NCBI GenBank assembly: GCA_018824085.1
Contig: JAHJHI010000047.1
Location: forward strand, 1 to 64,000
From: Gammaproteobacteria bacterium
GTDB taxonomy: Bacteria > Pseudomonadota > Gammaproteobacteria > Burkholderiales > Rhodocyclaceae
Length of the DNA stretch: 64,000 nucleotides
Direction: 5' to 3'
Part shown: positions 1-64,000 of the stretch, piece by piece
Layout: every line of letters begins with the position of its first letter
Position numbering within the stretch: the first letter of the stretch is position 1
Translations under genes and position numbers: made by a program
Notes under the pieces: model-generated
Told to the model about the DNA's origin: nothing
Database searches by the model: none
What the model saw: only the letters and a program-made list of their open reading frames with translations

Positions 1-78
1 GCCACGCTCGGTGACCTGCCTGACCGCTTCGACCTTGAACTCTTCGGTGAAGCGACGACCCGACTTCTTCTCTTCCAT
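1..78 (-). CDS. IS3-family transposase OrfA, N-terminal 26 residues
   Basis: Partial gene running off the left edge. The ATG at 78 follows a strong ribosome binding site (GGAGGTG). The visible protein begins MEEKKSGRRFTEEFKVEAVR, typical of the helix-turn-helix OrfA of IS3-family elements, in which OrfA binds the terminal repeats and is fused by frameshifting to the DDE transposase OrfB. Nothing can be said about whether the rest is intact. Confidence 0.65.
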   Translation of the reverse strand, partial: MEEKKSGRRFTEEFKVEAVRQVTERG

Positions 79-141
79 AAACACCTCCGTCATGCCTCGA
101 TCGTGAGGCTACAGGGTGTCTAGAAAACCCGGGGCGATTCA
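1..141 (-). mobile_element. IS3-family element, one end (continues beyond the window)
   Basis: The element reads leftward out of the window. Its outer end is placed at about 141, where the minus strand begins TGAATCGCCCCGGG, the TGA-start, GC-rich type of terminal repeat common in the IS3 family. The start of an OrfA gene follows at 78. The other end, OrfB and the target duplication are outside the window. It sits about 20 bases beyond an integron attC site, so it probably landed in the next cassette of the array. Family is inferred from the OrfA start and the end sequence. Confidence 0.6.
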
Positions 142-162
142 GAGCGGAGTTTCTCACCAGCC

Positions 163-225
163 TGCTAACGTCCAAGCTCAGGGGCGCGCCGCTCGCGGCG
201 CGTCCCTTGGAGCGCAGTGTTAGGC
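163..225 (-). other. integron attC recombination site
   Basis: On the minus strand the site opens with GCCTAAC (225-219, fits RYYYAAC) and closes with GTTAGCA (169-163, close to GTTRRRY). Between them two arms pair: CTCCAAGGGACGCGCCGC against GCGGCGCGCCCC and CTTGGA, with an unpaired CTCA-type bulge on one side. This is the folded hairpin that IntI recognises. The opening GCCTAAC contains the stop codon of the preceding cassette gene, as is usual in cassettes. The last two bases of the closing core differ from consensus, perhaps because the next cassette has been disrupted by the IS3 element. Confidence 0.75.
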
Positions 226-1332
226 ATCTGGATACCTCACTTCAAACCACGAGTTCTTCATGCCAGCGCTGAAGCCATGTGTGGTTGTAGGCCCGTAGTC
301 CCCTATGAATCCAATCCTGCCATAGGTACTTGGCAGCTCAATTTGTTTGTCAATTTCGATCTTCTTGCGTGGAGCTCCCCAAGCAGGCCAAGCGTCACCA
401 AGGGCATGAAGTACCCGCAACCATACCGGGTATGAAAGATAGGAAAACTTCGAGAGAACATTCTCTACGGGGCGCGGCTCGTCTCCTGGCACAAGTTCCC
501 CAAGTGGTTTGGTCGTCCAAAGTTCTCTACGCGGAGGAAATTCACGAAACCCGTAATCAACGCAAGAGCCTAATTCAAGCTTGTACCACGGGTGGCTTCG
601 AAATCTAAAAAAGATGTCTTGGTCGACGTATGTATAGTAAAGAAGTGTTTCCGGGTCCTCGCCACGATGAGAAGACGGCTGGAGCTTCGAGAAGATGATG
701 TAGGCCGCTTGGTCGTTTCTTTCGAGAAATGGCACTAGTCCTTGAAAGCCTTCGACTGGGCTATTTCGCGAGAGGTACGGCACATTGGAATTAGGAAGGA
801 GCTCGAATTTCAGGCTTGCCTCTGTAGCAGAGGCGTCAACGTCAATGATTCTCCATGCCGGGGGAGCAGGTGTCTCAAGGGCGATGACATATGGCTCCGC
901 GATGATGTAGTTGGTTAGCTGATCTGGTTTTCCACTCTTCCTGCTCGAGAATTGCCGACGAAACTGCGCCTGCCACACACCGCCTCTCCATCCTCCCGTG
1001 GTGTGTAGGAAGAACATACGCATTTGATCAAGATACTCCGGCCAGCAGAGTAAGGCATCAACAAAGAAATCATCGATTCGGCGCCAGTGACCATACGACG
1101 GGGGCTCGGAGAACAACTCTCGATAATCGAATCTAATCTCTGTGGCTTTCTGAGAATTGTGGTGAATTGAAAACCGAACAGGTTGGTCAATCTCACTATC
1201 CGAATAGCGGCCAGCATAAGCTGTAACGTTGGATTGTTCAGCTATCGAACTAACGACCAATTGTTGGCCCGTAAGGTAGTTCCTTATTCGGAGAGGTTCC
1301 TGCTCGTATTCAAACCATCCGTACCTTCTCAT
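220..1332 (-). CDS. integron cassette protein of unknown function (370 aa)
   Basis: I do not recognise the family. The protein is soluble-looking, with no signal peptide or membrane segment, rich in aromatic residues and proline, and begins MRRYGWFEYEQEPLRIRNYL. Its base composition is clearly lower in GC than the chromosome, as expected for a mobile cassette. The start lies 20 bases after a GTTAGGC core site (1358-1352) and the TAA stop is inside the attC, so gene and attC form one complete cassette. Expression would depend on an integron promoter now separated from it by the IS91-family insertion. Confidence 0.75.
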   Translation of the reverse strand: MRRYGWFEYEQEPLRIRNYLTGQQLVVSSIAEQSNVTAYAGRYSDSEIDQPVRFSIHHNSQKATEIRFDYRELFSEPPSYGHWRRIDDFFVDALLCWPEYLDQMRMFFLHTTGGWRGGVWQAQFRRQFSSRKSGKPDQLTNYIIAEPYVIALETPAPPAWRIIDVDASATEASLKFELLPNSNVPYLSRNSPVEGFQGLVPFLERNDQAAYIIFSKLQPSSHRGEDPETLLYYTYVDQDIFFRFRSHPWYKLELGSCVDYGFREFPPRRELWTTKPLGELVPGDEPRPVENVLSKFSYLSYPVWLRVLHALGDAWPAWGAPRKKIEIDKQIELPSTYGRIGFIGDYGPTTTHGFSAGMKNSWFEVRYPDA

Positions 1333-1351
1333 GCTGAGTTCCTATGGTGAT

Positions 1352-1358
1352 GCCTAAC
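1352..1358 (-). other. integron core site (GTTAGGC) at the cassette start
   Basis: GTTAGGC on the minus strand fits GTTRRRY exactly and marks the junction between attI (or an upstream attC) and the cassette. The bases immediately upstream on the same strand are the 3' end of the IS91-family element, so the attachment site has been cut at this core. The rest of attI should lie beyond the element, near 3550-3680. Confidence 0.6.
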
Positions 1359-1490
1359 GAATAGGGTTTATCCCCCGCGAGAGGACAGCTGCTGGAAGCG
1401 CCATGGTCAATCGCGGGGGATAAGCCGTGTTGAACTGAACCGCCGCTCAGGCGGTGACATTGAGGATTCTATGCGCGGGCGATGCCCGTT
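1353..1490 (-). repeat. 3' terminal region of the IS91-family element (copy A)
   Basis: About 135 bases that reappear at 54281-54414 at roughly four matching bases in five. It contains a small hairpin (CCGCC/GGCGG near 1440-1453) and a perfect inverted repeat, TTATCCCCCGCGA against TCGCGGGGGATAA, at 1368-1380 and 1411-1423, then ACCCTATTC and the flank GTTAG. Nested hairpins at the end downstream of the transposase gene match what is known of IS91-type rolling-circle ends. Confidence 0.6.
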
Positions 1491-1700
1491 GAATAGCGTG
1501 TGCGGCCTTCATGCCCGGGGACTCATCCTTCCGGACGAGACGACAGGCCACGATGGCCTCGCGGGCACAGTGAATCATGTCGTGTCGAGGCTGGGCGCGC
1601 GCCGGGATCGGCCGGTGCCGCCGCTGCAGACAACAGGCGTACATCCGGCTCCTGCACGATCCGGGCACGGGCATTTCTGGCGGGAGGGGCACATCAAGGG

Positions 1701-2579
1701 TCATGGCGGGGAGTCGCGTGCATGCTTGCCTGCGTGCGCGCACGGGGCTCTGGCCGAGCGACTGATCCGTGGTGTGCAGATTTCGACTGTGCGCCAGTGC
1801 CCGCACTTGCAGTGCGGGCAACGCGCCAGATAGTCCAGCACCTGGGCCGGTCCGCCAGCGGGCGGCTTCGCATCGACCACCCAGTCGTGCTCGCGCAGCA
1901 TGCGAAGTCTGCCTGCGCGCTGCGCTTGCGTGCCTGCCGGGTCTGCGTCGAGCACGCCCGTCTTCTGGGCGGTGAGCAGTGCGTCGATGAACCGGCCGCG
2001 AAACAGCCGGGAGGCGGCCTTGACCGGGAACAGGAAGTGGCCGCCGCGCACCGGTGAGCGCCAGCCGCCCTGCGCGTCCAGCCCGCCGCAGCTGACCAGG
2101 GCGTGCACATGCAGATGGGTGCGCAGGTCCTGCCCCCAGGTGTGCAGCACCAGGGTCACCGTCGGCTCGGCATCGAGCCAGCGCGCACTGCTGGCCAACT
2201 CAAGCAGCGTGCCTGAGGCGCAGGCGAACAGCGTGTCGAACACCCAGCGGGCGTGGTACGCGGCCAGCGCGTTGAGCGCATGCGGCAACGTGAACACCCA
2301 GTGCGCGTAAGGCACCGGCAGCACCTCGCGGCAGCGCGCCGCGCGCCAAGCCTCCTTGGCCTGTGTCTGGCATTGCGGACAATGCCGGTTGCCGCACGAG
2401 CGATACCGGTAGCGCTCGCGCGCACAGTGCTCGCAGCGCTCGCGCACACCGCCGAGCTCGGCGGTGCGACAGGCCGTGATGGCGCGCCAGGCGCGCCGCT
2501 GTTGCGCACTGAGCGCATGGGTCTGTCGATACGCCGGGCCGCATCTGCGCAGGATGTCGGCCAGCGTGGGCCGGTGCAT
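1701..2579 (-). CDS. IS91-family (HUH) transposase, internally deleted
   Basis: 292 residues from the ATG at 2579, eight bases after the recombinase stop. The N-terminal zinc motif (CEHCARERYRYRSCGNRHCP, near residues 47-66), the FTLPH segment and the HUH motif in HLHVHALVSCGG are present. IS91 transposases are usually near 400 residues and carry a YxxxY motif in a segment reading like YLARYTHR. Here the protein reads YLAR and then jumps straight to the C-terminal zinc motif CPHCKC. About 100 residues, including the second tyrosine, therefore seem deleted in frame. It is probably inactive. A longer upstream reading of this frame is not the real start. Confidence 0.75.
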   Translation of the reverse strand: MHRPTLADILRRCGPAYRQTHALSAQQRRAWRAITACRTAELGGVRERCEHCARERYRYRSCGNRHCPQCQTQAKEAWRAARCREVLPVPYAHWVFTLPHALNALAAYHARWVFDTLFACASGTLLELASSARWLDAEPTVTLVLHTWGQDLRTHLHVHALVSCGGLDAQGGWRSPVRGGHFLFPVKAASRLFRGRFIDALLTAQKTGVLDADPAGTQAQRAGRLRMLREHDWVVDAKPPAGGPAQVLDYLARCPHCKCGHWRTVEICTPRISRSARAPCAHAGKHARDSPP

Positions 2580-2589
2580 GGCAGGCCGC

Positions 2590-3438
2590 CTACAACTGGC
2601 GCAGCAGATCGAGCGGACTGTTCTCCGGCTTGGCGCCCGGGCGCGCCAGATGCACATAGCGCTGTGTGGTCGACAGGTGACCATGGCCGAGCAGGCTGGA
2701 CAGCGTGGCCAGATCCACCCCCGCTTCGAGCAGGTGTGTGGCGAAGCAGTGGCGCAGCACATGGATGCCGCCCGTCTTGCCGATGCCTGCATGCTCGCGC
2801 GCCTGGTAGAACATGCGCTGTGCGCTCTTCACATCGACCGGTCGGCGCGCGTCGCGCACGGCCGGGAACAACCACGACTGCGGACGACAGGCCTGCCAGT
2901 AAAGACGCAAGGCCGTGAGCAGATAGCCAGTGAGCAGCGTGTAGCGATCCTTGCCGCCCTTGGCACCGACGATGCGGATACACATGCGGTCGGGGGCCGA
3001 ATCGATGTCGGCCACGCGCAGCGCGCACACCTCCGACACGCGCAGCCCGGCCGCGTAGGTGGTCATCAGCAGGGTGCGGGCCCGCTCCCCGTTGGCGGCA
3101 TCGAACAGGCGGGCCAGTTCCTTGCGCGACAGGATCTGTGGCGCAGGCTCGGGGGTACGTGCGTAGGGAATCGTCAGCGCCTCGGCCTCGCGCCCAAGCA
3201 CCGTGCCGAAGAAGAACTTCAGCGCGCACACGGCCTGATTGACCGTGGCGTAGGCCAGATGCCGCTGCCGTATGCGGAACACAAGCCAAGCCTTGACCTG
3301 CGCAGAATCCAGCCGGTCGGGACTGCACCCGTAGTGCCGCGACAACTGCACCAGCACCGAAAGGTAAGCGCGCTGCGTGCGTGTGGCCAGACCGCGCAAC
3401 ACCATCGCATCGATCATCTGCTGACGTAAGGGGCTCAT
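2590..3438 (-). CDS. tyrosine recombinase of the IS91-family element
   Basis: 282 residues from the ATG at 3438, preceded by GGAGAGG. The N-terminal SAM-like core-binding domain (residues about 1-95) is followed by the catalytic domain with GLRVSEVCAL (first Arg), HVLRH (HxxR), LLGHG and the nucleophile Tyr in RYVHLA, so all catalytic residues are visible. Some IS91-family elements carry such a gene upstream of the HUH transposase, presumably to resolve or process intermediates; that role is inferred. It seems intact while its partner transposase is deleted. An upstream Met at 3528 lacks a ribosome binding site. Confidence 0.8.
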   Translation of the reverse strand: MSPLRQQMIDAMVLRGLATRTQRAYLSVLVQLSRHYGCSPDRLDSAQVKAWLVFRIRQRHLAYATVNQAVCALKFFFGTVLGREAEALTIPYARTPEPAPQILSRKELARLFDAANGERARTLLMTTYAAGLRVSEVCALRVADIDSAPDRMCIRIVGAKGGKDRYTLLTGYLLTALRLYWQACRPQSWLFPAVRDARRPVDVKSAQRMFYQAREHAGIGKTGGIHVLRHCFATHLLEAGVDLATLSSLLGHGHLSTTQRYVHLARPGAKPENSPLDLLRQL

Positions 3439-3657
3439 CACACCTCTCCTCGAACATGGGAACAGTCCCATTCCAAGGTAGTGCTTCACCCGTGACGAGC
3501 GCCCCGACAACCGACGATCAGCACCCACCGCGACAGCGGTTTAGTTCAACTTTGTTTTCTGGCGCAGTTTTGCGCCATAACTACGGAAGCCGCTGGGTAA
3601 ACGGGCTGCAATGATCGACAGGAGATGACCTTGCCATGCAGGTTTCGCTGACCAATG

Positions 3658-3673
3658 CTGTTTATTCATACAG
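3658..3673 (+). promoter_or_regulatory. LexA (SOS) box upstream of intI
   Basis: CTGTTTATTCATACAG matches CTGT-N8-ACAG exactly, and the flanking bases extend the match to the TACTGT...CAGTA consensus. It lies 12 bases before the intI ATG, where LexA boxes of integron integrases are known to sit. The rest of 3439-3685 holds the IS91 5' end, the hairpin at 3561-3578 and presumably the remaining attI sequence; I could not identify a clear attI core there. Confidence 0.75.
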
Positions 3674-3685
3674 TATTAAACGGCG

Positions 3686-4680
3686 ATGAAAAACCTCACC
3701 CCTTCGCTTCCGCCATTTAAATCGGTTCGCCTGCTGGATCAGTTGCACGAACGGATACGTTACTGCATTACAGCATGAGCACCGAGCAGACCTATATCTA
3801 TTGGGTGAAAGCTTTCATCCGGTCTCACCGGCTGCGCCATCCGGCCGGAATGGGGCGGGCGGAGATCGAGGCGTTTCTGTCGTGGCTGGCGAATGAGCGC
3901 GGTGTGGCCGTTTCGACGCACAAGCAGGCGCTGTCGGCTTTGCTGTTCCTCTACGGCAAGGTGCTGGGTGTCGACCTGCCGTGGATGGATGACATCGGGC
4001 GGCCACGCACGAAGCGTCGCCTGCTGGTGGTGCTGACACCCGACGAAGTGGCTGGCCTGCTCTGTTTGATTGCGGGCGAGCATCGCCTGCTCGCTCAGCT
4101 TCTTTACGGCACGGGCATGCGGATCAACGAAGGCCCGCAACTGCGCGTGAAGGACATCGATTTCGAACGTCGCACGGTGATCGTGCGCGAGGGCAAGGGC
4201 GGCAAGGACCATGTTGTGATGCTGCCCGAATGCCTGGTTCGGCCGCTGCGCGAGCAGCTGGCGCGCGCCCGGGTGCTGTGGGCCGACGACTGTCGCTGCG
4301 GACGCGCGGGGGTGGAGACGCCGGATGCGCTGGCCCGTAAGTACCCGCGAGTACCCGCGCGCGGGTACATCGTGGACTTGGGTCCGGGTATTTCCGCAAG
4401 CCGATGTGTCGGTCGACCCGCGGTCAGGTGTGGTGAGTATGACCAGACTTTTCAGCGGGCCTTCAAGCGGGCGGTGACGCGCACGGGTCTGACCAAGCTG
4501 GTGACGCCGCACACGCTGCGCCACTCCTTCGCCACTGCGCTGCTGGAGTCAGGCCATGCTTCCGGACGGTGCAGGACTTGCCCGGCCATGCCGACGTGGC
4601 GACCACGACGATCCATGTCCATGTGCTGAAGGTGGGCGGCGGGGTGCGCAACCCGATGGATGCGCTGCTTGCGCCGGGGC
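3686..4680 (+). pseudogene. intI: integron integrase intI, inactivated
   Basis: The reading begins at 3686 (residues [12 protein letters not shown]) and loses frame near 3763, continuing as [19 protein letters not shown]. It keeps the core domain and [12 protein letters not shown] (first catalytic Arg). The integron-specific patch ALARKYP...SWTWVRVFP...VDPRSGVV needs a frame change near 4370 and another near 4440. After HTLRHSFAT a fourth break near 4560 leads to [15 protein letters not shown]. In functional IntI the last motif has the nucleophilic Tyr (IYTH); here TAT has become CAT (4614-4616), giving His. Four frameshifts plus loss of the catalytic Tyr make it non-functional. It is divergent from the cassette, as in all integrons. 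Confidence 0.85.
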
Positions 4681-4714
4681 AGTCGCTCTGGGCGCGGCTG
4701 GCAATTTCACTGCT

Positions 4715-4933
4715 TCATTTCGGCGTGCGCGGCACCTCTTCGTGCACGCCGCGAATCACTTTCACCAGACAGAAGACAAACCCTGCGGCGCCGATCAGCG
4801 CCATCGGCAGGGACAGCCATAGCGGCCAGCCGCCGCTCTGGCTGTCGTCGATCAGGTTGAGCAGGCTCAGGGTTACGCCGGACATGCCGAAGATGGCGAA
4901 ACCCAGTGCGGCGAAGAAGAAGATGATGCGCAT
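4715..4933 (-). CDS. small membrane protein (72 aa)
   Basis: Begins [20 protein letters not shown], with one membrane segment at residues 2-24 and a second at about 41-62, then a short charged tail. It starts 68 bases after the gatB stop on the same strand and may share its transcript. I do not recognise a family or function. Its end lies close to the decayed 3' end of intI, so this is where ordinary chromosome resumes. Confidence 0.55.
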
Positions 4934-5001
4934 GTCGTGTTCCAGTCGTGGCGGGTGGCAAGGCCGGCGGCGCCGGCCCGCGGTGTCATCGGAGTGCCGG
5001 T

Positions 5002-6471
5002 TCAGCCGCCGAGTTTCCTGCGCAGCAGATCATTCACCTGTGCCGGGCTGGCCTTGCCGCGGCTGGCCTTCATCACCTGGCCGACCAGTGCGTTGAACGC
5101 CTTCTCCTTGCCGGCGCGGAATTCCTCCACCGACTTCGGATTGGCGGCAAGCACTTCGTCGATGATGGGTTCGATGGCGGACACGTCGGTCACCTGCTTC
5201 AGGCCCTGCGCTTCGATGATGGCGTCGGCGTCAGTGCCTTCGCCGTTCCACAGCGCTTCGAACACCTTGCGCGCAATGCTGTTGGAGATGGTGTTGTCGG
5301 CGATGCGCGCGACCAGGCCGGCCAGCCGGGCCGCACTGACCGGGCTGGCGGTGATGTCGCGTTCTTCACGGTTGAGCCGCGCCGCCAGTTCGCCCATTAC
5401 CCAGTTGGCAAGCAGCTTGGGCAGCTGCGCGCCCGCGGGCGTGCCGGCAGCTGCGAGCGCGTCGAGGAAGTACTGTGCGATCTCGCGGCTCGCGGTGAGG
5501 CCGGCCGCGTCGTACGGCGACAGGCCGCATTCGGCCTGCAGGCGCTGCGCCAGCGCAGCCGGCAGCTCCGGCAGCGCGGCGCGCACCTGCGCCACCCAGT
5601 CGTCCGCGATGACCAGCGGCGGCAGGTCGGGGTCCGGGAAGTAGCGGTAGTCGTGCGCGTCTTCCTTGCTGCGCATCATGCGGGTTTCACCGCTGTCCGG
5701 ATCGAACAGCACGGTGGCCTGCTGGATCTTGTGGCCGTCCTCGATCTGCTCGATCTGCCACTGGATCTCGAAGTCGATCGCCTGCTGCAGGAAGCGGAAG
5801 CTGTTCAGGTTCTTGATTTCGCGCCGCGTGCCGAGCGGCTCGCCAGGCCGGCGCACGCTGACATTGGCGTCGCAGCGGAAGCTGCCTTCCTGCATGTTGC
5901 CGTCGCAGATGTCGATCCAGCGCACCAGCGCATGCAGCGCGCGCGCGTAGGCCACCGCTTCGGCGCTCGAACTCATGTCCGGCTCGGTGACGATCTCCAG
6001 CAGCGGCGTGCCGGCGCGGTTCAGGTCGATGCCCGACATGCCATGAAAATCCTCGTGCAGCGACTTGCCGGCGTCCTCTTCGAGGTGGGCACGGGTCAGG
6101 CGCACCGTCTTCCCGTAGGCATCGGCGCCTTCGCCCACACGTATCGCAAGCGAGCCGCCGAGCACCACCGGCAACTCGTACTGGCTGATCTGATAGCCCT
6201 TCGGGAGGTCCGGGTAGAAGTAGTTCTTGCGCGCGAACACGGAGCGCGGCGCGACGTCCGCGCCGATGGCAAGGCCGAAGCGGATGGCGCGTTCGACGGC
6301 GGCGCGATTCATGACGGGCAACACGCCGGGCAGCGCCAGATCGACGGCGCTGGCCTGCGCGTTGGGCGCCGCGCCGAACGCGGTGGCGCTGCCGGAGAAA
6401 ATTTTGGAGGCGGTGTTCAGCTGGGCGTGTGTTTCCAGCCCGATCACGACTTCCCAGTTCGATCTGCTCAT
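5002..6471 (-). CDS. gatB: Asp/Glu-tRNA(Asn/Gln) amidotransferase subunit B
   Basis: 489 residues, the normal length. GatB binds misacylated Glu-tRNA(Gln) or Asp-tRNA(Asn), phosphorylates the side-chain carboxyl with ATP and receives ammonia from GatA. Family sequences [13 protein letters not shown] (N-terminus), [25 protein letters not shown]-like [10 protein letters not shown] and [13 protein letters not shown] are visible, followed by the C-terminal YqeY-like tail domain (about 330-489). It is the last large gene of the minus-strand gat operon, unusually separated from gatA by two small genes. Confidence 0.95.
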
Positions 6472-6489
6472 GCGATGTCTCTTTTCAGG

Positions 6490-6990
6490 TTACCGGCAGA
6501 TGCCGGTGCGGCGGCTCACCAGCGTGGGCCACAGGTATTCATGCGCGCCCGGCGTGCATTGGCCGGCGCAATTGCGATAGGACACGGTGACCTGGTCACC
6601 CTGTTCCCAGATGCTCACGGTACAGCCGCCAGCCACCAGCGTCGGCGCCGGCGTGAAGGCGGTCTGCCTGAACTGCGACAGGTCGAAGCGGCAGCTGCCG
6701 CGCCGCCCCATGTCGATCCGCGACGCGAAGCGTTCGACCTTCGAGCCACTCACTTCCAGCACCAGCGAACCTTCAACACCGGCGTCATCCCGATAGCGGC
6801 ATTCGGTGTTCACCTCCAGCGGCCGCTCCGGAATGCGCATGGGCTTGCCGCCGCGCCGCGGCTGCTCCGGCAACGGACGCACCACGCCTGTGTCGGCCGG
6901 CACGTCCTGCGGCGCCGGACGCTGCAGCGGCACGCAGCCCGCCAGCACGAACGTCACCGCCAGGGCGAGCCGACCGGCAACACGTTTCAA
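6490..6990 (-). CDS. predicted lipoprotein in the gat operon (166 aa)
   Basis: The N-terminus MKRVAGRLALAVTFVLAGC has a lipobox (LAGC, Cys 19), so the protein is probably an outer-membrane lipoprotein. A proline-rich linker (about 20-55) leads into a domain with four further cysteines (CRYRD, CRFDL, GGCTV, NCAGQC) that may form disulfides in the periplasm. The ATG at 6990 overlaps the preceding stop (ATGA), so it is translated with the 106-aa gene before it. Function is unknown; nothing links it to tRNA amidation except position. Confidence 0.65.
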   Translation of the reverse strand: MKRVAGRLALAVTFVLAGCVPLQRPAPQDVPADTGVVRPLPEQPRRGGKPMRIPERPLEVNTECRYRDDAGVEGSLVLEVSGSKVERFASRIDMGRRGSCRFDLSQFRQTAFTPAPTLVAGGCTVSIWEQGDQVTVSYRNCAGQCTPGAHEYLWPTLVSRRTGICR

Positions 6991-7307
6991 AGCTCGCTGT
7001 CACGCCGCGCACGCAGGTTGTCCGGCATGGTCAGCGTGTCCTTGTCCCAGCCTTCGAGCCGCAGCACCTCCTCCAGCGCGTCTTCGAGCAGCGCCTCGGC
7101 GCGCAGCGCCGCCGCCGCGATGCAACGGTGGCTCGCCTCCAGGTCCGGTGCCTTCGTCATGCAGCCGAGCTGGTACTGATGGAGCTTGCGCAATTCCAGC
7201 ATCTGCGCGGCGAGCTGTGCCGGGCAGGCACACATGTAGATGCCTGCCTGGTCGAGTATCGTTGTCAGTTTTTCGTTGCTGAATCGATGGTCAGGGCTCG
7301 TTTCCAT
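6987..7307 (-). CDS. conserved hypothetical protein between gatA and gatB (106 aa)
   Basis: Start chosen at 7307 (METSPDHRF), five bases after the gatA stop and behind AGGAGTGAG; an earlier Met would lie inside gatA. The protein is helical, with CACPAQLAAQMLELRKLHQYQ near residues 27-47 and a second helical stretch rich in Ala and Glu at about 60-90. Three cysteines lie in the first half (CAC and GCM). I do not recognise the family. Tight coupling to gatA argues for co-translation. Confidence 0.6.
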   Translation of the reverse strand: METSPDHRFSNEKLTTILDQAGIYMCACPAQLAAQMLELRKLHQYQLGCMTKAPDLEASHRCIAAAALRAEALLEDALEEVLRLEGWDKDTLTMPDNLRARRDSEL

Positions 7308-7312
7308 GGCGC

Positions 7313-8761
7313 TCACTCCTGCGGCGTGCGCGCATGCCAGTCGGTTTCCAGCTGGAACCGGTGCGCCGCGCGCAGCATGCAAGCTTCATTGAAATAGTTG
7401 CCGACGATCTGCAGCCCCACCGGCAGACCGCCGGCGCCAAAGCCGCACGGAATGCTCATGCCCGGCAGGCCGGCGAGATTCACCGACGTGGTGTAGATGT
7501 CGCCCAGATACATCGACAACGGATCGTCGGTCTTGTCTCCGAGGCCGTAGGCCACGGTCGGTGTCGTCGGCCCCATGATGAGATCGCACTGCGCGAAGGC
7601 CGTCGCGTAGTCGTCCGCGATCAGGCGGCGCACCTTCTGCGCCTGCAGGTAGTAGGCGTCGTAGTAGCCGTGCGACAGCACATAGGTGCCGATCAGGACG
7701 CGTCGCTGCACCTCGGCACCGAAGCCCTGGGCGCGGCTCTTCGCGTACATGTCGTCCAGCCCCGAATACTCCGGGGCACGGTAGCCGTAGCGCACGCCGT
7801 CGAAGCGGCTGAGGTTGGAGCTCGCCTCGGCCGGTGCGATGACGTAGTAGGCGGGCACCGCCATGCCGGCGCGCGGCAGGCTGACGTCGAGCAAGGTCGC
7901 GCCGAGCGAGCGGAAGGTGGCCAGCGCCGCGTCGACGGCGGCACGCACGTCATCCGACATGCCTTCGGCGAAGAACTCCTTCGGCACGCCGATCTTCAGG
8001 CCGGCCAGCGGCTGAGCCAGTTCGCGCGTGTAGTCTTCCGGCGCCCGCTGCAGGCTGGTCGCGTCGCGTTCATCAAAGCCGGCGAAGGCGTTCAGCAGCA
8101 GCGCGCAGTCCTCGGCGGTGCGCGCCATCGGCCCGCCCTGATCGAGACTGGACGCGTAGGCGATCATGCCCCAGCGCGACACGATGCCGTAGGTCGGCTT
8201 GATGCCGCTGATGCCGCAGAACGCAGCGGGCTGGCGGATCGAACCGCCGGTATCGGTGCCGCTCGCGGCCGGCGCCAGGCCGGCCGCGACGGCGGCGGCC
8301 GAGCCGCCACTGGAGCCGCCGGGCACCGCGGCGTGCTGCCAAGGGTTGCGCACCGGGCCGTAGTGGCTGGATTCGTTCGACGAACCCATCGCGAACTCGT
8401 CCATGTTGGTACGGCCCAGCGTCACCAGCCCGGCCGCGCGCGAACGTTCGATCAGGGTCGCGTCATACGGTGCGGCGAAGCTCTCCAGCATCTTCGAGCC
8501 GGCGCGCGCATGCCATCCGGTCTGGCAGAAGATGTCCTTGTGCGCGATCGGCACGCCGGTGAGCGGGCCGCCGCCGCCGTCGGCACGCAACGCATCCGCC
8601 GCACGCGCTTCTTCCAGCGTCTGCGCCTCGTTCAGTTCGACGTAGGCGTTGATCGCCGCATTGCCGCCCTTGATCCGCGCGAGATAGTCCTGCGCCAGTT
8701 CGACCGCCGACACGCGGCCGGCCTGCAGCTGCTGCGACAGGCTCTTGACGGTGTCGCTCAT
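7313..8761 (-). CDS. gatA: Asp/Glu-tRNA amidotransferase subunit A (glutaminase)
   Basis: 482 residues, normal length. GatA hydrolyses glutamine and channels ammonia to GatB. The amidase-signature catalytic residues are all visible: Lys in [10 protein letters not shown], cis-Ser in [14 protein letters not shown] and the nucleophile in [12 protein letters not shown]. The start at 8761 overlaps the gatC stop (ATGA), the usual gatC-gatA order. It differs clearly from the secreted amidase at 38.6 kb, which shares the fold but not the role. Confidence 0.96.
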
Positions 8762-9045
8762 TCGATCACCCTCGGCACGAGGTAGAGACCGCCCTCGACC
8801 GCCGGGGCAACCGACTGGTAGGCCGCGCGGTGATCAGTCTCGGTCACGCGGTCGTCGCGCAGGCGCAACGTGAGGTCGGTCGCGTGCGCCATCGGCTCGA
8901 CGCCGGTCGTGTCGATCGACTGCAGCTGCTCGATCAGGCCGAGCATGGAGTTGAGATGGCTGCGCGTCGCGTCGAGCTGCGCATCGGCAAGCTCGATGCG
9001 CGCCAGCTTCGCGATGTGGCGGACTTCTTGATCGGTCAGGGACAT
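8758..9045 (-). CDS. gatC: Asp/Glu-tRNA amidotransferase subunit C
   Basis: 95 residues. GatC wraps around the GatA-GatB interface and stabilises the complex. Typical family pattern: [19 protein letters not shown] at the N-terminus, [15 protein letters not shown] in the middle and a PxxH-like segment ([11 protein letters not shown]) near residue 55. First gene of the gat operon; its promoter should lie in the 335-base divergent gap to mreB. Confidence 0.93.
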
Positions 9046-10424
<1,379 letters not shown>

Positions 10425-10525
10425 TCCAGTCATGACGAGCCGCCTGCGCGCGCACGCCCACCCGGTGCGACGGCAGGCGGCTCGCCGCATCCATCGCGCA
10501 GCACACCCGTAACGGTTTCCCGCCC

Positions 10526-11425
10526 ATGGTTTCACCTGTTGCCGGACACAGCCCTCCGCCGTTCTTCCGGCGCGGCCCGGCACCGCTCGTGCGCCTGATC
10601 GTGCTGGTGAGCGCGGCGCTCACGCTGATCGTCGTCGACCATCGCCTGCACTATCTCGAACTGGTGCGCCAGGGCCTGTCGGTCGTCGCGACCCCGCTGC
10701 AGGTCGCGGCCGGCATGCCGGTCAAGGGCGTGCGCTCCGCCGGCGAGTATTTCGCGGACATCACGCGCCTGCAGCGCGAGAACGTCGAACTGCGGCGCGA
10801 ACAGACGGCGCTCGGCACGATACGCTTGCGCCAGGAACAACTGGACATGGAGAACACCCGGCTGCGCGCCCTGCTCGACATGCGCGAGCGCCGGCAAGTG
10901 GCGGCGCAGGTGGCCGAGGTGATCTACGCGGTGCGCGACCCGTTCTCGCGCCGCGTCGTCGTCGACAAAGGCATGACCCAGGGCATCGAACCGGGCAGCC
11001 CCGTGGTCGACGACATCGGCGTCATCGGCCAGGTCACGCGTGTCTATCCGCTGAACGCCGAGGTCACGCTCATTTCCGACAAGGACCAGGCGCTGCCGGT
11101 GCAGATTGCCCGTACCGGCGTGCGTGCCGTGATGTTCGGCGCCGGCAACGGCTCGCTTGAACTGCGCTACCTGCCGACCGACGTGGACGTGCGCGAGGGC
11201 GACCGCATCGTCACCTCCGGACTGGACGGCGTCTTCGCGCCCGGTCTGCCGGTGGCGCGCGTGAAAGGGGTCGAGCACGACGGCTCGGGCGGCTTCGTGC
11301 GCATCCTGTGCGAGCCGATCGCCGGTGTGGAAGCACACTCCACGGTGCTCATCATGACACCGGGCAAGCCGGTCGACCCCGCCGCCATCGCTCCCGCCCC
11401 GCCCGCGAAGGAGGCCGGCAAATGA
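10526..11425 (+). CDS. mreC: rod shape-determining protein MreC
   Basis: 299 residues. Bitopic inner-membrane protein that couples MreB to periplasmic wall synthases. One membrane segment lies at about residues 20-37, followed by a coiled coil (about 65-110, LQRENVELRREQTALGTIRLRQEQLDMEN region) and the paired beta domain with conserved ...RDPFSRRVVVDKG and RYLPTDVDVREGDRIVTSGLDGVFAPGLPV stretches. A low-complexity Pro/Ala tail ends the protein. Its stop overlaps the mreD start. Confidence 0.95.
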   Translation: MVSPVAGHSPPPFFRRGPAPLVRLIVLVSAALTLIVVDHRLHYLELVRQGLSVVATPLQVAAGMPVKGVRSAGEYFADITRLQRENVELRREQTALGTIRLRQEQLDMENTRLRALLDMRERRQVAAQVAEVIYAVRDPFSRRVVVDKGMTQGIEPGSPVVDDIGVIGQVTRVYPLNAEVTLISDKDQALPVQIARTGVRAVMFGAGNGSLELRYLPTDVDVREGDRIVTSGLDGVFAPGLPVARVKGVEHDGSGGFVRILCEPIAGVEAHSTVLIMTPGKPVDPAAIAPAPPAKEAGK

Positions 11426-11946
11426 ACCAGCCCTCTTTCAGCTCACGCCGCATCCTGCGTCCGGTACGACCATGGTTCGTCGCGCTGACGCTGGCCTGCG
11501 CACTGCTGCTCAACCTGATGCCGCTCGGGCGCACGCCGCTGCTGCCGGACTGGGTTGCACTGGTGCTGTGCTTCTGGTGCGTGCGCGAGCCGCTGCGCGT
11601 CGGCATGGGTGCGGCCTTCGTGCTCGGCCTCATCATGGACGTCGGCTACGGCAGCCTGATGGGCCAGCACGCACTGGCCTACGTGCTGCTCGCCTACGCC
11701 GCCGGCACGCTGTCGCGCCGCATCCTGTGGTTCGGCCCGCTGCGCCAGTCGGCCCACGTGCTGCCCATGCTGATCGGCACGCAGTGCGTGATGCTGGCGA
11801 TACGGCTGGCGACCGACGCGGAGTTTCCGGGCTTCATGTTCTTCGCCGGCAGCGTGGTCGCCACGCTGCTGTGGCATCCGATCAGTTTCATCCTGCTGCT
11901 GCCGCAGTACCGTCCGGAGAACAAGGACGACAACCGGCCGATCTGA
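11422..11946 (+). CDS. mreD: rod shape-determining protein MreD
   Basis: 174 residues from the ATG at 11422, which overlaps the mreC stop (ATGA); longer upstream readings lie inside mreC. Polytopic inner-membrane protein with about five hydrophobic segments and the family feature PLLPDWVALVLCFWC...GMGAAFVLGLIMDVGYGSLMGQHAL. It works with MreC and the RodA-PBP2 synthase in the elongasome. Confidence 0.92.
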   Translation: MNQPSFSSRRILRPVRPWFVALTLACALLLNLMPLGRTPLLPDWVALVLCFWCVREPLRVGMGAAFVLGLIMDVGYGSLMGQHALAYVLLAYAAGTLSRRILWFGPLRQSAHVLPMLIGTQCVMLAIRLATDAEFPGFMFFAGSVVATLLWHPISFILLLPQYRPENKDDNRPI

Positions 11947-11991
11947 GCATCGGGCTTTTCGCCCATGCCCGGCCGCGACCCGTCCCGACAC

Positions 11992-13881
11992 ATGACCGAC
12001 CTGTACAGCCCGGAAATCCAGCTCACCCGCTTTCGCCGCCGCGTGCTGTTCGCCGCTGCACTGGTGCTGGTGGCGTTCGGCCTGCTGCTGGCGCGCTTCG
12101 TGTGGCTGCAGGTGGTCATGCACGACTATTACCGCACGCGCGCCGAGGACAACCGCATCGCGCTGCTGCCGGTCGCCCCCAATCGCGGCCTCATCGTCGA
12201 TCGCAACGGCGAGGTGCTGGCGCGCAACTACTCCGCCTACACACTGGAGATCAAGCCGTCGCGCGTGGCCGACCTGGAACAGACGATCAACGATCTGGCG
12301 AAGCTGGTGAATATCGAAGGCCGCGACCGGCGCCGCTTCCGCAAGCTGATGGACGAGTCGCGCAACTTCGACTCGCTGCCCATCCGCACCCGGCTGACCG
12401 ACGAGGAGGTCGCGCGCTTCATCGCACAGCGCTATCGCTTTCCGGGCGTCGAAGTGCGGGCGCGGCTGTTCCGCCAGTATCCGCAGATCGAACTGGGCGC
12501 CCACATCCTCGGCTACATGGGGCGCATCAACCGGCGCGACGCGGAACGCATCGAAGAGGCCGGCAGCGTCGATAATTACCGCGGCACCGACCACATCGGC
12601 AAGAGCGGGCTGGAGCAGTCGTACGAAAGCGACCTGCACGGGCTGACCGGCTACGAACAGGTCGAGGTGACGGCCGCCGGGCGCGCGGTGCGCGTGCTGT
12701 CGCGCACGCCGCCGCAGCAGGGCAACAACCTGCGCCTGACGCTGGACGCCGGCCTGCAGCGCATCGTGGAGCAGGCCTTCGGCGACCGGCGCGGCGCGCT
12801 GGTGGCGATCGAGCCGTCGAGCGGCGGCGTGCTCGCGCTGGTCAGCAAGCCGACGTTCGACCCGAACCTGTTCGTCGACGGCATCGACACGGCGAGCTGG
12901 GACGCGCTGAACAATTCGCCCGACCATCCGCTGCTGAACCGCGCGATCTACAGCGCCTATCCGCCCGGCTCGACGTTCAAGCCCTTCATGGCGCTGGGTG
13001 CGTTGACCACCGGCAAGCGCACACCGGAGCAGGCGATCGCGGACCCGGGCCACTTCGATTTCGGCGGCCACCGTTTCCGCGACGACAAAAAGGGCGGCCA
13101 CGGCATGGTGGACATGCACAAGTCCATCGTCGTGTCGTGCGACACCTACTACTACAAGCTCGCCACCGAATGGGGCATAGACGGCATCGCCAACTTCATG
13201 AGCCAGTTCGGCTTCGGCTCGCGCAGCGGCATCGACATCAACGGCGAGTCGAGCGGCATCCTGCCGTCGCCCGCCTGGAAGAAGAAGCGCTTCAGGAAGC
13301 CCGAACAGCAGCGCTGGTACGCCGGGGAGACCGTATCGATCGGCATCGGTCAGGGTTACAACTCGTACACGCTGCTGCAGCTCGCGCAGGCAACGGCCAC
13401 GCTTGCCAACGACGGCGTGATGTTCCGCCCGCACCTGGTGAAGTACGTCGTGAACCCGCGCACCGGCGCGCGCCGTGCGATCGAGCCGCAGCCGATACGC
13501 ACGCTGGACCTGAAACAGGAGCACATCGACATCATCAAGCGCGCGCTGGTCGACGTGAACAAGACCGGCACCGGCGCCCGCGCCTTTGCCGGCGCGCCGT
13601 ACGAGTCCGCAGGCAAGACCGGCACCGCGCAGCTGTACTCGCTCAAGGGCGCGGAGTACAAGGAAGCGCACGTGGCCGAGCGGCTGCGCGATCACGCGCT
13701 GTTCATCGCCTATGCGCCGGCCGACAAGCCGACCATTGCGCTGGCCGTGCTGGTGGAAAACGGCGGCTTCGGCTCGCAGGCGGCCGCGCCGATCGCGCGC
13801 CAGGTATTTGACTACTACCTGCTGGGCAGCACGCCCGCGGGCCCCGCTCCGGAGGTGACCAATGCAGCTGACGGCGAATAA
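11992..13881 (+). CDS. mrdA: peptidoglycan transpeptidase PBP2
   Basis: About 629 residues from 11992 (MTDLYSPEIQ); an in-frame ATG at 11965 is an alternative, and neither has a strong ribosome binding site. Class B penicillin-binding protein that cross-links new side-wall peptidoglycan with RodA. A membrane anchor at about residues 20-40 precedes the pedestal domain. The transpeptidase domain shows SxxK in PGSTFKPF, the SCD motif in VVSCDTYYYK, and AGKTGTAQL. The C-terminus overlaps rodA by 20 bases. Confidence 0.95.
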   Translation: MTDLYSPEIQLTRFRRRVLFAAALVLVAFGLLLARFVWLQVVMHDYYRTRAEDNRIALLPVAPNRGLIVDRNGEVLARNYSAYTLEIKPSRVADLEQTINDLAKLVNIEGRDRRRFRKLMDESRNFDSLPIRTRLTDEEVARFIAQRYRFPGVEVRARLFRQYPQIELGAHILGYMGRINRRDAERIEEAGSVDNYRGTDHIGKSGLEQSYESDLHGLTGYEQVEVTAAGRAVRVLSRTPPQQGNNLRLTLDAGLQRIVEQAFGDRRGALVAIEPSSGGVLALVSKPTFDPNLFVDGIDTASWDALNNSPDHPLLNRAIYSAYPPGSTFKPFMALGALTTGKRTPEQAIADPGHFDFGGHRFRDDKKGGHGMVDMHKSIVVSCDTYYYKLATEWGIDGIANFMSQFGFGSRSGIDINGESSGILPSPAWKKKRFRKPEQQRWYAGETVSIGIGQGYNSYTLLQLAQATATLANDGVMFRPHLVKYVVNPRTGARRAIEPQPIRTLDLKQEHIDIIKRALVDVNKTGTGARAFAGAPYESAGKTGTAQLYSLKGAEYKEAHVAERLRDHALFIAYAPADKPTIALAVLVENGGFGSQAAAPIARQVFDYYLLGSTPAGPAPEVTNAADGE

Positions 13882-15025
13882 ATGGCTGCGCGCGCGCAGC
13901 GCGGTCGTCAGCGTGCTGTCGTCGCTTGACGTGCCGCTGCTGCTCATCACCGGCGCCCTGCTCGGCGTCGCGACGCTGGTGATGGCCAGCGCGACGGCCG
14001 ACTTCGACTACCGCTTCGACGCCCATCTGGTCAATCTCGCGGTGGCGCTGTCGGTCATGGTGGTGGTGGCGCAGATCCCGCCGCTGCGGCTGATGCAGCT
14101 CGCGCTGCCGGTCTACCTGATCGGCGTGCTGCTGCTGGTCGGCGTCGAAATGTTCGGCGAGGTGTCCAAGGGCGCGCAGCGCTGGCTCAACATCGGTTTC
14201 ACGCGCATCCAGCCGTCGGAAATGCTGAAGATCGCCGTGCCGATGATGCTGGCCTGGTATTTCCATCGCCACGAATCGCAACTGCGGGTGCGCGACTTCC
14301 TCGTCGCGCTGCTCATCCTCGCCGTGCCGCTGCTGCTCATCTTCCACCAACCGGACCTCGGCACCGCCATCCTGGTGCTGGCCGCCGGCATGTTCGTCAT
14401 CTTCTTCGCCGGACTGTCTTGGAAGCTCATCATTCCGGTGCTGGTGGTCGGTGTGGTCGCCATCGCCACGGTCGCGGCGGAAGGCGATGCGCTGTGCGCG
14501 GAAGGCGTCAGCTGGCCCGGCTTCAAGGATTACCAGCGCCAGCGCGTGTGCACGCTGCTCGACCCGACGACGGACCCGCGCGGCAGCGGCTTCCACATCA
14601 TCCAGTCCAGCATCGCCATCGGCTCCGGCGGCGTGTTCGGCAAAGGCTGGAAGGAAGGCACGCAGACCCATCTCGAATTCGTGCCGGAGCGCCACACCGA
14701 CTTCATCTTCGCCGTGATGGCCGAGGAGTTCGGCCTGGCCGGCGCCGTCGTGCTGCTCGTGCTCTACATCGCGCTGATCGGACGCGGGCTGATGATCGCC
14801 GCCAATGCGCGCATGCTCTTCTCGCGCCTGCTCGCCGGCGCGGTGTCGCTGTCGTGCTTCACCTATGCGTTCGTGAACATGGGCATGGTGACCGGCGTGC
14901 TGCCGGTCGTCGGCGTGCCGCTGCCCTTCGTCAGTTACGGCGGCACCGCGCTGGTGACGCTGTGCATCGGCCTCGGCCTGCTGATGTCGATCGAGGCGCA
15001 ACGGCGCCGTCGCCGGGAGCGCTGA
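13862..15025 (+). CDS. rodA: peptidoglycan glycosyltransferase RodA
   Basis: 387 residues, SEDS family, about ten membrane segments. It polymerises lipid II into glycan strands during elongation, paired with PBP2. Typical stretches are visible: GAQRWLNIGFTRIQPSEMLKI, FHQPDLGTAILVLAAG, the extracytoplasmic loop ending SSIAIGSGGVFGKGW, and PERHTDFIFAVMAEEFG. The start inside the end of mrdA indicates translational coupling. Confidence 0.95.
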   Translation: MQLTANKWLRARSAVVSVLSSLDVPLLLITGALLGVATLVMASATADFDYRFDAHLVNLAVALSVMVVVAQIPPLRLMQLALPVYLIGVLLLVGVEMFGEVSKGAQRWLNIGFTRIQPSEMLKIAVPMMLAWYFHRHESQLRVRDFLVALLILAVPLLLIFHQPDLGTAILVLAAGMFVIFFAGLSWKLIIPVLVVGVVAIATVAAEGDALCAEGVSWPGFKDYQRQRVCTLLDPTTDPRGSGFHIIQSSIAIGSGGVFGKGWKEGTQTHLEFVPERHTDFIFAVMAEEFGLAGAVVLLVLYIALIGRGLMIAANARMLFSRLLAGAVSLSCFTYAFVNMGMVTGVLPVVGVPLPFVSYGGTALVTLCIGLGLLMSIEAQRRRRRER

Positions 15026-15990
15026 TGATGCACATCCGCCCGCTGTACCGCCTCTGCCTGCCGTTGTGCGTCGTGCTGGCCGGCTGCGCCGGCGCCCCTG
15101 CACCCGACACCGTGCCCGGACCGGCGCCGCTGCCGCGCACGGACAGCGCGCCGTCCGCGCCGGTGCCGGCGCCGGCCCGCCCGGGCGGCTTCTATCTCGA
15201 TGACGGCCCGGGCGACAGCCCGCTCGACGAAGCGTCACTGGCCGCGATTCCGGACGCGCAGCCGCGCGACGAGGCGCTGCATCGCTTCGCCAACCGTCCG
15301 TACAGCGCGCTCGGCATGGACTTCGTGCCGATGACCGAGCGCAAGCCGTTCCACCAGCGCGGGCGCGGCAGCTGGTACGGCCGCAAGTTCCACGGCCAGA
15401 AGACGGCCAGCGGCGAGCCCTATGACATGTACGGCATGACGGCCGCGCACGCGACGCTGCCCATTCCGAGCTATGTCCGCGTGACCAATCTGTCGAACGG
15501 CCGCTCGGTGGTCGTGCGCGTCAACGACCGCGGTCCGTTCAAGCCGGGCCGCGTCATCGACCTGTCATGGACGGCCGCGGCCAAGCTCGGCTATGTCGCG
15601 CAGGGCAGCACCGAGGTTTCGGTCGAGGCCGTGTTCCCTGAAGGCAGCCCGGCCGACCTGCTGGCGCGGCGCGCCGCCGGCACACCGGAAATCCGTCGTG
15701 CGCCGCCAACGGCGCAGGACGACGCGATTGCAGCGCTGGCCGACGAAACCGCCGACCGTCCGGGCATCTGGCTGCAGCTGGGCGCCTTCAGCGCGCTCGA
15801 CAACGCGCAGACGCTGCGCAGCCGCGTCGCGCAATCGGTGGCCGATCTCGCCGGACGGCTCCTCGTGCTGAGCGACGGCAGCCACCATCGGCTGCATGCG
15901 GGTCCGTTCGAAAACCGGGACGCGGCCATGAGCGCCGCGCAGGCGTTGCGCGAACGCCTCGGCGTCGACGCGCTGCTGATCTCCCGCTGA
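15025..15990 (+). CDS. rlpA: septal ring lytic transglycosylase RlpA
   Basis: 321 residues from 15025 (ATG overlapping the rodA TGA; a second ATG follows directly). Signal peptide with lipobox LAGC (Cys 21) makes it an outer-membrane lipoprotein. A Pro/Ala-rich linker leads to the double-psi beta-barrel domain (about 110-205) with GRGSWYGRKFHGQKTASGE and VVVRVNDRGPF, the region carrying the catalytic Asp in the family. A C-terminal SPOR domain (about 245-321) would bind denuded glycan at the septum. Confidence 0.93.
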   Translation: MMHIRPLYRLCLPLCVVLAGCAGAPAPDTVPGPAPLPRTDSAPSAPVPAPARPGGFYLDDGPGDSPLDEASLAAIPDAQPRDEALHRFANRPYSALGMDFVPMTERKPFHQRGRGSWYGRKFHGQKTASGEPYDMYGMTAAHATLPIPSYVRVTNLSNGRSVVVRVNDRGPFKPGRVIDLSWTAAAKLGYVAQGSTEVSVEAVFPEGSPADLLARRAAGTPEIRRAPPTAQDDAIAALADETADRPGIWLQLGAFSALDNAQTLRSRVAQSVADLAGRLLVLSDGSHHRLHAGPFENRDAAMSAAQALRERLGVDALLISR

Positions 15991-16223
15991 TCGGCCGCAC
16001 GGCACTCGACGCGTGCCCGCGCGCCACGTATTTTCCCGCTCCCCCACCGCGTCCGGCCGCCGCACCGGATTGCCGTAACACCCTGCCCGGGCGCGGGTAT
16101 ACACCCGCCTGCGTGCAGAATCGTCCGACTGTTCCTGTGCCCGCCACCCCCTCTACGCTGACTCCCGGCCCGCACCACAGCGCGCTGCCGCCAGCACGGC
16201 ACAACCAAAGAGGAGGAAGGACC

Positions 16224-16766
16224 ATGTCACAGGAATCAGTCAAGGCCGCTCTGATGCAGGCGATCGCCGGCATCCAGGCCAATCCGGGCGCCGCGAAAGT
16301 GGTGTTCCGCGCCGATACGCAGCTGGAAGAGGACGTGCGCTGCGTCGCCCGGGTGCGCGACTTCCCGCCCATCGTCATCGATGAACCGCCCGACCTCGGC
16401 GGCGCCGACGCCGGCGCCAATCCGGTCGAACTGCTGCTGGTGGCGCTGGGTGCCTGTCAGGAGATCGTCTACAGCGCGTACGCGGCGGTGCTGGACATTC
16501 CGCTCACCAGCGTGAAGGTGAATCTGCGCGGCTACCTCGACCTGCGAGGCCTGTTCGGCATCGACCCGTCGATTCCGCCCGGCTACCAGAAGATCCTGTT
16601 CGAAACGGAAGTGCACAGCCCGGCCGACACGGCATCGCTGCGCAAGCTTGTGCATACGGTGGAAACGCACTGCCCGGTGCTGGACACGCTCGTGCGGGCG
16701 GTCGAAGTGAGCGGGCGCATCACCGTCAACGGCCAGTTGCTCGAGGCGGACACCCAGCCCGCCTGA
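16224..16766 (+). CDS. OsmC-family protein, candidate lipoyl-dependent peroxidase
   Basis: 180 residues; the start at 16224 follows a strong AGGAGGAAGG site. The OsmC/Ohr fold carries the two cysteines used by the family to reduce organic peroxides: Cys 78 in LGACQEIV and Cys 150 in THCPVLDTL. It also keeps the usual NPVELLLVALGAC stretch. The next two genes encode a dihydrolipoyl dehydrogenase and a GcvH-like lipoyl carrier. Ohr-type peroxidases are known to take electrons from lipoylated proteins, so this is read as a self-contained peroxidase set. It could also be a generic OsmC protein of other role. Confidence 0.8.
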   Translation: MSQESVKAALMQAIAGIQANPGAAKVVFRADTQLEEDVRCVARVRDFPPIVIDEPPDLGGADAGANPVELLLVALGACQEIVYSAYAAVLDIPLTSVKVNLRGYLDLRGLFGIDPSIPPGYQKILFETEVHSPADTASLRKLVHTVETHCPVLDTLVRAVEVSGRITVNGQLLEADTQPA

Positions 16767-16824
16767 ACGCGGCCGAACCACGCGTCCGGCGGCGCGCCGG
16801 ACGCGCCGACAAGGACACCCCTTC

Positions 16825-18228
16825 ATGACACGACACATCGCCATCATCGGCGGCGGCCCGGCCGGCTACGTCGCCGCCTCGCACGCCGCGGCGCAAGGCG
16901 CCAGCGTCACGCTCATCGACCCGCAGCCGCTGGGCGGCACCTGCCTGCACCGCGGCTGCATCCCCACGAAGACACTCGTCGAAACCTGCAACCTGCTTGA
17001 GAAGATGCGCCGCGCGCCGGCCTGGGGGCTGCGCGTGGAAGGCCGCATCGACGTCGACTGGCAGGCGCTGTGTGCCCGCTCCACGCAGGTTGTCGACCTG
17101 CTCTGCGGCGGCATCGACGGGCTGATGGCCGACCGCCGCGTGCACTGCCTGCAGGGCCGCGGCCGCATTCTCGACGGGCGGCGCGTGGAGGTCGAGGGGC
17201 ACGGCACGCTCTCGGCCGACGCGGTGCTCGTCAGCACCGGCTCCAGTCCGCTGCGCCCGGCGGGTTTCCACATCGACGGCGAGCGCATCGCCACCAGCGA
17301 CGACGTGCTGCGCTGGAACACGCTGCCCGCCTCGCTGCTCATCATCGGCGACGGCGTGGTCGCCTGCGAATTCGCCTTCATCCTCGCCACGCTCGGCGTC
17401 GCCGTGACGCTGATCGGCAAGCACGGCCGCCCGATGCACTTCCTCGACCACGACATGTCCGCCGTGGTCGAGCGGGAAATGCGCAAGCACGGCATCGACT
17501 TCGTGCCCGACTGCCCGGTGGAGCGGCTGGCCCGCACCGGCGATGGCGTCACCGCCTTCGTCGGCGACACCGCCGTCGGCGCAGCCGAACGCGCGCTGGT
17601 CGCCATCGGCCGCCGCCCGAACAGCCGGGGGCTCGGGCTCGAAGAAGCGGGCGTGATGCTGGGCCGGCGCGGTGAAATCATCACCGACCGGCTGATGCGC
17701 ACCAATCTGGTCGGCCTGTACGGCGTGGGCGACGTGAACGGACGCCTGCCGCTGGCCCATGCGGCATCGGCGCAGGCGCGCCAGGCGGTCGACCACGCGC
17801 TCGGGCTGGAGCCGGAACCGCTGGATGACTGCGCCATCCCGTGGGGCGTCTTCACGATGCCGGAAATCGGCTGCGTCGGCCTCGGCGAAGAAGCGGCCAT
17901 CGCTCAAGGCCACACCGTCAGCTGCGGGCGCTTCGACCTGCGCGGGCTGGGCCGTGCGCAGGCCATGGGCGAGCTGGCCGGTCTGGTCAAGATCGTCGCC
18001 GACCGCCTCACCGGGCGCCTGCTCGGCGCCCACATCATCGGTGCGCACGCCTCGGACATGATCCATGAAGCCGCCGTGCTGATCCGCCAGGGCGCCACGG
18101 TGCACGCCATCACGCAGACCGTGCACGCCCACCCGACGCTGTCCGAAGCACTGCTTGAAGCCGCCGAGGACGCCCTCGGCCAGGCCGTGCACAAACCCCT
18201 GAAACGCGAAACACACCATGCACTCTGA
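16825..18228 (+). CDS. lpd: dihydrolipoyl dehydrogenase (FAD disulfide reductase)
   Basis: 467 residues. Reoxidises dihydrolipoyl groups with NAD+ or, running in reverse, feeds them electrons from NADH. The FAD-binding GGGPAGY (9-15), the redox-active disulfide GGTCLHRGCIPTK (Cys 40 and Cys 45), the NAD-binding GDGVVACEFA and the C-terminal HPTLSEAL (catalytic His-Glu) are all present. The gene overlaps the following GcvH-like gene by 11 bases, so the lipoyl protein is its likely partner. No E1 or E2 dehydrogenase genes are nearby, so it is not part of a 2-oxoacid dehydrogenase operon. Confidence 0.88.
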   Translation: MTRHIAIIGGGPAGYVAASHAAAQGASVTLIDPQPLGGTCLHRGCIPTKTLVETCNLLEKMRRAPAWGLRVEGRIDVDWQALCARSTQVVDLLCGGIDGLMADRRVHCLQGRGRILDGRRVEVEGHGTLSADAVLVSTGSSPLRPAGFHIDGERIATSDDVLRWNTLPASLLIIGDGVVACEFAFILATLGVAVTLIGKHGRPMHFLDHDMSAVVEREMRKHGIDFVPDCPVERLARTGDGVTAFVGDTAVGAAERALVAIGRRPNSRGLGLEEAGVMLGRRGEIITDRLMRTNLVGLYGVGDVNGRLPLAHAASAQARQAVDHALGLEPEPLDDCAIPWGVFTMPEIGCVGLGEEAAIAQGHTVSCGRFDLRGLGRAQAMGELAGLVKIVADRLTGRLLGAHIIGAHASDMIHEAAVLIRQGATVHAITQTVHAHPTLSEALLEAAEDALGQAVHKPLKRETHHAL

Positions 18229-18619
18229 CTACCCCGAAGACCGCCTCTACCACCCGGACGCGCTGTGGCTGATGCCGCAGGGCGACGGCGAAGCACTGAT
18301 CGGCATCAACCACCACGCACAGAAGAGCCTCGGTCCCGTGATGTTCGTCGACCTGCCGCGCGTCGGCGCGGGCATCCGCCAGCACGCGCCACTCGGCACC
18401 ATCGAGTCGCGCAAGGCCGTGTCCGACATGATCGCGCCCGCCAGCGGCACCGTGCTGGCGGTGAATCCGCGCCTGCGCGGCGAACCCGCGCTGCTCAACA
18501 GCGACCCCTACGGCGAGGGCTGGGCGCTCAGGGTGCGCCTCGCGGCGCCGGCGGACAGCAGCGGACTGCTCGCCGCCGGCGACTACGTGAAACAGCTGGT
18601 CGGCACCGGAGGCCGATGA
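18218..18619 (+). CDS. GcvH-like lipoyl carrier protein
   Basis: 133 residues. The lipoyl domain has the attachment motif GTIESRKAVSDMIAPASG, with Lys 66 as the likely lipoylated residue, and the downstream GEGWALRVR typical of glycine-cleavage H protein. No gcvT or gcvP is in the window, and the N-terminus (YHPDALWLMPQGDGEALIGI) differs from standard GcvH. It is therefore more likely a dedicated electron carrier for the adjacent Lpd and OsmC proteins. Role in glycine cleavage elsewhere in the genome cannot be excluded. Confidence 0.8.
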   Translation: MHSDYPEDRLYHPDALWLMPQGDGEALIGINHHAQKSLGPVMFVDLPRVGAGIRQHAPLGTIESRKAVSDMIAPASGTVLAVNPRLRGEPALLNSDPYGEGWALRVRLAAPADSSGLLAAGDYVKQLVGTGGR

Positions 18620-18762
18620 GCACAGCGCCGGCGCACTGCACCACGCGGCGCCGGCGCGCCGGACGGTTCCGCCGGTTGGCGTGCATCCGGCGTCAAGCCT
18701 GCCGGATGCGCGCCCGCCTTTGGTAGACTGCCGACGTTGTACCCTCCCTCCGGAACTGATCC

Positions 18763-19899
18763 ATGCTCAAGTTGTTGCGCCGCACCGCGCTCGTCGTATC
18801 CGCACTGATTCCCCTCCCCGCCCTGGCAACCGTCATCCCGCCGCCGCAGCTCGAAGCGCGCGCCTGGCTGCTGGTCGACAACGAATCCGGCCAGACGCTG
18901 GCGCAGTCGCGCCCGGACGAAGCCGTCGAACCCGCGTCGCTGACCAAGCTGATGACGGCCTACCTCACGTTCTCTGCGCTGAAGTCGGGCCAGATCAAGC
19001 CGGACCAGACGGTGCCGGTCAGCGTGAAAGCCTGGAAGACGGGCGGTTCGCGCATGTTCATCGCGCCGGACAAGCCGGTCACCGTGGACGAACTGATACA
19101 CGGCATGATCATCCAGTCCGGCAACGACGCCTGCGTCGCGCTGGCCGAACTCATCGCCGGTTCCGAAGAAGCGTTCGCGCAGATGATGAACCGCGAGGCC
19201 AAGCGGCTCGGCATGGCCGGCACGCAGTACCGCAATTCGACCGGCCTGACCGAGGACGGGCACTACACGACGGCGCGCGACCTGGCGCTGCTCGCGCGCG
19301 CGCTGATCCACGATTTCCCCGAGTACTACCCGCTGTACTCCACGCCTGACTACACCTACAACAGCATCAAGCAGGGCAACCGCAACCGCCTGCTGACGCT
19401 GGATCCGAGCGTCGACGGCATGAAGACCGGCCACACCGACGCCGCCGGCTGGTGCCTCGTGTCGTCCGCCAGGCGCGACGGCCGCCGCGTGCTGTCCGTG
19501 CTGCTCGGCGCACCGAACGAGAGCGGCCGCATCGAATCCTCGCGCACGCTGATCAACTACGGCTACAACGCCTACGAGAACACGCGCATCGCCACCGCCG
19601 GCGAAGCGCTGGCGCAACCGGCGGTCTACAAGGGTGCGACAGCCAGCGTGCTGGCCGTGCCGGCGAGCGACGCCGTGCTCAGTCTGCCGCACGGCGAAGG
19701 TGCGAAGCTCACGCGCGACATCGAACTGACGACGCCGCTGGTCGCGCCGATCGCCGCCGGCCAGACGCTGGGCACGCTGAAGGTGTCGCTCGACGGCAAT
19801 CCGGTCGGCGAATACCCGCTGGTCGCGCAGGCGGCGGTCGAGGAAGGCGGGTTCTTCCGCCGCATCTGGGACACGATCCGGCTCTGGCTGGGCATGTAA
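18763..19899 (+). CDS. dacA: D-alanyl-D-alanine carboxypeptidase (PBP5/6 type)
   Basis: 378 residues. Removes the terminal D-Ala of peptidoglycan pentapeptides in the periplasm. Signal peptide at 1-22 (cut after ALA). The active-site motifs are SLTK (Ser 59, Lys 62), SGN (119-121) and KTG (221-223). The second beta domain follows, and the protein ends in an amphipathic helix (FFRRIWDTIRLWLGM) that anchors it to the inner membrane. The dacA-ybeD-lipB-lipA order is common in proteobacteria. Confidence 0.95.
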   Translation: MLKLLRRTALVVSALIPLPALATVIPPPQLEARAWLLVDNESGQTLAQSRPDEAVEPASLTKLMTAYLTFSALKSGQIKPDQTVPVSVKAWKTGGSRMFIAPDKPVTVDELIHGMIIQSGNDACVALAELIAGSEEAFAQMMNREAKRLGMAGTQYRNSTGLTEDGHYTTARDLALLARALIHDFPEYYPLYSTPDYTYNSIKQGNRNRLLTLDPSVDGMKTGHTDAAGWCLVSSARRDGRRVLSVLLGAPNESGRIESSRTLINYGYNAYENTRIATAGEALAQPAVYKGATASVLAVPASDAVLSLPHGEGAKLTRDIELTTPLVAPIAAGQTLGTLKVSLDGNPVGEYPLVAQAAVEEGGFFRRIWDTIRLWLGM

Positions 19900-19909
19900 G
19901 GGAGCGCGC

Positions 19910-20170
19910 GTGGCTGACGAGCTGTTCGACTTTCCGTCCGATTTCCCGCTGAAGATCATGGGCGAGCGTCACGACGACTTCGCGCAGGAGGTGGTCGCCG
20001 TGGTGTTGCGCCACGCACCCGATTTCGACCCCCGGCAACTGGAAATGCGCCCGTCCTCGGGCGGGCGCTACATCAGCTTCACGGCCACCATACGCGCCAC
20101 GTCACGCACGCAGCTCGACGCGCTGTACCGCGAGCTGAGCAGCCACCCGATGGTCAAAGTGGTGTTGTGA
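19910..20170 (+). CDS. ybeD: YbeD/UPF0250 (DUF493) family protein
   Basis: 86 residues, GTG start at 19910 behind AAGGGAG. The ferredoxin-like fold family is recognised by FPSDFPLKIMGE near the N-terminus and the [14 protein letters not shown] end. Commonly found between dacA and lipB. Its molecular role is unclear; a regulatory part in lipoate metabolism has been suggested from gene context. It overlaps lipB by four bases (GTGA). Confidence 0.88.
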   Translation: MADELFDFPSDFPLKIMGERHDDFAQEVVAVVLRHAPDFDPRQLEMRPSSGGRYISFTATIRATSRTQLDALYRELSSHPMVKVVL

Positions 20171-20802
20171 GCGCACGCGTCAGAGCGCTCGGGCGCGCCG
20201 ACTACACGCCGGTCTGGCGTGACATGCAGGCGTTCACTGCGGAGCGCGGCGCCGACACGCCTGACGAGCTGTGGCAGGTCGAACACCCGCCGGTCTTCAC
20301 GCTCGGACTGGCCGGCAAGCGCGAACACCTGTTGCGCGACATCGGCGTGCCGGTGGTCGAATCCGACCGCGGCGGCCAGGTGACGTACCACGGCCCGGGC
20401 CAGGTCATCGTCTACGCGATGATCGACCTCAAGCGCGCCGGACTCGGCGTGCGCGAACTGGTGAACCGCATCGAACAGGCCGTGATCGACCTGCTCGCCG
20501 CGCACGGCGTCGCGGCGCAGCGGCGCAGCGGCGCCCCCGGCGTCTATGTCGGCGCCGGCGGCGACGAAGCGAAGATCGCCGCGCTCGGCCTGCGCGTGAA
20601 GAACGGCCGCACGTATCACGGCGTGTCGCTCAACGTCGACATGGACCTTGCCCCGTTTGCCGCGATCAATCCCTGCGGTTACAGTGGCTTGCGGGTCACA
20701 CAGACCCGCGATCTGGGCATCGCAGTCCCACCGGAAGCGATGTCCGCACACCTGACAGCCGCGCTACAGCGCGTCCTCACCGAAGACAAGGCACAGCCAT
20801 GA
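20167..20802 (+). CDS. lipB: lipoyl(octanoyl) transferase
   Basis: 211 residues with a GTG start overlapping the ybeD stop. Moves octanoyl from acyl carrier protein to lipoyl-domain lysines. Conserved [12 protein letters not shown], the Lys-containing [10 protein letters not shown] and the catalytic Cys in INPCGY are visible. Together with lipA immediately downstream it provides the lipoyl group needed by the GcvH-like protein at 18.2 kb. Confidence 0.95.
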
Positions 20803-21752
20803 GCGACATCACCTACGATCCGAGCGCCAAACAGAAGGGCTCGCTGAAAACCGCCCGCATCCCGATCAAGGTGGTGCCGGCCGAAGCGCTGCGCAAACCG
20901 CCCTGGATACGCGTGCGCGCGGCGCGCCCGGACAGCCGTTTCGGCGAGATCAAGCAGATCCTGCGCGAACACGACCTGCACACCGTGTGCGAAGAGGCGA
21001 GCTGCCCGAACATCGGCGAATGCTTCGGCGGCGGCACCGCCACCTTCATGATCATGGGCGACAAATGCACGCGTCGCTGCCCGTTCTGCGACGTCGGCCA
21101 CGGCCGCCCGGACCCGCTCGACACCGAAGAGCCGGAAAAGCTCGGCAAGGCCATCGCCGCGCTCAAGCTGAACTACGTGGTGATCACCAGCGTGGACCGC
21201 GACGACCTGCGCGACGGCGGCGCGCAGCATTTCGTCGACTGCATCCGCGCCGTGCGCACGCACTCGCCGCGCACCACGATAGAAGTGCTGGTGCCCGACT
21301 TCCGGGGCCGGCTCGACGTGGCGCTGGGCATTCTCGACGCCGCCCCGCCGGACGTCATGAACCACAATCTGGAAACCGTACCGCGCCTGTACGCGCAGGC
21401 CCGGCCCGGCTCCGACTACGCGCATTCGCTGCTGCTGCTGAAGAAATTCCGCGCCAGCCATCCCGACGTGCCGACCAAGAGCGGCCTGATGCTCGGGCTG
21501 GGAGAAACCGACGAGGAAATCCTGCAGGTGATGCACGACCTGCGCGCGCACGACGTGCAGATGCTCACGCTCGGCCAGTACCTGCAGCCGTCGGGCGGTC
21601 ACCTGCCGGTGCTGCGCTACGTGCATCCGGACGTGTTCGACATGTTCGCGCGCGAAGCCGACGCAATGGGCTTCACGCACGCCGCCAGTGGCCCGATGGT
21701 GCGCTCGAGCTATCACGCCGACCGCCAGGCACACGCCGCCGGCGTCGCCTGA
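20799..21752 (+). CDS. lipA: lipoyl synthase
   Basis: 317 residues from the ATG at 20799, overlapping the lipB stop (ATGA). Radical SAM enzyme that inserts two sulfurs into octanoyl chains. It has both clusters: the auxiliary-cluster motif [12 protein letters not shown] and the SAM-cluster motif [14 protein letters not shown] near the C-terminus supplies the conserved serine ligand. After the stop, GC-rich hairpins at about 21755-21800 may end transcription before ureD. Confidence 0.96.
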
Positions 21753-21849
21753 CGCGGCGGTTCGGCCGCCGGGCGCGCTGCGTCCGGCGCGCGCAGGGAA
21801 GAACAACCCGGTGTCTTCGAACGCGGGCGCGCCGGTTTAACATCCGCCG

Positions 21850-22710
21850 ATGAACATTCGACCCGACGCCCCTGCCGACACGTCCGGCTGGCAGGCCCGC
21901 ATCGCGCTGGGCTACCGCGCGATCAACGGCCGTACCGTGCTTGCGCGGCGCGAACACAACGGTCCGCTGCGCGTGCAGAAGGCGCTCTATCCCGAAGGCG
22001 ACGCGGTCTGCCACACGCTGCTGCTGCACCCGCCCGGCGGCATCGCCGGCGGTGACGCGCTGGACATGCGGCTGGACGCCGGCCCCGGCGCGCACGCGCT
22101 GGTCACCACGCCGGGCGCCGGCAAGTGGTACGGCAGCCGCCCCGGCATCGACGGCCGCGACGCCCGTTCATCGCTGCACATCCAGGTGGCCGACGGCGCC
22201 ACGGCCGAGTGGCTGCCGCAGGAGAGCATCGTGTTCGACGGCGCGCGTGCCGCCATTTCGAACACGATAGAACTGCGCGGCGACGCCCGCTACATCGGCA
22301 TGGACCTGTACTGTCTCGGACGCACCGCGAGCGGCGAGCGCTTCACGCGCGGCGCGCTGCGGCTCGACACCCGCATCACGCGCGACGCACGCACGCTGTG
22401 GCTGGAACAGGCCCGGCTGGACGGCGACTCGCCGCTGCTGCACTCGCCGGCCGGCCTGGCCGGCGCGCCGGTGTTCGGCACGCTGGTGTGCGCCGGCGTC
22501 GACGCCGACGACGCGCTGCTTGCCGAATGCCGCGCGCAGCCCTGTACCCTCGGCGACTGTGGCGTCACGCGCCTGCCCGGCCTGCTGATCGCGCGCTACC
22601 GCGGCCAGTGCACGCAGGCGGCTCGGGCATGGTTCGTGCATCTGTGGTCGCGGGTCCGCCCGGTGATGACGGGCCGCGCGGCGCACGTCCCCCGTATCTG
22701 GCACACCTGA
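21850..22710 (+). CDS. ureD: urease accessory protein UreD
   Basis: 286 residues. Chaperone that binds apo-urease first and recruits UreF and UreG for nickel delivery. Family features include the [12 protein letters not shown] stretch (about residues 57-68), [12 protein letters not shown] and [13 protein letters not shown]. It starts the urease operon, which runs without long gaps to ureG. No nearby regulator of the UreR type is seen. Confidence 0.93.
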
Positions 22711-22721
22711 GCAGGCGAACG

Positions 22722-23024
22722 ATGGAACTGACACCCCGCGAAAAGGACAAGCTGCTCATCTTCACCGCCGCGCTGCTGGCGGAGCGCCGGCAGGCGCGCG
22801 GACTGAAGCTGAACTACCCGGAGGCGGTGGCGCTGATCACCGCGGCCATCATGGAAGGCGCGCGCGACGGGCGCAGCGTGGCCGAGCTGATGAGCTACGG
22901 CACGACGCTGCTGACGCGTGACGACGTCATGGAAGGCGTGCCGGAAATGATCCCGGACATACAGGTGGAAGCCACTTTCCCGGACGGCACCAAGCTCGTC
23001 ACGGTGCACCACCCCATCCCGTGA
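22722..23024 (+). CDS. ureA: urease gamma subunit
   Basis: 100 residues, the standard length. Structural subunit of the (UreABC)3 enzyme that hydrolyses urea to ammonia and carbamate. Begins [23 protein letters not shown] and has [10 protein letters not shown] and [13 protein letters not shown], all highly conserved. It starts 11 bases after the ureD stop. Confidence 0.97.
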
Positions 23025-23033
23025 GGCGCCGCC

Positions 23034-23312
23034 ATGAGTGACGAGGAAATGGAACTGGCGCACCGGCTGGCGCGCTTCAAGATCGGCGTGCGGCGCACCC
23101 TCGGCCTGTCGATCAGGCTCGACGCGCTGCAGTCGGACGCCGACTACCGCACGCGCACGCTGGCCGACATCGAAGAACGCATCGAGGACGAGGACGTGCT
23201 GGCCAACCTGCTGCTCGTGCGCGAATTGCTGGCCCGCCAGTACGCAGCCAGCACACCGGACGAAAGCACCAAGGCCGGGCGCGATTACCGTTTTGGTGCG
23301 CGTTCGGGTTAA
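23034..23312 (+). CDS. hypothetical protein between ureA and ureB (92 aa)
   Basis: Highly charged and mostly helical, with heptad-like spacing in residues 45-70 (IEERIEDEDVLANLLLVREL). No signal peptide, no cysteine or histidine cluster. It sits 9 bases after ureA and 12 before ureB, so it is part of the urease transcript. I do not recognise the family. Whether it helps assembly or merely shares the operon cannot be told from sequence. Confidence 0.6.
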   Translation: MSDEEMELAHRLARFKIGVRRTLGLSIRLDALQSDADYRTRTLADIEERIEDEDVLANLLLVRELLARQYAASTPDESTKAGRDYRFGARSG

Positions 23313-23324
23313 GGAGAGAACAGC

Positions 23325-23672
23325 ATGATTCCCGGTGAAATGCAGGTCGCCGACGGCGACATCGAACTGAACGCGGGGCGCGACACGCTCGTGCTGGACG
23401 TGCGCAACACCGGCGACCGGCCGGTGCAGGTCGGTTCGCACTATCACTTCGCGGAAAGCAATGACGCGCTGGCGTTCGACCGCGCCGCGGCGCGCGGCTT
23501 CCGGCTCGACATCGCGGCCGGCACCGCGGCCCGCTTCGAACCCGGCCAGATGCGCACGGTCGGGCTCGTCGCGCTGGCCGGCGAACGCCGTGTTTATGGC
23601 TTCCAGGGCCGCGTGCAGGGCCCGCTCGACACCGTCACCCACGATCCAGACACCCAAGGAGATCCGCAATGA
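23325..23672 (+). CDS. ureB: urease beta subunit
   Basis: 115 residues. Begins [19 protein letters not shown] and contains the conserved [22 protein letters not shown] stretch and the [24 protein letters not shown] stretch (about 65-95). Structural subunit that packs against UreC. Its stop overlaps the start of the next small gene by four bases. Confidence 0.96.
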
Positions 23673-23887
23673 ATCAAGCACTCATGACACTGGCGCTGGC
23701 CTGGAGCGGCTGCGCCTGGGCGCACCCCGGCGAACACCACGACAACCTGCTCGGCACGCTGGCGCACCTGTTTACCGAAGCTGACCATCTGGCGCTGAGC
23801 GTTGCCGCCGTGATCGCCGGCGTCATCGGCGCACGCATGCTGCGCCGTCGCGTGCAGGCGTCGCGCCGCGCGAACGGCCGCGACTGA
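23669..23887 (+). CDS. small His-rich membrane protein, HupE/UreJ-like fragment (72 aa)
   Basis: Signal-like N-terminus ending [10 protein letters not shown], then [18 protein letters not shown] at about 32-49, which resembles the conserved DHLL...A motif of HupE/UreJ nickel transporters. The full family is about 200 residues with six membrane segments; here there is one further segment and a basic tail. It overlaps ureB (ATGA) and precedes ureC by 10 bases. A role in handling nickel at the membrane is inferred only from the histidines and position. Confidence 0.6.
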
Positions 23888-23897
23888 CCGGCCCGGC

Positions 23898-25610
<1,713 letters not shown>

Positions 25611-25650
25611 CCTGATGCGCCGCGCCTGCGCCCGGCGGCGGGAACCCGAC

Positions 25651-26145
25651 ATGCTGCTGATAGAAACCTTCGCGCCGGCCGACGCCGTGCCGGCCGAAAC
25701 GCTGACGCTGACCTTCGAGCTGCGCGCCAAGTGCCGGCTGCGCACGCGCCTGGATTCGGGCGAGGAGGTCGGGCTGTTCCTGCCGCGCGGCACCATCCTG
25801 CGCGGCGGCGACCTGCTGGCCGGCAATGACGGCCGCACGGTGCGGGTGCGCGCGGCGGCGGAAGCGGTGATCGAGGCGCGCAGCGCCGATGCGCTGCTGA
25901 TCGCGCGCGCCGCCTATCACCTCGGCAACCGCCATGTCGCGGTCGAGGTGCAAGCGGGCCTGTTGCGCCTGGCGGATGACCACGTGCTGGCGCTGATGCT
26001 CGAAGGCCTCGGGCTGGCCGTCACGCGCACCGACGCGCCGTTCGAGCCGGAAGCCGGTGCCTACGGCGGCCAGCCGGCGCACCACACGCACGCCCACGCG
26101 GAAGAGACGGGCGCGAAGCTGCACCTGTTTTCCGCGCCGGACTGA
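25651..26145 (+). CDS. ureE: urease accessory protein UreE (nickel metallochaperone)
   Basis: 164 residues from 25651 (MLLIETFAP); an in-frame ATG at 25615 would add 12 arginine-rich residues and is less likely. Peptide-binding N-terminal domain, then the metal domain with AYHLGNRHVAVEV, in which His 97 is the conserved nickel ligand at the dimer interface. The C-terminus carries a short His cluster (HHTHAHAEE), a common extra nickel store. Confidence 0.92.
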   Translation: MLLIETFAPADAVPAETLTLTFELRAKCRLRTRLDSGEEVGLFLPRGTILRGGDLLAGNDGRTVRVRAAAEAVIEARSADALLIARAAYHLGNRHVAVEVQAGLLRLADDHVLALMLEGLGLAVTRTDAPFEPEAGAYGGQPAHHTHAHAEETGAKLHLFSAPD

Positions 26146-26158
26146 GCGGGCGGCGCGG

Positions 26159-26848
26159 ATGTCCGACACGCTCGCCCCGCTCGCGCTGGTGCGCCTGCTG
26201 CATCTGGCCAGCCCGACCCTGCCGGTCGGCGCCTTCAGCTATTCGCAGGGGCTGGAGTGGCAGGTGGATTGCGGCGCGATCCGTACCGAACGGGACGCCG
26301 GCGAATGGATACTCGCGCTGCTCGACGCCGGCATCGCGCGCTTCGAGCTGCCATTGCTGGCGGCGCTGATGCAGGCGTGGACGACGGCGGACCTCGACGC
26401 GCTGCGTGCGCTCAACGACGACTATCTGGCCAGCCGCGAGGCGGCCGAGCTGCGCGCCGAGACGGTGCAGATGGGCTATTCCTGCGTGCAGCTGCTGAAG
26501 GCGCTCGACGCCTGCCGCGACGCCGCCGGCGTGCTCGCCGGCATCGACCAGCCGGCCTTCCCGACCGCGTGGTCGGGCGCGGCGGTGGCGCTTGGCGTGC
26601 CGGTGGCGCCGGCGCTCGCGGCGTGGACGTGGGCCTGGGCGGAAAACCAGGTCATGGCGGCGCTCAAGGCGGTGCCGCTCGGCCAGACCGCCGGCCAGCG
26701 CCTGCTGATGACGCTGGGCGACGCCATCCCGTCGCGCGTCGCCACGGCCACCACGCTGGCGCGCGCCGACTGGAGCAACTTCTCGCCCGGGCTGGCGATT
26801 GCGAGCTGCCGGCACGAGACGCAATATTCGCGGCTGTTCCGTTCCTGA
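26159..26848 (+). CDS. ureF: urease accessory protein UreF
   Basis: 229 residues from the ATG at 26159. All-helical partner of UreD that controls UreG GTPase activity. Conserved [21 protein letters not shown] at the N-terminus and GQTAGQRLL and [13 protein letters not shown] near the end. Starts 13 bases after the ureE stop. Confidence 0.93.
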
Positions 26849-26885
26849 CAGCCGGCACGCAACCCATTTCATCGAAAGGCGGGCA

Positions 26886-27515
26886 ATGACTTCACCTTCC
26901 ACCCCCCGGCCACCGCTTCGCGTGGGCATCGGCGGCCCGGTCGGCTCCGGCAAGACTGCACTCACGCTGGCGCTGTGCCGCGCGCTGCGCGGCCGCTACA
27001 ACATCGCGGCGATCACCAACGACATCTACACCGAGGAGGACGCGCAGTTCCTCGTGCGCAACGAGGCGCTGACGCCGGACCGCATCATCGGCGTGGAAAC
27101 CGGCGGTTGCCCGCACACGGCGATCCGCGAGGACGCGTCGATCAACCTGGAGGCGGTGGCGCGGCTGAGCGCGCGCTTCTCCGGACTGGAGGTGATCCTC
27201 ATCGAATCCGGCGGCGACAACCTGGCGGCCACGTTCAGCCCCGAACTGTCGGACCTGACGCTGTATGTGATCGACGTGGCCGCCGGCGAGAAGATTCCGC
27301 GCAAGGGCGGGCCGGGCATCTGCAAGTCGGACCTGCTCATCATCAACAAGACCGATCTGGCGCCCATGGTCGGCGCGTCGCTGGAGGTGATGGCGCACGA
27401 CGCGAAGAAGATGCGCGGCGAGCGTCCCTTCCTGTTCTCCAACATGAAGACCGGCGACAGCCTGGACGACATCATCGCCTTCATCGAGCGCGAGGGCATG
27501 CTGGCGGCGCGGTGA
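26886..27515 (+). CDS. ureG: urease accessory GTPase UreG
   Basis: 209 residues from the ATG at 26886. SIMIBI-class GTPase that delivers nickel during urease maturation. P-loop [11 protein letters not shown] (about 17-27), metal-binding [10 protein letters not shown] (CPH motif), [15 protein letters not shown] and the NKTD guanine motif are all present. Last gene of the operon; a 79-base gap then leads to trkA. Confidence 0.96.
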
Positions 27516-27594
27516 ACGGGCGACGCATGCCCCTGTTGCACCGCAATACCCGGCTTGGGGCTACACTCGCGCAACTTTTTCGCAAGGTTGCCGA

Positions 27595-29022
27595 GTGAAG
27601 ATCATCATTCTGGGAGCAGGTCAGGTGGGCTCGTCCGTGGCGGAGAATCTGTGCTCCGAAGCGAACGACATCACCGTGGTCGATACCGACGTCGAACGGC
27701 TGCAGGCGCTGCAGGACCGGCTGGACCTGCGCGCCGTGGTCGGCAATGGCGCGAGCCCTCAGGTGATGCGCCAGGCGGGCGCCGAAGACGCCGACCTGCT
27801 GGTCGCGGTGACCGCCTCCGACCAGACCAATCTGTGCGCCTGCCGCATCGCGCAGACGCTGTACAACCTGCCGACCCGCATCGCGCGGCTGCGCTCGATC
27901 GACTACGCCGACCACCCGGAACTGCTGGACGACAACAACTTCGCGGTCGATTTCTCGATCTGCCCGGAACAGGAAGTCACGGACTACCTGAAGCGGCTGA
28001 TCGCGTTCCCCGAGGCGCTGCAGGTGCTGGAATTCGGCAAGGGCCGCATCAGCATGGTCGCGGTGCGCGCGGTCGGAGGCGGTCCGCTGGTGGGACGCCA
28101 GATCAAGGCGCTGCGCGAGCACCTGCCGAACATCGAGGCGCGCATCGCGGCGATCTACCGGCGCGACACGGCCATCATTCCCGACGGCGACACGGTGATC
28201 GAACCGGGCGACGAGGTGTTCTGTCTGGCCGCCACCGAGCACATCCGGCTGGTCACGGCGGAGCTGCGCCGGCTGGACAAGCCGATGCGCCGCATCATGA
28301 TCGCCGGCGGCGGCAACATCGGCTACCGGCTCGCCTCGTCGCTGGAGCAGCAGTACGAGCTCAAACTCATCGAGCACTCGCGCGCGCGCGCGGAATTCCT
28401 GTCCACCCACCTGCACCGCACGCTGGTGCTGGCCGGCGACACCACGGACGAAATGTTGCTCGAAGCCGAGAACATCGACGACATGGACCTGTACCTCGCG
28501 CTGACCAACGACGACGAGAACAACATCATGTCGTCGCTGATGGCCAAGCGCATGGGCGCACGCCGCGTGGTGGCGCTGATCAACCGCCGCGCCTACGTCG
28601 ATCTGGTGCAGGCGGGCGCGATCGACATCGCGATCTCGCCCGCCCAGGTGTCCATCGGTTCGCTGCTGGCCCACGTGCGCCGCGGTGACGTGGTGGCGGT
28701 GCACAGCCTGCGTCGGGGCGCCGCCGAGGCGCTCGAACTGGTGGTGCACGGCGACGCGAAGAACTCCAAGGTGGTCGGCCGGCGCATCGAACAGATCGGC
28801 CTGCCGGACGGCGCGATGATCGCGGCCATCGTGCGCCGCTCGGAAAAGCCGATCAAGGTCGAGGTGTCCGATGTCGCCGTGCGCGAGACGCACGACCAGG
28901 TGATCATGCCGCACCACGACACGGTGATCGAATCGGAAGACCACATCATCGTGTTCTGCTCCAACAAGCGCATGGTGTCGCGCATCGAGCGGCTGTTCCA
29001 GGTCGGGTTCGGGTTTCTCTGA
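27595..29022 (+). CDS. trkA: Trk potassium uptake regulatory subunit TrkA
   Basis: 475 residues, GTG start at 27595. Cytoplasmic subunit that gates TrkH in response to nucleotides. Duplicated layout: two RCK Rossmann domains, the first with GAGQVGSSVAENL (7-19) and the second with AGGGNIGYRLA (about 236-246), each followed by an RCK_C domain. The stop overlaps the trkH start by one base. Confidence 0.95.
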   Translation: MKIIILGAGQVGSSVAENLCSEANDITVVDTDVERLQALQDRLDLRAVVGNGASPQVMRQAGAEDADLLVAVTASDQTNLCACRIAQTLYNLPTRIARLRSIDYADHPELLDDNNFAVDFSICPEQEVTDYLKRLIAFPEALQVLEFGKGRISMVAVRAVGGGPLVGRQIKALREHLPNIEARIAAIYRRDTAIIPDGDTVIEPGDEVFCLAATEHIRLVTAELRRLDKPMRRIMIAGGGNIGYRLASSLEQQYELKLIEHSRARAEFLSTHLHRTLVLAGDTTDEMLLEAENIDDMDLYLALTNDDENNIMSSLMAKRMGARRVVALINRRAYVDLVQAGAIDIAISPAQVSIGSLLAHVRRGDVVAVHSLRRGAAEALELVVHGDAKNSKVVGRRIEQIGLPDGAMIAAIVRRSEKPIKVEVSDVAVRETHDQVIMPHHDTVIESEDHIIVFCSNKRMVSRIERLFQVGFGFL

Positions 29023-30470
29023 TGCTGCCGGTACTCAACGTACTGGGCCGCCTGCTGGCGGTTTTCAGCCTGACTTACGTTGCGCCCATCGCCTGTTCGC
29101 TCATCTTCGGCGACGGCATGCTGCTGCACTTCGTCGACGGCATGGCGATCAGTGCGTCCGGCGGCGTGCTGCTCTACCTGTCGACGCGCCGCCACTACCG
29201 CGAACTGAAGCCACGCGACGGCTTCCTGCTGGTCACGCTGTCCTGGGTGCTGATGGCGGCAATCGCGGCGGTGCCGCTGATGCTCGCGTACGACAGCATG
29301 AGCTTCACCGACGCCTTCTTCGAGACGATTTCCGGCCTCACGACGACCGGCGCAACGGTGATGACCGGGCTGGACTACGCGCCGCAGTCGATCAACCTGT
29401 GGCGCCACCTGATGAACTGGATCGGCGGCATGGGCATCATCGTGTTCGCCGTCGCCATCCTGCCGATGCTGGGCGTCGGCGGCATGCAGCTGTACAAGGC
29501 GGAAACCCCGGGGCCGATGAAGGACAGCAAGCTCACCGCGCGCATCGCCGACACCGCCAAGGCGCTGTACATCGTCTATGTCGGCATGACCGTCATCTGC
29601 GTGCTGGCGCTGCGCCTGGCCGGCATGAGCTGGTTCGACGCGGTCTGCCACTCGTTTTCCGCGCTCGGCCTGGGCGGCTTCTCGACGCGCGACGCCAGCG
29701 TCGGCGCGTTTGACTCCCCGGCCATCGAGGGCGTGCTGAGCTTCTTCATGCTGCTCGCCGGCATCAACTTCGCCACCCACTTCCTCGCCGTGCGCCGCCT
29801 GTCCTGGGGCCCCTACCTGCGCGACGCGGAAGCCAAGTCCTATCTGCTGCTGACCGCCATCGCCTTCGTCGGGCTGACGGCGTACGTGCTGATCATGAAG
29901 GTCTATCCGGACGTCGGCGGCGCGGCGCGCGCCGTGATGTTCAACCTGATCTCGATCGCCACCGGCTGCGGCTACGCCAGCGTCGACTACGCGCAGTGGC
30001 CCATCTTCGCGCCGCTGCTGATGCTGCTGCTCGGCGGCCTGCTGCCCTGTGCCGGCTCGACAGGCGGAGGCATCAAGATGGTGCGCACGCTCGTGCTGTT
30101 CGGGCAGAGCCAGCGCGAGATCATGAAGCTGATCCACCCGGCTGCCGTGCGGCCGCTGATGATAGGCCGCACCGCCGTGTCGGAGCGGGTCGCCCAGTCG
30201 GTGCTCGGCTACATCTTTCTGTACTTCATGAGCGCGGTGCTGATGACCTTCATCCTGCTGCTGTCGGGACTGGATTTCATGACCGCGTTCACCGCCGTGA
30301 TGGCCTGCATCAACAACATCGGCCCCGGTCTCGGCGATGTCGGCCCGTCCGGCAACTACGCCGGCCTGAACGACTTCCAGACCTGGGTGTGCGCCTTCGC
30401 GATGCTGCTCGGCCGGCTGGAAATCTTCGCCGTACTGATCATCTTCACACCGGGCTTCTGGCGCAAGTAG
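29022..30470 (+). CDS. trkH: Trk potassium channel TrkH
   Basis: 482 residues with about ten membrane segments and four pore loops. The selectivity-filter sequences [10 protein letters not shown] and [12 protein letters not shown] are clear, with further filter loops at [10 protein letters not shown] and [11 protein letters not shown]. Couples with TrkA; overlapping stop and start (TGATG) point to co-translation. Confidence 0.95.
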
Positions 30471-30535
30471 CGCGGCGCCGCCGGGCCGGCGCAGGCGGCT
30501 TCGGCTATCCTTCGCCGCTGAATCGAGGAATCAAC

Positions 30536-31612
30536 ATGACCGCACCCCGCAACGACACCTTCCTGCGCGCGCTGCTGCGCCAGCCCACCGACTACACGCC
30601 GATCTGGCTCATGCGCCAGGCCGGCCGCTACTTGCCCGAGTACAACGCGACGCGCCGTCGCGCCGGCAGCTTCCTGCAGCTGTGCAAGTCGCCCGCCATG
30701 GCCTGCGAGGTCACGCTGCAACCGCTGGAACGCTTCCCGCTCGACGCCGCCATCCTGTTCTCCGACATCCTGACGGTGCCGGACGCCATGGGTCTGGGCC
30801 TGTATTTCGCGGAAGGCGAAGGCCCGAAATTCGAACATCCGCTGCGCTCGGAAACCGCCATCCACGCGCTCAAGGTGCCCGACCCGACGGTCGAACTGCG
30901 CTACGTGGTCGACGCGGTGAGCGAAATCCGCCGCGCACTCGACAACTCGGTGCCGCTCATCGGCTTCTCGGGCAGCCCGTGGACGCTGGCGTGCTACATG
31001 GTCGAAGGCGGTGCCTCGGACGACTACCGCCATCTGAAGACGCTGATGCTGGACCGGCCCGACCTGCTGCACCACCTGCTGGGCGTGACCGCCGACGCGG
31101 TCACCCGCTACCTGAACGCGCAGATCGAGGCCGGCGCGCAGGCGGTGATGATTTTCGACTCCTGGGGCGGCGCGCTGAGCGCACACGCCTACCGCGAGTT
31201 CTCGCTCGCCTACATGCAGCGCATCATCGCCGGACTCACGCGCGAGCACGACGGCGAGCGCGTGCCGGTCATCATGTTCACCAAGGGTGGCGGCCAGTGG
31301 CTGGAAGCCCAGGTCGAGGCCGGCGCCGACGCACTCGGCCTGGACTGGACGACCGACATCGGACTGGCGCGCGAGCGCGTCGGTGACCGGGTCGCGCTGC
31401 AGGGCAATTTCGACCCGACGGCGCTGTTCGCGCAGCCGGCCGGCATCCGCCGCGAAGTCCACCGCATCCTGAACAATTACGGCAATCACCCCGGCCACGT
31501 GTTCAACCTGGGCCATGGCATTTCGCAACATACGAACCCTGACCACGTGAGCGCGCTGGTCGAGGAAGTGCACCGTCACAGCCGCGTAATACGCACCGCC
31601 GGCAAGGTGTGA
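30536..31612 (+). CDS. hemE: uroporphyrinogen decarboxylase
   Basis: 358 residues from the ATG at 30536. Converts uroporphyrinogen III to coproporphyrinogen III in haem synthesis. The signature [15 protein letters not shown] lies at residues 21-35, with [16 protein letters not shown] and the active-site Asp in [13 protein letters not shown]. Longer upstream readings lie inside trkH. Confidence 0.97.
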
Positions 31613-31615
31613 TAT

Positions 31616-31640
31616 GGCCGCCGCAAGACCGTTGGCGGCC
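31616..31640 (+). terminator. stem-loop after hemE
   Basis: GGCCGCC (31616-31622) pairs perfectly with GGCGGCC (31634-31640). There is no T-run, so it would be a weak terminator or only an mRNA 3' stabiliser. Confidence 0.35.
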
Positions 31641-31849
31641 CGGAATGCCGCTTGACGGGCGGCGGAAAAGGAAGACAGGGGTTGACTTATGCACAGTCGG
31701 CCGCTCAGGGCCGCTACAAGCCGAACACGGCGCCGGACGTCAAACGCGTTTTCGCAAGCCTCTGATAGAAAAGGCAAAAGTTTTTTCTTGACGCCCGATG
31801 AAAAATTTGGTGGTTTCGGCACCCGCTCAAGTTGCTGATCGCAACAAAG

Positions 31850-31870
31850 TTTCCCACAAAGTTATCCACA
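31850..31870 (+). promoter_or_regulatory. two tandem DnaA-box-like sequences upstream of priA
   Basis: TTTCCCACA (31850-31858) and TTATCCACA (31862-31870) lie in the AT-richest part of a 300-base non-coding gap. The second is a perfect DnaA box and the first differs at two positions. A TTGACG at 31788-31793 could be a -35 box. The site may let DnaA adjust priA expression. It is too small to be an origin. The rest of 31641-31941 shows nothing else. Confidence 0.35.
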
Positions 31871-31941
31871 AGCTATCCGTATTCCAAAGCCCTGCCGGAT
31901 GAGTGCGTTGCGGACAACAACGGCCAGTCTTGTTGAACGAC

Positions 31942-34167
<2,226 letters not shown>

Positions 34168-34195
34168 ACATGCCGTCACCGCAACGGGAACATCG

Positions 34196-34954
34196 ATGAG
34201 GGCCGACCAGGCACTGGTCGCACGCGGCCTTGCCCGCTCGCGCACCGTCGCGCAGGCGCTCATCGCGGCCGGGCGCGCCAGCGCCGCGTCCGGTGGCGGC
34301 TGGGTAACCGTCACGAAACCGGCGCAGGAGGTGGCGGACGGCACCGAATTGCGCGTTGCAATGGATGAAGCCGACCGCTACGTATCGCGCGGTGGCCTCA
34401 AGCTGGCCGGTGCGCTCGCCCACAGCGGATTCGACGTCACCGGCCTGCACTGTCTGGACGTCGGCCAGAGCACCGGCGGCTTCACCGACTGCCTGCTGCA
34501 GGCGGGCGCGGCGCGCGTCGTCGGCGCTGACGTCGGACACGGCCAGCTCGATGCGCGCCTGCGCGGCGACCCGCGCGTCGTGTGCATCGAACACCTGAAC
34601 GCGCGTGCGCTGGATGCGACGGCGCTGGGCACGCACGCGCCGGCCGGCGGATTCGATCTCGTCGTGTGCGACGCGAGCTTCATTTCGCTGGCGCTGCTGC
34701 TGCCCCGCTGGGCCGCGCTGCTGGCGCCGCATGCGCACGTGATGGCGCTGGTGAAGCCGCAGTTCGAACTCGGCCCGGACGCACTCGGGCGGGGCGGTAT
34801 CGTGCGCGATGCGGCACAATACCCGGCCCTGGAGGTGCGCATGCGCACGCTCGCGCAAGCGAACGGTCTCATCGCACTGGATTATTTCGACAGCCCGATC
34901 AAGGGCGGCGACGGCAACCGCGAATTCTTCCTGCACGCCCGCAAGGACGACTGA
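34196..34954 (+). CDS. tlyA: TlyA family rRNA methyltransferase/haemolysin-like protein
   Basis: 252 residues. N-terminal S4 RNA-binding domain (about 1-60, RADQALVARGLARSRTVAQALI) and an FtsJ-like methyltransferase domain with LDVGQSTGGFTDCLLQAGA as the SAM site and KPQFE downstream. TlyA proteins 2'-O-methylate ribosomal RNA; the haemolysin name is historical. It follows priA by 28 bases. Confidence 0.9.
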   Translation: MRADQALVARGLARSRTVAQALIAAGRASAASGGGWVTVTKPAQEVADGTELRVAMDEADRYVSRGGLKLAGALAHSGFDVTGLHCLDVGQSTGGFTDCLLQAGAARVVGADVGHGQLDARLRGDPRVVCIEHLNARALDATALGTHAPAGGFDLVVCDASFISLALLLPRWAALLAPHAHVMALVKPQFELGPDALGRGGIVRDAAQYPALEVRMRTLAQANGLIALDYFDSPIKGGDGNREFFLHARKDD

Positions 34955-34988
34955 CATCCGCGACGCCGCGCACCCCGACCCGCACACC

Positions 34989-35828
34989 ATGACCGACACC
35001 ACCAAGCGCATCTGCAGCGTTGAATTCTTTCCTCCGGCAACCGAAGAAGGCGCCGAAAAGCTGCGCGCCACGCGCCGCCAGCTGCGCCAGCTCGACCCCG
35101 CCTTCTACTCCGTCACCTACGGCGCCGGCGGCACCACGCGCGACCGCACGCTCGAAGCCGTGCTGGAAATGAAGGCCGAAGGCCTGAATGCCGCGCCCCA
35201 CCTGTCGTGCATCGGCTCCACCCGCGACTCGCTGCGCGCGACGCTGGCGCGCTACAAGTCCGAGGGCATCCACCACATGGTCGCGCTGCGCGGCGACCTG
35301 CCGTCGGGCCTCGGTGATCCGGGCGACTTCCGCTACGCCAACGAGCTGGTCGAATTCGTGCGCGAGGAAACCGGCGACTGGTTCCACATCGAAGTGGCAG
35401 CCTATCCGGAAGTGCATCCGCAGGCGCGCAATGCGGACAGGGATCTGGAGAACTTCGTGCGCAAGATGAAGGCGGGCGCCGATTCGGCGATCACGCAGTA
35501 CTTCTACAACGCCGACGCCTACTTCGCCTTCGTCGATGACGCGCGGGCCAAGGGCGTCGATGCGCCGATCTTCCCGGGCATCATGCCGATCGCCAACTTT
35601 TCCAAGATTTCCCGTTTCTCGGAAGCCTGCGGCGCGGAAATCCCGCGCTGGATGCGCCGCAAGTTCGAAGGCTTCGGAGATGATTCGGCGTCGATCCGCG
35701 CCTACGGGCTCGACGTCGTCACCACGCTGTGCGAACGCCTGCTGGCGGCCGGCGCGCCCGGCCTGCACTTCTACACGCTGAACCAGGCCGGTCTGACCTC
35801 GACCATCTGGCAGCGCCTCGGCCTGTAA
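34989..35828 (+). CDS. metF: 5,10-methylenetetrahydrofolate reductase
   Basis: 279 residues. FAD enzyme making 5-methyl-THF, the methyl donor used by MetH (encoded at 41.2 kb). N-terminal SVEFFPPATEEG, TYGAGGTTRDRT and LRGDLPSG stretches are standard, as is DSAITQYFYNADAYFAFVDDA. Only 34 bases separate it from tlyA, with no room for a riboswitch. Confidence 0.96.
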   Translation: MTDTTKRICSVEFFPPATEEGAEKLRATRRQLRQLDPAFYSVTYGAGGTTRDRTLEAVLEMKAEGLNAAPHLSCIGSTRDSLRATLARYKSEGIHHMVALRGDLPSGLGDPGDFRYANELVEFVREETGDWFHIEVAAYPEVHPQARNADRDLENFVRKMKAGADSAITQYFYNADAYFAFVDDARAKGVDAPIFPGIMPIANFSKISRFSEACGAEIPRWMRRKFEGFGDDSASIRAYGLDVVTTLCERLLAAGAPGLHFYTLNQAGLTSTIWQRLGL

Positions 35829-35849
35829 GGTCCGTACCGGAGCAACACC

Positions 35850-36269
35850 ATGCGCCTCTTCTCCATCCTCGCCGTCATCGTCGCGCTGTTCGGCGGCTAC
35901 ACCTGGGTCGTCCTCAACTGGAGCTACTCCAGCGGCGAGCGCGCCGGCTACGTGCAGAAGTTTTCGCACAAGGGCTGGTTCTGCAAGACCTGGGAGGGCG
36001 AGCTGGCGATGGTGACGATGCCGGGCACGCTGACGGAAAAATTCGAATTCAGCGTACGCGACCCCGACGTTGCGCGCCGGCTCAATGAAAGCATGGGCCA
36101 GCGCGTGTCGCTGCACTACGCCCAGCATGTCGGCGTGCCGACGTCCTGCTTCGGCGAAACGCAGTACTACGTCAGCGAGGTGCGCGTGGTCGACGTGAGC
36201 GAGGCGGAGCGACGCCTGCACGACTCGATGCCGGCGCTGACTCCGCCGGCGGCGGCACCCGCGCAGTGA
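35850..36269 (+). CDS. membrane-anchored hypothetical protein (139 aa)
   Basis: One N-terminal membrane segment (about residues 4-23), then a domain of about 100 residues outside with two cysteines (WFCKTW, TSCFGE) likely to pair. The segment YSSGERAGYVQKFSHKGWFCKTWEGEL recurs in a widespread family of uncharacterised small proteins. Its stop overlaps the start of the transporter gene (GTGA). Function unknown. Confidence 0.7.
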   Translation: MRLFSILAVIVALFGGYTWVVLNWSYSSGERAGYVQKFSHKGWFCKTWEGELAMVTMPGTLTEKFEFSVRDPDVARRLNESMGQRVSLHYAQHVGVPTSCFGETQYYVSEVRVVDVSEAERRLHDSMPALTPPAAAPAQ

Positions 36270-37447
36270 GCCGGTCGACGCGCGGACTCGCGCTGCTGCT
36301 CGCGGGCATGTCGGCCATCGGCCCGTTCGCGATCGACACCTATCTGCCGGCCTTCCCCGCCATCGGCGCCGATCTGGCGGCGAGCCAGGTCGAAGTCCAG
36401 CAGTCGCTCACCATCTACCTGGCCGCGTTCGCGCTGATGACGCTGTGGCACGGCGCGCTGGCCGATTCGCTCGGCCGCCGCCGCGTCGTGCTGTGGGCGC
36501 TCGCGCTGTTCTTCTTCAGCTCCATCGGCTGCGCGCTGGCCACCCGCATCGAACACCTGTGGATCGCCCGCGCACTGCAGGGCATGTGCGCCGGCGCCGG
36601 CATGGTGGTCGGCCGCGCGATGGTGCGCGACCTGTTCGAAGGCGCGCAGGCGCAGCGGCTGATGAGCACGATACAGATGCTGTTCGCGCTGGCGCCGGCA
36701 GCCGCTCCGGTCATCGGCGGCTGGGTGTTCGCCGCCTTCGGCTGGCGCGCCACGTTCTGGTTCCTCACCACCTACGCCGGCCTGCTGTGGATCGTCTGCT
36801 GGATGCGGCTGCCCGAAACGCTGGACCCGGCGCACCGGCGCAGCCTGCACCCGGTCTCGCTGGCGCGCGACTACTCGAAGGTGTTCGCTCACCCGGCACT
36901 GCGCGCGCTCATCATCGCCGTGTCGATGAACTTCGCCGGCTTCTTCCTCTATGTGATGTCGGCGCCGGCCTTCCTGCTGAACCACCTCGGCGTGTCGCCG
37001 CAAGGCTTCGCCTGGCTGTTCGGCCCGACCGTCGCCGGCATGATGACCGGCTCGTGGATTTCACGCCGTCTGGCCGGACGCGTCGAGCCCATGCCCACGC
37101 TGAAGCTCGCCTACACCATCATGCTCGCCGCCGCCGCCTGCAACGTGGCGCTCAATCTGGCCATGCCGGCCAGCCTGCCCTGGGCCGTGCTGCCGATCGC
37201 CGTCTATAACATCGGCCAGGCGATCGCGATGCCGACGCTGTCGCTGCTCGCGCTCGACCTGTTCCCGAAGGCGCGCGGCATGGTGTCCTCCTGCCAGGGC
37301 TTTGCGCAGTCGCTCACCAATGCGCTGGCGGCCGGCCTCGTCGTGCCGCTGCTGTGGGGCGAACCGCTGCACCTTGCGGCCGGCATGGCCGCCTTCATCC
37401 TGCTCGGCTGGCTGGCCTGGATGCGCTACCGGCAGGTGCGGCCGTGA
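36266..37447 (+). CDS. Bcr/CflA-family MFS drug exporter
   Basis: 393 residues with a GTG start and about 12 membrane segments. N-terminal IGPFAIDTYLPAFPAIGADL and the motif A loop GALADSLGRRRVV fit the DHA1 Bcr/CflA subfamily, which exports bicyclomycin, sulfonamides or small peptides. The real substrate cannot be read from sequence. Confidence 0.87.
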   Translation: MSRSTRGLALLLAGMSAIGPFAIDTYLPAFPAIGADLAASQVEVQQSLTIYLAAFALMTLWHGALADSLGRRRVVLWALALFFFSSIGCALATRIEHLWIARALQGMCAGAGMVVGRAMVRDLFEGAQAQRLMSTIQMLFALAPAAAPVIGGWVFAAFGWRATFWFLTTYAGLLWIVCWMRLPETLDPAHRRSLHPVSLARDYSKVFAHPALRALIIAVSMNFAGFFLYVMSAPAFLLNHLGVSPQGFAWLFGPTVAGMMTGSWISRRLAGRVEPMPTLKLAYTIMLAAAACNVALNLAMPASLPWAVLPIAVYNIGQAIAMPTLSLLALDLFPKARGMVSSCQGFAQSLTNALAAGLVVPLLWGEPLHLAAGMAAFILLGWLAWMRYRQVRP

Positions 37448-37656
37448 GCCGCCGCTTCCAGGTGCGCAGCCGGGACGACAACGGTCGCTGGCTGCACGAG
37501 GTGTTCGACGCCACCACCGGCGAAGCGGTGTTCGAACCGCACCCCGAGCTGTCCAGGTGTTTCGACGCGGCGGCCATGCTGGAGTCCGGCCTGGCGGTCG
37601 GTGAAGCGCTCGAACTGCTGGCGGCACGTCCGGTCAGCAGGAAATGCGGCTGCTGA
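37444..37656 (+). CDS. small hypothetical protein (70 aa)
   Basis: GTG start at 37444 overlapping the transporter stop. Soluble, with VSRRFQVRSRDDNGRWLHEV at the start and a C-terminal RKCGC that could bind a metal or form a disulfide. Coupled translation supports it being real; no family is recognised. Confidence 0.5.
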   Translation: MSRRFQVRSRDDNGRWLHEVFDATTGEAVFEPHPELSRCFDAAAMLESGLAVGEALELLAARPVSRKCGC

Positions 37657-37829
37657 ACGCCGCGCCCTGACGTCGGTTCGGCGCGCCTCTGCTGCGCCGC
37701 AACATCCGTTGATTCATGTCAATGGACTCCCGCCATCGCGGCATTACGGTGTGGCTGTCACGACGGCGCCGCGACAGTCACGAACGGTCACGGCCCGCCG
37801 GCCGCTTTCGTTCATCAGGGAGAACCACC

Positions 37830-38219
37830 ATGAAAAACCTCCGTTCCACGATTCTGGCCAGCGCCATGCTGCTCGGACTTTGCTCCGGACCGGCGCGTGC
37901 CGACGCGGACACCGACAGCGCCATGCTCGGGCTCGCCACGCGCAGCGGTTGCCCGACCTGTCACAGCGTCGAGCCGGGCGCCACGCGTGACGGCAAGACG
38001 CCGATCGGTCCGGCCTGGCGCGACGTGGCGGCAAAGTACGCTGGCGACGCGAATGCGCAGGCGGCGCTGACCCGCACCGTGCTGGAAGGCTCCAGCCCGT
38101 ACGCCAGCCACTGGAAAGGCAAGGTGACCGGCCTCGCCATGCCGCCCAACCAGGTCGCCATCGGCGAGGCCGACGCCGCGAAACTTGTGGGCTGGATCCT
38201 GTCGCTGAACGTGAAGTAG
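37830..38219 (+). CDS. periplasmic class I cytochrome c
   Basis: 129 residues with a signal peptide (cut after ARA, about residue 24). One haem-binding CPTCHS (about residues 42-47) and a distal Met in GLAMPPN. Resembles cytochrome c551-type electron carriers; partner oxidase is unknown. The ATG follows AGGGAGAACC. Confidence 0.88.
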   Translation: MKNLRSTILASAMLLGLCSGPARADADTDSAMLGLATRSGCPTCHSVEPGATRDGKTPIGPAWRDVAAKYAGDANAQAALTRTVLEGSSPYASHWKGKVTGLAMPPNQVAIGEADAAKLVGWILSLNVK

Positions 38220-38448
38220 CGCAACGAGACGGGCGCCTGCAACGGGCGCCTGTCCTCCGGTCGACTGATGCGGCATTTGCGTCCGCGACGTCACCCGCAT
38301 GCCGCCACGCTTCGGGGCGCGGGGCCCCTCCCCCGCCCTTCGCGGCGCACCAGAAACACTCACGCCTTTGCGCACCGCACCAACACGACAAGCGTTGCGG
38401 GCGACGGCCTTCGAAACGCGAAATTCAGAGCATAAAAAGCAACATGCT

Positions 38449-38481
38449 TATCAAGGACATGATGCGGAAATGTCCTTGATA
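38449..38481. repeat. perfect 12-bp inverted repeat upstream of the amidase promoter
   Basis: TATCAAGGACAT (38449-38460) and ATGTCCTTGATA (38470-38481) around a 9-base spacer, lying 26 bases upstream of the -24 element. It is likely an operator for a dimeric regulator. It is closer than usual for a sigma-54 enhancer. It lacks a T-run, so it is not a terminator. The rest of 38220-38603 holds a GGCGCC hairpin near 38235 and the promoter. Confidence 0.5.
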
Positions 38482-38507
38482 CTCAGAAACTTAAGCACGG
38501 CATCCGG

Positions 38508-38522
38508 TGGCCTGAATCTTGC
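38508..38522 (+). promoter_or_regulatory. sigma-54 promoter of the amidase-cohesin operon
   Basis: TGGCCTGAATCTTGC has GG and GC exactly ten bases apart and fits TGGC-N7-TTGC. It lies 82 bases before the amidase start. PEP-CTERM genes of this bacterial group are known to be often under sigma-54 and the PrsK/PrsR pair, which agrees with the downstream cohesin gene. Confidence 0.6.
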
Positions 38523-38603
38523 GATGGCAGCCTGTCTCGCCGCGAGGCGATACATCTTGTTGCATTTTTTAGCGTCTCAATCCTTACCGGGAAGAGGTCA
38601 CCA

Positions 38604-40391
38604 ATGAACAGGAAGCTACTGGTCACTGCACTGGCGTTGTTCGGCAACGTAGCCGCATTCGACGCACTGGCGCAAACAGCGCCGACGCAGTTCAATCTGA
38701 TCGAGGCAACGGTGCCGCAAATCCAGGCAGCCATGCAGTCCAGGCTGCTGTCGTCCGAACAGCTGGTCAATATGTATCTCGCCCGTGTCGCCGCCTACGA
38801 CGACGCGGGTCCGATGCTGAATTCCTACCTTTACGTCAATCCGGCCGCGGCCGCCGAGGCCAACACGCTGGACGCGCTTCGCTTCGTGCCGGGCAGGGAA
38901 GTGGGTCCGCTGTACGGCATTCCGGTCTTGCTGAAGGACATCATCAACACCCGCGACATGCCGACCACCGGCGGAGCCGTGGCGCTGAAGGAATCGATCC
39001 CGCTGCACGACGCCTTCATCACGAAGAAGCTGAGGGCCGCCGGGGCGATCATCATCGGCAAGGCGACACTGACGGAATTCGCCAACTTCGTGACCAGCGG
39101 CATGCCGGCCGGCTACAGCTCCTACGGTGGCTACGGCTTCAATCCGTACAACCCCGTGCCGCTGCCCGGCGGCGACGGACGTCCGCTGCTGAGCCCGAGC
39201 GGCTCCAGCGCCGGTTCGGGCATTGCGGCGGCGGCGAACCTGTCCGCACTGACCATCGGCACGGAAACGTCGGGGTCCATCCTGAGCCCCAGCAACGCCA
39301 ACGGCATCGTCGGCATCAAGCCCACGGTGGGTCTGGTCAGCCGCGACGGCATCATCCCCATCACGGCGGACCAGGACACCGCCGGACCGATGACACGTTC
39401 AGTGACCGACGCGGCCATCCTGCTCGGCGTCATCGCCGGCTACGACCCGGACGACCCCGCGACCGAAGCCTGCCTGGACGCCGACAAGTGCCCGGCCGAC
39501 TACACCGTCTTCCTGAACAAGGCCGGACTGGCAGGCGCACGCATCGCGGTGCCGCCTTTCCCGAGCAACCGCACGGCCATCATGGAAGCGGCGATACAGA
39601 CGATGCGTGATCTCGGTGCCACCGTCGACACCATCCCCGCCCTCGCGAGCGTGGGTGTGTCCGGCATCCTGAACTACGGCCAGAAACGCGATGTAAACGC
39701 CTACTTCGACAAGAGCGTGCCGGACACCTTTCCGATCCGGTCGCTGGCGGATCTGATCGCGTTCAACGAGGCGCATCCGGACATCGCGCTCAAGTACGGG
39801 CAGACCTCGTTCATCGCATCGCAGGCGCTCGACATTTCCGAAGGCAGCGCCGATACGCTGAAGTACATCGCTGACCGGGACCTCGGGTTCGAACGTTCGC
39901 GCGGCCTCATCAACGATGCACTCAACGGCCCGGACGGCATCGGGGGAACGGAGGACGACTACGACGCGATCGTCTATTCCGGCAGCGGAAGTGCGGGCAC
40001 GTGGGCACGCGCCGGATATCCGAGCATCGTGGTGCCCGGCGGCTTTGTCGAATCGAACGGTGCCCAGATTCCGTCGGGCGTCTCGTTTGCCGGACGGCCG
40101 TTCGGCGAAGGACGCCTGATCGAGCTCGGCTATGCCTTCGAACAGGCCACCGGTGCCCGGATTCCGCCAGCAAGCGCACCGGCGCTGCCGACCGACGTGG
40201 TCCGGCTGGGCGACGTCAATGGCGACGGCTGGGTCGACAGCACCGACGTATCGCTGGTCACGAAACGCATGAATCAGCCGGCCAGCGGCCCCTACGACAA
40301 GGCCGACGTCGACCATGACGGTCGGATCACCGCGCTCGACACGCGCAAGCTCGCGACGCTCTGCTCGCGTGCCCGCTGCGCCACGAAGTAA
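38604..40391 (+). CDS. secreted amidase with C-terminal dockerin
   Basis: 595 residues. Signal peptide (about 1-25, cut after LAQ). Amidase-signature domain (about 35-525) with the Ser-Ser-Lys triad: Lys 111 in LLKDIINT, cis-Ser 201 in SGSSAGS and nucleophile Ser 225 in GTETSGSIL. The last 60 residues form a type I dockerin with two calcium loops, DVNGDGWVDSTD (starting at 537) and DVDHDGRITALD. Dockerins bind cohesins, and the next gene encodes one. Substrate is unknown; the family cuts amides, including peptide or aryl amides. Confidence 0.88.
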   Translation: MNRKLLVTALALFGNVAAFDALAQTAPTQFNLIEATVPQIQAAMQSRLLSSEQLVNMYLARVAAYDDAGPMLNSYLYVNPAAAAEANTLDALRFVPGREVGPLYGIPVLLKDIINTRDMPTTGGAVALKESIPLHDAFITKKLRAAGAIIIGKATLTEFANFVTSGMPAGYSSYGGYGFNPYNPVPLPGGDGRPLLSPSGSSAGSGIAAAANLSALTIGTETSGSILSPSNANGIVGIKPTVGLVSRDGIIPITADQDTAGPMTRSVTDAAILLGVIAGYDPDDPATEACLDADKCPADYTVFLNKAGLAGARIAVPPFPSNRTAIMEAAIQTMRDLGATVDTIPALASVGVSGILNYGQKRDVNAYFDKSVPDTFPIRSLADLIAFNEAHPDIALKYGQTSFIASQALDISEGSADTLKYIADRDLGFERSRGLINDALNGPDGIGGTEDDYDAIVYSGSGSAGTWARAGYPSIVVPGGFVESNGAQIPSGVSFAGRPFGEGRLIELGYAFEQATGARIPPASAPALPTDVVRLGDVNGDGWVDSTDVSLVTKRMNQPASGPYDKADVDHDGRITALDTRKLATLCSRARCATK

Positions 40392-40425
40392 CGCCCCCCA
40401 CCCCACTTACCGGACTTCATCCATC

Positions 40426-40989
40426 ATGAAAATCCTCTCGTCCCTTCTGTTCTGCTGCCTGCTCGCCGCCGGCTCCGTTCAGGCCCAGAGCCTTTCCGTC
40501 GTGCCGTCCTCGCCGGTCGTTGCGCCGGGCGACACGTTCAGCATCGACATCGTCGTAACCGACCTTGGCGACACTGCGGCCAGCACACTCGGCACCTACG
40601 ACCTGTCCGTCGCCTTCGATCCGTCGCTGGTGAAGGTGTTCGGCATCACCTTCGGCAACGGTCTCGACGTATTCGATCTCGGTTCGCTGTTCACCGTTTC
40701 GTCGGGCTTCGGCACCATCAGCCTGTACGAGCTGTCGTTCGACTCGATCGACGATCTGGTGGCGCTTCAGCCGGATGCCTTCACGCTGGCCACGCTGACG
40801 TTCAAGGCGATTTCGCTCGGGACGACACCGTTCGACGTGTCGGTCACCGCGTTCGGAGATGCCTTCGGCGACAGCCTGCCGGTGACGCTGACCGGCAGTT
40901 CCGTCGCCGTGGTGCCGGAGCCGCAGACGCTTGCGCTCATGCTGGCCGGACTGGGCCTCATCGGCTTCGCCGCCCGCCGCAACGGCTGA
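40426..40989 (+). CDS. cohesin-domain protein with PEP-CTERM sorting signal
   Basis: 187 residues. Signal peptide 1-21 (cut after VQA). A cohesin-like beta domain (about 22-158) starts SLSVVPSSPVVAPGDTFSID and has LGTYDLSVAFDPSLVKV and LATLTFKAISLGTTPFDVSV, the usual cohesin pattern. The C-terminus is a PEP-CTERM signal: VPEP (163-166), a hydrophobic helix, then RRNG. An exosortase would cut it and attach the protein at the surface. It starts 34 bases after the dockerin amidase, presumably as its docking partner. Confidence 0.87.
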   Translation: MKILSSLLFCCLLAAGSVQAQSLSVVPSSPVVAPGDTFSIDIVVTDLGDTAASTLGTYDLSVAFDPSLVKVFGITFGNGLDVFDLGSLFTVSSGFGTISLYELSFDSIDDLVALQPDAFTLATLTFKAISLGTTPFDVSVTAFGDAFGDSLPVTLTGSSVAVVPEPQTLALMLAGLGLIGFAARRNG

Positions 40990-41009
40990 CCATCGCAACC
41001 GTTCCACCC

Positions 41010-41043
41010 GGGCCCCCCGCTGCGTGAGCCGCCGGGGGCCTTT
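41010..41043 (+). terminator. terminator after the cohesin gene
   Basis: GGCCCCC (41011-41017) pairs with GGGGGCC (41034-41040) and is followed by TTT. A strong GC stem with a short T-run, 20 bases after the cohesin stop. Confidence 0.6.
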
Positions 41044-41119
41044 CGCCGCCCTTGACTTGATCTGCCCGTCCTTTTAAGGTTCGGGCTTGCGCCGATTTGA
41101 GCCTTCAGCTTGCGGGCGC

Positions 41120-41185
41120 GTTATAAATTCCGCTAAAGCGAGCTGTCCGACCCGTCAGCACGCTCCGGCGCGCGGCGGGTTTTTT
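41120..41185 (+). promoter_or_regulatory. metH leader: promoter and attenuator-like hairpin
   Basis: A TTGAGC (41096-41101) and TATAAA (41122-41127) pair could form a promoter. About 25 bases on, ACCCG (41150-41154) and CGGGT (41176-41180) close a GC-rich hairpin followed by seven Ts, ending 52 bases before metH. A terminator in a leader would allow attenuation. No known methionine riboswitch core was recognised. It could instead terminate an upstream transcript. Confidence 0.35.
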
Positions 41186-41237
41186 GTTGTCCGTACGGCG
41201 CCCGCACCACACGGGTTACGTTCCACGGAGAACACTG

Positions 41238-44921
<3,684 letters not shown>

Positions 44922-44947
44922 TCGGCCGCGCGGTCGGCCGGTGCGCG

Positions 44948-45559
44948 TCAGTCCTCCGGCAAGTCCTGCGCCGGCAGGTCCAGCGCCTCGAACACCCTGA
45001 GCGCTGCATAGGCGTCGTTCGCCGCGTACAGCAGCTGGCTGTCGGTCAGCGCCGGCTGCGCCCAGTTCGTCGTCGTCACCGCCTTCGACTTGCGGAAATT
45101 GCGCCCGAGCGTCAGGCCGACCGCGGCGCGCGCGCCCATCGAGCTGTTGTAGCCCAGCTTGCGGTAGACGTTGTTCAGGTCCAGCACGGCGCACGGGCTG
45201 ATGCCCAGCTTCGCGCGTATCTGGCTGTGGTCCGAACTCAGGCCGAAGCCGATCTTGAGCACCGCGCGGTCCTGCAGCAGCGCCGCGACGACCGGCACGC
45301 ACGCCGCGTGATGCAGCTGGAAGATGTAGGCGCGGCCGGGCAGCGCGAACTGCACCACGTGCGGCCCGGTACTGACCTCGCCCACCCTGAAGGTCGGTTT
45401 CGACTCGGTGTCGAAGCCGACCTGCCGCGCGGCGCGGATGTCCTGCGCGGCGGCGGCGAATTCCGCCTCCGTGCGCGGCACGATGATGTTCGCCAGCGTC
45501 AGTCCCGCGAACGGTTCCAGCAGGCTTGTGTCCGCCTTCGACGGTCCGGTTTTTCTCAT
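44948..45559 (-). CDS. 3'-5' exonuclease, RNase D-like DEDD domain
   Basis: 203 residues from the ATG at 45559, behind AAAGGAC and overlapping the LysR stop (ATGA). DEDDy-type motifs are visible: VGFDTESKPTF (first Asp-Glu), a middle segment KIGFGLSSDHSQI, and LLYAANDAYAALRVFE with the Tyr and Asp of the third motif. It is single-domain, without the HRDC of RNase D, so likely a DNA or RNA trimming enzyme. It converges with metH. Confidence 0.85.
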   Translation of the reverse strand: MRKTGPSKADTSLLEPFAGLTLANIIVPRTEAEFAAAAQDIRAARQVGFDTESKPTFRVGEVSTGPHVVQFALPGRAYIFQLHHAACVPVVAALLQDRAVLKIGFGLSSDHSQIRAKLGISPCAVLDLNNVYRKLGYNSSMGARAAVGLTLGRNFRKSKAVTTTNWAQPALTDSQLLYAANDAYAALRVFEALDLPAQDLPED

Positions 45560-46482
45560 TGCGGCAAGTGTCCTTTCAGATCCGTGTACGGCACGGCTGC
45601 AGGCCAGCTCTGTGCCAGAAAATCGATGAAGCAGGCGATGCGCGCCGCCAGTCCGGTATTCCGGTAATACACCGCGTGCACCGGCTGGAAGCTGGCAATG
45701 CGGGCGCCGGCCAGCACTTCGACCAGACGGCCGCTGCGCAGGTCGTCCGCCGTCATGAAGTCGGACAGGCAGGCGATGCCCTCGCCCGCCAGTGCGAGCT
45801 GGCGCACCGTTTCGCCGCTCGACGCGGACAGCGCCGGGCGGATCGCGCAGCCCTCGCCGTCGCCGTGGCGCAGCGGCCAGGTGTTCAGGTGGGCCGGCGC
45901 GGTGAAGCCGAGCAGCCGGTGCGCCGACAGCGCCGCCACGTCGGCCGGCACGCCGTGCGCCGCGAGATAGGCCGGCGCGGCCATCACCCGCAGCATGGAG
46001 CGCCCGAGCAGGCGCGCATGCAGCGTCGAGTCGGGCAGCGTGCCGATGCGCAGCGCGACGTCGATGCGCTGTTCGATCAGGTCGGTGATGCGCTCGTTGC
46101 TGTACAGCTCCAGCTCCACGTCCGGGTAGCGCGCGCGGAATTCGCCGATGCGCGGCACCAGCACATGCAGCACGAAGGGCGTCGCCGCATCGACCCGCAG
46201 CCGCCCGGCCGGTCGCTGATGGCGGATCGTCATGCATTCCTCCGCCTCGGCGATCGCCGCGACGATGCGCCGCGCGTGTTCCGCGAACAGGCGTCCTTCC
46301 TCGGTCTGGTCGATGCGCCGCGTCGTGCGCACGAGCAGCGTGCTGCCCAGGCGCCGCTCCAGCCGTGCCAGCGCACGGCTCACGCCGGATACGGTCTGGC
46401 CAAGCTGTTCGGCGGCGGCGGTCAGCGACCCGCCATCGACGACGGCGAGATAGGCCAGCAGGTCTTCGGTGCGCGTCATCAT
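45556..46482 (-). CDS. LysR-family transcriptional regulator
   Basis: 308 residues. Winged helix-turn-helix at the N-terminus (TEDLLAYLAVVDGGSLTAAAEQLGQTVSGVSRALARLE) and a substrate-binding domain (about 90-300). It faces the SDR gene at 46600 across about 115 bases, so that gene is the likeliest target. Effector is unknown. Confidence 0.92.
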   Translation of the reverse strand: MMTRTEDLLAYLAVVDGGSLTAAAEQLGQTVSGVSRALARLERRLGSTLLVRTTRRIDQTEEGRLFAEHARRIVAAIAEAEECMTIRHQRPAGRLRVDAATPFVLHVLVPRIGEFRARYPDVELELYSNERITDLIEQRIDVALRIGTLPDSTLHARLLGRSMLRVMAAPAYLAAHGVPADVAALSAHRLLGFTAPAHLNTWPLRHGDGEGCAIRPALSASSGETVRQLALAGEGIACLSDFMTADDLRSGRLVEVLAGARIASFQPVHAVYYRNTGLAARIACFIDFLAQSWPAAVPYTDLKGHLPQ

Positions 46483-46599
46483 CGCGACACGCCGCCGAAC
46501 TCTTGATTTTCAGTCAACAATCAATTGCCTTTCACGCGGTTACTGGAATGATAGGGCCGCGTCAGACTGCTGGCTACATTCATCACTGTGGAGCCGGAC

Positions 46600-47397
46600 A
46601 TGGACCTCGGACTGAAGGGCCAGCGCGCGCTGGTCACCGCATCATCGAACGGCATCGGCCTGGAGATCGCCCGCGCACTGGCGGCCGAAGGCGCGCAGGT
46701 GGTCATCAACGGACGCAGCCAGCGCAGCGTGGATGCCGGCATCGCCAGCATCCGCGCCGGCCTGCCGCAGGCCGCGCTGACCGCGCTGGTGGCCGACAAC
46801 GGCACGGCCGACGGTTGCGCAAAGACGATTGCCGAACTGCCGGCGGTCGACATCCTCGTGAACAATCTCGGCATCTACGAGGCGGTGGGCTTCTTCGACG
46901 AGAGCGACGCCGACTGGCAGCGCCTGTTCGACGTGAACATCATGAGCGGCGTGCGGCTGGCGCGGCACTATCTCGCCGGCATGCTGGCGCGCGACCGTGG
47001 CCGCGTCGTGTTCATATCCAGCGAATCGGGCATCAGCCCGGCACCGGAAATGGCGCATTACAGTGCGACCAAGACGATGCAGCTGGACATTTCGCGCTCG
47101 CTGGCGGAACTGACCAAGGGCACGCAGGTGACGGTCAATGCCGTGCTGCCGGGGCCGACGCGCACGGAAAGCGTCGAGGCCTTCATCCGGAACGTGTTCC
47201 CCGACCTGTCGCCGGCCGACGCACAGCGCCGCTTCATGGAAGAGAACCGTCCGTCGTCGCTGATCGCCCGCCTGATCGACCCGGCGGAGATCGGCGCCGT
47301 CGTCGCCTTCATCGCCTTCATCGCCAGCGCGCGCGCCGCCGTCATCAACGGCGCGGCCATCCGGGCCGAAGGCGGTCTGGTGCGCAGCGCGTTCTGA
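46600..47397 (+). CDS. short-chain dehydrogenase/reductase
   Basis: 265 residues from the ATG at 46600, preceded by GGAG at a good distance; a GTG at 46588 is an alternative. Rossmann fold with [12 protein letters not shown] for the cofactor, NNLGIY, and Ser plus YSATK (catalytic Tyr and Lys). Resembles 3-oxoacyl-ACP reductase-like SDRs, but the substrate is open. Divergent from the LysR gene. Confidence 0.88.
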
Positions 47398-47449
47398 GGC
47401 GGCGGCGTCGGCCCGTGAAAACAGGCGGCCGACGCCGGCAGACCCGCGC

Positions 47450-47845
47450 TCAGTCGGCCGGCAGCACGGCCGGCACACCCTGCTTCTTCACCAGAAAGAC
47501 CACGAAGCGCGCCGGCGAGTCCTTGCTGGCGTTGCGCGCCTGCGTGTGCACGTCGTCCGGCACCTCCTCGAACACGTCGCCCGGCTTCAGGCGCTGCTCG
47601 GCGCCGCCGGCAACCTGCATGACGACTTCGCCCTCCAGCATGTAGACGAACACATGCGCGCGATGGCGATGCGCCGGGCTGGCTTCGCCCGGGCCCAGCG
47701 TGACCACGAGCATGGTGCCCTCATCCAGCCCCGGCTGCAGCGCACGCGTCAGCAGCGGAACGACGCCGCCGCCTTCGTGCGCCTGCGCCGGCGCGCCGGT
47801 CAGCGCGAACGACATCAGTAGCGCGGCCCACGACGCGCGGATCAT
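47450..47845 (-). CDS. secreted cupin-domain protein
   Basis: 131 residues. Signal peptide (about 1-22, cut after AQA). One cupin barrel with the metal-binding HRHRAHVFVYMLEGE (first cupin motif) and PGDVFEEVPDDVHTQARN (second). Its start overlaps the AhpD-like gene stop (ATGA), so it shares the ECF41-type promoter at 48346-48372. Ligand or reaction unknown. Confidence 0.8.
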   Translation of the reverse strand: MIRASWAALLMSFALTGAPAQAHEGGGVVPLLTRALQPGLDEGTMLVVTLGPGEASPAHRHRAHVFVYMLEGEVVMQVAGGAEQRLKPGDVFEEVPDDVHTQARNASKDSPARFVVFLVKKQGVPAVLPAD

Positions 47846-48294
47846 GACGCCCTCCGTTCAACCGGCTGGCGCATGGAAATGGCGATGCGGTTCCATGCGT
47901 TTATGGTGGCGACGGCAAAGGTCAGTTCGGCAATCTGCACCTCTTCGAAGTGGCGCTTCAGCGCATCGAACAGCACGTCGTCCGGCGCGCCGTCGCCGAT
48001 ACGGGTCAGCGCTTCCGCCCACGCCAGCGCCGCGCGTTCGGCGTCGGTGAAGAAGGCACACTCGCGCCAGGCCGCCAGGACATCCATGCGCTGGGCGTCC
48101 TCGCCCAGCGCGCGCAGCGCGGTGGTGTGCATGTCGAGGCAGAACGCGCAGCCATTCATCTGCGACACGCGCAGATAGACCAGCTCGGTCAGCTTCGGGT
48201 CGAGCTGGCCCTTGCCCAGCTGGTCGGACAGTGAATACAGCGTCTTGTAGGCGTTCGCCGCGAGGCGGAAGTACGGCAGGCGAAGGTCATGCAT
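47842..48294 (-). CDS. carboxymuconolactone decarboxylase/AhpD-like protein
   Basis: 150 residues from the ATG at 48294. Has the redox-active CxxC with the following His in NGCAFCLDMH (about residues 49-58), typical of the AhpD-like alkylhydroperoxidase families rather than true decarboxylases. First gene of the operon under an ECF41 promoter. ECF41 sigma factors are known to sit next to and control such COE genes (carboxymuconolactone decarboxylase, oxidoreductase, epimerase). Confidence 0.87.
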   Translation of the reverse strand: MHDLRLPYFRLAANAYKTLYSLSDQLGKGQLDPKLTELVYLRVSQMNGCAFCLDMHTTALRALGEDAQRMDVLAAWRECAFFTDAERAALAWAEALTRIGDGAPDDVLFDALKRHFEEVQIAELTFAVATINAWNRIAISMRQPVERRAS

Positions 48295-48345
48295 CGTGGT
48301 TTCTCCGGAAATTCGCGCGCCGGAAATCGGTGCGCTCCCTGACAA

Positions 48346-48372
48346 GACGTTGCACGCCGTCCCGTTGTGACA
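48346..48372 (-). promoter_or_regulatory. ECF41-type promoter of the AhpD-like/cupin operon
   Basis: On the minus strand TGTCACA (48372-48366), exactly 16 bases, then CGTC (48349-48346). This is the published form of the ECF41 promoter. It ends about 50 bases before the AhpD-like start. Confidence 0.75.
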
Positions 48373-48381
48373 GGCGGCCCC

Positions 48382-49251
48382 TCAGCGCGCCCCCCGGTGC
48401 GCCCGGAACGCACCCAGCTTGTCCGGATTGACGACCGCGTAGATCGCGAGCACGCGTTCGCCGTCGGTCTCTATCGTCATGACCGAATGCAGTTCGCCAT
48501 CCATGTAGCGAAAGATGGCCGGCTCGTGATTGACGACGCCCTCGCGCCATTCGAGGTCGAAGTCCGGATTGCGCGCGATCGCGTAGTACAGCCAGCCGAT
48601 GCGGCTGGCGCCCTGCAGCGTGCGCGTCGTCGTCACCGCCTTGCCGCCGCCGTCCGCCGTCATCCGCGCATCTTCGGTGACGATGCGTTCGATGTCCTCG
48701 CGGTTGCCCGACTGCGCGGCGGCCATGAAGGCGCGCAGCACCCGCAGATGCGCGTCACGGTCCACCCTGAAGCGCGGCCGGTCACCGCTCACACGGGCCT
48801 TGGCCCGATGCACCAGCTGGCGGCACGACGCTTCGCTGCGCTCCAGCACCTGCGCCACCTCCGGGTAGTCGTAGTCGAACACTTCGCGCAGCAGGAAGGC
48901 GGCTCGTTCATCCGGCGTCAGCCGTTCCAGCACCGCGACGAAGGCGAGCGACAGGTTGTCGGCCAGTTCGAGGCGCGATTCCGGCGTGATCGGGTCATGC
49001 GCCTCCAGCGGCTCCGGCAGCCAGGGCCCTATGTAGTGGCGCGCTTCGGCCTTGCGCGCGCGCAGCCGGTCCAGACTGAGCCGTGTGACCGTGGTCACGA
49101 GCCATGCTTCGGCCGATCTCAGGCCGTCCGGCGCCGATTCATGCCAGCGCAGCCAGGCGTCCTGCACCGCATCTTCCGCCTCGGCGCGCGAGCCGAGCAT
49201 GCGGTAGGCGATGCCGGCCAGGCGCGGGCGGTGGTTGTCGAAGGTGTCCAT
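48382..49251 (-). CDS. ECF41-family RNA polymerase sigma factor
   Basis: 289 residues from 49251 (MDTFDNHRP). Sigma-2 (about 5-75) and sigma-4 (about 105-160) domains are joined by a linker with the family motif WLPEP. A SnoaL-like C-terminal extension (about 170-289) has DGGGK and NPDKL, both diagnostic for ECF41. In this group the extension, not an anti-sigma factor, controls activity. It lies directly upstream of its target operon and has the same promoter motif in front of itself. Confidence 0.92.
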   Translation of the reverse strand: MDTFDNHRPRLAGIAYRMLGSRAEAEDAVQDAWLRWHESAPDGLRSAEAWLVTTVTRLSLDRLRARKAEARHYIGPWLPEPLEAHDPITPESRLELADNLSLAFVAVLERLTPDERAAFLLREVFDYDYPEVAQVLERSEASCRQLVHRAKARVSGDRPRFRVDRDAHLRVLRAFMAAAQSGNREDIERIVTEDARMTADGGGKAVTTTRTLQGASRIGWLYYAIARNPDFDLEWREGVVNHEPAIFRYMDGELHSVMTIETDGERVLAIYAVVNPDKLGAFRAHRGAR

Positions 49252-49298
49252 GGGCAGTCCGTTATTCGTGATTCGCGTTTCCGTGTGCATGCGTCGAA

Positions 49299-49325
49299 GA
49301 CGCATGGGCCGGGTGCCTTGTGACA
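49299..49325 (-). promoter_or_regulatory. ECF41-type promoter of the sigma factor gene (autoregulation)
   Basis: TGTCACA (49325-49319), 16 bases, CGTC (49302-49299) on the minus strand, about 48 bases before the sigma factor start. Same form and spacing as the promoter at 48346-48372. Confidence 0.7.
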
Positions 49326-49440
49326 GATCCCGGCCGTATGAGGACGAGCGCTCCGTACCCGGGCGGCGCAACCGGGCGATTACGGCGGACGGGTTCCGCG
49401 TTCGCGACCGGCCCGCGTCCGGTTGCGAAGCGGGTTCCGC

Positions 49441-50340
49441 TCATCGAGGTGCCTGCGTGATGAAGCGTACGCCCGCTGCGCATCCCGCGGGTTGCCCGGA
49501 AGCGGGACCCGGCCTGCTCGGCCGTGCTGGCGCCTGCAGGAAGGCGGTGAGCGCATCGCGTGCCTGGGGCAGCGCAGCGGTCAGATCATGATCGGCATCG
49601 AGCGCGATCAGCGCAGTGCCCGGCCGGGCGTCGGCCAGGCGCTGCGCGTCCGCAAAGGGCACCGTGTCGTCGTGCAGGCCGTGCGCCAGCATGACGGGAC
49701 AGCCCGCCTTCGGCAGTGTGGCCAGCGGCGCGATGTCATCGAAGCGCGCGCCGATCACGCGCTGCACCCAGTGCGTGATCAGCGCGCCGAACGGATGCCA
49801 GGGCACGCCCATGGCAGACAGGTGTCGCCGCATCATGTCGCGCGGATGGACGAAGACCGACAGCCCGACCACCGCCTGCACGCGATCGCCGCGGCTCGCT
49901 TCGAGCAGCACGGCGGCGGCGCCGACCGAATGGCCGATCAGCGCCAGCTTCGAACCGTCGACGTCATGACGAAGGCACAGCCAGTCCAGCCCGGCGGCCA
50001 CGTCGTCGGCGAAACGTGGCAGCGACATGAAATCGATGTCATCGCTCGCGCCATGGCCGCGTGCATCGAGCAGCAGCACGGCATGACCGGCCTCGTGCAG
50101 CGGGCGGGCGAGCGGCAGCATCATCGAGGCGTTCGCGCCCCAGCCGTGCATCACCAGCGCGGCAGGCGCCCGAACGTTGCCACCGGCGGGCACGAACCAG
50201 CCGTGCAGGTGCCGCCCGTCGCGCGCCGGCAGCCTCACCGTGATGGCCTGCAGACCGTGATCCAGCGGCGTCGTCAGATGGGGTTCGCGCGGCACCGCAA
50301 AGCGCCGCAGCAGCCAGCGGCGCAGCGGCGAGGCGCTCAT
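49441..50340 (-). CDS. alpha/beta hydrolase
   Basis: 299 residues. Nucleophile elbow GHSVG (about residues 135-139), oxyanion region HGWGANASM, acid DDTVPF and catalytic His in DADHDLT. Looks like a serine esterase or peptidase of the S9/YbbP-like kind; substrate unknown. It follows the flavin disulfide reductase by 76 bases on the same strand and may be the last gene of the sigma-54-driven operon starting at 52564. Confidence 0.83.
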   Translation of the reverse strand: MSASPLRRWLLRRFAVPREPHLTTPLDHGLQAITVRLPARDGRHLHGWFVPAGGNVRAPAALVMHGWGANASMMLPLARPLHEAGHAVLLLDARGHGASDDIDFMSLPRFADDVAAGLDWLCLRHDVDGSKLALIGHSVGAAAVLLEASRGDRVQAVVGLSVFVHPRDMMRRHLSAMGVPWHPFGALITHWVQRVIGARFDDIAPLATLPKAGCPVMLAHGLHDDTVPFADAQRLADARPGTALIALDADHDLTAALPQARDALTAFLQAPARPSRPGPASGQPAGCAAGVRFITQAPR

Positions 50341-50416
50341 GCGGGCACGCAGATGCGGCCGCGCCGCGGTGCCTGCACGGCCTTCGTCACCCGAAGCGCC
50401 CGCGGCAGCATGCCGG

Positions 50417-51841
50417 TCACGTCACGCCCTCCGCCCGCAGCCCGACGGGCAGCGGATCGCCGCGACCGAGCTGGCGGGCGGCGTCCTGCAGCGCGGACTG
50501 CAGCATTTCCTCGATCACCGGATGGTAGAAGGGCATCTCCAGCAGCGAAGGCACGGTTTCGCCGCGCTGTATCGCCCACGCCAGCAGGTGGGCCAGATGT
50601 TCGCCGCCGGTGGCCATCATGGCGGCGCCGAGCAGGCGGCCGTCGCGGCGATCGGCGTACAGGTGCAGCAGGCTGGCTTCGCCGCCCAGAATGCGGCTGC
50701 GGCCATTGGCCTCTCCGGTGGCCGTGCCGACAAGCGTCCGCGCCGGATCGAGTTCGTCGATGCGCGCACCGATGGCGCACACGTCGGGATCGGTGAATGC
50801 GATGGCCAGAGGCACGCGTCGCCGGAAGCGCGTGCTCAGTCCGCGCGCCGCGTTGTAGCCGGCGATGGCGCCTTCGTCCGCCGCTTCGTGCATCAGCGGC
50901 CGCTGCGCGTTGGCGTCGCCGGCGATGAATACCGCATGCGAGCCGAGTTGCATCGTCGCAGGGTCGTACAGCGGCGCGGCGCGCGCATCCAGTTCGAAAC
51001 CGGCTTCGGCCAGACCGAGACCGTCGACGTTGGGGCGTCGGCCCAGCGCGGCCAGCAGCAGGTCGATGCGGGCTTCCCGTTCGCCGCTGCGCAGCACGAG
51101 TGCGTCACCGTCTGCGTCGACCGATGCCGACGCACCCAGCCAGAGCGTCATGTCCTTGCCGAAACGCTCGATCGCCCGCGCCGACAGATCGGGATCGGCC
51201 AGACCGGCCACGGTCGACGCGAGATCGGCACCGGTGACAGAGATGCCCAGACGCGCGAGCGCCAGCCCCATTTCCAGGCCGATGGCGCCTAGGCCCAGTA
51301 TGCCGATGCGCGGCGGCAGATCGGGCAGTTCGAAGAAGGTGTCGGTGGTGACGGCGCGGCTGCCGAGCGCATCCAGCCAGGCCGGGCGCACCGGGCGCGA
51401 GCCGGTGGCAATGACCACCGACCGCGCGCGCACGATGGTGCGGCCCGCGTCGCCCTCGACTTCCAGCACGGTCGGCTCGATGAAGCGCGCGCGGCCGTCG
51501 ACCAGCCTGTCGCCCGCCGCGCTGCGTGCCTTGCCGGCGGTGCTGTTCGCGAAGTGGTCGCGCTGGGCGCGCAGTACGGCCCAGACGCGTGCCCGGTCCA
51601 GCGTCAGGCCGCCGGTGCCGGCGACGCCGAAGCGCTCCATCTCTTCGCGCGCCGCCCACAGGCCGCCCGCGTGCAGCGCGATCTTGGACGGCATGCAGCC
51701 CACGCGCGCGCAGGTCGTGCCCAGCGGCCCGTGGTCGATCAGCACGAAATCGCGTCGTGCGCGTCGCACTTCCCGCAATGCATAGAGGCCGGCGGTACCG
51801 GCGCCGATGATGGCGACGTCGGTTTCGATGTCCTTCGTCAT
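50417..51841 (-). CDS. FAD-dependent disulfide reductase (dihydrolipoyl dehydrogenase-like)
   Basis: 474 residues. FAD site GAGTAGLYA (13-21), redox-active pair GTTCARVGCMPSK (Cys 44, Cys 49), NAD domain with GLGAIGLEMGLALA and a C-terminal FYHPVIEEML in which the His-Glu pair is kept. No N-terminal HMA domain and no C-terminal Cys pair, so not a mercuric reductase. It lies 78 bases downstream of the peroxiredoxin and may reduce it or a low-molecular thiol. A different paralogue sits at 16.8 kb. Confidence 0.85.
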   Translation of the reverse strand: MTKDIETDVAIIGAGTAGLYALREVRRARRDFVLIDHGPLGTTCARVGCMPSKIALHAGGLWAAREEMERFGVAGTGGLTLDRARVWAVLRAQRDHFANSTAGKARSAAGDRLVDGRARFIEPTVLEVEGDAGRTIVRARSVVIATGSRPVRPAWLDALGSRAVTTDTFFELPDLPPRIGILGLGAIGLEMGLALARLGISVTGADLASTVAGLADPDLSARAIERFGKDMTLWLGASASVDADGDALVLRSGEREARIDLLLAALGRRPNVDGLGLAEAGFELDARAAPLYDPATMQLGSHAVFIAGDANAQRPLMHEAADEGAIAGYNAARGLSTRFRRRVPLAIAFTDPDVCAIGARIDELDPARTLVGTATGEANGRSRILGGEASLLHLYADRRDGRLLGAAMMATGGEHLAHLLAWAIQRGETVPSLLEMPFYHPVIEEMLQSALQDAARQLGRGDPLPVGLRAEGVT

Positions 51842-51919
51842 GACGCATGCTCCCCGATGGTGTGCGGCCGCGGCAGCGCCGCCGGCTGCGTACGCAGATG
51901 TGCCTGAAGCGCGATGTGC

Positions 51920-52564
51920 TTACAGCGTTTTGGTCGAGAAGTACCAGTCCACCGTGTCGTAGCCCTCCGACGCGCGCTTGTCGGCCGCTTCCGCGGTCTT
52001 CGGCGGCGGCACGATGACCGGCTTGCCCGGGCACCAGTTCTCCGGCGTCGCGACGCCGTTGGCATCCGACGTCTGCAGCGCGGTCAGCAGGCGCACGAAT
52101 TCGTCGATGCTGCGGCCGTTGCTCATCGGGTAATACACCATGGCGCGCAGCACGCCGTTCGGGTCGATGAAGAAGGTGGCGCGCACGGCCTGCGTGTCGG
52201 CCGCACCCGGATGCACCATGCCGTAGGCGCGGGCAACGTCCATCTTCAGGTCCTCGATGATCGGGAACGGAATGTCGACGCCGAATTTCTCCTTGATGTT
52301 GCGCACCCACGCCAGGTGCGAGAACAGGCTGTCGATCGACAGGCCCAGCAGTTCGCAACCCATTTCGGCGAACTTCGGTGCCGCCTTGGCGAAGGCGATG
52401 AATTCGGTGGTGCACACCGGCGTGAAGTCGGCCGGGTGCGAGAACAGGATGAGCCACTTGCCGCGATAGTCCTCAAGCGAACGATCGCCGTGGGTGGTGC
52501 GTGCGCTGAAGTCCGGAGCCGGTTCGTTCAGGCGCGGGAAGGTCGATTGCGGGGTGTTTTCCAT
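51920..52564 (-). CDS. peroxiredoxin, 1-Cys (Prx6) type
   Basis: 214 residues from the ATG at 52564, behind CAGGAGAAC. Peroxidatic Cys 51 in PADFTPVCTTEF; the C-terminal half has NWCPGKPVIVPPP and ends WYFSTKTL, as in Prx6-type enzymes, which reduce hydroperoxides. It has a sigma-54 promoter of the same form as those of the ETHE1-like and cyd operons, placing it in the FisR-like regulon. Confidence 0.92.
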   Translation of the reverse strand: MENTPQSTFPRLNEPAPDFSARTTHGDRSLEDYRGKWLILFSHPADFTPVCTTEFIAFAKAAPKFAEMGCELLGLSIDSLFSHLAWVRNIKEKFGVDIPFPIIEDLKMDVARAYGMVHPGAADTQAVRATFFIDPNGVLRAMVYYPMSNGRSIDEFVRLLTALQTSDANGVATPENWCPGKPVIVPPPKTAEAADKRASEGYDTVDWYFSTKTL

Positions 52565-52664
52565 TGCAGTTCTCCTGGTCGTGTGTGCCGGCCATTCCGG
52601 GACGCAGCGCGTCCGCGCGGTGGCCGGTGGCTGTCTGCCAGCACGTCGCTGACGACAGATACAC

Positions 52665-52680
52665 ATCAAGTCACGTGCCA
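52665..52680 (-). promoter_or_regulatory. sigma-54 promoter of the peroxiredoxin operon
   Basis: TGGCACGTGACTTGAT on the minus strand, TGGCAC-N5-TTGAT, about 100 bases before the peroxiredoxin start. Same sequence form as at 53002 and 56015. Confidence 0.7.
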
Positions 52681-52757
52681 GTTCGGTGAGAAATCGAAAG
52701 ATGCCGTGAGAACAATGACCTGCGCGGACGTCGCGCACCTTCTGCGGTGCATCCGGG

Positions 52758-52796
52758 CTGTCACGACACTGCCCTGGCAGAGCGGCGACTGACAGT
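52758..52796. promoter_or_regulatory. candidate activator half-sites for the peroxiredoxin promoter
   Basis: CTGTCAC (52758-52764) and ACTGACAGT (52788-52796) lie about 78-115 bases upstream of the sigma-54 promoter at 52665-52680, the usual enhancer distance. They match the half-sites repeated in front of fisR and cydP. Confidence 0.5.
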
Positions 52797-52876
52797 CGCG
52801 GCGGACGGCCGGGGCGGGCTGTCGACGCGGACGCGGGCATTGCCGCGCCGCGGTGAGCCGGCGCCTGTGGCGTGCG

Positions 52877-52903
52877 ACTGACATTGCGGGTGCCGGACTG
52901 TCA
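52877..52903. promoter_or_regulatory. candidate activator half-sites for the ETHE1-like promoter
   Basis: ACTGACA (52877-52883) and ACTGTCA (52897-52903), about 100-125 bases upstream of the promoter at 53002. The rest of the 494-base gap 52565-53058 shows only the two divergent promoters and no gene. Confidence 0.5.
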
Positions 52904-53001
52904 CGCCGACTGCCGTTGGCAGAATTCGCGGCCCGGCTTCAAGCCGCCGGACCGGCCGCAGTGCGCGGATTCGATTCACTTTTCATGTCCTTCCCGCGGT
53001 C

Positions 53002-53017
53002 TGGCACGGGGCTTGAT
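53002..53017 (+). promoter_or_regulatory. sigma-54 promoter of the ETHE1-like/DsrE-like operon
   Basis: TGGCACGGGGCTTGAT, TGGCAC-N5-TTGAT, 42 bases before the ETHE1-like start. The -12 element has GA in place of the usual GC, a deviation shared by all three promoters of the locus. Confidence 0.7.
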
Positions 53018-53058
53018 ACAGACCGGAGCAATGCGGTCTTCCGCGCCTCGGCACTGCC

Positions 53059-53739
53059 ATGTACTTCCACCCCGTCGAAGATCCCGATACCGGCCAGATC
53101 GGCTATCTGCTGGCCGATGCCACCGAACAGAAAGCGGTGGTGATCGACCTGCCGCCACGCAGCACCGAGCTGCTGCTGGCGCTGCTGGCGGAACGCCGTC
53201 TGTCGCTGACGCACGTGCTGCGCACCCACCTCCATCCGGGCGAGCCGATGAATTGCGCGGCGCTGAGCGCACTGACCGGTGCGGTGCCGGTGACGCCCGA
53301 AGGCGCACCCGTGCCGGCCGACTGCACCACACGGGTACAGGCCGCCCGCGACGGCGACCACATCGTGTTCGGCCAGCAGGTGCTGCAGGTGCTGGCCACC
53401 CCCGGCCACACCCCTCACTGCGTGAGCTATCTGTGGCGCGACCGCCTGTTCTGCGGCGACGCGCTCGATCTCGGCAGCTGTGCCGACGCCGGCGAGAACG
53501 CCGATCCGGGCCGCATGTTCGACACGCTGTCGGGCCGCCTCTTTCTTCTCCCGGAGAACACGCTGCTGTTTCCGGCCCATCCGCTCGGCGGCCGCCGCGT
53601 CGCGCTGGTCGGCGAGCAGCGGCTGCGCACCGCCTCACTGCTGGCCGGCAGCCGCGACGCCTTCATCACCGAAATGCTGTCCCGACGCACGACCGCCCGG
53701 CGGCGTGCGCACCCTTCGTCCGCCGGCAGGCGGTACTGA
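53059..53739 (+). CDS. ETHE1-like metallo-beta-lactamase-fold protein (divergent persulfide dioxygenase)
   Basis: 226 residues. The fold resembles ETHE1 persulfide dioxygenases, but the metal motif HxHxDH reads THLHPGE: His 57 and His 59 remain, the Asp-His pair is lost. His 117 (TPGHTPH), Asp 134 (FCGDALDLGSC) and His 174 (FPAHP) are kept. ETHE1 uses one iron held by His, His and Asp, which here could be His 57, His 117 and Asp 134, so activity is possible. Sigma-54 promoter, FisR-like regulator and DsrE neighbour favour sulfur chemistry. A glyoxalase II-like role cannot be excluded. Confidence 0.72.
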   Translation: MYFHPVEDPDTGQIGYLLADATEQKAVVIDLPPRSTELLLALLAERRLSLTHVLRTHLHPGEPMNCAALSALTGAVPVTPEGAPVPADCTTRVQAARDGDHIVFGQQVLQVLATPGHTPHCVSYLWRDRLFCGDALDLGSCADAGENADPGRMFDTLSGRLFLLPENTLLFPAHPLGGRRVALVGEQRLRTASLLAGSRDAFITEMLSRRTTARRRAHPSSAGRRY

Positions 53740-53763
53740 TCCATCACCCAAAGGAGTCCATCC

Positions 53764-54180
53764 ATGAAGAAATCCTTCGCAGCCCTCGCACTTGCAGCCC
53801 TCTCGTCCGCTGCCTTCGCCGACAAGCAGCCGGTCACCGTCATCCTCAGTTCCGACAGCGGCATAACCCAGGGCATGGCCATGGTGCTGGCCAACCAGAT
53901 GCAGGAACAGGGCGGCCAGGTCGACATCCTGCTGTGCGACAAGGCGGGCGACCTCGCGCTGAAGGGCGCCGGCGGCACGCCGCTCAAGCCCAAGGACGTG
54001 ACGCCCGCGCAACTGCTGGATGCGGCGATGAAAAAGGGCGCGACCGCATCCGTGTGCGCCATCTACCTGCCGAACACCGGCCACAAGCCGGACATGCTCA
54101 AGGACGGCATCGCGCCGGCCAAGCCCGACGCCATGGGCCGCGCGCTGATGGAACCGAACCGCAAGGTCATGGCGTTCTGA
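53764..54180 (+). CDS. periplasmic DsrE-family protein
   Basis: 138 residues with a signal peptide (1-19, cut after AFA). DsrE/TusD-like fold with TVILSSDSGITQGMAMVLANQM and two cysteines, Cys 58 (ILLCDK) and Cys 98 (ASVCAIYLPN), one of which may carry persulfide. It follows the ETHE1-like gene by 24 bases with an AAGGAG site. A sulfur-relay role in the periplasm is inferred; standard TusBCD are cytoplasmic. Confidence 0.78.
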   Translation: MKKSFAALALAALSSAAFADKQPVTVILSSDSGITQGMAMVLANQMQEQGGQVDILLCDKAGDLALKGAGGTPLKPKDVTPAQLLDAAMKKGATASVCAIYLPNTGHKPDMLKDGIAPAKPDAMGRALMEPNRKVMAF

Positions 54181-54280
54181 TCGTCGCGGCGGGCGGTCTG
54201 CGCAAGACGGGCCGCCTTGCAGATACCTGACCGGATACGCGGGCAATCGGGCTGCACAGACAGTCCTGCGGCCGGTCAGC

Positions 54281-54414
54281 GGGCGCTGATCCGCGCATGG
54301 AATCCTCGATATCACCACCTGAGCGGCGGTTCGGTTCAGCATGGCTTCTCCCCCGCGGTCGCCATGGCGCTTCAACCAACCGTTGTCTCGCGGGAGATAA
54401 ACCCTATTCGTTAG
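54281..54414 (+). repeat. solo IS91-family 3' end (copy B)
   Basis: Resembles 1353-1490 (opposite strand) over about 135 bases, including GAGCGGCGGTTC, TCCCCCGCG, CCATGGCGCTTC and the end GATAAACCCTATTCGTTAG, which is identical. No transposase is present. It lies in the 365-base gap between two converging genes (DsrE-like and fisR). The rest of that gap, 54181-54280 and 54415-54545, shows no gene. The flank GTTAGAC fits the integron core GTTRRRY, though no attC fold is seen. Confidence 0.65.
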
Positions 54415-54545
54415 ACCTGCTGATCGATTTCGCGCTCTGTCCGCTCGGTCATCTGGTCGACCACGCATTCGATAGCGGGTATCCAAGGGACCGACGGCCC
54501 CATGGGTCACACGGGCCACGCGCCGTTTGCGGGGCGCGACGCGTG

Positions 54546-55886
<1,341 letters not shown>

Positions 55887-55889
55887 GGC

Positions 55890-55936
55890 ACTGACAGTTC
55901 TGGCGTATCGGGGCTGTCAGTCTGTGGCACTGACAG
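55890..55936. promoter_or_regulatory. candidate FisR sites between fisR and cydP
   Basis: ACTGACAG (55890-55897), CTGTCAGT (55914-55921) and ACTGACAG (55929-55936). They start 3 bases upstream of fisR and lie about 80-125 bases upstream of the cyd sigma-54 promoter, so they could serve as enhancer sites for cyd and as an autoregulatory operator. Confidence 0.6.
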
Positions 55937-56014
55937 CCCGCCGGTCTGTTACCGAGGTCACCGAGCGCGGCTGCAGACCAGGCAAAACAAGGGCTTGGCC
56001 GCGTTCCGTCGGAC

Positions 56015-56030
56015 TGGCACGACATTTGAT
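56015..56030 (+). promoter_or_regulatory. sigma-54 promoter of the cydPABX-ybgE operon
   Basis: TGGCACGACATTTGAT, TGGCAC-N5-TTGAT, 30 bases before cydP. Confidence 0.7.
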
Positions 56031-56059
56031 GTGTCATGGCCATACGGATGGAGAAAGCC

Positions 56060-56257
56060 ATGACCCTGGCGGACCGGAAACTGCTGCGCGAAATCGTCGT
56101 CGTCGTCGTCCTCAAGCTGGTCGTGCTGGTCCTGCTGTGGAACGCCTTCGTGCGTGACGCACGGGTGCCGGTGGATGCGGCGCGCGTTGCGTCGCAGTTG
56201 TCGGCGGCTCCGTCCTCCCCCGCTTCAGCCACTACCGGAGACCGCCATGGTCAGTGA
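56060..56257 (+). CDS. cydP: cytochrome bd small subunit CydP
   Basis: 65 residues from 56060 ([10 protein letters not shown]), with GGAGAAAG in front; ATGs at 56036 and 56048 are alternatives. One membrane segment (about 11-29) followed by [17 protein letters not shown], the typical CydP tail. CydP is a putative accessory subunit of cytochrome bd encoded just upstream of cydA in many proteobacteria. It overlaps cydA by 11 bases. Confidence 0.82.
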
Positions 56258-57827
56258 ACAACTGGTCGACCTGTCCCGCCTGCAGTTCGCCGCCACCGCG
56301 ATGTACCACTTCCTGTTCGTGCCGCTCACGCTGGGCATGGTGTGGCTGCTGGTCATCATGGAAAGCGCGTACGTGATGACCGGTCAGGTCGTCTACAAGG
56401 ACATGACCCGCTTCTGGGGCAAGCTGTTCGGCATCAATTTCGCGCTCGGCGTGACCACCGGCATCACGCTGGAATTCCAGTTCGGCACCAACTGGGCCTA
56501 CTACTCGCATTACGTGGGCGACATATTCGGCGCGCCGCTGGCGATCGAGGGGCTGATGGCCTTCTTCCTCGAATCGACGATGATCGGCCTGTTCTTCTTC
56601 GGCTGGGACCGCCTGTCGCGCCGCCAGCATCTGCTGGTGACGCTGCTGATGGCCATCGGCACCAATCTGTCCGCGCTGTGGATACTGATCGCCAACGGCT
56701 GGATGCAGAACCCGGTCGGCGCGGAATTCAGCTTCGAAACCATGCGCATGGAACTGACGGATTTCTGGGCCGTGGTGTTCAACCCGGACGCGCAGGCCAA
56801 GTTCGTGCATACGGTGTCGGCCGGCTACGTGACCGGCGCCATGTTCGTGCTGTCGATCTCGTCCTGGTATCTGCTGCGCGGCCGCGACGTCGAGTTCGCG
56901 AAGCGCAGCTTCCGCATCGCCGCCGCCTTCGGCTTTGCGTCGGTCTGTTCGGTCATCGTGCTCGGCGACGAATCCGGCTACACCGTGGGCGAAGCACAGC
57001 AGACCAAGCTCGCGGCGATGGAGGCGATGTGGGACACCGAGCCGGCGCCGGCCGGCTTCAACGTGATCGCCATCCCGAACGAAGCGGAAATGAAGAACGA
57101 CTGGGCGCTGCACATTCCCTACGTGATGGGCCTCATCGGCACCCGTTCGCTGGACAAGGAACTGCCCGGCCTGAAGGACATCCTGGCGCACAACCGCACG
57201 CGCGTGGAAACCGGCGTCGAGGCGGTGAGGCTGCTGGAGAAGCTGCGCGCCAACCGGAACGACGCCGACGCGCTTGCCGCCTTCGACCGCGTGAAGGGCG
57301 ACCTCGGTTTCGGCCTGCTGCTGAAGAAATATGTCACGTCCATGGATGACGTGACGCCGGCCCTGATGGACCGCGCCGCCCGCGACACGCTGCCGGGCGT
57401 GACCCCGCTGTTCTGGACCTTCCGCATCATGGTGGCGCTCGGCTTCGCCATGCTGGCGCTGTTCGGCCTCGCGCTGTGGTACTCGGTCAAGGGCACTTTC
57501 GCGCAACAGGCCTGGCTGCTGCGCGGGTCGCTGTGGTGCCTGCCGATGCCGTGGATAGCCTCGGAAATGGGCTGGTTCGTGGCCGAGTACGGACGCCAGC
57601 CCTGGACCATCTACGGCGTTCTGCCCACGCACATGTCGGTGTCCACGCTCAGCGTCGACAGCCTCTACGGCTCGCTCGCCGGCTTTGTCGGCTTCTACAC
57701 CGTGCTGCTCGTCGTCGAGATGTATCTGATGGTGAAGTTCGCGCGCCGGGGGCCGGGCAGTCTCGGCACCGGCCGCTACGACCATGAAGCGGCACACGCC
57801 GCCCCCGCCTCGCCCGCACACGCCTGA
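56247..57827 (+). CDS. cydA: cytochrome bd ubiquinol oxidase subunit I
   Basis: 526 residues from the ATG at 56247. Binds haems b558, b595 and d and oxidises quinol. Haem-ligand region near the start ([22 protein letters not shown]), the [10 protein letters not shown] and [14 protein letters not shown] stretches and the long Q-loop (about 250-390) are present, with [22 protein letters not shown] near the end. Cytochrome bd resists sulfide inhibition better than haem-copper oxidases, which suits control by a FisR-like protein. Confidence 0.96.
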
Positions 57828-57840
57828 ACGGAGAACGACC

Positions 57841-58980
57841 ATGTTCGACTACGAAACCCTGAAGGTCATCTGGTGGCTGCTGGTGGGCGTGCTGCTGGTC
57901 GGCTTCGCCATCATGGACGGCCACGACATGGGCGTCGGTACGCTGCTGCCCTTCGCCGGTCGCAACGACGAAGAGCGGCGCGTCATCATCAATACCGTCG
58001 GCCCGCACTGGGACGGCAACCAGGTGTGGTTCATCACCGGCGGCGGCGCCATCTTCGCCGCCTGGCCGCTGGTGTACGCGACCGCGTTCAGCGGCTTCTA
58101 CTGGGCCATGCTGGCGGTGCTGTGGGCGCTGTTCTTCCGCCCGGTCGGCTTCGACTACCGCAGCAAGATCCACGACGCGCGCTGGCGCAGCACGTGGGAC
58201 TGGGGGCTGTTCGTCGGCGGTGCGGTGCCGCCGCTCATCTTCGGCGTGGCCTTCGGCAACCTTTTGCAGGGCGTGCCCTTCCACTTCGAGAACACGCTGG
58301 TGTCGCACTACACCGGCAGCTTCTGGCAGTTGCTGAACCCGTTTGCGCTGCTGTGCGGCATGGTGAGCACGGCGATGATCACGATGCATGGCGCCATCTA
58401 TCTGGCGCATCGCACCGAAGGCGATATCCACGGACGGGCACGCACCGCCGCGCTCGTGTCCGGCGTCGTCATGCTGGCCGGATTCACGGCCGCCGGCATC
58501 TGGATCGCGTTCGGCGATTTCGGCTACGCCATCACGTCGGCCATCGACACCGCGGCGCAGCCCGATCCGCTGGCCAAGACCGTGGTGCGCCAGCCGGGCG
58601 CCTGGCTGGCCAACTACGCCGCCGCGCCCGCCACGCTCGTGGTGCCCGTGCTCGCCTACGCCGGCGCGGTACTGGCCCTGCTGGCCGTGATGCGCGGGCG
58701 CACGCTGACCGCCTTCGTCGCGTCATCCGTCGCCATCACCGGCGTCATCGGTACGGCCGGCGTGTCGATGTTTCCCTTCGTCATGCCGTCCTCCACCGTG
58801 CCCGGCGCCAGCCTGACCGTCTGGGATGCGGTGTCCAGCCAGCGCACGCTGGGGATCATGTTCTGGGCCACGCTCATCTTCATGCCCGTCATCGTTGCCT
58901 ACACCGCCTGGGCCTACAAGGTGATGGCCGGCAAGGTGACCACGGCGTGGATACGCGAGAACGAACATTCGGCTTATTGA
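57841..58980 (+). CDS. cydB: cytochrome bd ubiquinol oxidase subunit II
   Basis: 379 residues from the ATG at 57841, 13 bases after cydA. Pseudosymmetric partner of CydA with about eight to nine membrane segments. Starts MFDYETLKVIWWLLVGVLL and has FAIMDGHDMGVG and GPHWDGNQVWFITGGGA, all conserved in the family. Confidence 0.96.
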   Translation: MFDYETLKVIWWLLVGVLLVGFAIMDGHDMGVGTLLPFAGRNDEERRVIINTVGPHWDGNQVWFITGGGAIFAAWPLVYATAFSGFYWAMLAVLWALFFRPVGFDYRSKIHDARWRSTWDWGLFVGGAVPPLIFGVAFGNLLQGVPFHFENTLVSHYTGSFWQLLNPFALLCGMVSTAMITMHGAIYLAHRTEGDIHGRARTAALVSGVVMLAGFTAAGIWIAFGDFGYAITSAIDTAAQPDPLAKTVVRQPGAWLANYAAAPATLVVPVLAYAGAVLALLAVMRGRTLTAFVASSVAITGVIGTAGVSMFPFVMPSSTVPGASLTVWDAVSSQRTLGIMFWATLIFMPVIVAYTAWAYKVMAGKVTTAWIRENEHSAY

Positions 58981-58990
58981 GGAGATGACC

Positions 58991-59152
58991 ATGTGGTACT
59001 TCGCCTGGGTACTGGGCATCGGTTTCGCGGTGCTGCTCGCCATCCTGAACACGCTTTGGGGCGAACACGAGGACATGCGCGAACAGGCGCGCCTCGATGC
59101 CATCCGCGCGCGCGGGGAGAACGGCCATGGCCGCGACGCACACGCCGGCTGA
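58991..59152 (+). CDS. cydX: cytochrome bd small subunit CydX
   Basis: 53 residues, MWYFAWVLGIGFAVLLAILN and onward, one membrane segment followed by EHEDMREQ. CydX stabilises the haem d site of cytochrome bd. Starts 10 bases after cydB and overlaps the next gene. Too short for usual gene-length cut-offs. Confidence 0.88.
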   Translation: MWYFAWVLGIGFAVLLAILNTLWGEHEDMREQARLDAIRARGENGHGRDAHAG

Positions 59153-59420
59153 GCCGGCTGCCAGCCCGATCCGGCTGCTGCCTTTGCTGGCCGCCATCGC
59201 CATCATGCTCGGCATCACCGCCTGGCCGCATGCGCTGTCGGGGCCTTCCGGCAGCGCCGATCACCGGGCGGCGATGGCGCTGTTCTGGGCGATGAGCGCG
59301 GGCTTCGTGTCCGGCGTCGGCTTCCGTCCGCGTTTCGCTCTGTGGCGCGCGGGTTTCTCGGGTCTGGCCTGCTTCATCGGCATCGCGCTCGCCGCGCTGC
59401 GCCTGCTGCTCATTCATTGA
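59127..59420 (+). CDS. ybgE: cyd operon protein YbgE
   Basis: 97 residues from 59127 (MAATHTPAEP), behind GGGGAGAACG and overlapping cydX. Three membrane segments and the GFVSGVGFRPRFALWRAGFSG stretch typical of YbgE-like proteins. Always found with cydAB; exact role unknown. Followed by about 200 bases without a gene. Confidence 0.75.
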   Translation: MAATHTPAEPAASPIRLLPLLAAIAIMLGITAWPHALSGPSGSADHRAAMALFWAMSAGFVSGVGFRPRFALWRAGFSGLACFIGIALAALRLLLIH

Positions 59421-59623
59421 GCCATGCCGACGCGGCGCACGTCGCCGGCGGCTTGGACGCCGGGCGGCTGCAGGCAAGCCCGTGCTGAAGCCGTCCGTGC
59501 CGGACGTCACATGACAGGGACCTTGCCGGGGCGGGGCTGTCGGTGATCGTGGTCACTGGCGGCGCCGCCGGAAGGCCGCACCATGCACCCGTGCATGTTC
59601 AGTGAATACGAGGAGATGACATC

Positions 59624-60181
59624 ATGAAACACCTGTTCCTGGCCGCCGCGCTGTCGGTGGCAAGCCTGACCGCATCTGCGGTCGATATCGCGATCGCGGC
59701 CGTCGATGCCCATGCCGCCGTGCAGCGGGCGGACGGCAAGGTACTGCTGGTCGATGTGCGCGATCCGGTCGAAATCATGTTCGTCGGCTTCACCGACGCG
59801 GTGCACGCGAACATCCCCTACCTGATCGTCGACCGCACGAAGTGGAATGCCGAAAAGGGCGTCTACCAGACCTTCCGGAATCCGGACTTCGTGGCGCAGG
59901 TCAAGGCGGAACTCGCGAAGCACGGGCTGGACATGGACGCAGAGGTCATCACCATGTGCCGTTCCGGCAGCGAACGCGGCAAGCCGAGTGCCGCCTTCCT
60001 GCGTGCCAACGGTTTTCCGAACGCGCGCTATGTCGAACACGGCTTCCAGGGGTCGCAGATCAAAGACGGCCCGCACAAGGGCTTCCGCCTGCAGAACGGC
60101 TGGCAGAACTCCGGCCTGCCGTGGAGCACGACGATGAATCCGGACAAGATGTATCGCAGCGACCGGCCGCAGGCCGAGTGA
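59624..60181 (+). CDS. periplasmic rhodanese-like sulfurtransferase
   Basis: 185 residues with a signal peptide (1-19, cut after ASA) and one rhodanese domain (about 22-160). Active-site loop CRSGSERGKPS with the persulfide-forming Cys at about residue 110. The substrate is probably a periplasmic persulfide or thiosulfate. It lies 200 bases after ybgE; no TGGCAC-N5-TTGAT promoter is present in front of it, so it may be read through from the cyd operon or have its own promoter. Confidence 0.85.
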   Translation: MKHLFLAAALSVASLTASAVDIAIAAVDAHAAVQRADGKVLLVDVRDPVEIMFVGFTDAVHANIPYLIVDRTKWNAEKGVYQTFRNPDFVAQVKAELAKHGLDMDAEVITMCRSGSERGKPSAAFLRANGFPNARYVEHGFQGSQIKDGPHKGFRLQNGWQNSGLPWSTTMNPDKMYRSDRPQAE

Positions 60182-60232
60182 CGAAGGCAGCGGGTCCGGC
60201 GCCGGACGCGCTGCCTGTGTGCCTGGCGCCCG

Positions 60233-60853
60233 TCAGCCTTTCTGCGCGTCGTAGCTGGTCATCAGGTTGCGGTAGTCGGGGATGTGGCCGGACAGCAGCG
60301 TCGCCAGGCCCTCGACGTCGTTGCGCCAGTCGCGGTGCAGTTCGCAGGCGACGCCGAACCAGTTGATGAGCTGCGCGCCGGCCTGCGACATGCGGTCCCA
60401 GGCCGAGTGGCGGGCGATGTCGTTGAAGGTGCCGGAGGCGTCGGTGACGACGAACACGTCGAACCCTTCCTCGATGGCGGACAGCGCCGGGAAGGCGACG
60501 CACACTTCGGTGACGACGCCGGCGATGATGAGCTGCTTGCGGCCGGTGGCCTTGATCGCCTTCACGAAGTCCTCGTTGTCCCAGGCGTTGATCTGGCCGG
60601 GGCGCGCGATGTAGGGCGCGTCCGGGAACAGCGCCTTCAGTTCCGGCATCAGCGGACCGTTCGGGCCCTGTTCAAAGCTGGTGGTCAGGATGGTCGGCAG
60701 CTGGAAGTACTTCGCGAGGTCAGCCGTCGCCAGCACGTTGTTGCGGAACTTGTCCGGATCGATGTCGCGCACCAGCGACAGCAGTCCGGCCTGGTGATCC
60801 ACCAGCAGCACCACGGCGTCGTCCTTGTTCAGCTTCTTGTAGGCCTTGTTCAT
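60233..60853 (-). CDS. isochorismatase-family hydrolase (YcaC-like)
   Basis: 206 residues from the ATG at 60853. Cysteine-hydrolase triad: Asp in LLVDHQAGL (about residue 19), Lys in FVKAIKATGRK and the nucleophile Cys in VTEVCVAFPAL (about residue 118). Close to YcaC-type proteins of unknown substrate. Lies 101 bases downstream of pirin on the same strand, probably the same transcript. Confidence 0.87.
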   Translation of the reverse strand: MNKAYKKLNKDDAVVLLVDHQAGLLSLVRDIDPDKFRNNVLATADLAKYFQLPTILTTSFEQGPNGPLMPELKALFPDAPYIARPGQINAWDNEDFVKAIKATGRKQLIIAGVVTEVCVAFPALSAIEEGFDVFVVTDASGTFNDIARHSAWDRMSQAGAQLINWFGVACELHRDWRNDVEGLATLLSGHIPDYRNLMTSYDAQKG

Positions 60854-60954
60854 GTCGTTCTCCTTGCAGTCAGGGTTGAAGTAGCCGTCACCTTTCAAGG
60901 CACCGGCCGGTGGTGTGCCGGCACGCGCACTGCGCGCCGGCGCTGAAACGGTTC

Positions 60955-61830
60955 TCAGGCGACGACTCTTTCGAAACGCCCGTTGTTGAAATCGTCGATC
61001 GCCGCGCGGATCTCTTCCGCCGTATTCATGACGAAGGGGCCGTAGCCGACGACCGGCTCGTCCATCGGTTCGCCGCCGAGCAGCAGCACGACCGCATCGG
61101 TGTCCGCGTCGATGCGCAGCGCGCTGCCTTCCCGGTGGAACAGCGCCATCTGCGCCTCGCGCACCGGCTGGCCGTTCGCGCTGACGCTGCCGTGCAGCAC
61201 CACCAGCGCCGTCGTGTGGCCCTCCGGCACGTCCAGCGTCGTGGCGCGCCCCGCAGCCAGCCGCATGTCCCACACGTTGACCGGCGTGAAGGTGCGCGCC
61301 GGGCCGCGATGGACCACGCCGTCCGCAGCATGCTCTCCTGCTATGACACGCAGGCTTCCGGCGTCGTCCGGCAGCGCCACGACCGGAATGTCGGCCGCCG
61401 CGAGGTGCTGGTAGCCGGGCGCCGTCATCTTGTCGCGCGCCGGCAGGTTCACCCACAGCTGCACCATTTCGACCGTGCCGCCGCTGCGGGTGAAGGCCGG
61501 CGAGTGGAATTCCTCGTGGAGGATGCCGCCGCCGGCCGTCATCCACTGCACGTCGCCGGGGCCGATCACGCCGCCGCCGCCGGCCGAGTCGCGGTGCGCC
61601 ACTTCACCCTGATAGACGATGGTGACGGTTTCGAACCCGCGGTGCGGGTGCTGGCCGACGCCGCGCGGCACATCGGCCGGTTCGAACTGCGCCGGACCGG
61701 CGTAGTCGAGCAGCAGGAAGGGACTCACGTGCTTGCCCATGGCGTCATAGGAAAACAGCGAGCGCACCGGAAAGCCGTCGCCGACCCAGTGGCTGCGCGG
61801 CGCGCTGTACAGACCCGATATCTTTTTCAT
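60955..61830 (-). CDS. pirin-family protein
   Basis: 291 residues with two cupin domains. Metal-binding PHRGFETVTIVYQGEVAHRDS and the HEEFHS segment in the N-terminal cupin are typical; bacterial pirins can be quercetin dioxygenases or redox regulators. Divergent from a LysR gene, with likely operators between them. Confidence 0.9.
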   Translation of the reverse strand: MKKISGLYSAPRSHWVGDGFPVRSLFSYDAMGKHVSPFLLLDYAGPAQFEPADVPRGVGQHPHRGFETVTIVYQGEVAHRDSAGGGGVIGPGDVQWMTAGGGILHEEFHSPAFTRSGGTVEMVQLWVNLPARDKMTAPGYQHLAAADIPVVALPDDAGSLRVIAGEHAADGVVHRGPARTFTPVNVWDMRLAAGRATTLDVPEGHTTALVVLHGSVSANGQPVREAQMALFHREGSALRIDADTDAVVLLLGGEPMDEPVVGYGPFVMNTAEEIRAAIDDFNNGRFERVVA

Positions 61831-61892
61831 GACGCTTCTCCCGTTACCGGGCTCCGTCGGAACCCGCTGTTGATGGAATGAAGCTTACAAAC

Positions 61893-61949
61893 GGAACGAA
61901 GTTCTCACTAGATGGCAAAATCGGCCTTCATCGTTCCACTCATGGAACG
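61893..61949. promoter_or_regulatory. candidate LysR operators between pirin and lysR
   Basis: CGTTCC (61932-61937) and GGAACG (61944-61949) form a perfect inverted repeat with a 6-base spacer, 13 bases before the LysR start. A second GGAAC...GTTC pair lies at 61893-61904. Repeated GGAAC half-sites in a divergent LysR intergenic gap suggest control of pirin and autoregulation. Confidence 0.5.
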
Positions 61950-61961
61950 ACAGGAGCCGCC

Positions 61962-62870
61962 ATGCACGACCTCAACGATCTGCTTTTCTTCGCACGCGTC
62001 GTCGAACACGGCGGGTTTGCGCCGGCGGCGCGCGCGCTGTCCATGCACAAGTCCAAGCTCAGCCGCCGGGTCGCGCTGCTGGAAGAGCGGCTCGGCGTGC
62101 GGCTGATCCAGCGCTCGACCCGGCGCTTCGTGGTGACCGACATCGGCCAGTCCTACTACACGCACTGCGTCGCCATGCTGGTGGAGGCCGACGCGGCGCA
62201 GGAGGCGGTCGAACGCTCGCGCGCCGAGCCGCAGGGCATCGTGCGGCTCGCCTGCCCGAGCGCGCTGCTCGACTACCAGGTGGCGGACATGCTGGCGCGC
62301 TTCATGGTCGAGTGCCCGCGCGTGCAGCTGCATCTGGAGAGCACGAACCGCCGCGTCGACGTCATCCGCGAAGGTTTCGACCTGGCGATCCGCGTGCGCT
62401 TTCCGCCGCTGGAGGACACCGATCTGGTCATGAAGGTGCTCGGTGACAGCACGCAGCGGCTGGTGGCGCATCCGCGCCTGCTGGCCGGGCTCGGCGGGCG
62501 CGCCGTGCCGGCCGATCTGGCGCAGCTGCCGAGCGTGGCCTGGGGACCGCCGCAGCCGGCGCACGTGTGGCAACTGGAGGGCCCGGACGGCGCGAGCGCG
62601 CAGGTGCATCACACGCCACGCCTCGTCACCGACGGACTGGAAGCGCTGCGCAGCGCGGCGCGCATGGGGGTCGGCGTGGCGCAACTGCCGACCATGATGG
62701 TGCGGCGCGACCTCGCCGACGGCTCGCTGGTCGAGGTGCTGCCGCGCTGGGCGCCGCGCAGCGGCATCGCGCACGTGGTGTTCCCGTCGCGGCGCGGCCT
62801 GCTGCCGTCGGTGCGCCATCTGGTCGACCACCTCGGCGCCGGATTTGCCGCGCTGGCGCAGGCCGGGTGA
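61962..62870 (+). CDS. LysR-family transcriptional regulator
   Basis: 302 residues from 61962, behind CAGGAGCCGCC; an upstream Met at 61878 would run through the operators. Helix-turn-helix (GGFAPAARALSMHKSKLSRRVALLE) and effector domain (about 90-295). Related to the pirin-associated CrgA/YafC branch, by context. Likely regulates pirin and the hydrolase. Confidence 0.92.
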   Translation: MHDLNDLLFFARVVEHGGFAPAARALSMHKSKLSRRVALLEERLGVRLIQRSTRRFVVTDIGQSYYTHCVAMLVEADAAQEAVERSRAEPQGIVRLACPSALLDYQVADMLARFMVECPRVQLHLESTNRRVDVIREGFDLAIRVRFPPLEDTDLVMKVLGDSTQRLVAHPRLLAGLGGRAVPADLAQLPSVAWGPPQPAHVWQLEGPDGASAQVHHTPRLVTDGLEALRSAARMGVGVAQLPTMMVRRDLADGSLVEVLPRWAPRSGIAHVVFPSRRGLLPSVRHLVDHLGAGFAALAQAG

Positions 62871-62997
62871 GCCGTCGCCGGCCGCTCCGCACGTCCGGCA
62901 TTCACGCGAGCCGGGAACCCGCGGCGCGCCGGCATACTCTGGTGCTTGGGCGATCACCGCGTGTGCGGCGATCGGACACCGATACAGGAAGAACCGC

Positions 62998-63468
62998 ATG
63001 TTCCGAAATTTCAGGGAGCTGTTCGACAGCTTCATCGACCCCGCTCCGGCGCAATCCGAGGCAGAACTGCAGCACGCGCTGCAGCTTGCGACCGCCGTTC
63101 TGCTGATCGAGGTCATGCGCGCCGATCCGGACATCGACGCCGCCGAGAACGCGGCCGTCGTCGACGCGCTGCGCGCCAAGTTCGACCTCACGCAGGACGA
63201 AGTCACGGCGCTGGTCTCGCGTGCCGGCGACGCGGCGCGCGACGCCTACGACACGCAGCGCTTCACCGCCCAGCTCAACCGTGCCTTCGATCTCGACCGC
63301 AAGGTGCTCGTCATCGAATACATGTGGCAGGTCGCCTATGCCGACGGACGCCTGCACGCGCGCGAGGAGCACCTGATGCGCAAGGTGGCCGACCTGCTCT
63401 ACATCCCGCATGCCGACTACATCACCGCCAAGCTGCGCGCGCGCGACGCCGGTCCGGCGCCAGCCTGA
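62998..63468 (+). CDS. TerB-like protein
   Basis: 156 residues. All-helical TerB domain: the first half has LLIEVMRADPDIDAAENAAV and the second repeats the pattern in VIEYMWQVAYADGRLHAREE, the two acidic turns that may bind metal. Found outside tellurite clusters in many genomes, with unknown role. ATG at 62998 follows CAGGAAGAACC. Confidence 0.85.
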   Translation: MFRNFRELFDSFIDPAPAQSEAELQHALQLATAVLLIEVMRADPDIDAAENAAVVDALRAKFDLTQDEVTALVSRAGDAARDAYDTQRFTAQLNRAFDLDRKVLVIEYMWQVAYADGRLHAREEHLMRKVADLLYIPHADYITAKLRARDAGPAPA

Positions 63469-63542
63469 GGCGGGACATCGTCCGCGCGCTTGCGCCCTCC
63501 TGTGACGGCCCGCAGAATGTTCCCCATTTCCCGGTCGGTCCC

Positions 63543-64000
63543 ATGCACGCATCCGACGCTTCCCCCACCCTGCCGGCCGAACTGATCGCCTGTCACGAAT
63601 GCGACCTGCTGCAGACCGAACCGCGGCTCGCGCCCGGCGAGACGGCGCGCTGCGCGCGCTGTGACGCCTTCCTCGCGCGCAATCCGCCGGACAGCCTGGA
63701 CCGCACGCTGGCGCTGACGCTGACCGCCGCGGTGCTCTATGTCATCGCCAACGTCTACCCGCTGGTCGGCCTCGACATGCAGGGCCGCTTCGTCGAGGTG
63801 ACGCTGATCGAAGCCGTGCGGGCGCTGTGGCGCGACGGCATGACGCCGGTGGCCGCGCTGGTGTTCGTCACCGCCGTGCTGTTTCCGCTGCTCGAACTGC
63901 TGATGATCCTGCGCGTGCTGCTGCCGCTGCGCTTCGGCCGCACGGCGGCAGCGCAGGGCACGCGCGAGAACCGCTTCTTCCGGCTGGTGCGCGCGGTCAA
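63543..64000 (+). CDS. pqiA: paraquat-inducible protein A (PqiA), 5' part
   Basis: The first 152 residues before the window ends. The N-terminal zinc-ribbon is CHECD (17-21) and CARCD (41-45). Membrane segments follow at about 62-82 and 100-125, with VIANVYPLVGLDMQGR between them, the usual PqiA pattern. PqiA works with PqiB/PqiC MCE proteins in lipid transport across the envelope. A pqiB gene would be expected just beyond the edge. Confidence 0.88.
   Translation, partial: MHASDASPTLPAELIACHECDLLQTEPRLAPGETARCARCDAFLARNPPDSLDRTLALTLTAAVLYVIANVYPLVGLDMQGRFVEVTLIEAVRALWRDGMTPVAALVFVTAVLFPLLELLMILRVLLPLRFGRTAAAQGTRENRFFRLVRAV

Follow-up and report, generated by a model that had tools for sequence, protein, structure and literature searches.

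A secreted amidase that ends in a dockerin and the product of the next gene on the same strand, a small protein with a single cohesin and a PEP-CTERM sorting signal, very probably form a dedicated cohesin-dockerin pair that tethers the secreted cargo to an exosortase-sorted protein. Pairing of dockerin and cohesin is strongly supported by genomic linkage far beyond chance across separate lineages. The two genes lie in the window (the whole 64,000-nucleotide stretch that was analysed) of a Methyloversatilis genome (G000).

Results

The first-pass annotation had placed the two open reading frames correctly, at 38604-40391 (+) and 40315-40989 (+). Within the second, the start codon of the cohesin gene is most likely ATG 40426, since the orthologues begin there. 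The features of the pair are as follows.

38604..40391, +, amidase-dockerin cargo gene, 595 aa (PF01425 and PF00404); secreted, peptide-amidase type, amidase-signature family
38604..38672, +, probable Sec signal peptide of the cargo, residues 1-23, AxA preceding Q24 (by eye)
38691..40181, +, amidase domain, Ser-Ser-Lys residues conserved (peptide amidase alignment, residues 29-523)
40206..40388, +, dockerin domain, two-cysteine-tail subfamily (PF00404, family alignment, AlphaFold2)
40212..40247, +, presumed calcium loop 1, DVNGDGWVDSTD (sequence)
40305..40340, +, presumed calcium loop 2, DVDHDGRITALD (sequence)
40359..40388, +, C-terminal tail LCSRARCATK with a C-x4-C pair (dockerin alignments)
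40392..40425, +, 34-nt gap between cargo and cohesin genes (gene coordinates)
40426..40989, +, cohesin gene, 187 aa: signal peptide, single cohesin, PEP-CTERM (Pfam, orthologue starts)
40483..40914, +, cohesin domain, modelled part (AlphaFold2, Foldseek, VIA-align)
40912..40980, +, PEP-CTERM sorting signal: VPEP, hydrophobic stretch, basic end (PF07589)

The cargo protein matched Amidase PF01425 (E 5.8e-63), and its nearest solved relatives include the peptide amidases 5ac3 (E 9.6e-85) and 1m21/1m22 (E 3.9e-82). K111, S201/S202 and S225, which we take to be the Ser-Ser-Lys catalytic residues of the amidase signature, are in register with 5ac3 in the alignment of residues 29-523. By homology, the substrate would be peptide amides. 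The C-terminal domain matched Dockerin_1 PF00404 (E 4.3e-12; 46.5 bits, cut-off 22.9). Both of its 12-residue loops are complete by eye; from their loop pattern, 40212..40247 and 40305..40340 are presumably EF-hand-like calcium loops. With this score and two complete loops the domain falls among type I dockerins, in agreement with the earlier description of an amidase carrying a C-terminal dockerin with two complete calcium loops. The AlphaFold2 model of the dockerin (pLDDT 86) retrieved dockerin-bearing entries in all of the best 22 Foldseek rows (top 2y3n_B, E 0.002), and the best match of the family profile in the PDB was 1ohz_B (E 2.2e-10), a dockerin from a solved complex. The match to this best solved dockerin stops at position 46 of 61, ahead of the two-cysteine tail. 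The tail cysteines are invariant in a 12-row alignment and likewise in an 8-row alignment of dockerins.

Identification of the second protein could not be left to Pfam alone, which we rejected as arbiter: the window protein scored under the PF00963 cut-off (18.3 bits, cut-off 24.1; E 0.0028), and fold and family profile were therefore also used. Its own genome gave no PF00963 match at E ≤ 0.001, and a phmmer search of the PDB with the single window cohesin gave nothing but an unrelated enzyme, matched twice at E 0.28. Orthologues in G002, G003, G006 and G012 (54-59% identity) exceed the Pfam cut-off, and the family profile found the solved cohesins 5lxv (E 1.9e-4), 1g1k (E 0.012) and 2vn5 (E 0.014). 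The cohesin fold is a nine-strand jelly-roll-like sandwich. Structure prediction, which the first-pass annotation had named as the test of this fold, gave a confident AlphaFold2 model (pLDDT 90, pTM 0.83) whose Foldseek matches were cohesin-bearing entries in 50 of the 50 rows listed (1g1k_A, E 1.5e-10). The first 45 VIA-align rows were also cohesin-bearing, with a best Z of 17.4 (2vn6_A, over 134 residues at 2.0 Å, and 1g1k_A), and the non-cellulosomal Archaeoglobus fulgidus cohesin 2xdh was among the matches of both programs. We put the PF00963 miss down to divergence. The call, which rests on the predicted fold, is sound because the orthologues pass Pfam, the family profile finds solved cohesins and the AlphaFold2 model matches cohesins.

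The C terminus of the cohesin protein matched PF07589 above the cut-off (E 5e-9; 38.8 bits in the genome scan) and TIGR02595 (19.9 bits, cut-off 16). The protein has the motif, the hydrophobic stretch and the basic end of a PEP-CTERM protein, together with a signal peptide read by eye and an exosortase in the genome; the earlier reading of the next gene as a lone cohesin with PEP-CTERM was thus borne out by fold and tail alike. Cargo and cohesin genes probably form one transcript; a scan of the + strand at 38220-41300 found neither a terminator-like nor a promoter-like site.

Genome searches for exosortase and for other dockerins had both been proposed by the first-pass annotation. The host genome encodes two exosortases (PF09721, E 1.6e-75 and 3.0e-69), and 68 PEP-CTERM matches were recorded in it at E ≤ 0.1. 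At the same threshold Dockerin_1 finds two proteins in this genome, the amidase and a phosphatase (E 0.019), the latter being the cargo of a second, more divergent dockerin-cohesin pair; no glycoside hydrolase with a dockerin is among them. Cohesin matches at E ≤ 0.01 comprise the window cohesin and one secretin. No multi-cohesin scaffoldin was found by this search, which divergent cohesins can escape and which missed the cohesin of the phosphatase pair.

Among Methyloversatilis genomes, 6 of 13 contain the amidase-dockerin (7 loci). The cohesin gene comes next after it at 6 of the 7 loci, and at the seventh the contig ends within the dockerin. Five dockerin-less amidase homologues (38-45% identical) have no cohesin match within 1.5 kb on either side. 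All 13 relatives that have a pair, or in the case of G011 the truncated dockerin of one, also encode an exosortase. The laboratory strain M. thermotolerans 3t is among the carriers of the pair (locus L151).

Dockerin and cohesin profiles, the latter built without the PEP-CTERM region, were run separately on 369 genomes of the class. The dockerin profile matched 16 genomes, the cohesin profile 14 and both 13 (Fisher p 2.6e-20), and in all 13 genomes holding both the two lie on one contig and one strand, at most 3 kb apart. Without the two query-source genomes both were found in 11 (p 1.2e-17), an omission that only partly answers the bias of profiles built from rows found partly through adjacency. 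The two-cysteine tail is present in 11 of the 13 linked genomes and absent in G194 and G434. In a 14th genome, G495, a divergent cohesin lies 10 bp from the dockerin gene (local scan only, E 0.004-0.005); G274 has a cohesin and no dockerin profile match. Exosortase was found in 12 of the 14 pair genomes (G495 included) versus 113 of the 355 others (p 7e-5). The two pair genomes with no exosortase above threshold are G345 and G434, the latter 85% complete.

Across bacteria, we tabulated 32 pairs. Gaps are at most 221 bp in 31 of them and 793 bp in the remaining one, and gene order varies, with the cohesin first in 12. Cargoes include amidase, metalloprotease, subtilase, esterase, nuclease, RHS and other proteins, as well as PKD/Ig-repeat proteins, whose toxicity is not obvious. 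By eye, 10 of the 31 cohesins in the table have tails without a literal PEP. Against NCBIfam, one of these (L134) came just over the PEP-CTERM cut-off (16.3 versus 16 bits), three further tails gave sub-threshold sorting-tail matches (E 4e-4 or better) and the remaining six had weaker or no match. Similarity among dockerins correlated with that among cohesins (r 0.67, 32 pairs, 0 of 5000 permutations), as it did in a reduced set (r 0.39, 24 pairs, 4 of 5000) that drops the eight rows L133, L139, L140, L141 (twice), L142, L143 and L144. We do not rely on this correlation, because common descent alone can produce it.

Some genomes encode several dockerins of this kind for each cohesin. Of the five related dockerins in G089, three lack an adjacent cohesin gene: two are on other contigs with no cohesin in their 1.5-kb flanks, and one, on contig C98, is 5.9 kb from the cohesin and is printed in the table outside the 32 pairs. 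G121 has two related dockerins on other contigs, one without the second cysteine. The profile scan further covers loci outside the table: L145 (contig ends in dockerin), L158, L202 (cohesin only), and L203 and L204 (dockerin without tail, no cohesin). The phosphatase pairs of G000 and G002 (L205 and L206, the latter by eye only) are in neither scan nor table, and L151-L154, which duplicate L142, L144, L143 and L136, were counted once. The SAR202 locus L158, with cohesin and dockerins in a differing multi-domain layout, was set apart. Dockerins of other types were left out (G144 C69 and C44, G035, G118, G117 C19, and two in G127); they lack the two-cysteine tail, and their loci gave no cohesin match. 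Dockerin_1 places in G117 C15 and G058 were also left out, the local dockerin profile giving no match there.

Discussion

The host's 68 PEP-CTERM matches and the sub-cut-off Pfam score of the cohesin might be taken as a hint that a secreted amidase merely lies next to one of many PEP-CTERM proteins, the cohesin likeness being that of a generic beta-sandwich. However, cohesins filled every Foldseek row listed and the first 45 VIA-align rows, and linkage in every genome of the survey that holds both modules contradicts such a coincidence; we rejected chance neighbourhood on the survey of 369 genomes and consider it extremely improbable. A different partner for the dockerin, such as the C-terminal cohesin-like domain of a type-II-like secretin that would recruit the cargo to the secretion pore, is suggested by a weak C-terminal cohesin match in the host secretin (E 0.0051, below cut-off), by a clear one in the secretin of a relative (E 7.8e-12) and by G144, where the pair lies directly upstream of type-II-like gspG and gspE genes. 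However, the neighbour-gene linkage favours the small cohesin as partner, and no dockerin match was found in 17 of 21 relatives that have an open frame of 767-970 aa matching Cohesin (counted by eye, own genome included; two checked as secretins). Because of these 17 genomes, the secretin is kept as a weak rival only, and we judge it quite improbable.

The alternative to which we give most weight, itself unlikely, accepts the pair and changes its purpose: binding would take place within the envelope, with the cohesin, in the periplasm or inner membrane, acting on its cargo as holdase, chaperone or inhibitor and exosortase freeing the complex, so that docking would serve export or safety instead of display. 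Control may be needed for several of the cargoes, namely hydrolases and RHS proteins, the variable gene order is consistent with this, and outer-membrane crossing of PEP-CTERM proteins is unsettled in the parts of the literature available. On the other hand, the PKD/Ig-repeat cargoes offer no obvious toxicity to be held in check, and known cohesins tether; none is known to inhibit its own cargo.

We return to the tethering of a secreted cargo to a sorted protein. Binding, calcium dependence, exosortase cleavage and the final location of the pair are steps that we infer. Both proteins would be exported via their signal peptides, and the PEP-CTERM tail of the cohesin protein would be processed by one of the two host exosortases, after which the cohesin protein may join the cell envelope or the exopolysaccharide matrix. 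At the C terminus of the amidase, the dockerin would fold around calcium and bind the neighbouring cohesin, and the amidase would thereby be retained at the cell or matrix and not diffuse away.

ScaE of Ruminococcus flavefaciens resembles the window cohesin in combining a single cohesin with a sorting signal at the C terminus that a membrane enzyme recognises. In the part of the paper available, ScaE is a single-cohesin anchoring scaffoldin with LPXTG, attached by sortase, that takes up proteins through their dockerins (PMC2930009). In contrast to this Gram-positive sortase system, the window system is Gram-negative and would use exosortase; ScaE bears a whole cellulosome and a cellulose-binding protein, whereas the window cohesin would hold one non-glycosidase cargo encoded next door. 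The cellulosomal pairs of Clostridium cellulolyticum (2vn5) and C. thermocellum (1ohz) share the predicted folds and the two-calcium-loop dockerin with the window pair, but differ from it in that searches of this genome, at the sensitivity applied, revealed no multi-cohesin scaffoldin and the cargo is not a glycosidase. The first-pass annotation had likened the pair to a single-enzyme cellulosome with an amidase as cargo. The non-glycosidase amidase cargo stands, but the comparison is too narrow, because cargoes are unrelated, a second pair carries a phosphatase and some genomes have several dockerins per cohesin; its interpretation as a whole is partly supported.

Non-cellulosomal cohesins and dockerins, with which Peer et al. 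reportedly dealt in 2009, are like the window pair in that both modules occur outside cellulosomes. Adjacent cohesin and dockerin domains are reported, in the available part of one paper, for syntrophic sulfate reducers that partner ANME (PMC10553843), and the portions of the literature covered describe neither an exosortase-tailed cohesin nor a two-gene cargo module in such systems. The PEP-CTERM/exosortase system likewise shares with the window cohesin the C-terminal PEP, hydrophobic stretch, basic end and presence of exosortase. From the parts of the sources available, PEP-CTERM proteins were proposed to join exopolysaccharide (PMC1569441, a text in which the words 'cohesin' and 'dockerin' are absent) and one takes part in floc formation in Aquincola (PMC9850573), but they are not presented there as docking sites. 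Searches of the available literature found no paper combining PEP-CTERM with dockerin and none on Methyloversatilis with PEP-CTERM; exosortase with cohesin gave a paper on methanotrophic archaea, whose available part treats the two separately.

The window pair would exemplify a widespread module: varied cargo proteins carry a dockerin, usually with the two-cysteine tail, and a neighbouring gene encodes a small cohesin with a sorting tail. Because the two-gene layout recurs in other bacteria with many cargoes, it looks like a general means of tethering proteins outside the cell. With somewhat less confidence than for the pair itself, we think it likely that these modules represent an undescribed class of Gram-negative display, distributed across numerous families of a single proteobacterial class and present in at least one Nitrospira MAG, in which exosortase-sorted single cohesins go with cargo that bears a mostly Cys-tailed dockerin. 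In such a class nearly any secreted protein could take the place of the cargo, and one genome could hold more than one pair, each selective for its own partner (the amidase and phosphatase pairs in Methyloversatilis).

The pair offers natural parts for enzyme display on Gram-negative cells. The role of cohesins and dockerins outside cellulosomes is described as unknown in the available part of one account (PMC5244752), and, with the two genes linked and an exosortase tail on the cohesin, it becomes directly testable in freshwater bacteria. PEP-CTERM proteins gain a possible molecular job, to provide a docking site within the envelope or matrix.

The amidase-dockerin gene and its neighboring cohesin gene

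The window's genome (4.28 Mb, 56 contigs) carries the following two genes 34 nt apart.

38604-40391, co-directional with gene 2: gene 1, amidase-dockerin (PF01425, PF00404)
40426-40989, co-directional with gene 1: gene 2, cohesin with PEP-CTERM signal (PF07589; cohesin by fold)

The gene 1 product belongs to the amidase-signature enzymes (PF01425, E 5.8e-63) and ends in a dockerin (PF00404, E 4.3e-12, at twice the cut-off bit score). Peptide amidases were among its closest solved relatives (5ac3, E 9.6e-85; 1m21/1m22), and the presumed catalytic Lys and Ser positions of the amidase signature are retained. The gene 2 product has a single domain between a signal peptide (assigned by eye) and a PEP-CTERM tail (PF07589, E 5e-9). 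Matches to all three Pfam families bear out the first-pass annotation, which had described an amidase with a C-terminal dockerin beside a PEP-CTERM gene.

The single domain of gene 2 matched Pfam Cohesin marginally (18.3 bits, below the 24.1-bit cut-off), and gene 2 was missed by a Cohesin search of its own genome at E ≤ 0.001. Its orthologues in G002, G003, G006 and G012 (G-numbers denote compared genomes; 54–59% identity) passed the Pfam cut-off. When a 10-row cohesin family profile was searched against the PDB (11 hits up to E 1), the top match was a cohesin (5lxv, E 1.9e-4), the second an immunoglobulin-like protein (9ncf, E 0.0082), followed by cohesins 1g1k, 2vn5 and 1aoh (E between 0.012 and 0.049), with weaker ones after them. 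The AlphaFold2 model of the gene 2 cohesin (8 rows) had a mean pLDDT of 90.0 and a pTM of 0.83; two of the five models scored near 90 and three near 77. Cohesin-bearing entries occupied all 50 Foldseek rows listed (1g1k_A, E 1.5e-10) and the first 45 VIA-align rows (best 2vn6_A, Z 17.4, 134 residues, 2.0 Å). The first-pass annotation had named the lack of a cohesin fold in the second protein as one way in which its reading would fail; AlphaFold2, Foldseek and VIA-align agree on that fold, which is established by prediction. For the gene 1 dockerin model (pLDDT 86.3), the 22 best Foldseek rows were dockerin-bearing, at E 0.002 or weaker for a chain this short.

Two RNA-family matches were also observed in the window. 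A SAM_alpha riboswitch match barely over its cut-off (41079-41157, 36.7 vs 36 bits) lies upstream of frame 41184-44921, a methionine synthase by eye. An Rfam 5_ureB_sRNA match (24051-24336, minus strand, 154 bits), antisense to frame 23898-25610, may merely reflect conserved urease coding sequence.

Recurrence of the pair across genomes

In the neighborhoods read, dockerin-bearing genes were found adjoining distant cohesin matches. Twelve such dockerins, when aligned, shared both loops, an invariant arginine and, near the end, an invariant cysteine pair with four residues between (the C-x4-C tail). Profiles of the family's dockerin (A4) and cohesin (A2, built without the signal peptide and almost the whole PEP-CTERM region) were then searched separately in 369 genomes evenly drawn from the class. 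The dockerin was detected in 16/369 genomes (E ≤ 1e-5), the cohesin in 14/369 (E ≤ 1e-6) and both in 13, in every case on the same contig and strand less than 3 kb apart (Fisher p 2.6e-20; without the query-row genomes G000, the window's own, and G105, 11 genomes, p 1.2e-17). Eleven of the 13 linked genomes kept both tail cysteines; G194 and G434 lacked them. As for genomes with one match, a local scan of G495 showed a small, divergent cohesin separated from the dockerin gene by 10 bp (E 0.004-0.005); G237 and G457 had weak, partial, tail-less dockerin matches and no cohesin match; G274 had a cohesin without a dockerin match. The pair also occurred in MAGs recorded as Nitrospira, Halioglobus and a gammaproteobacterium (loci L155-L157).

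Among 13 Methyloversatilis genomes, six carried the amidase-dockerin, at seven loci, G012 having two. A cohesin followed at 6/7 loci, and the seventh contig stops inside the dockerin. In G012 (L141, 6902-13573) the whole amidase-cohesin module stands twice, ~4 kb apart, with another called frame between. G004, G005, G010, G002 and the window's own genome also held a second type of pair, in which a phosphatase bearing a divergent tail-less dockerin is accompanied by a cohesin-like PEP-CTERM protein.

L205 (contig G000:C37) 4982-9102, minus strand: phosphatase with divergent dockerin, and 402-aa PEP-CTERM protein, cohesin-like in its C-terminal half

Pfam matched this dockerin only at E 0.073 and 0.22 (two scanned); of three of these cohesins scanned, one matched at E 0.074 and two gave nothing. 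Since these matches are so weak, it is the layout and the local profiles (E 2e-5 to 0.002), not curated scores, that support the second pair. Because each dockerin type adjoins its own cohesin type within one genome, the amidase and phosphatase pairs suggest putative separate specificities.

Layout, tails and cargoes

Among 32 pairs, the dockerin gene came first in 20 and the cohesin gene in 12, with gaps between called frames of ≤221 bp in 31 and 793 bp in the remaining one. The dockerin was C-terminal in its cargo, N-terminal near the signal peptide, or internal (L193). Named by Pfam, the cargoes comprised amidase, purple-acid-phosphatase-like metallophosphoesterase, M12B metalloprotease, PKD/Ig repeats, subtilase, glucose/sorbosone dehydrogenase-like, NHL and IgGFc-binding families, GDSL esterase, Endonuclease I with an exo/endonuclease-phosphatase domain, and RHS repeats, in part sub-threshold; several cargoes had no Pfam family besides dockerin or EF-hand matches. 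The RHS-type proteins L132 and L133 (G089) and L194 (G213) each have their tailed dockerin close to the N terminus; the repeats are clear in L194 and sub-threshold in the other two. In L135 (G144, 2-10294) a PD40 propeller gene precedes the pair and type-II-like gspG and gspE follow, one frame between; a propeller-like frame, by eye, also lies upstream of the L137 pair (G121).

By eye, 21 of the 31 cohesin tails in the pair table contained a literal PEP; the other 10 had variants, VPLPAT or VPSPGT for example. An NCBIfam scan of the 10 put L134 just over the cut-off of the PEP-CTERM model TIGR02595 (16.3 vs 16 bits). L190, L197 and L201 gave sub-threshold sorting-tail matches (E 4e-4 or better), the matches of L196 and L156 were at E 0.2 or weaker, and L191, L193, L137 and L157 had no tail match. 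Sorting of these 10 is less certain owing to such weak or absent matches.

Pairing was not strictly one-to-one. Three of the five tailed dockerins of G089, which has two cohesins, did not adjoin one: two lay on other contigs, where the 1.5 kb flanks held no cohesin match, and one was 5.9 kb off. G121 had two related dockerins, one without the second cysteine, on contigs other than that of its linked pair, and in G390 a single cohesin was flanked by a tailed dockerin on each side. Given these departures, one cohesin may serve several cargoes. Cohesin domains were also seen at the C terminus of type-II-like secretins.

L209 (G000:C44) 5766-8099, minus strand: secretin, weak cohesin match (E 0.0051)
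L210 (G017) 3922-6306: secretin, clear cohesin match (E 7.8e-12)

Other relatives had cohesin matches in frames of secretin-like length, mostly without a dockerin match.

Exosortase and the place of the module

An exosortase search of the window's genome, proposed in the first-pass annotation, found two. Exosortase was present in 125/369 survey genomes and in 11/13 of the linked ones; G345 gave only a fragmentary match (E 0.02) and G434 (85% complete) none. With G495 counted, it was present in 12/14 pair genomes vs 113/355 others (p 7e-5), and it was found in 13/13 relatives checked that carry the pair or, in G011, its cut-off dockerin. The association runs the expected way without being absolute, and lineage may contribute to it.

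In the simplest account, the enzyme would dock, in a calcium-dependent manner, on the exosortase-sorted cohesin. This account draws on what the two domains are known to do; binding, calcium dependence, cleavage and place are presumed. It has been proposed that PEP-CTERM proteins join exopolysaccharide (PMC1569441), and in Aquincola one such protein is involved in floc formation, its overexpression raising bound and lowering soluble polysaccharide (PMC9850573). On these accounts, the matrix is a likely final place of the pair.

The nearest architecture is ScaE of R. flavefaciens, with one cohesin and an LPXTG signal (PMC2930009). The pair had been likened to a single-enzyme cellulosome. On the features tested it does not qualify as one: within the limits of the profiles, own-genome searches matched neither a scaffoldin with several cohesins nor a glycosidase with a dockerin. 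Saccharophagus is described as having modules that are dockerin-like and cohesin-like (PMC2386152), and syntrophic sulfate reducers as having cohesin/dockerin domains side by side (PMC10553843), in neither case with an exosortase link in the passages covered. In the literature covered on PEP-CTERM/exosortase with dockerin/cohesin, which excludes most subscription papers, the module is not described; one paper contains exosortase and cohesin together, on other matters. Since no description was found there, and none of six dockerin domains of the tailed subfamily passed any NCBIfam cut-off, we regard the module as a probable new form of cohesin-dockerin system.
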